Of a stretch of DNA of 28,093 nt, positions 1-28,093 are shown piece after piece (the stretch's first letter is position 1; each line of letters opens with the position of its first letter). Both the position numbers and the translations under genes were made by a program. The DNA comes from a virus. The notes beneath the pieces are model-generated. The model did not search any database and was not told the origin of the DNA. It saw only the letters and a program-made list of their open reading frames with translations. The stretch covers positions 1-28,093 of the IMG/VR virus record IMGVR_UViG_3300025096_000093. One strand, 5' to 3'.

Positions 1-112
1 ATCGTATCTAGCACACAGTACTACAGAAGGGCACTGCAGGGGCACCTAGGCGCCGCTAAGGGCGTTTCTAACCCGTTCGCTCCAGCCCTGCAGCGGCTAG
101 CAGGGAATACCC

Positions 113-304
113 GCGCCTACGCGCCTGCGCGCCTACGCGCCTGCGCGCCTACGCGCCTGCGCGCCTGCGCGCCTACGCGCCTGCGCGCCTACGCGCCTAC
201 GCGCCTACGCGCCTACGCGCCTGCGCGCCTACGCGCCTGCGCGCCTACGCGCCTACGCGCCTGCGCGCCTGCGCGCCTACGCGCCTACGCGCCTACGCGC
301 CTGC
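113..304. repeat. 24-unit tandem 8-mer array, GCGCCTRC
   Basis: Twenty-four uninterrupted copies of an 8-bp unit, GCGCCTAC or GCGCCTGC, run head to tail. Only the seventh base varies (A in 14 units, G in 10). In order the units read A G A G A G G A G A A A A G A G A A G G A A A G. The array is about 80% GC and sits directly before the AT-rich origin-like region. It carries no convincing gene. The A/G alternation is not periodic, which suggests unit duplication and conversion rather than coding constraint. Function is unknown; a protein-binding array, a Z-DNA-prone barrier or a recombination hotspot are all possible. Confidence 0.97.
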
Positions 305-342
305 GCGTGTAACACTCCCTAAACGCACCAGTCAAGTTAATG

Positions 343-375
343 TAATACACTGTAATACTTTACAATCTGTTATAT
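343..375 (+). repeat. 33-bp direct repeat, left copy, flanking the palindrome arrays
   Basis: This copy begins TAATACACTGTAATAC and continues TTTACAATCTGTTATAT. It matches 883-915 with three mismatches in 33 positions, all in the second half. It is followed by an AT-rich stretch (about 360-395) that could melt easily. The pair brackets the whole array of short palindromes between 403 and 867, so the two copies may delimit one functional unit. Confidence 0.9.
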
Positions 376-402
376 ATATTGTATTACACTTGTAACGCTC
401 GA

Positions 403-636
403 TCGTAATATTATTACGAGAAACGGGGTTTTATCGTAACAATATTACGATAAACAAGGTTTTATCGTCACAATATTACGATAAACAAGGTTTTATCGTA
501 ACAATATTACGAGAAACGGGGTTTTATCGTCACAATATTACGAGAAACGGGGTTTTATCGTCACAATATTACGAGAAACGGGGTTTTATCGTCACAATAT
601 TACGATAAACAAGGTTTTATCGTAACAATGTTACGA
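403..636. repeat. Eight 17-bp palindromes at exact 31-bp period (iterons)
   Basis: Palindromes start at 403, 434, 465, 496, 527, 558, 589 and 620, each exactly 31 bp after the last. The first (TCGTAATA-T-TATTACGA) and the last (TCGTAACA-A-TGTTACGA) are perfect 8+1+8 palindromes. The middle six have one or two mismatches in the left arm (TCGTAACA or TCGTCACA against TATTACGA). The 14-bp spacers come in two versions, GAAACGGGGTTTTA and TAAACAAGGTTTTA. Thirty-one bases is close to three helical turns, so bound proteins would lie on one face of the DNA. Confidence 0.96.
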
Positions 637-646
637 GAACACTGAG

Positions 647-655
647 TTTTCCACA
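647..655 (+). promoter_or_regulatory. DnaA box 1
   Basis: TTTTCCACA, the cyanobacterial DnaA box consensus, lies in the 42-bp gap between palindromes at 620 and 662 and is followed by G. Confidence 0.75.
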
Positions 656-709
656 GCTTTCTCGTAATATTATTACCATCTATCGTAATATTGTGACGAT
701 AACCACAAG

Positions 710-718
710 TTTTCCACA
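710..718 (+). promoter_or_regulatory. DnaA box 2
   Basis: TTTTCCACA, exactly 63 bp (about six turns) after box 1, in the gap between palindromes at 683 and 725. Confidence 0.75.
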
Positions 719-772
719 GGTTTCTCGTAACATTGTTACCATCTATCGTAATATTGTGACGATAACCACGAG

Positions 773-781
773 TTTTCCACA
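773..781 (+). promoter_or_regulatory. DnaA box 3
   Basis: TTTTCCACA, exactly 63 bp after box 2, in the gap between palindromes at 746 and 788. Confidence 0.75.
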
Positions 782-814
782 GCTTTCTCGTAATATTGTG
801 ACGAGAACTAGGAG

Positions 815-823
815 TTTTCCACA
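815..823 (+). promoter_or_regulatory. DnaA box 4
   Basis: TTTTCCACA, 42 bp after box 3, in the gap between palindromes at 788 and 830. All four boxes point the same way. Confidence 0.75.
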
Positions 824-858
824 GGTTTATCGTAATATTATTACCATCTATCGTAATA

Positions 859-886
859 TTGTGACGAGAACGTTGTATAGTATAAT
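859..886 (+). promoter_or_regulatory. Sigma-70 promoter overlapping the last palindrome
   Basis: A perfect -10 hexamer TATAAT (881-886) lies 16 bp after TTGTGA (859-864), which matches four of six -35 consensus positions. The -35 element is inside the final palindrome (851-867). A protein bound to the palindromes would therefore cover this promoter, giving feedback control of the rightward transcript into the small ORF and the ribbon-helix-helix gene. Confidence 0.5.
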
Positions 887-915
887 ACACTGTAATACTT
901 TACAGTTTGTCATAT
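883..915 (+). repeat. 33-bp direct repeat, right copy
   Basis: Begins TAATACACTGTAATAC and continues TTTACAGTTTGTCATAT, matching 343-375 at 30 of 33 positions. It overlaps the -10 element at 881-886, so any protein that recognises the repeat would also affect that promoter. A looser relative, GTTATACTGTAATACTG, occurs at 1833-1849. Confidence 0.9.
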
Positions 916-1022
916 TTATGCACTAAATCCAATTTTTTTGTGCATTAAAACTATGCCATTATGCGAGCGAGCGCAGCGAGCGAAACATGCCAACAGGCCG
1001 CGAAATAATTTGGAGGCGCCTA

Positions 1023-1184
1023 ATGGAAGCGTGCCAGTCCGCTAGAACTGCTGACCTGCAACGCGCTTCAATGTTTCTTGAAAAGGCTGCTGAAGTAAGA
1101 AAAGGAAGCGCCCAACAGCGCCGAGTTTCACGGACCAGGCCTATGAAAGCACAGAAAGAAATAGACAAATCAATCGCGTGGTGA
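1023..1184 (+). CDS. Small basic hypothetical protein (53 aa)
   Basis: I do not recognise this protein. It is short and basic (MEACQSARTADL... to ...IDKSIAW). The ATG at 1023 is preferred over one 36 bases upstream because a GGAGG Shine-Dalgarno sequence (1012-1016) sits six bases before it, while the upstream ATG has none. Its TGA stop (1182-1184) doubles as the TGn of the extended -10 promoter of the next gene, which starts 28 bases later. An ORF also runs on the opposite strand here, but it lacks an equivalent ribosome binding site. It may be a small regulator co-transcribed from the origin promoter, or simply a translated leader. Confidence 0.5.
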   Translation: MEACQSARTADLQRASMFLEKAAEVRKGSAQQRRVSRTRPMKAQKEIDKSIAW

Positions 1185-1190
1185 TACACT
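1162..1190 (+). promoter_or_regulatory. Sigma-70 promoter of the ribbon-helix-helix gene
   Basis: TAGACA (1162-1167), a 17-bp spacer and TACACT (1185-1190), with TGA (1182-1184) forming an extended -10. Transcription would start near 1197, leaving a leader of about 16 bases with AGAGG at 1204-1208 before the ATG at 1213. The same TGATACACT element recurs at 7476-7484. Confidence 0.65.
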
Positions 1191-1212
1191 AGAGAAAAGC
1201 AAAAGAGGTTTT

Positions 1213-1719
1213 ATGCAGAACCACGGCCAAAAAAAGTATTTACAGATTTTGCTCGATCCAGCCAGAGCCGAACTGCTTCAATCATTGGCTACCGAAAGAG
1301 GAATCAAACCGACAGCTCTCGTTCGTGAGTTGGTTTATCAAGGTTTGGCTAGAAGTGTTCCGACAACAATTTTTAACGAAGCGGCGGCAAAGGATGAAGC
1401 AACTTGGCGTAAGAGTGTACGTTCCCGAGTTGAGGGAAGGCAGGCCCAGCGAGAGCGCAACAAGCAGGGGCAAATCATTCTCACTGAGGAAGAAAAGCAT
1501 TCTCAACAGGAGGCGCTCCAAGCGGTCAAAGCTGCTGCTCAGTCTCATGAGCCTCGTGTGACACAACCTGAGAAACCCTTCGTTGAGACAGACGATACGG
1601 ACCAGTCCAATGAGACGCACCAGACTCATGAGTTGCAGCGCGAGCGAAGCGAACCGATGGTATTGAGTCTCGCGGGACTCACTTTGCAAACGTCCCAGCC
1701 TAAGTCCAATGAGTCCTGA
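1213..1719 (+). CDS. CopG-like ribbon-helix-helix DNA-binding protein
   Basis: A 168-residue protein with an N-terminal ribbon-helix-helix fold at about residues 8-45. KKYLQILLDPARAELL gives the beta-strand and first helix, and ERGIKPTALVRELVYQGL gives the second. This fold binds DNA as a dimer and is common in plasmid partition proteins, copy-number repressors and antitoxins. Residues about 50-100 are charged, and the rest is a polar, low-complexity tail rich in Q, E, T and S that is likely disordered. The start is set by AGAGG five bases upstream. It lies directly after the palindrome region, so it could bind the palindromes, its own promoter, or the GAGAC-rich repeats in its own 3' end. 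It is unusual that the tail coding sequence is also a dense cluster of repeated DNA words. The fold is well supported; the role is inferred. Confidence 0.82.
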   Translation: MQNHGQKKYLQILLDPARAELLQSLATERGIKPTALVRELVYQGLARSVPTTIFNEAAAKDEATWRKSVRSRVEGRQAQRERNKQGQIILTEEEKHSQQEALQAVKAAAQSHEPRVTQPEKPFVETDDTDQSNETHQTHELQRERSEPMVLSLAGLTLQTSQPKSNES

Positions 1720-1810
1720 CTGTCTCACGGTGTGTCTCAGTCGAGCGAGCGAAGACTCATGAGACACACTTCAAGACAACGTAGTCTCGTTAGACGCACT
1801 CTGAGACAAC
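1535..1810. repeat. Cluster of degenerate GAGAC/GTCTC and GAGTC words
   Basis: From the last third of the ribbon-helix-helix gene into the downstream gap, words such as TGAGACA, TGAGACG, TGAGTCT, GTCTCA and ACTCATGAG occur about every 15-30 bases on both strands. Examples are GAGACAGAC, CAATGAGACGCACC, GACTCATGAG (twice), TGTCTCACGG and CTCTGAGACAAC. The clustering crosses the stop codon at 1719, so it is not explained by codon use. It resembles arrays of short operator half-sites bound by ribbon-helix-helix proteins. Confidence 0.6.
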
Positions 1811-1892
1811 CCTTATACGATATTACACTAGTGTTATACTGTAATACTGTGATAATATAGTACTATAGTAAAATAATAGTATTATAAAATAT

Positions 1893-1924
1893 TATTATAG
1901 TATTATAGTATTATAGTATAATAG
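1893..1924. repeat. AT-rich tandem 8-mer TATTATAG (x4)
   Basis: Three exact copies of TATTATAG and one variant (TATAATAG) are in tandem inside a tract (about 1835-1940) that is almost wholly A and T. The tract follows the palindrome ACACTAGTGT (1825-1834). It could be a DNA-unwinding element. The 253-base gap between the genes ending at 1719 and beginning after 1970 otherwise holds the tail of the GAGAC cluster and a terminator. Confidence 0.75.
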
Positions 1925-1950
1925 TACTTTCTATATATAGGCCTATTAAG

Positions 1951-1970
1951 GGCCTATTACAGGCCTTTTT
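1951..1970 (+). terminator. Rho-independent terminator
   Basis: GGCCT, loop ATTAC, AGGCC, then TTTTT. It ends rightward transcription 230 bases after the ribbon-helix-helix stop codon. Because it finishes at 1970, the gene that follows must have its own promoter and cannot start at the GTG at 1973. Confidence 0.6.
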
Positions 1971-2101
1971 AAGTGAATCCTTTATTACTGCTGAAAATAG
2001 GAAGATTTTTCCTGTCTTTATCGCAAAAACTTTCCAAAACGAACCAAACTATGTCTAACAAAAACAATCCGTGCAAACGGAGCGAGCACAAAAACAACGC
2101 C

Positions 2102-2365
2102 ATGACAACACCGCTCACTCATTATCAATACAGCAAACTTGAAGGAGCTTTAGCAGTGGTTCGTTACACCACCTACAACGATTTGGATCGCGTTATCTCC
2201 GTTGATCAAATCACGTACCAGCCTGGGGAGATGGCACGGTTGGAAGATGAAATGACAGCAGCGCTCGATTGTGGAATTGAATGCTTGGTCATCACGGACC
2301 AGGCAATAGACGATTTCTCCATGTTCAGTGGACGCTTACGCCCCATGCCTGGAACTCTTGAATAG
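2102..2365 (+). CDS. Hypothetical protein (87 aa)
   Basis: I do not recognise a family. From the ATG at 2102 the protein begins MTTPLTHYQYSKLEGALAVV and is acidic, with a mixed alpha/beta look and no membrane segment. The reading frame stays open up to a GTG at 1973 and an ATG at 2051, but that N-terminal part is rich in K, N and S and does not look conserved. A terminator ends at 1970, so a downstream start is more likely. No clear Shine-Dalgarno sequence marks any of the starts, so the true N-terminus is unsure. The stop codon is overlapped by a terminator hairpin. It stands alone between the origin region and convergent replication genes. Confidence 0.6.
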   Translation: MTTPLTHYQYSKLEGALAVVRYTTYNDLDRVISVDQITYQPGEMARLEDEMTAALDCGIECLVITDQAIDDFSMFSGRLRPMPGTLE

Positions 2366-2382
2366 GGGAGATCCCTTTTTTT
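2364..2382 (+). terminator. Terminator overlapping the stop codon of the 2102 gene
   Basis: AGGG, loop GAGAT, CCCT, followed by seven T. The stem is only four pairs but the T-run is strong. It separates this gene from the convergent exonuclease. Confidence 0.5.
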
Positions 2383-2404
2383 CTGGGGAAAAATGACTTT
2401 AGGG

Positions 2405-2419
2405 AGGGGGGACCCCCCT
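2405..2419. terminator. GC-rich palindrome between convergent genes
   Basis: AGGGGGG-A-CCCCCCT is a perfect 15-base palindrome, 18 bases past the stop of the minus-strand exonuclease. On the plus strand it is followed by TACCCCCTTATTTTT. It probably acts as a transcription stop in both directions, although on the minus strand no T-run follows it directly. Confidence 0.4.
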
Positions 2420-2436
2420 ACCCCCTTATTTTTATG

Positions 2437-3270
2437 TTACGAGCCAGTCGTAAGATCGGCGAAGTAGCGCTCAACACGCTCGGCAAAGCGCACTTCTGCG
2501 CCGCGTAGCTCCAGCTCTGAGAGATAGCGAACCTGTGGCGCTCCACTGCGACGTGCCACCACAATGCATCCAGCTTTCGCACGTAGCTCGGTGAGATGGT
2601 TGAGCCCGATTGAATACGCCCCAAGCTGGTCGATATATCCACCCAATAACTCTTCGCTACGTTGCCTCTCTGATGTCTTCCAATCCACCACCGTGAGATA
2701 GCTTTTCCCGTCATACGGGCTGATGACATCCAGAAGTCCATCCGCCGTTCCAGCGAAGCCGGTTGGATGGTGGATGCTGAACTCAATTGCGTGCGCTTGC
2801 GTGACATTATCTCCGATCCACCCGGCCAAGCCTCTGGCGTAGCCAGCGGCTGACCATGGAACGGTTGGCGCACCCGCGATCGCTTTGTCATACGCCCAGC
2901 TGAAAATAGATTTTGGTAAACGTTCCAATCCATCAGATCCTGTTTTCCATGAGCCCTTACGGTTTGCTGTTGCTCTGCCAATTTTATTCGTAGTTTTTAA
3001 TAGCAGCTCGGCGTGGTTGTGGGCCAACGTGCCACGAGTAGCGGCTGAATCCCTGAAGGCGGCACTTCCTGGACGTTCCAGCCAGTTAGCCAACCATGCC
3101 TTCTGATGGTCAGGTGCTGTTGCTTGGAGGATTCTTGTTACCGAATGATAGATATTTCCCTTCCTATCTCGGTAGACCCTGCCATTAGGGTCGTGGTCGT
3201 CCAGGCGTTCCAGGGGCCACTTGCGGAGTCCTGCCAAAATGTCGTGGACCCCAACCGTACCAATCGACAT
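2437..3270 (-). CDS. RecB-like PD-(D/E)XK exonuclease
   Basis: A 277-residue protein of the PD-(D/E)XK nuclease superfamily, in the form used by phages for DNA end processing, recombination or host DNA breakdown. The signature is intact: H84 and H86 with E88 in RGTLAHNHAE (family motif GxxH); E163 in HAIEFSIHH; D177 in AGTADGLLDV; D196 and K198 in VVDWKTS; and QLGAY at 215-219. These are the metal-binding and catalytic residues of the RecB/Exo5/Cas4-like group. No iron-sulphur cysteine cluster is seen. It lies downstream of the ssDNA-binding protein on the same strand, but a strong terminator between them means it needs readthrough or its own promoter. The ATG at 3270 has no strong Shine-Dalgarno sequence. 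Its partnership with the SSB in recombination is inferred. Confidence 0.85.
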   Translation of the reverse strand: MSIGTVGVHDILAGLRKWPLERLDDHDPNGRVYRDRKGNIYHSVTRILQATAPDHQKAWLANWLERPGSAAFRDSAATRGTLAHNHAELLLKTTNKIGRATANRKGSWKTGSDGLERLPKSIFSWAYDKAIAGAPTVPWSAAGYARGLAGWIGDNVTQAHAIEFSIHHPTGFAGTADGLLDVISPYDGKSYLTVVDWKTSERQRSEELLGGYIDQLGAYSIGLNHLTELRAKAGCIVVARRSGAPQVRYLSELELRGAEVRFAERVERYFADLTTGS

Positions 3271-3309
3271 AAATTAAATACAATTTCCCCATCATTAACC
3301 TACCACAAG

Positions 3310-3343
3310 AAAAAAGCCCGCTAGCCAGGAGAAACTAGCGGGC
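3310..3343 (-). terminator. Strong terminator after the SSB gene
   Basis: On the minus strand, GCCCGCTAG and CTAGCGGGC form a perfect nine-pair stem with a ten-base loop, followed by six T. It starts eight bases after the SSB stop codon and precedes the exonuclease start by 40 bases, so most transcripts probably end before the exonuclease. Confidence 0.88.
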
Positions 3344-3350
3344 AGGGCAA

Positions 3351-3935
3351 TTATGCCTCCGCTTTGAAGGGATTTCCACCTCCAAGCAGTCTCGTGATAT
3401 CAAAGCCCTGCGCGGTCGCCTCCTCAAGGGCTGCTGCCACCGTCGCATTATCCTTGGTCCTCTGCGGACAAGGGCGTAAGGAATACTCGGTGGTAAGACC
3501 GGCGCCTTCACGACCCAAGGTGAAATCAGTAGAAAGAATGTTGGTAAAATCCTCCTGTTGTGAGATCTGATCAAGCTCTCTAATCAAGCCCTTTTGGCTG
3601 AGCTGAAGGATTTCGATCTTGGCTGTGTCGTAGTTGTAAACCGGCACGGCAATCGCGAATTTAACTGGCTCCAAGCCTTTGCCGTCCCTGCCAGGTCTGC
3701 GGGTGTAATCACCCAGCTCGATGTCGATTTCTGATGGGCTTGGCTCCTCAGCAAAACGGAAGGGTTTTACACCTCCATTGATCATGTCCTCGCCCCAAAC
3801 CTCGAAAAAGCAAAAGGGTTCTTTCACTAGAAGTCTGAAGCGGACCTGGGAACCGCTCTGAATCTTGCTTGGATTGAGATAACCGCCGCCAGAGGCTTCA
3901 ACGTTGCTCCTGGCGCTTTCGGGTAAAAATCCCAT
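3351..3935 (-). CDS. Predicted phage single-stranded DNA-binding protein
   Basis: The start at 3935 gives 194 residues, MGFLPESARSNV to ...GGGNPFKAEA. The core (about residues 25-150) resembles OB-fold ssDNA-binding proteins of phages in the T4 gp32 style. It has a Gly/Ser-rich start, an aromatic stretch (PFCFFEVWGED), and the pattern VPVYNYDTAKIEILQLSQKG followed by TDFTLGREGAGLTTEYSLRPCP, which those proteins share. In-frame codons run upstream to 4007, but that stretch overlaps a consensus promoter, so translation starts at 3935. It would coat single-stranded DNA during phage replication and recombination alongside the polymerase and primase-helicase. The assignment rests on pattern similarity, not a search. 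Confidence 0.68.
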   Translation of the reverse strand: MGFLPESARSNVEASGGGYLNPSKIQSGSQVRFRLLVKEPFCFFEVWGEDMINGGVKPFRFAEEPSPSEIDIELGDYTRRPGRDGKGLEPVKFAIAVPVYNYDTAKIEILQLSQKGLIRELDQISQQEDFTNILSTDFTLGREGAGLTTEYSLRPCPQRTKDNATVAAALEEATAQGFDITRLLGGGNPFKAEA

Positions 3936-3977
3936 GGTTGTTTGTGTGCTAGTGGGCAAAGTGCCCTGTGCTTTCCT

Positions 3978-4007
3978 AATATAACACGCTTGACGTGAGC
4001 ATGTCAA
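3978..4007 (-). promoter_or_regulatory. Strong sigma-70 promoter of the SSB gene
   Basis: On the minus strand, a perfect TTGACA (4007-4002), an 18-bp spacer and TATATT (3983-3978). The start of transcription would be near 3972, giving a leader of about 37 bases. Confidence 0.8.
3990..4007. promoter_or_regulatory. Operator-like inverted repeat between SSB and primase
   Basis: TTGACGTGAGCATGTCAA matches its own reverse complement at 14 of 18 positions. Each arm is a TTGAC -35 element. The leftward -35 belongs to the strong SSB promoter. The rightward one (TTGACG) is 17 bp from TAGGCT, a weak -10, and could drive the primase-helicase. One repressor bound here would shut both replication transcripts. 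Confidence 0.5.
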
Positions 4008-4031
4008 CGCTCTAGGCTGCGAGAACGCAAG

Positions 4032-4061
4032 AAAAAAGCGCCCTGTTTGAGCAGGACGCTT
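4032..4061 (-). terminator. Hairpin with minus-strand T-run, upstream of primase
   Basis: AAGCG-C-CCTG, loop TTTGAG, CAGG-A-CGCTT, flanked by A6. Read on the minus strand, the stem is followed by six T and would stop antisense transcription coming from the primase region before it enters the SSB promoter. On the plus strand it is a hairpin in the primase leader, ending 35 bases before the ATG. Confidence 0.6.
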
Positions 4062-4096
4062 AAAAAATTCTCTTGCAAACCTTACGTAGAATACTA

Positions 4097-6439
4097 ATGA
4101 GTCTTAGTAAACTTGTCAAGCAGCTAGATGCTGATTGGGCTACAGCACCGATCTATAGGAAGGGCGTAACGCTTCCAAACGGGCAAAAAGCCTGCGGAAA
4201 GTCACCACTAGCTAGAGCTGCTCACGAGGACCTAGCGCCAGCTGTAGCGGCTTGGTACATAGACGAAAACCCTGAGCTTTTTGGTGCTTGCGGTGTTTAC
4301 ACCGCAGCACGTTCCAAAGGGTTAGTAATCCTTGACGTTGATCGGAACCTCACAGCACTGACCCAGAAATGGGGGGCCGACTTAGACACAGCTCCCTGCA
4401 TCAAGAGCGCCAAGAAGAACGCCGCTAAATACCTCTTTTACGTTCCAGAGGCTTTATGGCCTGATGTTGCTGGCCTGTCCCATGCAGCTACCCAAGGGGA
4501 GGGCTTTGAAGTCCTCTGGGGTCCTCAGGGGGTCATAGCCGGCGAATATGCCGGTGGGGGGTCCTATGAGCTTCATGGCGACCTAAGTGCCCTTCCTGAG
4601 GCTCCTGTGTGGCTCTTAGAGCGCATGAAAGCCGAGAAAACCAAACGCAATCAACCTGAAAGCAGCGTCGTTGATAGTCGCTACGCCAGACGAACCAAGG
4701 AAGAAAAAATTCTGATCACTCGCCAGTGCTTGAGCGTTATCGCTCCAAGAGGGGCAGGTAGCGAGAGATTTTGGTGGGAGATTGGCGCAATGATCGCCAC
4801 CGAACTACCCGGTGATGAAGGGCTAGAGCTTTGGCGCGATTGGAGCAAAACCGATCCTGATTACGCCTTCTGCTGGGAAGGTGGCGACCCTTGCGCAGCA
4901 CGTTGGGCCTCAGGCTTTCACGGTGGCGGCCTCAACATGGGCTCCCTTATTCACCTAGCGAACCAGGCGGATCCTCATCAAGAAAGGTTTCGCGAAAACG
5001 GCCTACTCGCACTGGTTCAAGATTGCGAGGCGCAAACGATTCGCTTTAAAAATGAGGTAATTCCGTTCGCTGAGCTGATGAGTCGAGCGAAGGAATGCAT
5101 GGAGATAGACAATCCAGCGGAGATGACGCACGCGCTCCACACCCTTGCAACTGCAGCAAACTACAGGGATACAGCACCGCTCGAAAAGATGCTGCTCGAT
5201 GACCAGATGCACCAGATGCAACAAGGATCTCAATCCTTGGTTGATCTGATGGCCACGGACTATCAGACCAATTACCTCATCCCTGATGTCCTGCCTACTC
5301 CCTCTACCCTGCTACTGCATGGCGCTGGTGGCACCGGCAAGTCCATGGTGGCGTGGGTGCTCGCTAAGCACGTAGCCGAAGGCAAGCCTTTCATGGTGCG
5401 CGGCAAGTTGATGGACGTGAAACAAGGACCCGTGATCATCTTCAACGGTGATCAGCCCGAAAGCTCCCTGCAAAATCAGCTCATCGACGCTGATATAAAC
5501 CCCAACGCACCAATCCATATCTTCAACGGTTGGCAGATCTGCAGGCAGCTTGCCTTCATCAAGGCGGTCAAGAAGATCAAGCCGGCGTTGATCATTTTTG
5601 ATTCGCTCATCGGCTGCTCTGGTGGTAAAGCTTTCGATGAAAACAAAAGCGATTTTGCTTCGCCTCTGTACTGGCTGACCAACCAAAACGGCAGGATGTT
5701 TGACCCTTGCTCAATCGTTTTCATTCACCACGCCAACAAGACTGGAGGCTTCAGAGGTACAAGCGCTATCCGAGATGCGGTTAGCGAGGAATGGAACATC
5801 ACCAGGCCTGAAGGGAAAAATGCTGATAAGGACGCTCGGATAATCACGGTCCACAAGAGCAGATCCGGTAGGACTGATTGCAACCTGCTCCTTAAGCAAG
5901 AAAAGGATCTGAGCTTCTCGCTCAGCGACTGGCAGAAGCCTGAAGAGGTTGGCAGCACCGTTTCCGATCGCATCCTGCAAAGGTTGCGCGTGGTCCATCC
6001 CGCTGCACGAACCAGGGCTGAGCTGCAGATGGATCCGCTGGTTAACACGGATGGATCTGTAGAAGCCGTGAAAAAGTCGCTCCAGCGGTTGGCTAAGCGC
6101 AAGCTGGTGGAGGTCTCTGAAGAACGAGCCACCACCAAAGGAGGTAGAGCCACTAAATACTACAAAGCAGTAGTAGCAGAAGAGAGAGTCACGCGGGGGG
6201 CGTCAAAGCTGTCCCCTAGTCCCCTTGCTTCTCCTGGTACGACAGAAGAAAAGCAATGGGACACCCCACCGAAATTAGACAAGGTGTCCCATTGTGAATC
6301 CGAGGCTGTCACCCAAAAACCTGCCAAAGAGACCGATTTTCGAACACATACAGGGAACAGCCCTAAACCGCTGCCGGAGAGTCCGCACCAAGCAGCCATG
6401 GCTAGAGACGTGCTCGATGCGCTTAATAGCTGGTCCTAG
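4097..6439 (+). CDS. Primase-helicase (prim-pol + RecA-like ATPase)
   Basis: A 780-residue multidomain replication protein. Residues about 1-190 look like an archaeo-eukaryotic prim-pol domain. The acidic pair is D80/D82 in VILDVD, followed by a core ending FEVLWGPQGVIAGEY. A PriCT-like helical segment follows (about 212-290, FWWEIGAMIATELPGDEGLELW). The C-terminal half is a RecA-like hexameric helicase/RepA-type ATPase with Walker A GAGGTGKS (409-416), Walker B LIIFD (498-502) and the sensor stretch FIHHANKTGGFRGTSAIRDA. A winged-helix-like segment (about 630-700) and a low-complexity tail end it. It would unwind DNA and lay primers for the PolA at 7650. ATG 4097 is chosen over a TTG 24 bases upstream. 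One oddity: family members usually have His where this protein has Tyr in AGEY, a possible change in the nucleotide-binding motif. Confidence 0.88.
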   Translation: MSLSKLVKQLDADWATAPIYRKGVTLPNGQKACGKSPLARAAHEDLAPAVAAWYIDENPELFGACGVYTAARSKGLVILDVDRNLTALTQKWGADLDTAPCIKSAKKNAAKYLFYVPEALWPDVAGLSHAATQGEGFEVLWGPQGVIAGEYAGGGSYELHGDLSALPEAPVWLLERMKAEKTKRNQPESSVVDSRYARRTKEEKILITRQCLSVIAPRGAGSERFWWEIGAMIATELPGDEGLELWRDWSKTDPDYAFCWEGGDPCAARWASGFHGGGLNMGSLIHLANQADPHQERFRENGLLALVQDCEAQTIRFKNEVIPFAELMSRAKECMEIDNPAEMTHALHTLATAANYRDTAPLEKMLLDDQMHQMQQGSQSLVDLMATDYQTNYLIPDVLPTPSTLLLHGAGGTGKSMVAWVLAKHVAEGKPFMVRGKLMDVKQGPVIIFNGDQPESSLQNQLIDADINPNAPIHIFNGWQICRQLAFIKAVKKIKPALIIFDSLIGCSGGKAFDENKSDFASPLYWLTNQNGRMFDPCSIVFIHHANKTGGFRGTSAIRDAVSEEWNITRPEGKNADKDARIITVHKSRSGRTDCNLLLKQEKDLSFSLSDWQKPEEVGSTVSDRILQRLRVVHPAARTRAELQMDPLVNTDGSVEAVKKSLQRLAKRKLVEVSEERATTKGGRATKYYKAVVAEERVTRGASKLSPSPLASPGTTEEKQWDTPPKLDKVSHCESEAVTQKPAKETDFRTHTGNSPKPLPESPHQAAMARDVLDALNSWS

Positions 6440-6445
6440 TGTGCT

Positions 6446-6811
6446 ATGCTATCTATGAACCCGAAGGTATCGATTGAGTTGGATACGTCGCAATGGTGGG
6501 CAGCCCTGGCTGCGCTGCTGCTCAGCTCCACTCCGGCGCTGGCACACGAAGGCCATCTCAGCTCCTGGACCGGAGCTGAGAGGCTCAACTGGAGAGCTCC
6601 GCCCTTCAACAAGTGCGCGGTATATGCCGACACGAACGCTAATTACGTCCCATGGAAAACAGCTAACGCGGAGGCTCTTAGGACTATGGACTCGTTAAAC
6701 GCGGAAACCTGGAACGGAGGTCCCACCTACCCAACGCGAGCCTCATTCATCCACGACTACACGGTCCACCAAGAAGCCTGGATGAAAGCCAACTGCCCTT
6801 GGATCTTCTGA
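6446..6811 (+). CDS. Small exported protein of unknown function
   Basis: 121 residues with a likely signal peptide: a hydrophobic core WWAALAALLLSS (17-28), then TPALA and a signal peptidase I site after A33 (ALA/HE). The mature part of about 88 residues has two cysteines (in NKCAVY and NCPWIF) that could pair in the periplasm, and is rich in W, N and Y. I do not recognise the family. It begins six bases after the primase-helicase stop. A second ATG at 6455 is possible, and neither has a clear Shine-Dalgarno sequence. In a phage such a protein might block superinfection or act on the envelope, but nothing in the sequence decides this. Confidence 0.65.
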   Translation: MLSMNPKVSIELDTSQWWAALAALLLSSTPALAHEGHLSSWTGAERLNWRAPPFNKCAVYADTNANYVPWKTANAEALRTMDSLNAETWNGGPTYPTRASFIHDYTVHQEAWMKANCPWIF

Positions 6812-6816
6812 TAAGG

Positions 6817-6845
6817 TTGACAACACCTATTTGGTGTGCTACTGT
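6817..6845 (+). promoter_or_regulatory. Consensus promoter with palindromic spacer
   Basis: A perfect TTGACA (6817-6822), a 17-bp spacer and TACTGT (6840-6845). The spacer carries the inverted repeat ACACC-tattt-GGTGT (6823-6837), a likely operator. Transcription would start near 6852. Confidence 0.72.
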
Positions 6846-6851
6846 ATATAC

Positions 6852-6912
6852 ATGAAGGGCTTGGTACACCTTTCAAACAAAAGAGCCGCCTGCAGCTTGA
6901 GGTGGCTTTTTT
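6852..6912 (+). ncRNA. Predicted short RNA of about 60 nt
   Basis: A consensus promoter directly precedes this stretch and a strong terminator ends it, with no normal gene in between. The 3' end is the hairpin AGCCGCCT/AGGTGGCT plus T6. A 20-codon ORF (ATG at 6852, stop at 6912-6914) would be leaderless and would run through the terminator stem, so a regulatory RNA, or a leader/attenuator for the gene at 7000, is more likely. Existence of the transcript is inferred from the promoter-terminator pair. Confidence 0.5.
6884..6912 (+). terminator. Rho-independent terminator of the short RNA
   Basis: AGCCGCCT, loop GCAGCTTG, AGGTGGCT (eight pairs including one G-U), then a T-run from 6907 to 6912. 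Confidence 0.82.
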
Positions 6913-6919
6913 AATGGTG

Positions 6920-6942
6920 TGCCAATTGGCAAACCGGCCAAT
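6920..6942. promoter_or_regulatory. GCCAAT operator-like inverted repeats
   Basis: TGCCAATTGGCA (6920-6931) is a perfect 12-bp palindrome, and a third GCCAAT follows at 6937-6942, forming TTGGC-aaaccg-GCCAA with the first. It lies about 30 bases before a TATGAT -10 candidate (6971-6976) for the gene at 7000. The recognising protein is unknown. Confidence 0.4.
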
Positions 6943-6999
6943 AAGAACTACACCAGCAGAAATAATCTAGTATGATACAGAGGTAAAGAAGGTTCACCC

Positions 7000-7275
7000 A
7001 TGCCCCAAGCCACCTTAAAGAACTTCAGCTACACCAAAGGTTCGGACCTCATTGAGGTTCACGCCATCGTTGAAGATGCAGTTCAGGTTTCCCCTGCCAC
7101 CCTTTACGATCCACCAGAATTCGCTTCTGGTTATTGTGTTACAACAATACTATGGGACGAAGAGGTGACACCAGAAAACGCTCCAACACATAGCGACATC
7201 AAGAAGCGCCTACCTTGGATCCCTTCCGAAGACTGGACTTATGTTCCACCGATTGAGTTTCCCGATGATGTCTAA
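7000..7275 (+). CDS. Hypothetical acidic protein (91 aa)
   Basis: No family recognised. The protein is acidic, with no membrane segment; it begins MPQATLKNFSYTKGSDLIEVHAIV and ends YVPPIEFPDDV. The beta-rich start and the proline-rich, charged C-terminus suggest a small globular or interaction protein. The start is well supported by GAAGG seven bases upstream. A possible -10 (TATGAT, 6971-6976) and the GCCAAT repeats lie before it. Ten bases after its stop is a terminator hairpin, and its last codons overlap the start of the next ORF (ATGATGTCTAA). The short AT-rich leader and close repeats suggest it is a regulated early gene. Confidence 0.72.
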   Translation: MPQATLKNFSYTKGSDLIEVHAIVEDAVQVSPATLYDPPEFASGYCVTTILWDEEVTPENAPTHSDIKKRLPWIPSEDWTYVPPIEFPDDV

Positions 7276-7489
7276 GTCATCCACAAGCCCCTCCAATGGG
7301 GCTTCTTTATTTGAGATCTTATCCCTCATACGTGAGCACTGTAACGCTGCAGATGCCAGATGGAAGGGTCTCATAAGGTCTGGCGGTGATCCGCAAGAAG
7401 TCGCCCAGGCCTTCGGTGCATATATGGCATTGTGTGACTTTAAAACTGATTTGGTTACCAAGTGGCCCATCGATGTGATACACTCATAA
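7265..7489 (+). CDS. Hypothetical protein (74 aa), coupled to the previous gene
   Basis: No family recognised. From ATG 7265 (or ATG 7268) it reads MMSKSSTSPSNGAS, then a helical region FEILSLIREHCNAADARWKG and AQAFGAYMALCDFKTDLV. The amino-acid mix looks like a real folded protein. Its start overlaps the stop of the 7000 gene, suggesting translational coupling. However, a good terminator (7285-7304) lies inside its first codons, so its expression would depend on readthrough or on translating ribosomes melting the hairpin. That makes it less certain than its neighbours. Confidence 0.5.
   Translation: MMSKSSTSPSNGASLFEILSLIREHCNAADARWKGLIRSGGDPQEVAQAFGAYMALCDFKTDLVTKWPIDVIHS
7285..7311 (+). 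terminator. Intrinsic terminator or attenuator
   Basis: AAGCCCC, loop TCCAAT, GGGGCTT (seven perfect pairs), followed by CTTTATT. It is ten bases past the 7275 stop and inside the next ORF, so it may act as an attenuator. Confidence 0.65.
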
Positions 7490-7500
7490 GGTAATTACCT
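7476..7500 (+). promoter_or_regulatory. Extended -10 promoter with operator at the start site
   Basis: TGATACACT (7476-7484) is the same extended -10 as at 1182-1190. The -35 region (TACCAA) is poor. Six bases on is the perfect palindrome AGGTAATTACCT (7489-7500), which would cover the transcription start, as expected for a repressor site. It would drive the membrane protein and DNA polymerase genes. Confidence 0.5.
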
Positions 7501-7516
7501 CCAACTAGAGGACCTT

Positions 7517-7660
7517 ATGAAAGAGTATTTTTCGCCCCACCTAGGCCTTGTGTGCCTAGGTGTTCTTGTATTCAGCCTCTACGCGCTGGCCCTAACGCAG
7601 CAGCCGCTACCTGAAATCCCTGCTGAAAGCGTGCAGATGGAGGGGAACTATGAATACTAA
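7517..7660 (+). CDS. Small single-pass membrane protein (47 aa)
   Basis: A 47-codon ORF with a good Shine-Dalgarno sequence (AGAGGA, five bases before ATG 7517). It starts MKEYFSPHLG, then one clear hydrophobic helix LVCLGVLVFSLYALAL (about residues 11-26), then a polar Pro/Glu-rich tail ending QMEGNYEY. The end overlaps the DNA polymerase start by 11 bases, so the two are translationally coupled. The length and layout resemble small phage inner-membrane proteins (holin-like or superinfection exclusion proteins), but holins usually sit beside the lysozyme, which is 3 kb away. Function unknown. Short length makes it easy to miss. Confidence 0.66.
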   Translation: MKEYFSPHLGLVCLGVLVFSLYALALTQQPLPEIPAESVQMEGNYEY

Positions 7661-9500
7661 TTACACCCTCTATCAAGGCATTCAATACCTTGAGCATGTA
7701 GCCACAGCTTCGAGCGTCTGCTTTGACGTAGAAACGCTCCAGCTACAGCCAGAACTAGGCAAGCTCCGCTTGCTTCAGCTTGGTTCAAAGGTGCGCAAGT
7801 GTGTGGTCGTTATAGACCTGTTTGATTTAGATGAAGCTGGCTTCAATAAGCTGCGCCTCTTCTTTACCAATGGCGAGCGCTTTTGGTTCGCTCATAACGC
7901 TGTCTTTGACCTGGCTTGGCTCCAGGAATATGACATGCACCCACGAGGGCGCATCGGTGATTCCATGCTGGCTAGCAAGCTGATCAACAATGGAATATCT
8001 TCAACGGTTCGCCACGGCCTACAGCATGTAGTACAAAGGTACTTAAAGGATGATGATGGTCGTCCTGTTGTGCTGCCCAAAGAACAGCAGCTCTCTGACT
8101 GGAGCGCACCGATCCTTAGTGAAGAACAGATTCTCTACGCTGCCAGGGATGTAATAGCGCTGGCCGAGCTTGAGAATCCGCTGCTTGTGCGGATCGCTAC
8201 GAACCGTTTGACTAATGCCTACGCAGTTGAGTGCAATGCTCTGAGGCCGCTCGCTCAAATCTGGCGCTGTGGCTTGCCATGGAATCCAGAAGAGCTGGAG
8301 CAAAGAAAGCAGGACTACAGCCACGACATTGAGCAGCTAGGGAACGAGTTTATTCTGAAGCTCGATGCAAACCTGCCAGCTGAACACCGGCTGCCACGAG
8401 ATGAGGATGGCTCATTAAACCTCAGGCCACGAGCCACGGGTTACGTTCGCGATGGAACCAAGAAACCAGCCGGCTTCAACATCAGCTCCCCGAAGCAGTT
8501 GCTTGAAAAATTAACCGCGTTGCTCGGACACGTTCCAACCGATAGCAATGGCAAGCCGAGCGCTAGCCGTGCTGCCTTGCGTGGTTACGCCGCAGACAGT
8601 GAAATCATCCAGCTCTATTTGACGTGGAAGAAATCTGAAAAACGGAGGCAAATGGTTGTCTCAATTCAAGCAAAGATGGACTCATCCCACGTAACCAAAG
8701 CCAGCTATATGCAATTAGGGGCAGACACGGGACGGATGAGCTGCATCAAACCCAACCTTCAGCAAGTACCTAGAGAACCGGAATTCCGCGCTTGCGTGCA
8801 AACACCCAAAGGCTGGTCCATCGTGGATGCTGATTACTCACAGCTGGAGCTACGTCTAGCAGCAGCCATCGCCAAAGACGAACGCATGATTGCTGCGTAC
8901 CAGGAAGGGGAAGACATCCACCAGATAACAGCTGACATGGTGGGATGCTCGCGCCAGCAGGCCAAGGCCTGTAATTTTGGTTTCTTGTTTGGTGGTGGTG
9001 CAGAAGGTTTACGGAGCTACGCTGGCAGCCAAGGTCTGGTCATCTCGCTAAAAGAAGCTGCTGAATTTAAGAAGAAGTGGCACGCTGCCTACAAAGGAAT
9101 TGCACGTTGGCACAAGCGAGCAGCTGAAGAAGCCACCGCGTCGGAAGGGGATAGATGGGCCGAGGTTCGCATTCCCGGCACCGGATTACGGCGCTACCTG
9201 CCAGGGGATCTCAACAGGCTCACCGTACGTGCGAACACACCGATACAAGGAGCTGGAAGCGCTTGCCTCAAGTTCGCCTTAATAAAACTTTGGCCACTTG
9301 TACACGCTGCTGGAGAGGATGTTGTGAAGATTGCCGCCGTCGTTCATGACGAAATCCTGCTGCTATGTAGAGACGAAGTAGCGTCAACGTGGGCTCCGTT
9401 GCTCAAGGAAAAAATGGAAGAAGCCGGTCAAGTATTTATGGCTGATGTTCCATGCATCGCTGAAGTCCACATCGGTAAGAACTGGGCTCAGGTTCACTGA
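7650..9500 (+). CDS. polA: Family A DNA polymerase with 3'-5' exonuclease
   Basis: 616 residues; the phage replicative polymerase. The proofreading DEDD exonuclease is intact: D26 and E28 (FDVET), D87 (HNAVFD), Y163 and D167 (YAARD). The polymerase palm and fingers show motif A DADYSQLELR (catalytic D395), motif B RQQAKACNFGFLFGG (R435, K439, F443), and motif C VHDE (D567). There is no 5'-3' exonuclease domain, as usual for phage enzymes. By alignment with E. coli Pol I, F443 equals F762 and F447 replaces Y766. The start ATG follows GGAGG and overlaps the 47-aa membrane protein gene. It works with the primase-helicase and SSB. Confidence is high. Confidence 0.97.
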   Translation: MNTNYTLYQGIQYLEHVATASSVCFDVETLQLQPELGKLRLLQLGSKVRKCVVVIDLFDLDEAGFNKLRLFFTNGERFWFAHNAVFDLAWLQEYDMHPRGRIGDSMLASKLINNGISSTVRHGLQHVVQRYLKDDDGRPVVLPKEQQLSDWSAPILSEEQILYAARDVIALAELENPLLVRIATNRLTNAYAVECNALRPLAQIWRCGLPWNPEELEQRKQDYSHDIEQLGNEFILKLDANLPAEHRLPRDEDGSLNLRPRATGYVRDGTKKPAGFNISSPKQLLEKLTALLGHVPTDSNGKPSASRAALRGYAADSEIIQLYLTWKKSEKRRQMVVSIQAKMDSSHVTKASYMQLGADTGRMSCIKPNLQQVPREPEFRACVQTPKGWSIVDADYSQLELRLAAAIAKDERMIAAYQEGEDIHQITADMVGCSRQQAKACNFGFLFGGGAEGLRSYAGSQGLVISLKEAAEFKKKWHAAYKGIARWHKRAAEEATASEGDRWAEVRIPGTGLRRYLPGDLNRLTVRANTPIQGAGSACLKFALIKLWPLVHAAGEDVVKIAAVVHDEILLLCRDEVASTWAPLLKEKMEEAGQVFMADVPCIAEVHIGKNWAQVH

Positions 9501-9531
9501 TAAAGGAATTGCAAGATCACACGACAAAACC

Positions 9532-9702
9532 ATGACCCAAAATTTCGCTATTTTTAAATGCAACGACCGCTGGAAAGTATGTGTGGAAGATTCAAAGTGC
9601 ATCTACTATGATTCACTTAAAGTTGCCATGGCCTGCGCCTACGACTATGCCAACCGGCTGACAGATAATTTGGCGGCGACTGATGGAGTAGAGATGAAGT
9701 AG
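9532..9702 (+). CDS. Hypothetical protein (56 aa)
   Basis: No family recognised. From ATG 9532 it reads MTQNFAIFKCNDRWKVCVED, followed by YYDSLKVAMACAYDYANRL. The pattern of a short strand-strand-helix with an alternating aromatic face looks like a small domain. It starts 31 bases after the polymerase stop, with only a distant AAAGGA. The frame is open upstream into the polymerase gene, so the start is uncertain. The next ORF has a similar layout (a beta-rich start then VTFEKAVSVARALIGV), hinting at distant duplication. Confidence 0.6.
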   Translation: MTQNFAIFKCNDRWKVCVEDSKCIYYDSLKVAMACAYDYANRLTDNLAATDGVEMK

Positions 9703-9718
9703 CTTCCACTCTTTGCTA

Positions 9719-9910
9719 ATGCGTTTCCTTCTTAAATCCAACAATCTCTACGTTTCTGCCTGTTATGACACGACTGGTTCAGGCGTGCGCCTCACCGAGA
9801 AGCGTGATGACGCTTGTAGTTTTGTTACTTTTGAAAAAGCCGTCTCAGTTGCCCGTGCCTTGATCGGGGTGCTTGAACACGCGCCAATCATTGAAACCTG
9901 CACTCACTAA
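9719..9910 (+). CDS. Hypothetical protein (63 aa), coupled to the sigma gene
   Basis: No family recognised. It reads MRFLLKSNNLYVSACYDTTG, then a helix (FEKAVSVARALIGVLE). A TTG six bases upstream is an alternative start. The TAA stop overlaps the sigma-factor ATG (TAATG), so the two are translationally coupled. That position would suit a partner or antagonist of the sigma factor, but this is a guess from placement only. Confidence 0.62.
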   Translation: MRFLLKSNNLYVSACYDTTGSGVRLTEKRDDACSFVTFEKAVSVARALIGVLEHAPIIETCTH

Positions 9911-10770
9911 TGAGTGACTCTATTAAAGATTATCTCAACACAATCTCCCGTTATCCATTGCTGAATCATCGGCAGGAGATAGTGCTTGCGCGTTGCGTAA
10001 GAAAGTGGATTGACTCTGAGGAGCCAACCTCTGGAGAGATTCGGGCGGGAAAAAGAGCCTATCAAAAATTGATGAACTGCAATCTCCGTCTCGTAGTGGT
10101 AGTTGCAAAGAAGTACGCAATCCGTGCCCACCGCAGTGACCTACTGGATCTGATCCAAGAGGGAACGATTGGCATGGCCCAAGCAATTAAAAAGTATGAC
10201 CCTGAACGTGGGTACGCATTTTCTACCTATTCGTTCTGGTGGATTAGGCAGGCAGTCACGCGGTATCTATCTCAGTTCGATCGGATGATCCGCTTGCCTG
10301 GGAATGCCAATGATCAGATCATCAAGCTGCGCTACTGGCTCCCCTCGTTCCAGATGCAGCATGGAAGAATGCCCACGTTGGAGGAATGCGCAGAATTTAC
10401 AAACGTTCCACCTAAGCGCTTAGCGGGGTACATGGCGCACATAAATGACGCATACTCCCTAGACGCCCCAGTTGCTACCAACACGGAGACTTGTCTATTA
10501 GATGCTGTGGCCGATCCAGATGCTGAAGACATGCTGGAAAGCTTGGCGTGGTCTCTAGGCGCAGAGTATTTAAAGGAAATGATCAAACAGCTATCTCGTA
10601 AAGAACAGACCATTCTCAATCACCACTTCGGATTGGCAGGGAGAGAAGTTCAATCTCTTTCAGCCCTAGGAAAAACACTTGGTATCTCTAGGGAAAGAGT
10701 AAGACAACTAGAAACCAAAGCCCTGCTTAAGCTAAGACTGAGAACAGCTGGAGCTAAGGTCAAGCTATGA
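9910..10770 (+). CDS. Phage sigma-70 factor (group 2, cyanobacterial type)
   Basis: 286 residues of a primary-like sigma factor lacking region 1.1. Region 1.2 is DSIKDYLNTISRYPLLNHRQ. Region 2 runs from NLRLVVVVAKKYA through DLIQEGTIGMAQAIKKYDP (core binding) to FSTYSFWWIRQAVTRYLSQ (-10 recognition and melting). Region 3 is EECAEFTNVPPKRLAGYM. Region 4 is LSRKEQTILNHHFGLAG and the -35 helix-turn-helix ALGKTLGISRERVRQLETKAL. All key parts are present, so it should bind host RNA polymerase core. It overlaps the preceding ORF and the lysozyme gene by a few bases. Its probable job is to direct polymerase to phage late promoters. It was most likely captured from a cyanobacterial host. The -10 aromatic residues are kept (FSTYSFWW). 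Confidence 0.93.
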   Translation: MSDSIKDYLNTISRYPLLNHRQEIVLARCVRKWIDSEEPTSGEIRAGKRAYQKLMNCNLRLVVVVAKKYAIRAHRSDLLDLIQEGTIGMAQAIKKYDPERGYAFSTYSFWWIRQAVTRYLSQFDRMIRLPGNANDQIIKLRYWLPSFQMQHGRMPTLEECAEFTNVPPKRLAGYMAHINDAYSLDAPVATNTETCLLDAVADPDAEDMLESLAWSLGAEYLKEMIKQLSRKEQTILNHHFGLAGREVQSLSALGKTLGISRERVRQLETKALLKLRLRTAGAKVKL

Positions 10771-11399
10771 CTATTAAACTTTCTGACTTTTTTACCTATT
10801 TCGTATCCACCCCTAACCAGCAAGAGGCTATAAAGCTTTTAGAAGATGCGATGCCCCAGTCCCTACTTCAGGATGGCAGCGCTTGGGTCTTGAAGTATCG
10901 CGAAGCCGAACCCGTACCAGAGGTAGTCCCTTCTGCTATTCCTCAGCAAGGTCTAGACCTGTGCAAAAATTTTGAAGGATGTCGTCTGAAGCCCTACTTA
11001 GATGGTGTGGATGTCGCCACGATTGGCTGGGGCAATACGTTCTATGAGGACGGAACCCACGTACACATAACCGATCCAGCTATCACCCAAGAGAAAGCGG
11101 ATGACTTGTTCGCTAACATCGCTGAAAAAAACTTCTGGAACGTTATAAAGAGAACTGTCCCCTATTTTAACGAGATGAATGATAACCAAACAGGTGCATT
11201 ATTTAGCTTCGCATACAACCTTGGGGCCTACTTCTACGGTTCCGCAGGTTTCAACACTATTTCAACAGTTTTAAAAAACAAGGAATGGAACAAAGTACCT
11301 GATGTTTTTGACCTCTACTGCAATCCCGGCTCCTCAGTAGAAGTAGGACTGCGTAGGCGTCGTAAGGCTGAAGGTGATCTGTGGAACACTGCCCCTTGA
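10767..11399 (+). CDS. Endolysin, GH24 lysozyme
   Basis: 210 residues. The catalytic triad of the T4/P22 lysozyme family is visible with exact family spacing: E70 (KNFEGCRLKPY), D79 (LDGVD) and T85 (VATIGWGNT), that is E-8-D-5-T. The rest of the domain includes QTGALFSFAYNLGAYFYGSAG and the C-terminal GLRRRRKAEGDLW. About 60 residues precede the domain with no signal peptide, so a holin should be needed. It cuts peptidoglycan to release virions. Its ATG overlaps the sigma-factor stop (ATGA), which ties lysis to sigma-factor expression. No holin gene is recognised next to it. It is convergent with the tail-fibre gene. Confidence 0.93.
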   Translation: MTIKLSDFFTYFVSTPNQQEAIKLLEDAMPQSLLQDGSAWVLKYREAEPVPEVVPSAIPQQGLDLCKNFEGCRLKPYLDGVDVATIGWGNTFYEDGTHVHITDPAITQEKADDLFANIAEKNFWNVIKRTVPYFNEMNDNQTGALFSFAYNLGAYFYGSAGFNTISTVLKNKEWNKVPDVFDLYCNPGSSVEVGLRRRRKAEGDLWNTAP

Positions 11400-11451
11400 T
11401 CGGTATTATCAAGAAAGAGCTTAATTCATTTTATATCCCATTGCAAAACAT

Positions 11452-12975
11452 CTAGCTGTCATTATCCTTTAGTGATTTAACTTCTACCTCCAAAGCTTCA
11501 ATCCGTTCCATAGCTTCCTGCAGAGCCTTAACGGCTTTCAGCGTGATAATGGATGTCTTGATTGACTTTATGGTTTCTCCTGTTGGATTGTCGTCATCAT
11601 CTAAATCCTCCTCAGTTTTAACAAGGGACGGGAAGATCTCTTCTACCTCTTGTGCAATAAAGCCAAGCTGCTTTTCAGGGATATCCAGCTCAGGTTTGAA
11701 GTAGAAGTTACGTATCCTTAGAGCTTTAACGTCATCCCAAGCCGGAGTAGCGTCAGTGATATCTGTTTTAAGCTTGATATCAGAGATTTGACCATAGTTG
11801 CCTCCGTGGTTAGTTACATCACCATCAGCAGCAATCCTAAATCTATCTGTTTCATTCCTACGGCATTGCATGAAGTAGTTATCAGTACTTGAATGTCGGG
11901 AAGAAATACGCAACCAACTCTTCTCGCTATGATACAGAATCAAAGCGCGGTTCCCACTTGTCATGTAAGTACTATCTAAGTTCCTGCCAGCCATTATTGA
12001 TGTCGTATCGGTGTCATTGCCAGTATAGAATCTATTGTTGGAGTTAATAAACTCACACTTATCAAAAGTTACGCTATTTGTTCCAAGCTCTGAACCATTT
12101 GTTACATAGCCTGCACCATTAGTCAGTTGATTGTTATTGGTTATGTAGTTTGCATTAGTAGCGCCTATATACCCTAGGTCTCCTAATGTTAGGTCCCTAG
12201 TGGCAACAGTTCCGTTGCAATCAGTAACATGACCTGAACCATCTGTAGTTACATTAATATCAATATCATCAATAACTGTAGCCCCACTTAAATGTCCAGT
12301 GTTGATACTGAAGTCATCACTGTTGTAACTAGGGTGAGTATATTTATTAGCATCAGTATCACCTGTATAACCAAGTTGACCTAAGGTTAAGGTCCTCATG
12401 GTGTGAGATGTTATGACGCCTTCAGTCATAGTAAGCTTATCAACAACATCCGCTCCAGAAGTGTCAAGATTAGTACTGGTTCCTACAGTTGTGTTTCCGC
12501 TGCTTGTTACATAGCCTGCACCATTAGTCAGTTCATTATTATTAGTCGGAATCGTAGGTGCTCCCGTTAAATCGCTATAAGGTAGAGGACCAGAGAAAAG
12601 GTTTGCTGTAATCGTGCCATTCGCATTCATGCCTGTGGTTGTGGTATTTCCTTCATCGCAAACTGATTGCAGATCCTGCGCGGCTGGTGTTGCTGCCGTT
12701 AACTTTGCAGGCGTAACAATCGTTGTGTCATCCGTTCCCGTCGTTACTTGAGCGGTTGTCGCGATCTTGGCAATACCTTTTACGGTCTCGCTGGCATCGG
12801 GGGTGTTGACACTTCCCACTCCAGCGATCTGAACAATGTTGTCGCCTGAGTCTCGGATGTAAGCGGCTGGACTCCCTGCGTTGGCGTTGATCGCCAGCTC
12901 ACCAACCTCAATGTCTGTAGTGGTTGGTGCCTTGTTCAGCTCTACTGAGTTCTTCAGCTTTATGCGCGTTGCCAT
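11452..12975 (-). CDS. Tail fibre with S74 self-cleaving chaperone
   Basis: 507 residues. The N-terminus (MATRIKLKNSVELNKAPT) is the usual start of phage tail fibres and baseplate-attached proteins. The middle is glycine-, asparagine- and threonine-rich with repeats: NNNELTNGAGYVTSSG and NNNQLTNGAGYVTNGS, and LGQLGYTGDTDAN and LGDLGYIGATNAN. The C-terminal 110 residues are a peptidase S74 intramolecular chaperone (SDIKLKTDI at about 398, GFIAQEVEEIFPSLV, and a coiled-coil end). This domain helps the trimeric fibre fold, then cuts itself off just before the Ser of SDIKLK. It would contact the host surface. It is the last gene of the minus-strand late block. Confidence 0.9.
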   Translation of the reverse strand: MATRIKLKNSVELNKAPTTTDIEVGELAINANAGSPAAYIRDSGDNIVQIAGVGSVNTPDASETVKGIAKIATTAQVTTGTDDTTIVTPAKLTAATPAAQDLQSVCDEGNTTTTGMNANGTITANLFSGPLPYSDLTGAPTIPTNNNELTNGAGYVTSSGNTTVGTSTNLDTSGADVVDKLTMTEGVITSHTMRTLTLGQLGYTGDTDANKYTHPSYNSDDFSINTGHLSGATVIDDIDINVTTDGSGHVTDCNGTVATRDLTLGDLGYIGATNANYITNNNQLTNGAGYVTNGSELGTNSVTFDKCEFINSNNRFYTGNDTDTTSIMAGRNLDSTYMTSGNRALILYHSEKSWLRISSRHSSTDNYFMQCRRNETDRFRIAADGDVTNHGGNYGQISDIKLKTDITDATPAWDDVKALRIRNFYFKPELDIPEKQLGFIAQEVEEIFPSLVKTEEDLDDDDNPTGETIKSIKTSIITLKAVKALQEAMERIEALEVEVKSLKDNDS

Positions 12976-13044
12976 TTGCCAATACCGGCGAAGATCTACT
13001 CGACATACGCGAGCGTCTCCATCCTAGTTACGCCTAGCAAGGGC

Positions 13045-14589
13045 TCAGTAAGTACCCCCATCCAGGGTGTTCACGTTCTGCCACAGGGCATTAGAGCTAT
13101 AAACGAGAATATCGCCCGTCTGCGGCTGAGCGCCGAGCGAAACATCTAGCAACTCGCCCAATAGATTCGCCCCCGAACCGCCGCCGGCTGCCGTTTGGAT
13201 ACGCACCCAGCCCTCATCATCGCTAATGCACAAGCACCAGTCGCCCGCGACATAAACAACGTTAGGGGTGGCGTTGATATTGCTGCCCGCAGTATCAACA
13301 ACGACGTACAAACCACCAAGACCATCGGTTGCCGCAGGCAATGCGCCGCCAATTACCAATCCAGCCGTTATGCCCGCACTCGTCACACCCGTGACTTTGC
13401 CCGTGGAGGCGTTAATCGTTCCACCAAAGCGCAGGTTGTCGGCAGACAAGCGACCGAAACCCACATCTGCCCAAAACGTGGCACTCCACATGCGGAGCTG
13501 CGCTGTTGATGGCTGGAACCACAAGCAGCCTGCATAGAGCGTGGCGTCTTGAGTGCTGGGCGGAGCCTCTTGAATGAACGCAATCGAATAATCTTCGAGC
13601 TTCTTTCTTTCAATGCTGTGATCAGTAATACGCGCCGGTTCAAGAAATCCTGTCGTCAGCTGCTCTGCTGACAGATCAGGAATATCAGTATCATCTAAGA
13701 CCGTGCCAGATGTAACAACACCCTGACTATTAATCGTTACCTTGGTAAAGGTCCCGACCCCTGATTGGGTATCAAGGCTTAGGCTTCCACCCCCAGCGAT
13801 CGATAACCCCGTACCAACCATCACACCGCCCACCGTTGTGGTTGTCGCTATCGGCAAATCAGTTGGTCCGATGGGTTGATGGGCAGTAACCAAACCTTTG
13901 ACATCAACCTTGCAAACGCTGAACGTGCTGGTCTCAGTTACATCGTTATCAATTTCAAGCGTGTTGCCGTCCATCCGCAGACCATTGCCGGAGACAACAA
14001 CCGCACCTTTGGTAGTTCCGGCTGTAGGCAGATCCGTTCCGATAATTTGCCGATAATCGACAGCACCAGCGCCGCTAGTTGGGCCTGCAACAAATTCAGC
14101 CGCACCAGTACTCGCCTCAAAGGCAGTATTTAGAACAACGTCTCCATCCGTTTCCGCTGGCGAGATAACAACTGGCCCCGTACCACCAGCAATGTTTCCT
14201 AGGGCTGTGTCTCCTTGGAATCCAGTCCACGCTGAGCCGTTCCAGTAAAAGGCGTGATTAGTGGCGGTGTCGATGAAGACCTGACCCACAAAGGTGCCCG
14301 TGCCACCAGTGCTCCCAGCAATAGCGCTCGAATTATCAGCGAGTTTGTCGGCTGTTACTGAGTCATCAGCCAGCTCGGTAGTACCAATAGAGCCGGCAGG
14401 AATTGTGAGAGCAACGGATGAGGAGGGAATGCTTGACGCCGGGAACATCGACGCGATGCCGGTAGCCAATTGCAGAGCGGTCAAGCTCTTCGTTTCAGAT
14501 GCGCTTAGGTCTGCAACTGCAACCGGGTCAGTCTCCTGCAGCAACGACCCTGACAAGGGTGGCAGTTGACTAATTTTTAGGTCTGCCAT
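13045..14589 (-). CDS. Tail fibre / receptor-binding-like protein
   Basis: 514 residues. It begins MADLKISQLPPLSGSLLQET, the start typical of cyanophage structural fibre proteins. It is rich in G, T, S and A and lacks charged clusters, consistent with beta-helical shaft segments. Repeated phrases include GSIGTTELADDSVTADKLADNS and near-identical glycine-rich blocks. No S74 domain is seen, in contrast to the next gene. It lies between the minor tail protein at 14640 and the S74 fibre, separated from each by 50-70 bases. The likely role is adsorption. Exact function is inferred from position and composition. Confidence 0.75.
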   Translation of the reverse strand: MADLKISQLPPLSGSLLQETDPVAVADLSASETKSLTALQLATGIASMFPASSIPSSSVALTIPAGSIGTTELADDSVTADKLADNSSAIAGSTGGTGTFVGQVFIDTATNHAFYWNGSAWTGFQGDTALGNIAGGTGPVVISPAETDGDVVLNTAFEASTGAAEFVAGPTSGAGAVDYRQIIGTDLPTAGTTKGAVVVSGNGLRMDGNTLEIDNDVTETSTFSVCKVDVKGLVTAHQPIGPTDLPIATTTTVGGVMVGTGLSIAGGGSLSLDTQSGVGTFTKVTINSQGVVTSGTVLDDTDIPDLSAEQLTTGFLEPARITDHSIERKKLEDYSIAFIQEAPPSTQDATLYAGCLWFQPSTAQLRMWSATFWADVGFGRLSADNLRFGGTINASTGKVTGVTSAGITAGLVIGGALPAATDGLGGLYVVVDTAGSNINATPNVVYVAGDWCLCISDDEGWVRIQTAAGGGSGANLLGELLDVSLGAQPQTGDILVYSSNALWQNVNTLDGGTY

Positions 14590-14639
14590 GCTGCCATTAA
14601 AAAACTTTCTATCAGTCTATTAACCCTCGCTAAAACGGA

Positions 14640-15500
14640 TCAATCATCCTCTAATGCAATCAGCCTCAAATCTTCCTGGAGGACTGGATCTAGGTCTTCC
14701 TGCAAGAGGTAGCCCTCTGGTTTGCCAACCTTCATGCTGATAGCGCCGGAGGTCACAAAATTGATTCGCGTTCTGATCGGTTGGGTTGGCTCAAATGACA
14801 TCGCCACCCCAGTGACAATGCAGATGGGACATTCCCACCAGACGGCCTTAATGGGGTCAGTGAACAGATGGAACTTTCCAGCAAAATCTGAACCTTGCTG
14901 TAGGCGTATCACTAGCTCTGCAAAGTATTGACTTAGCTCACACTGCCCTATGCAATCGGTCTCGCATAGCCGCCTCTCATATTCCCAGAAACAATCAATT
15001 ACTCCCTGACCAGAGATCAAGCCAGAGGCATATTGCTTCTGAAACTCATCCCCAAGGCTGCTTAGGTCAATCGTGGCTCTGTTAGTCGTGAACTCATACG
15101 TCTGAATCTGACTGACGAATCGATACTTTGGATCGCCTGTTGTCACCAATATGACCTGGGATGTTATCGGCGCAATTAGCTGCAGGGCTTCAGATAGGTT
15201 GCCGTTTATTGCCTTCGTGAATGAATCAAAAAGTCTGATGCCACCAGCGTCGTCAATGTTGATATATCCAGTCCAGTCGGGGAACGTATGGCCAGCCACC
15301 AACTGAAGATTGCTTTTATCTTCCGTATAAATAGAAGCGCGATCCCCAGTTGTTAACGCCCCAGAAGCAAAATCAAATGAAAAGCGCTTAAGTGAAACGT
15401 TTACATCAGCAGCGTCCAGAACAGAAGACAGCGGGGCATTAAGACTTGACCGCGCAATCTCAACTGACCCGTTTGTGCCGAGGTAAACGCCTTTGCTCAC
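14640..15500 (-). CDS. Predicted minor tail protein (286 aa)
   Basis: I recognise no named family. The protein begins MSKGVYLGTNGSVEIARSSL and has a beta-rich body with a cysteine-containing segment (CETDCIGQCELSQYF, and ECPICIV) that could bind metal or form disulphides. Its C-terminus carries an internal acidic repeat (LLQEDLDPVLQEDL). It overlaps the next gene upstream by four bases, so they are co-translated. Position between the tip proteins and the fibres suggests a distal tail or fibre-attachment subunit. Confidence 0.7.
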   Translation of the reverse strand: MSKGVYLGTNGSVEIARSSLNAPLSSVLDAADVNVSLKRFSFDFASGALTTGDRASIYTEDKSNLQLVAGHTFPDWTGYINIDDAGGIRLFDSFTKAINGNLSEALQLIAPITSQVILVTTGDPKYRFVSQIQTYEFTTNRATIDLSSLGDEFQKQYASGLISGQGVIDCFWEYERRLCETDCIGQCELSQYFAELVIRLQQGSDFAGKFHLFTDPIKAVWWECPICIVTGVAMSFEPTQPIRTRINFVTSGAISMKVGKPEGYLLQEDLDPVLQEDLRLIALEDD

Positions 15501-15946
15501 AGCAAGACCTCAACCGGTGCTCCAACAAACTGAAACCCCACATCTGCGGAGAACACTGTACCTTGCGTCATCGTCATCGATGCTGTTGTGATCAACACCT
15601 CGCCTTCAATAAATCGCCCTTTGGTTGTTCCATCATTGACACGCAGTTTTATATCTACTTGGGCCGGTGCTTTTGCTACACCAGCCACAGCGTTTTTGGT
15701 CCGCCCCTGAACAACTGTTCTGATCAAATCGCTACAGCTTCCTCCAGAGCCAGGCAATTCCTGGTGATAAAACAGCGAGCAATTGCCTGCAGTAGTTCTG
15801 AGTCCATAAGTCACCGTGCCATCCGTCTGGCCCAGGGCTGTTGTGTCGAGGGTCGCAACCGTAGAACCAAAGCTCCAATTCTTGACCTGCCCAGCCCTCA
15901 CACCACCAATCCATAGCTCACCATTCGCACCGCTGTAATAAGCCAT
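15497..15946 (-). CDS. Predicted tail protein, tube-like (149 aa)
   Basis: No clear family. It starts MAYYSGANGELWIGGVRAGQ and continues VKNWSFGSTVATLDTTALGQ, which resembles the first strands of phage tail-tube-like beta-sandwich proteins. The body is beta-rich with short turns and few charged residues. It overlaps both neighbours by one to four bases in a tight run of tail-tip genes. It may be a distal tail or tip component rather than the main tube, which is encoded at 23443. Confidence 0.65.
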   Translation of the reverse strand: MAYYSGANGELWIGGVRAGQVKNWSFGSTVATLDTTALGQTDGTVTYGLRTTAGNCSLFYHQELPGSGGSCSDLIRTVVQGRTKNAVAGVAKAPAQVDIKLRVNDGTTKGRFIEGEVLITTASMTMTQGTVFSADVGFQFVGAPVEVLL

Positions 15947-16347
15947 CAGATCGTTACCGCTACAAGATCAATCACTATCGAAGATCTCCCTACATAGGTC
16001 GATTGTAACTGCGGCGGCCCAGAGTATCGCCACCGTGTGTCTGGCACCATCGCAGTTGTGTTCAGCTCTCCCGCGCTGCCTGTCCATCCGGCTTCAGTTG
16101 GGTTGCCTCTTGTCTTAAAACTCTCGAAAGTACCTTTGACAAGGTTGTAATGCGTCAGAAAAGCTTCAGCCTCGGTATCCGTAATGTTGTTGTAAACAAG
16201 CTGAAGTGTTGAAGAGAGCCGCTTGTTGCCATACAGAATCCTCACCTCTGCGCCGCTCTGCGCCGTGTAACGAGCTGAGGCGTAATCACCTGGCATATAG
16301 GTCCGCCCACTTGGGGCCGGGTAGCGCGGAAATAGAGTTGCACTCAT
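15946..16347 (-). CDS. Predicted minor tail protein (133 aa)
   Basis: No family named with confidence. The protein begins MSATLFPRYPAPSGRTYMPG, with the pattern LQLVYNNITDTEAEAFLTHYN and GTFESFKTRG. That pattern (a helix followed by a compact beta part) is seen in small phage tail proteins found next to the J-like tip protein. Its ATGA start overlaps the J-like stop. The likely place is the tail tip. Confidence 0.68.
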   Translation of the reverse strand: MSATLFPRYPAPSGRTYMPGDYASARYTAQSGAEVRILYGNKRLSSTLQLVYNNITDTEAEAFLTHYNLVKGTFESFKTRGNPTEAGWTGSAGELNTTAMVPDTRWRYSGPPQLQSTYVGRSSIVIDLVAVTI

Positions 16348-19300
16348 GTGATCACCTCAAAAAGATCCTGATCCAATACGTCCTCAACAATTTTAGAGAC
16401 TCCATTTTCGTTGACTGGGAAATGACTCGCAGTGATCTGCACAAGCCCATCCTCTCCAAGCGAGATTTCCTCAGCTAAATAAACGCCACATCGCACCGGG
16501 ATTGATCCGGCTTCCCCTGGCGTTCCCTGGTCAGGAATATTAAACAGCGCTCCAAAATAATTGGAGTCGGTCACCTTCCCTCTAGAGATAACAAGATTCG
16601 CCTCTGTTACATCATCCGCCCCTACTAAATACAAATAAGCGAAATACGTGCCATTGGCTGGTGGATTAACAGATAACAACTTTCCATCTGCTCTGATGAC
16701 TCCTGAATGAAGCGATGAATAGGGACTAGCGATGGAGTCATATCTGATGTAATCCCCCGGCTTAAGTGCCAAACCGTCAGGAAGAGTCTGGAATGTGATT
16801 GTGTGATCTACTCGTCTTCTAAGGCTTAACAGGTATCTGGCGGTCATAAATGCCTGCGATTCTCGCGTGCAAAATGTAGTCATGTCATAGTCTTCTTGAG
16901 GGGAGGGGAGCGCAGGTTCATCCCCCCAGGCGACCATGATTGTTTCGACTTCAGTTAATGAGTTTTTGATTGATTTTCTATACTTCATAACCGCACGAAA
17001 TTGCATTCGCTCTGTTTGAGGTAAAAAATCAAGGCTGTAACTTCCCTTAATAACAGTCGAGTCATTGAAGTATTGAGCGATAGGAACAGGGCTTGAAAGC
17101 ATACGGCCACTGTTATCTACCGGAACGCCAGGAACCATAGAGAACTTACCATTAGCAACCACAAAATTACATAGTAATAAAGGGGCTAATGAAGAAAAAT
17201 AATCTCGTATATTCACCCCATCAGAGATTGCGCCATCAAATCGCAGCCCGTTCTTGTCCAAGAACAATGCACTTTTCCTTAACCCGTCTTCATCAATCAA
17301 TCGCTCGCTGATTTCTAGCCCTAACCCCGAACCATCATGATGAATTGATAAAACGTACTTGACAATATCCGCCAGATTATTAGAAGGGCCTTTGCCACTT
17401 TGCAAGTATCTATCAATATCTATCCCGTCATACAACCATACCTGCAGTTGCCTAAAGCTTTGAACCTGATTCATGGACCTTAGCTTTAGACCAAACATGG
17501 CCATATCTGAATACTCTGGCAGGGTCTTATTATTCCTACTTTCGTTCACATATACAATCTCATGTTCTGGGGACGATTCGCAAGATGTTGTCACCTCGTC
17601 ATAGGCAAAAAACTCCTTAACCTGAGCGTTTGATTCAAATACCCGCCCACTGCGAGGGCGGTTGCCGCGGGGGTATGGTGCCTCGAACTCCTCCAATTCA
17701 AACAAATTTTTTATTTTGAATATGTCTGCATTGAATTTCAGCTGAAATGTACCGTAATGACTAGATTTTTGGGAAAGGCTCCTTCTCTTTGCAGAGGTGT
17801 TTAATGAGTAACAAATAGTTCTTGGCTCCTTGTAACGAGTCAAATTAGTATGATTGACAGGCGTAAATCTGAACTCATATTCCCCCAACTCTGGATGGTG
17901 GATTGTAATACTATTAAACACATCTGTTGGAGTGTTACCACGAACGCAGAAAAGAGCATCCTCGAATGTGTCGAAGCCGTCCAAATCATCATTCTTCGTG
18001 CTCCCTACAAGCTTGACACCTAGTACAAAGAATGAAGACCGCATCATGTAGCGGCTCTGACGCCCTGCGTTTAACTGCACTCTGTTTTTGTCGTATCTAT
18101 ACAACGTTCTGGGTTTGGGAATGTTGGAGAAAATACACAGGCCAGAAGCTCTTGACCACACTTGGCTTCTAATCCCTATTTCTGTCACCTCAGATGGCCG
18201 CGTGTTTTTGAACTGACCTAAATCAATCTTTGATAGACAAAACCATGCCGCCGGCTTGTTGAGTGGTTTGACACTATCTAGTCCGTCACCGTATAGAACT
18301 GGCCGTCTAAGGGCTATTGATCCAATGGCTGCAACCCTTCGAGATGAACCAACAAACCCTATACATTCCAATTTGTAGTCACGGGTTTTCCCTGGTTCCC
18401 ATACAGTATTTGGCCGCCTCGTTACTCGCAAAAGAGCCTGGTTCATAATAAACACCTCATTCAGCTGCATACCAGCTTCAGTTTTGTCTCGTATGGCAAT
18501 CACAGAGTGGTTTATATCCTCTGGAGTCACCTCTGACTTGTAGACAAATTGAGTATTACCCACCGTGAATTTTGTTCCAGAAATCCGATAGGTAAGCTCT
18601 GATCCAACTTTTATACTCGCTACACCCGGTTTGTCATAAGTTACATCATCTATTCTAATTACTCCACATTTTGGGCTATAAACTCGGCCAGTGCCGCCCA
18701 TCCCCTTTGCTCGGTGATCATATAGCTTCCCTGCAATCTTCCGCCTTTCGTTTTCTAGCCTGTGCTTGGGGTCCTCTTTTATTGTCCCTGCTTGCTCAGG
18801 GATAGAAACCACTCGCCAGTTGACCTTATACGCTCCACCATTAGGAATAGAAGCATAAACGCCGAACGAAGTGGTATTAGATGGTGTGCTGGCCATACAG
18901 AATCCGCCTTTAGCATCACCCGTAGTTGTTGGACACACAAATAGGCCATACTTATTCCTCGCTGATTCCGCCATTCCATAAATAATGTCCCTTGCTCCCA
19001 AACGATTTGAGCCCTTTTGCGCACTCCAAGACACCGCATAGTTTGTACTGTAAATGGTATCAATAGGCGTGCCGCCGATCATGCAACCCGCCAGATCTGG
19101 CGCCTTGCTAATGGTTGCATTGCCCAACGTCATCACCGCTTCCATTGTCTGAAAACTGTTATTGGCGAACATGCGGGACCAAACTAGTAACGGCTCAACC
19201 ATGATCCCGCCAGATGGGTCTTTGCCGTCTATGTACTGCCCAAAAATCAACGGGATTCGGCTGCCTAGTAATGCAACTTGTGGCGCTGAATCAAACCCAA

Positions 19301-19667
19301 CAGCACCGTTGAATCGCGTCCGCCCCTGCAGATCCCCCATGTTCTTCTGGGTGATCGGATCATCCTCATCCTTTCCTCTACTCTTTGGCATGACAGGCTT
19401 TGGAGCCAGCAGCATTGAAACGCCAGTTAATACGAGCCCAACCGCTATGCTGATGAGAATTGGGGTAATAAACGGGTCGCACCGAATATCTGGGATATGG
19501 GCGTAAGCCGCTGAGCGCTGCCGCCCTCTCGCTGTTACCTCAGATGCGAAATGTCGATATTCCTGCTCCGAAATGCCGAGAACTTCGATGAGTTGCCGTT
19601 CGTATGGCAAAAGAGGCTGGGTATATGTGAAGGGCCCAACCATTGAACTGATTTTCTGGTTTTGCAT
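16344..19667 (-). CDS. J-like tail tip / host-specificity protein
   Basis: About 1107 residues. The N-terminal segment PLLPYERQLIEVLGISEQEY, then AYAHIPDI and a hydrophobic helix (about residues 66-88, ITPILISIAVGLVLTGVSMLL), are the pattern of J-type central tail tip proteins in siphoviruses. The remainder is a long mix of beta domains. It would sit at the tail tip, contact the host and help with DNA entry. I chose ATG 19667 (GAGGG lies about 11 bases upstream). ATG 19721 and ATG 19643 are also possible. All three overlap the K-like gene by more than 100 bases, a larger overlap than its neighbours have. The C-terminus ends ILDQ-type just before the next gene. Confidence 0.85.
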   Translation of the reverse strand: MQNQKISSMVGPFTYTQPLLPYERQLIEVLGISEQEYRHFASEVTARGRQRSAAYAHIPDIRCDPFITPILISIAVGLVLTGVSMLLAPKPVMPKSRGKDEDDPITQKNMGDLQGRTRFNGAVGFDSAPQVALLGSRIPLIFGQYIDGKDPSGGIMVEPLLVWSRMFANNSFQTMEAVMTLGNATISKAPDLAGCMIGGTPIDTIYSTNYAVSWSAQKGSNRLGARDIIYGMAESARNKYGLFVCPTTTGDAKGGFCMASTPSNTTSFGVYASIPNGGAYKVNWRVVSIPEQAGTIKEDPKHRLENERRKIAGKLYDHRAKGMGGTGRVYSPKCGVIRIDDVTYDKPGVASIKVGSELTYRISGTKFTVGNTQFVYKSEVTPEDINHSVIAIRDKTEAGMQLNEVFIMNQALLRVTRRPNTVWEPGKTRDYKLECIGFVGSSRRVAAIGSIALRRPVLYGDGLDSVKPLNKPAAWFCLSKIDLGQFKNTRPSEVTEIGIRSQVWSRASGLCIFSNIPKPRTLYRYDKNRVQLNAGRQSRYMMRSSFFVLGVKLVGSTKNDDLDGFDTFEDALFCVRGNTPTDVFNSITIHHPELGEYEFRFTPVNHTNLTRYKEPRTICYSLNTSAKRRSLSQKSSHYGTFQLKFNADIFKIKNLFELEEFEAPYPRGNRPRSGRVFESNAQVKEFFAYDEVTTSCESSPEHEIVYVNESRNNKTLPEYSDMAMFGLKLRSMNQVQSFRQLQVWLYDGIDIDRYLQSGKGPSNNLADIVKYVLSIHHDGSGLGLEISERLIDEDGLRKSALFLDKNGLRFDGAISDGVNIRDYFSSLAPLLLCNFVVANGKFSMVPGVPVDNSGRMLSSPVPIAQYFNDSTVIKGSYSLDFLPQTERMQFRAVMKYRKSIKNSLTEVETIMVAWGDEPALPSPQEDYDMTTFCTRESQAFMTARYLLSLRRRVDHTITFQTLPDGLALKPGDYIRYDSIASPYSSLHSGVIRADGKLLSVNPPANGTYFAYLYLVGADDVTEANLVISRGKVTDSNYFGALFNIPDQGTPGEAGSIPVRCGVYLAEEISLGEDGLVQITASHFPVNENGVSKIVEDVLDQDLFEVIT

Positions 19668-19933
19668 ATCAATAAGAGCCCTCGATTCCATGTAACGGAA
19701 AACCCGAGCGGATCGGGGCAAACAACAACATCCCCATCGTAAGCAGGCGTATCAATACGCCTCCCCCAACGGATTAGATCCTTACCCCATTTGCGCGGAG
19801 GCATTTCATACCAATCTCGGTTCATTGGTGGTCGATCGATCCCTAAGCGATCCAGTGCGGTCAGAACCAAATGAATGCAGTCAGTTTTGCCGTACACATA
19901 AGGCGTTCCAATTAGATCTGCCAGGTCAGCCAT
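19535..19933 (-). CDS. K-like NlpC/P60-type tail protein
   Basis: 132 residues in the position of lambda K, between the L-like and J-like genes. The N-terminus has the NlpC/P60 pattern: TPYVYGKTDC with the nucleophile cysteine at residue 19, followed by a helix (IHLVLTALDRLG). The next motif, DGDVVV, is present. The histidine expected two to four residues before the final beta-strands is not obvious: the segment reads LGFSVTWNRG. If so, the peptidase may be inactive and structural only. Its start overlaps the L-like stop (TAATG). K-type proteins are thought to cut peptidoglycan during DNA entry. Confidence 0.72.
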   Translation of the reverse strand: MADLADLIGTPYVYGKTDCIHLVLTALDRLGIDRPPMNRDWYEMPPRKWGKDLIRWGRRIDTPAYDGDVVVCPDPLGFSVTWNRGLLLICKTRKSVQWLGPSHIPSLFCHTNGNSSKFSAFRSRNIDISHLR

Positions 19934-20442
19934 TAACGAAGACGCACGTTCGAGGTAGTTGGCAAGCCACCAACTAGCGCCTGCTGAAGCGTCCTGGTTG
20001 GAATGTCTGAACGAACAGCATCAATAACGCTCGAAAGCTCAAGTATTAACTCAGTTTCTCCCCAGCCCCCCGCCGTGGCTTGGCCGGTATAGGTCAACAG
20101 CTTGGTGATCACTACTCGCGTGTCCGGCTCCAGAATGTTCACGTCCACTTCCCCGACATAAGGCAAAGAGCTGTAAGTCACCTTTTTTGAACCAATCACC
20201 CCACCCCTCAAGGCTTCGTCTAAATAACCCCTGGAAAGTGACGTGTTCGGAAAGACCAAAGTGGTTGGCGACAAATCCCCCTGCCGGCTGGTGCTCAAGC
20301 CGCTGAAGCCAAAAGGAACAAATGCATAGGCAACACTGTCAACAGAAACCGTTTCTCCGATATAGAAATTCTGGAATGAATGAACAAGCTTTCCAGTGTC
20401 GTTATACAAACGCAGAAAATGGCCAATGCTGAGTTGTGTCAT
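19933..20442 (-). CDS. L-like minor tail protein
   Basis: 169 residues. The order tape measure, this gene, K-like, J-like matches the lambda-type order H-M-L-K-I-J with M and I absent or fused. It is beta-rich (SIGHFLRLYNDTGKLVHSFQNFYIGETV), and a proline-free central part ends VRSDIPTRTLQQALVGG. No cysteine cluster of the lambda L type is seen, so homology to L is inferred from position and general shape. It starts one base after the tape-measure stop. Confidence 0.65.
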   Translation of the reverse strand: MTQLSIGHFLRLYNDTGKLVHSFQNFYIGETVSVDSVAYAFVPFGFSGLSTSRQGDLSPTTLVFPNTSLSRGYLDEALRGGVIGSKKVTYSSLPYVGEVDVNILEPDTRVVITKLLTYTGQATAGGWGETELILELSSVIDAVRSDIPTRTLQQALVGGLPTTSNVRLR

Positions 20443-20443
20443 G

Positions 20444-22765
20444 TCAGATGCCCACCTTCCGCCTTGTCGTTGGACTATTCCGCAGTCTTCCTAATGTCAT
20501 TGCAGATCCCATCTGGCTGCCTTGCTTGGCTGCCTTATTCATGCCCGCCTGGAATTGTTCCTCCGTGACGAAGTTCATCCCATTGATCTGGGTCACGTTG
20601 TAGTTGACGTCAAGCGCTCCACCACTAGAACCGCCGGATTCACCGCCGGCAGATGGACTGTCAGAGAGCACGTCATCGCCTCTGGCTCCCTCGTTCCAGC
20701 GGGATAGAGCCCCATCCATTTTGCTTTCTGGGATCACATATTCGGGCTGGCCGCCTTCACCAACGATTGCGTTAGTTGGGCCTGTGACGTAATCGCCCTC
20801 GGCCATGTATTTAGCCCATTCTTTTGATAGTCCTCCAGCGAAGCCCCCGCCTGAATAACCTTCGCCACCACCACCGCCACCGGCAGCGCCGCCCAGGACT
20901 ACTCCAAGCGCTTTCAGAATCAAAGCCTTAGCAATCATCTGCGTTGCCATATCTATAAATGCCTTGCCGATATTTGCAAACATCTCAGAGAAGGCTTCTT
21001 GTGCTGTCTTCGTTCCTGTAATTACTCCGTAGATAGCACTACTCATCGCGCTAGCGAATTCGGATTCTATAGTCTCAAGTAGGGATACGATCATCCCATC
21101 AACATCCTTTAAACTTTCCTGTAGGCCTTCCATATACTTCTTGAGTTTTCCGCCCTTATCAGTTTCATCTAATGCTTTTAATTTCTCTTTAATCTTCTCC
21201 TGTTGATCCTCATCAAATTCACCTTTGAGAGCTAGCATTTTCTTCTCTATCTCTAATTGCTTTCGCTGTTCTTCAGTTACCGCTTCCTTTATTCTGAGTT
21301 CTAGGTCTAAACGTTCTATTAACTTTTCGTAATTCTCTTGGCGTACGGCCATTAACAAGGCTTCTTTATTATCCAAATCTTGTAACTTACCCTTAGCTAC
21401 TAGCTGTTTATTTAGAATTTCTTCGGCCTTATTCTTGCTCGTTCCAGCATGAATCTTTGCTATATCTTTGTCGAGTTGAAGGGTTATTTGTTTTTCACGT
21501 AACTGCTTCTCGTATAAGCGTCCTTCCTCACCTACGAGAGGAACATACTGCTGCTTAAGTGCAAGCATTGCGCGGTTATATTGCAAGTCAGCCATTTGCT
21601 GGGCCGTTCTGTCTGCTTTCTCGACAGGTGCCGAAGAACCGTCTTTCTGTGCGTCCCTTAAAATCTTCAGCTCTTTTATTCGATCTTGGAGAATCTTGTT
21701 TCCATTTAAGTTCACTTTGTTTTGTTCTTTAGCTAGCTCTAGGGCTCGGATAGCTTGCTGGTCACCGTGGACGGTTCCCATAAAATATTCTCTGACGTCA
21801 AACTTAATGGCATCAATACCCCCTTCGCTGCCAAAACTGGTAAGAGGCGTGCCCAGCGAAGACTGGGCATGTTTTAAAGTGTCAGCCCTTATCTTCGCAA
21901 ACCTATTTTCTATTAGGGCCTCTTCTTTAGCTGCAAAAGCGGGATCATTTCGTTTCCTCGTCTCGTAGGCGTTAACAGCATTTACTCGATTTAATACTTC
22001 ATTTATTGCGCCAAGTAAAGGGCCACCAATTGTTGCTGCTAGTGCAGCGACAGATGTGGTTGCTTTATTGCATTCGTCCCAGAAGATAACTACTTCATCA
22101 TCGAAATTTTTGAGAGCTTCTACACCATCCTCTCCTACGATTTGAGTCAATCTTGCGGTGGCTTCCTCTAGTGCTCTTTCCTTGTCTCCTAGTTCTTCTA
22201 GTTGTAGAAGTAGTTGGCCGAATTCACTTTGAGACTCACCTAAAGATATGGTTAATGCAGCTATATCAACAGTTAGAGGATTAAGAGCAGCACCTAATTT
22301 CGCTGCTTCGGCGACCGTTTTATCTATTATGCCGCCGATGATGCTGCCGGCTAACGAACCAGCGAAGCCGCCTACACCGGGTCCACCTGCGAAGCCACCT
22401 AATGCGCCACCGATTGAGGAGCCTGGGCCGCCGCCAAACAGGATGGGAAACGCACCACCGATTGTTGCTGCTGCTAGGCGTTTACTTCGGGCTGCCTTCG
22501 CTATTCGGTTGGTAAGTGATAACTCCTTCTTTTTACCTGCGTTTACTTTTCGCTGTGAGGTGACCTGCTTATTGGTTTCTCTGGTGATTATGCCTTCTAT
22601 TTCTGCGATCTTCCGAACGATTAACTGTTCGGTGGTAAGCGCCCTATTTACTGCCTGTTGTTTGCCAAGCTTGTTAGTGCCCTGTTGGATACGGGCAATG
22701 CGCTTCTCTACTGCCTCTAGACCCTTAGTCTTGACGTTGAGGACAATGGTTTCCTGAACCGCCAA
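20444..22765 (-). CDS. Tail tape measure protein
   Basis: 773 residues. It sets tail length and is injected with DNA. It begins VQETIVLNVKTKGLEAVEKRI, then a glycine-rich, hydrophobic stretch (about 100-150: PILFGGGPGSSIGGALGG, AGSLAGSIIGGIID) that may insert in the membrane, then long coiled-coil-rich segments (about 330-570, rich in K, E, L, Q). A second hydrophobic stretch is AFIDMATQMIAKALILKALG. A length of 773 residues predicts a tail of roughly 115 nm by the usual 0.15 nm per residue rule. It starts with TTG (22765), supported by AGGA seven bases upstream. It follows the G/T chaperones, as in lambda. Confidence 0.92.
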   Translation of the reverse strand: MAVQETIVLNVKTKGLEAVEKRIARIQQGTNKLGKQQAVNRALTTEQLIVRKIAEIEGIITRETNKQVTSQRKVNAGKKKELSLTNRIAKAARSKRLAAATIGGAFPILFGGGPGSSIGGALGGFAGGPGVGGFAGSLAGSIIGGIIDKTVAEAAKLGAALNPLTVDIAALTISLGESQSEFGQLLLQLEELGDKERALEEATARLTQIVGEDGVEALKNFDDEVVIFWDECNKATTSVAALAATIGGPLLGAINEVLNRVNAVNAYETRKRNDPAFAAKEEALIENRFAKIRADTLKHAQSSLGTPLTSFGSEGGIDAIKFDVREYFMGTVHGDQQAIRALELAKEQNKVNLNGNKILQDRIKELKILRDAQKDGSSAPVEKADRTAQQMADLQYNRAMLALKQQYVPLVGEEGRLYEKQLREKQITLQLDKDIAKIHAGTSKNKAEEILNKQLVAKGKLQDLDNKEALLMAVRQENYEKLIERLDLELRIKEAVTEEQRKQLEIEKKMLALKGEFDEDQQEKIKEKLKALDETDKGGKLKKYMEGLQESLKDVDGMIVSLLETIESEFASAMSSAIYGVITGTKTAQEAFSEMFANIGKAFIDMATQMIAKALILKALGVVLGGAAGGGGGGEGYSGGGFAGGLSKEWAKYMAEGDYVTGPTNAIVGEGGQPEYVIPESKMDGALSRWNEGARGDDVLSDSPSAGGESGGSSGGALDVNYNVTQINGMNFVTEEQFQAGMNKAAKQGSQMGSAMTLGRLRNSPTTRRKVGI

Positions 22766-22810
22766 CTACTTTTCCTGCACGTGCTTACACAGTTTAAGCG
22801 TGCTCCATTT

Positions 22811-23008
22811 TTACCTTCGTTTCGACTGGCGCATCTTGTTCATACTCTTCTTTTGCTCGTCGTTTAAATGGCCGAAGTAAGCGGACCACAGGATTATTTC
22901 TTCTGGGGCTACTTCCCTCATTAGCTTTGTGTAGGTGTAGCCCAGTTCCTTAGCGACGCCGAAACACAGCAAAAGCCAGTTGTCTTTAGCTAGCTCCTTC
23001 TGTACCAC
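22811..23008 (-). CDS. Tail assembly chaperone, T part
   Basis: 65 codons from a possible GTG at 23008, ending in KKSMNKMRQSKRR. The core WLLLCFGVAKELGYTYTKLM and EEIILWSAYFGHLNDEQ matches the C-terminal T domain of G/GT chaperones, which contact the tail tube and tape measure. It overlaps the end of the G gene by 23 bases, in the +1 frame relative to G. It is more likely made as a G-T fusion by frameshifting than from GTG, because there is no Shine-Dalgarno sequence at GTG 23008. Its own frame has a TGA just before AAA-GTG, so the shift must fall in the last nine G codons. Confidence 0.78.
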   Translation of the reverse strand: MVQKELAKDNWLLLCFGVAKELGYTYTKLMREVAPEEIILWSAYFGHLNDEQKKSMNKMRQSKRR

Positions 23009-23354
23009 TTTTCATGTCGAGGTCTTCCCCTTCATCGTTGGCCCCCATTACAGCCAGCATTAATTGTTGGAGATCAGCGTCGCGGCATTCACGCTGAAGT
23101 GTGGCTTCATCGCCAGGAGTGAATAAAGGTAGGCCGTTTTCGTCCTTTGCTTTCGTTAGTAAAAGCTGGAGCGCTAGAGAGTGCGCATCTTCACCACGGG
23201 CTTGTTTTTTGGCTCGCTCGCGTTCGGCTGCTGTTAATGGACTGCTATAGAAAACTACTGTGCCCCCGGTCTCTAGAACGACTTCGCGCTTAACAGGCTC
23301 CAGTCGCGCTGCAGCAACTAGCTTATCGATGAATCGCCCGCTTTTAGTGGCCAT
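22986..23354 (-). CDS. Tail assembly chaperone, G part
   Basis: 122 residues upstream of the tape measure gene, in the position of lambda G. The N-terminus MATKSGRFIDKLVAAARLEP is followed by a beta strand (EVVLETGGTVVFYSS) and helical regions with many charged residues. The C-terminus (GANDEGEDLDMKSGTEGAS) is an acidic linker, as in other G proteins. A good AGAGG lies five bases before the ATG. The gene overlaps the T part in a different frame; see the frameshift finding. It keeps tail subunits soluble until assembly. Confidence 0.82.
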   Translation of the reverse strand: MATKSGRFIDKLVAAARLEPVKREVVLETGGTVVFYSSPLTAAERERAKKQARGEDAHSLALQLLLTKAKDENGLPLFTPGDEATLQRECRDADLQQLMLAVMGANDEGEDLDMKSGTEGAS

Positions 23355-23395
23355 AAAAACCTCTAGTACACAAGAATTCTACATGTAGCACTAAT

Positions 23396-23422
23396 TAAAA
23401 AGCCAGCCCGTTAAGGCTGGCT
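23396..23422 (-). terminator. Terminator after the tail tube gene
   Basis: On the minus strand, AGCCAGCC and GGCTGGCT form an eight-pair stem with a short loop, followed by T5. It starts 20 bases after the tail tube stop, before the G chaperone gene. Confidence 0.88.
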
Positions 23423-23442
23423 GGAACTCGTACAAACTAGAG

Positions 23443-24282
23443 TTAACTTATCACGGATCCCAAGATATTCTTGGGGTTCATGATCGTGTAGCTAACTTCA
23501 GCAGTCGTAGCGTCGTCAGGATTGACACTCAAAGACATAGATGTGATTGAGATGTCAGCTTCGACATAGAGACTTTCAGTGTCGTTGGGTTGAAGAACGC
23601 CAGCGACTGTTTCTGCCCCTGCAACAGTATCAACATAAAGTTTTACTGCTGCGCCGTTTTGGTCTTTCAGTACGACGTTGCTAAGCAATCTGTTAGCCAG
23701 AGTGCTTTGATCGTCGGTGAAATACACGGTCATTTGACCCGTTCCTGAAGCGTATCCGCTTTGAACCTTACGGAAGGCAGCGTACTTAGAACTCGTGCCA
23801 GTGCCTGTTCCGGAAGGCAGAGTAGTTACGTCGATTTCTTCTCTAGAGATTTCTAGGGAGAATTCGCGTACTGCACAGACAGCACCATAGGGATAATAAA
23901 AAATACCTATGTGGGCCGGGGTAGAACTGTTCGCTGATCCCGTTCCACCGTCACCATTGAAGGTGACAGCTGTTCCGCCTTGGGTTGCGGAAACTGAGAT
24001 CGTTGTGCGATCAGCAGCAACTGCTACGACCCAATAAACGGTGTAGGCAGCGGGATTTGTGTCAGGAGTGGAAGCTGTTAGAGCAGTGTCTAAGTTTCCT
24101 CCCTGTTCTTCTTCGAAAACGACAGTATCACCAATGCGATAGTCATTATCTGTAGGCACTGTGATTAGAGCACCGGCAGGAAAGTCGGTGAAATCCTCCA
24201 AGCAATAAGACGTACCAGCAGGAGTGAACCATATTGAGCCGGACTGGCCCGTTAAGGCTGTCGAGCTGCATGAAACAGGCAT
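23443..24282 (-). CDS. Major tail tube protein
   Basis: 279 residues from ATG 24282 (MPVSCSSTALTGQSGS). An in-frame ATG at 24303 is weaker, and GAGG lies about nine bases before the chosen one. The body is beta-rich with many T, S, G residues, as in siphovirus tube subunits. The segment AVCAVREFSLEISREEIDVTTL is a typical tube core phrase. The C-terminal domain (VLQPNDTESLYVEADISITS) may be an extra surface domain. It forms the stacked rings of the tail tube. Position between the tail terminator and the G/T chaperones agrees. A strong terminator follows it, in keeping with a very abundant product. Confidence 0.85.
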   Translation of the reverse strand: MPVSCSSTALTGQSGSIWFTPAGTSYCLEDFTDFPAGALITVPTDNDYRIGDTVVFEEEQGGNLDTALTASTPDTNPAAYTVYWVVAVAADRTTISVSATQGGTAVTFNGDGGTGSANSSTPAHIGIFYYPYGAVCAVREFSLEISREEIDVTTLPSGTGTGTSSKYAAFRKVQSGYASGTGQMTVYFTDDQSTLANRLLSNVVLKDQNGAAVKLYVDTVAGAETVAGVLQPNDTESLYVEADISITSMSLSVNPDDATTAEVSYTIMNPKNILGSVIS

Positions 24283-24368
24283 GTGTTTCTGCCTCGATAA
24301 CAAACGATTAGGTGGGGGTGTTCTAGGCGGGGGCTCCTAGTCAAGGGCACGGCCCTATAAGAGACACT

Positions 24369-24800
24369 CTAAGGCGCTTCCCAGTCAGCGATGATATTGC
24401 TACTGATAGATGTGTAAAAGAAAGGGGTGTCATTCAAAGCTGTGAAGTCCGGACCAGCGATAGGTCCTATGGTTCCTAGAACTCCGTATGTACGCGCTGC
24501 TGGTCTAACGGTTAAATCGTTTAGCGCAGACATGAATTGGGTCATTATGTCTTGAGATTGACCGGCACCAATGCCTTTCATAGTGTAGTAACCAATTGTG
24601 AAAACGCCTCTTATTAGTTCTAAGTTTCCGCATAGTCCAGCTGTTGTAGTCGTGGAAAAAGTTAGATCTAGCTGGACCCATTCACTTATTGCGTCTCCAC
24701 CTGCTGCTAGTTGGTTAGCCCCTAATACCTCTAGATTTTCTGCTGCGCAGATATCACGGATCGGGGTTTCGTAGTAACGGCGGATATTTTGGAGAGTCAT
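24369..24800 (-). CDS. Tail terminator protein (gpU-like)
   Basis: 143 residues. MTLQNIRRYYETPIRDICAA is the helical start common to tail terminator and tail completion proteins. The mid part ELIRGVFTIGYYTMKGIGAGQ and the C-terminal beta strands fit the small alpha/beta fold of gpU-like proteins, which cap the tail tube. It overlaps the upstream gene by four bases. The 87-base gap after it holds a small AGGGC-cgt-GCCCT hairpin but no T-run. Confidence 0.7.
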   Translation of the reverse strand: MTLQNIRRYYETPIRDICAAENLEVLGANQLAAGGDAISEWVQLDLTFSTTTTAGLCGNLELIRGVFTIGYYTMKGIGAGQSQDIMTQFMSALNDLTVRPAARTYGVLGTIGPIAGPDFTALNDTPFFYTSISSNIIADWEAP

Positions 24801-25267
24801 GAGAAGTTCTTAGTGACGCGGGGGTCGGCCTTCAGCACACTTGTAACAGTAGCTTGCAGCGTACTTCTAAAGAAACTCGATAAATAGCCTCGATACCAAT
24901 CCCATCCAGCGGTTTCATTGCCGCCTCCTTTTATACGACCTACAACTAAGTCTTGCGCTACGGCTCTATATGTAGTTAGGTTTCCGATTGTGTAGTTATT
25001 GACTGAAGTTCCTGTTTGGTAACGTGTCACCGAAGGCGGTGTTATCAGTTTTGGAGTTCTCGCCACTGGAGGGGGTTCGGCAGGAGGCGCAATAATCATG
25101 GGAATAGAAACGTTTCCTGCTACACCTACCCACGAGCGCTCAAAAGTTCCGCTCCAGTAAGGGCCTTGTTCCTTTAAATCATGAATGACTTTATAAGTTG
25201 CATTCTCTAAAATGCATCCCTTGGCCGTCTCTACATATTTACGCAGATTTTTAAATTTGGTTGTCAT
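24797..25267 (-). CDS. HK97 gp10-like tail completion protein
   Basis: 156 residues. The phrase GPYWSGTFERSWVGVAGN is characteristic of HK97 gp10-type neck/tail completion proteins, in which a helix is followed by a short beta sheet. Helices at the N-terminus (FKNLRKYVETAKGCILENATYKVIHDLKEQ) and the long C-terminal helix (WYRGYLSSFFRSTLQATV) are also typical. The middle is proline-rich. It starts four bases inside the end of the previous gene and ends four bases inside the next. Confidence 0.72.
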   Translation of the reverse strand: MTTKFKNLRKYVETAKGCILENATYKVIHDLKEQGPYWSGTFERSWVGVAGNVSIPMIIAPPAEPPPVARTPKLITPPSVTRYQTGTSVNNYTIGNLTTYRAVAQDLVVGRIKGGGNETAGWDWYRGYLSSFFRSTLQATVTSVLKADPRVTKNFS

Positions 25268-25638
25268 TGAGGTCTAGCCGTTACGACAAAGAAAACTGGA
25301 TCCTCTCCTCGGTAAGTTTTTGGGTCGATTACTTTCATGACTTGGTTTTGACCCGCTGTTGGTACTTCGAAATAATCTGATGCTGTTATGTACGCTCCAC
25401 CGATTTGACCTGGGTTGATCAGGATTTTTACGTCGTCCTTTTGATATAGGCCCCCCTGCTCCTCGATGTCTAGTTCGCAGATGACAATCTTTACGTCAAA
25501 GCGCGTTTCTGATGGAGTGATGGCACCCGTTTCTGGGTTGTAGGTATCAGCTCCCGCTTTTACAAATACGGCAGGAGATCCCCACTCCTGGATCAGAGGA
25601 CCGGGGATGGGTCCAAAAACAGTATCGACTTTGCTCAT
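25264..25638 (-). CDS. Predicted head-tail connector (head closure)
   Basis: 124 residues, beta-rich. The pattern FDVKIVICELDIEEQGGLYQ followed by VKILINPGQIGGAYITASDY suggests a small beta-barrel connector of the head closure type, and the position between adaptor and gp10-like proteins fits. It overlaps the preceding and following genes. Family membership is not certain from the sequence alone. Confidence 0.65.
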   Translation of the reverse strand: MSKVDTVFGPIPGPLIQEWGSPAVFVKAGADTYNPETGAITPSETRFDVKIVICELDIEEQGGLYQKDDVKILINPGQIGGAYITASDYFEVPTAGQNQVMKVIDPKTYRGEDPVFFVVTARPQ

Positions 25639-26216
25639 TAATTACGTACCAACTTGATTTGGCGAGTGGCACCTATGCCGGCGTACCAGCAACCTAGAAG
25701 TGGACGCAGCCAGGGGAAGTCGCGGAAGATTAAAGGGTCAGAACAATCATTACAACTGCTGTGTTCGGCATATTCTTCGTACTCAACTTCTAAAACATCG
25801 AGTTTTTGACGTTTTACATAAACCCCTTCGGCAGGACCAGAGGTTGGAACGATGGGGATTACGGCAGAAGGGTTGAGTAGGAATTGAAACGCTAGTTCGA
25901 TTTGAGCTGTTTTGATTTGTGGGGGGATTGCGCCGCATGATGCTTTTACACCATCACATACAGCGTCATAGCGTGGCCATGCTAAAGCTTGGGGAATGTC
26001 CACGTCGTCAGTAGATGGATCGCACCGAAGACCTACCCACATAAGGCTTTCGAGCCAGCGCACTCCTTGGTATAAGGCGATTGTTTTTTGATCGTCTGTG
26101 TAGGTAGCCCATTGAGTCTCCCATGGTTGAGACTCGGCAAAAGTATTGGCGTCCGCAAGGGTGACATAGCTGTTAGAGGCGGATCCTCCAAGCGTGGCAT
26201 CGATGGCTGCGGTCAT
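25638..26216 (-). CDS. Head-tail adaptor (DnaT-like fold)
   Basis: 192 residues. The N-terminus ATLGGSASNSYVTLADANTF and the helices KTIALYQGVRWLESLMWVG and IPPQIKTAQIELAFQFLL match the phage head-tail adaptor group often listed as DnaT-like. It attaches the connector to the portal. Six cysteines occur, two of them in CNDC. It is the first gene of the connector run. The terminator at 26254 stands 38 bases upstream of its start, so it must be transcribed by readthrough from the capsid gene or from a very close promoter. Confidence 0.75.
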   Translation of the reverse strand: MTAAIDATLGGSASNSYVTLADANTFAESQPWETQWATYTDDQKTIALYQGVRWLESLMWVGLRCDPSTDDVDIPQALAWPRYDAVCDGVKASCGAIPPQIKTAQIELAFQFLLNPSAVIPIVPTSGPAEGVYVKRQKLDVLEVEYEEYAEHSSCNDCSDPLIFRDFPWLRPLLGCWYAGIGATRQIKLVRN

Positions 26217-26253
26217 GGCCTGAACCTAGTGGCTTCAGTCTAGATCAAAGAAA

Positions 26254-26284
26254 AAGCCCCGTATGTACCTCTACTACGGGGCTT
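26254..26284. terminator. Bidirectional terminator between capsid and connector genes
   Basis: AAGCCCCGTA and TACGGGGCTT make a perfect ten-pair stem with an eleven-base loop. The minus-strand side is followed by TTTTTC, so it terminates the capsid transcript most strongly. The plus-strand side is followed by CTTCAT. Confidence 0.9.
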
Positions 26285-26385
26285 CTTCATAGAGGCATCT
26301 GCTCCTCTGTGTTAAACTGTAGCACATAAGGTTGGCGAAGCGTGAGCGAACACCTTCGCCAGGCCATCACCTCTGCAGGAGAGCA

Positions 26386-26955
26386 ATGACGACACCACAA
26401 TGGCACACAGTAGATAAAAATCTCAATGGAGAGATTTGGAAAAGGGTTGTCGGAAATCCCAATTTTTCTGTAAGTAATAAGGGGCGCGTGCTAAGTCATT
26501 CCAAGGTAAGTAGGCGGAAGTCGCACGGCGGCAAGACTGCTGGGTTTGCCGAAGTCCAGCTGTTGCTAAAGCCAATACCCACATCGCATGGTTACTTGAG
26601 AGTTGCTGTAACTCACTCCAAAAAACGCTTTGTTCACGATCTGGTGACACGCGCTTTTTTGGGACTTAGACCCGAGGGCTACCAAGTGAACCATATAAAT
26701 GGCAAAAAGACAGATAACCGCTTAGAAAATCTTCTTTATATGCAATCCCCTGATTATGTTGCCCCGGAACCTGCAGCGGTTGATAACAAGTATCGCGGCG
26801 GATCAGTCAAGCTCAATGTTCAGGTGGTTAGACAAATAAAAACCCGCCTTGCGGCGGGTCAGTCTGGAGTTTCTCTGGCCCGAGACTTCCACGTCTCTCA
26901 ATCGAACATAAGTGCAATTAAGAGTGGAAAGTCTTGGACCGATGTAACAGTCTAA
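26386..26955 (+). CDS. NUMOD4/HNH homing endonuclease
   Basis: 189 residues. The N-terminus (EIWKRVVGNPNFSVSNKGRVLS) is a NUMOD4 DNA-binding motif. The HNH nuclease follows: HDLVTRAFLGLRPEGYQVNHINGKKTDNRLENL, with the central HIN and the final N of the motif. The C-terminal part (about 145-185: IKTRLAAGQSGVSLARDFHV, then SQSNISAIKSGKSWTDV) looks like a helix-turn-helix repeat. ATG 26386 is chosen because AGGAG lies five bases before it. The gene is on the opposite strand to the structural genes around it, and its stop shares four bases (CTAA) with the capsid stop. Such free-standing endonucleases spread by cutting homologous phages that lack them. Confidence 0.9.
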   Translation: MTTPQWHTVDKNLNGEIWKRVVGNPNFSVSNKGRVLSHSKVSRRKSHGGKTAGFAEVQLLLKPIPTSHGYLRVAVTHSKKRFVHDLVTRAFLGLRPEGYQVNHINGKKTDNRLENLLYMQSPDYVAPEPAAVDNKYRGGSVKLNVQVVRQIKTRLAAGQSGVSLARDFHVSQSNISAIKSGKSWTDVTV

Positions 26956-28019
26956 ACGTTAGTTGCGAACGGAGTGTTCACAATTAAACAAGTTGTATAG
27001 ACCATTTTTGAAGTGGAATAAACCATATCCCAGTTACCTGCTGTTGCTAAGTTAGCATTAGTAGGATTACTAGGACCACTGAAATTAGTACCAAAAACGT
27101 GGAAACCGTAGTGGTAGTCAGTGGAGAGAACATCTTGCTTAGACAAGATGTTACGCTCGGCTTCAATGCGAAGCTCCTGTTGGACACCTTCAGCAATACA
27201 CCCGCTAGATGTTAAATAGACAGGATACTGATCGGATCCACCAACGTTAAGAGTTGGCGCAATTGTGTCATCCACAATTATGCGGAGACCCATAAACCAG
27301 GCAATATCATCAGAGCGAACTCCGATGCCGCCACCACCCCACTCAATGGCCGAGCCGCTAGCGAGACTACTGGAAGAGAAGGTCAACGCACCAATCTGCT
27401 GCAGATATGCATACACGTCGCTGTGCATTGCAATGATCTTTAGCTCGTCTGAGCGTTCGCCTAGCTTGTGCTTAGCACCAACAACAGCAGCAGCTGTTAG
27501 GTAGTTGGCAGCAGTTGCACCGCTAGTACTTTGTGAAACGTCCCAGACGTTATCGGCTAGAGCTGTGTCGAACATGCCCGCAAACATGTCCACCAATGTG
27601 GTGGAACGAAGCACGTTGATGGCACCGGCCAATTGGTTGCGGATTGCAGCCATTGGATCCGAGCCTGTGCCTAGACGGGACAGGTCGTCACATGCATACG
27701 CGAAACCTCTGTGGAGGATCGGCATGATTTGCTCGTCGCCAGTGATGGCTTGAGGTGTCAAATAGCCTGCGCCACTTGTTCCCCAAGTCGCATTTGACTG
27801 GATCCGCTCTTCTGTTGGATTGATTGGGCGGAAGAACGGAACCTGGACAGATACACCGCCGCGCTTAGCGTCGAGTGCATTGTCACGTACCACTGCGCCG
27901 GATTGAACCCATTTGCACTGGTTATAGATTGCTTCTTGGATGTACTGAAGAAATTCAGGACGGGTAACTAAGTCGGTGAGGAATGTTCCTCCCGAATAGT
28001 TGGCCATAGGGGCGGCCAT
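26952..28019 (-). CDS. Major capsid protein
   Basis: 355 residues, an HK97-fold capsid protein. The helix-rich N-terminus (TRPEFLQYIQEAIYNQCKWVQSG) and SVQVPFFRPINPTEERIQS give the arm and extended loop region. The second half (GLRIIVDDTIAPTLNVGGSD and ERNILSKQDVLSTDYHYGFHV) is typical of P22/HK97-like coat proteins of small siphoviruses. No scaffold or protease domain is fused. The ATG follows AGAGGAG, eight bases upstream, among the strongest ribosome binding sites in the window, which fits the most abundant virion protein. The upstream neighbour lies outside the window. Its mRNA passes through the HNH gene in antisense to a strong terminator. Confidence 0.9.
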   Translation of the reverse strand: MAAPMANYSGGTFLTDLVTRPEFLQYIQEAIYNQCKWVQSGAVVRDNALDAKRGGVSVQVPFFRPINPTEERIQSNATWGTSGAGYLTPQAITGDEQIMPILHRGFAYACDDLSRLGTGSDPMAAIRNQLAGAINVLRSTTLVDMFAGMFDTALADNVWDVSQSTSGATAANYLTAAAVVGAKHKLGERSDELKIIAMHSDVYAYLQQIGALTFSSSSLASGSAIEWGGGGIGVRSDDIAWFMGLRIIVDDTIAPTLNVGGSDQYPVYLTSSGCIAEGVQQELRIEAERNILSKQDVLSTDYHYGFHVFGTNFSGPSNPTNANLATAGNWDMVYSTSKMVYTTCLIVNTPFATNV

Positions 28020-28093
28020 AAGCCTTGCTCCTCTTTGTTAAATAGGTGTGCCGTGGATTACCCTTAGCGCGAAGCCTCAGTTCTGAGAGCTTG

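Follow-up and report, generated by a model that had tools for sequence, protein, structure and literature searches.

How does a phage use a stretch of DNA in which fifteen palindromes in helical phase alternate with four copies of a host-type DnaA box? The first-pass annotation had taken this array for a replication origin that recruits the host initiator, and had read a plasmid-like stage into its layout. Here, that proposal is weighed against the architecture of the array, its gene neighborhood, related phages and known replication, partition and packaging systems. The window analyzed is the entire IMG/VR record, a linear fragment of 28,093 bp.

Gene Content and Host

The left of the window is occupied by replication genes. 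They encode a PD-(D/E)XK exonuclease (2437–3270, minus strand), a probable single-strand DNA-binding protein (SSB; 3351–4007, minus strand, a weak PHROG match), a Prim-Pol/PriCT-2/AAA_25 primase-helicase that is likely the replicative helicase of the phage (4073–6439, plus strand) and a PolA-family DNA polymerase (7650–9500, plus strand). Sigma factor and endolysin genes come after them, and the tail and head genes lie on the minus strand, the last being the major capsid gene at 28,019. A free-standing HNH/NUMOD4 homing-type endonuclease is encoded on the plus strand (26332–26955) amid these minus-strand head genes. Portal and terminase genes are absent from the 28,093-bp window. Cyanophage S-2L and marine virus AG-345-A17 have major capsid proteins that share 43% and 50% identity, respectively, with that of the window; the sigma factor resembles that of Synechococcus phage S-CBS3 (38% identity), and PolA reaches 50–59% identity in a group of contigs from uncultured viruses. 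These similarities place the virus among the cyano-siphoviruses, in an uncultured clade, and the matches of capsid (S-2L) and sigma factor (S-CBS3) bear out the cyanophage assignment made at first pass. Since no DnaA box lies near dnaA in Prochlorococcus (PMC4674748), a Synechococcus-like host is more likely.

Architecture of the Palindrome Array

The 465 bp from 403 to 867 hold fifteen (pseudo-)palindromes of 17 bp, all members of one family. Eight of them start at 403, 434, 465, 496, 527, 558, 589 and 620 (left sub-array) and seven at 662, 683, 725, 746, 788, 830 and 851 (right sub-array), so that the successive spacings are seven times 31 bp and then 42, 21, 42, 21, 42, 42 and 21 bp. At 10.5 bp per turn, distances of 31, 42 and 21 bp correspond to 2.95, 4.0 and 2.0 helical turns. 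At up to three mismatches, the window yields 22 palindrome matches on both strands, versus 0.03 in 100 dinucleotide shuffles. Only the copies at 403 and 620 are perfect (8/8); the others pair at six or seven of the eight arm positions. The left sub-array (403–636) repeats the palindrome TCGTMACAATRTTACGA (first copy TCGTAATATTATTACGA) with a 31-bp period and the spacer [GT]AAAC[GA][GA]GGTTTTA, while the right sub-array (662–867) is made of TCGTAAYATTRTKACSA at distances of 21 or 42 bp and has the inverted sense. The asymmetric arm (GTCAC/GTGAC) faces leftward in the left sub-array and rightward in the right one, and the two halves are therefore inverted relative to each other; when single-stranded, they could fold into a long snap-back structure (z −20). 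The 42-bp unit exceeds the 31-bp unit by 11 bp, i.e., one helical turn, and the DnaA box sits where the two differ. All fifteen palindromes that had been noted from the sequence, at 31 and then 42/21 bp, were thus located, and the differences between the sub-arrays in spacer, arm and period are present as well. The left end of the contig, including the array, derives from one assembly. A CRISPR was ruled out, given the near-identical spacers, and Rfam gave no match.

DnaA Boxes within the Array and in Other Cyanophages

Four exact copies of TTTTCCACA, the published cyanobacterial DnaA box (PMC4674748, PMC6323995), lie in the array on the plus strand, in accordance with the identity and the spacing first proposed for them. 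Boxes 1 (647–655) and 3 (773–781) have the extended form AGTTTTCCACAGCTTT, and boxes 2 (710–718) and 4 (815–823) the form AGTTTTCCACAGGTTT. Their spacings of 63, 63 and 42 bp amount to 6, 6 and 4 helical turns, and the offset from box start to the next palindrome start is exactly 15 bp in each case. These are the only exact copies in 28 kb, where composition predicts 0.26. In the four box-bearing right-hand copies the 12-mer AGTTTTCCACAG is unchanged, whereas 7 of the 13 other spacer columns vary; the chance that the nine box columns alone stay invariant is 0.024 if the columns are assumed to be independent. The number of boxes partly reflects the duplication of one unit.

Among 423 boxes from other viral contigs, several of which belong to T4-like cyanophages, AG-TTTTCCACA-GGTTT is the majority context, and the boxes of the window fit it. 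Two copies of TTTTCCACA at 30–60 bp from each other were matched at least 120 times in viral contigs, and among the matches listed more than 60 contigs have three to eight boxes inside 400 bp. Intergenic clusters of three to eight boxes were observed in T4-like cyanophage contigs (L154, L155, L185, L190, L204, L241, L310 and others). Box clusters often precede a conserved glycosyltransferase-like gene by some hundred bases; in several of these contigs, this gene is 80–85% identical to that of Kyanoviridae isolates (e.g., S-SCSM2R, S-SSM7). One of the five isolate stretches checked, that of DSL-LC02, has a compact box pair (L296:508-550) together with two near-boxes. By this comparison, DnaA-box clusters are not peculiar to the phage of the window; the palindrome array and the register are. 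Since the clusters recur in T4-like cyanophage contigs, the recruitment or titration of host DnaA may be common in cyanophages, and the question seems wider than one phage.

AT-Rich Flanks and Neighboring Elements

A near-identical AT-rich direct repeat of 42 bp (86%) brackets the array at 338–379 and 878–919. Ranked by nearest-neighbor energy, the 50-bp stretches of lowest stability in the contig are 1873–1922, 336–385, 1820–1869 and 876–925, i.e., the DNA directly on either side of the array and that just past the gene for a ribbon-helix-helix (RHH) protein. Both the left flank (336–385, rank 2), which contains TGTAATACACTGTAATACTTTACA, and its near-copy on the right (876–925, rank 4) are candidate unwinding elements. 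The most AT-rich and least stable region (1820–1938, ranks 1 and 3) carries 8-bp TATAGTAT repeats and contains CTGTAATACT, copies of which lie at 350, 890 and 1839, one for each AT-rich region. The extremely AT-rich stretch past the RHH gene (1805–1930) could be either the true opening site or a terminator/promoter region.

The best promoter-like match, TTGTGA-16-TATAAT (859–886, plus strand), agrees with the consensus and would drive orf987 and the RHH gene; its −35 element overlaps the last palindrome. Further elements were noted close by. The palindrome itself is not an NtcA site, as it reads GTA-N7-TAC rather than GTA-N8-TAC; one true NtcA-type GTA-N8-TAC (GTATAGTATAATAC, 875–888) overlaps the putative promoter. 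An RpaB HLR1-like match with one mismatch is found at 359, in the left flank region. The left AT-rich flank is abutted by a GC-rich 8-bp repeat (CGCGCCTA/CGCGCCTG, 24.5 copies, 112–307) in which only A/G varies.

Candidate Binding Proteins

The RHH gene lies 350 bp from the array. Its product, RHH1213 (1213–1719, plus strand), combines a clade-conserved N-terminal RHH domain with a C-terminal extension of about 80 amino acids that is seen in the window only and not in relatives. Pfam gave no confident match. The alignment-based model predicts a strand-helix-helix order, and all best fold matches are RHH proteins (PutA, CopG, Arc, NikR and ParG), with SegB also among the matches; the probabilities reach 0.99, and the E-values are weak because the domain is short. 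These matches uphold the presence of an RHH gene near the array. Marine viral contigs often encode this family (211 candidate IMG/VR loci with the alignment as query, 80 of which were kept). RHH1213 as a single-sequence query retrieved nothing in IMG/VR, and GTDB genomes gave no match. In RHH proteins, alternate residues of the strand contact the DNA. The strand residues K7, Y9, Q11 and L13 are invariant in 11 aligned members, and with the predicted contacts (K-Y-Q) conserved, DNA specificity should be common to the family. Yet, the palindrome array was not found in any RHH-bearing relative examined, which speaks against RHH1213 as the palindrome binder, the role suggested for it at first pass, though its C-terminal extension has no counterpart in the relatives. 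Next to the RHH gene, orf987 (987–1184, plus strand) encodes a small helical protein that is conserved in the clade at this position. No homologue of a Rep-, O- or RepA-type initiator was found among the genes of the window, which is an incomplete contig; RHH1213, the orf987 product and the primase-helicase are candidate initiators.

The Presumed Homologous Locus in Related Phages

In relatives, the gene order is exonuclease, SSB, primase-helicase, PolA, orf987 and RHH. In the window, the block orf987-RHH-orf2051 (987–2365) precedes the exonuclease and directly follows the array; the order within the block matches that in L022, L024 and L025. Judging from gene order, the block has moved from behind polA to the side of the array. 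Neither the array nor a DnaA-box cluster occurs in 12 related contigs (19–42 kb), about 110 further partial loci and five cyano-siphovirus isolates. The 12 contigs hold two scattered single copies of TTTTCCACA in all, and the isolate genomes of S-2L, KBS-S-2A, S-CBS3, S-LBS1 and P-HS2 hold none. In relative L028, the noncoding DNA beside terL has TGTAATACAGTGTAATA, a 17-bp element of the array flanks of the window; this is the only exact match in 1.9 Mb, and matches with up to three mismatches are no commoner than in shuffles. At the apparently homologous locus upstream of terL, L034 carries 8.6 copies of a different 17-bp semi-palindromic repeat (TAGTACATTTGTATTCT, 2240–2386), which is largely missing from L060, even though the terL genes of both are 99% identical. 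Given the L028 element beside terL and the repeat difference between L034 and L060, the array probably sits in noncoding DNA that changes quickly and lies close to the terminase genes. A long, coding-looking tandem repeat of 51 bp (45–56 copies) was noted in the contig of a relative (L081:7980-10297, L287:7980-10862).

The search for the palindrome in other genomes, which had been suggested at first pass, gave no IMG/VR match for the exact 17-bp sequence. Pairs of half-sites gave eight IMG/VR matches, none of them of the palindrome family of the window; the one inspected in detail, L140, is the operator of a high-GC prophage. A DnaA box adjoining a half-site was matched 21 times, never with a palindrome array. 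Phage and plasmid collections returned nothing relevant to the array. Within the viral contigs and the phage and plasmid collections searched, the palindrome array is unique.

A Putative Iteron-Type Origin and Its Alternatives

In lambda, dimers bind iterons that are inverted repeats; in plasmids, the iterons are phased and the origin is inactivated when this phasing is disturbed, DnaA assists and an AT-rich region opens (PMC5043065). The locus repeats one replicon-specific site fifteen times in phase with the helix and has adjacent AT-rich DNA that should open easily (flanks of rank 2 and 4 in 28 kb) and host DnaA boxes within the array, a trait that is common but not universal among iteron origins. 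The array adjoins the RHH gene, and the exonuclease, SSB and primase-helicase genes follow within 2–6 kb. Taking together the sites and their register, the sequence of the boxes, the low stability of the flanks and the replication genes, we infer that positions 336–925 are, on balance, probably an iteron-type replication origin, with a phage protein on the palindromes, host DnaA on the boxes and flanks that open. A dimeric phage-encoded protein would fill all fifteen palindromes and, since nearly all sites face one side of the helix, could wrap the DNA into a single nucleoprotein structure. Host DnaA would be recruited to the four boxes that keep this register within the right half, and both proteins would jointly put strain on the AT-rich flanks and open them for loading of the phage Prim-Pol/AAA helicase or the host helicase. 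Against such an origin, sister phages with the same replication genes carry neither array nor box cluster and must thus start replication in some other way; moreover, arrays that come and go at this locus, as in L034 and L060, are unlike an essential origin. The origin proposed in the first-pass annotation hence retains the iteron and DnaA-box architecture and the unstable flanks; RHH1213 as binder and the plasmid-like stage are not supported. For the latter, neither integrase (PF00589) nor ParA (PF13614) was detected in any of 13 contigs (the window and 12 relatives, several of which, the window included, are incomplete).

A regulatory or decoy array is a rather unlikely alternative, in which the palindromes would be stoperator-like operators through which a phage repressor controls early genes and the orf987-RHH operon, and the boxes would titrate DnaA and thereby halt host replication. 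The overlap of the last palindrome with the −35 element fits an operator, as do the fast turnover at the locus and the pairing of similar half-sites (TCGTAAC/GTTACGA) in front of the gene for an HTH regulator in a prophage of high GC content. Nonetheless, with fifteen phased sites in 465 bp and boxes held in register, the array goes beyond what is usual for an operator, and the region has no more promoter-like matches than its shuffles do. Titration by a datA-like cluster, with the four exact boxes as candidate sites, would account for the intergenic clusters in many T4-like cyanophages, which have no obvious need for DnaA, but it requires neither register nor palindromes. Terminase recognition typically uses iterated sites, and a cos/pac site had been named in the first-pass annotation as a finding that would count against an origin. 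The homologous locus in relatives is indeed noncoding DNA beside terL, where L028 has TGTAATACAGTGTAATA and L034 another tandem array, and the window stops short of the terminase. Even so, a pac/cosB-like region at the genome end, bound by the terminase small subunit, appears unlikely: the array is absent from relatives with terminases of the same terL family, no small-subunit gene was detected between 1 and 3300 (the terminase being outside the contig), and DnaA boxes are not known to play a role in packaging.

RHH centromere arrays are phased repeats, and with an RHH protein encoded so near and ParG and SegB among its fold matches, RHH1213 might bind the palindromes in a ParG/omega/ParR-like manner as a partition centromere of an extrachromosomal prophage. 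We regard this as very unlikely, since neither a ParA-type ATPase (PF13614) nor an integrase was detected in the window or 12 relatives and since the RHH family keeps its predicted contacts in phages without the palindrome. An assembly artefact or chimera is the least credible explanation and highly improbable. The array does lie at a contig end beside a 196-bp repeat of 8-bp period, is covered by no second contig and neighbors a block that is placed differently from relatives. However, the gene order inside that block is shared with three of them, the substitutions that set the array copies apart are many and follow a structured pattern, and the independent contig L009 matches the right part exactly.

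Returning to the iteron-type origin, one more specific version of it is possible, albeit doubtful: a composite initiator with phage dimers on the fifteen palindromes and host DnaA on boxes at whole-turn distances in the same array. The box module would be an 11-bp (one-turn) extension of the 31-bp repeat of the phage itself, and the whole would be a recently acquired DnaA-dependent start that is absent from sister phages sharing the primase-helicase and polymerase. No paper joining cyanophage, DnaA box and replication origin was found in open-access full texts, and those that mention cyanophage, DnaA and a replication origin seem, judging by title, to deal with other matters. As a compact candidate that names a host factor, the locus makes the dependence of a cyanophage on host DnaA directly testable.

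Comparison with Known Systems

The origin of lambda resembles the locus in its use of several palindromic sites of about 17–19 bp beside an AT-rich stretch, and its site symmetry predicts dimer binding in the array of the window too (PMC5043065). The four lambda sites, which O dimers bind, lie within the O gene and are not interspersed with DnaA boxes, whereas the window has fifteen intergenic sites with two periods, two inverted halves and boxes in register, and no O-like gene was found. Phased initiator sites, DnaA boxes and an AT-rich region are also combined in P1 oriR, F oriS, RK2 oriV, pSC101 and V. cholerae oriII, and the function of plasmid origins requires helical phasing (PMC5043065). 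In these systems, most iterons are direct repeats to which monomers bind, and the boxes are placed at one end; the sites of the window are palindromes with boxes between them, and neither a Rep homologue nor plasmid functions were detected. RHH centromeres (ParG/parH, omega/parS of pSM19035, ParR/parC) likewise have phased repeats adjoining an RHH gene, but the window lacks a ParA-type partner, and its RHH family is kept in relatives without the repeat. Cyanobacterial oriC uses the same species-specific box TTTTCCACA (PMC4674748), yet it has no phage palindromes, and the window has no neighboring dnaN or dnaA. Finally, while the clusters of T4-like cyanophages lack a palindrome array and have irregularly spaced boxes that point in either direction, they share with the window the extended box AGTTTTCCACAGGTTT, the intergenic position and cyanobacterial hosts.
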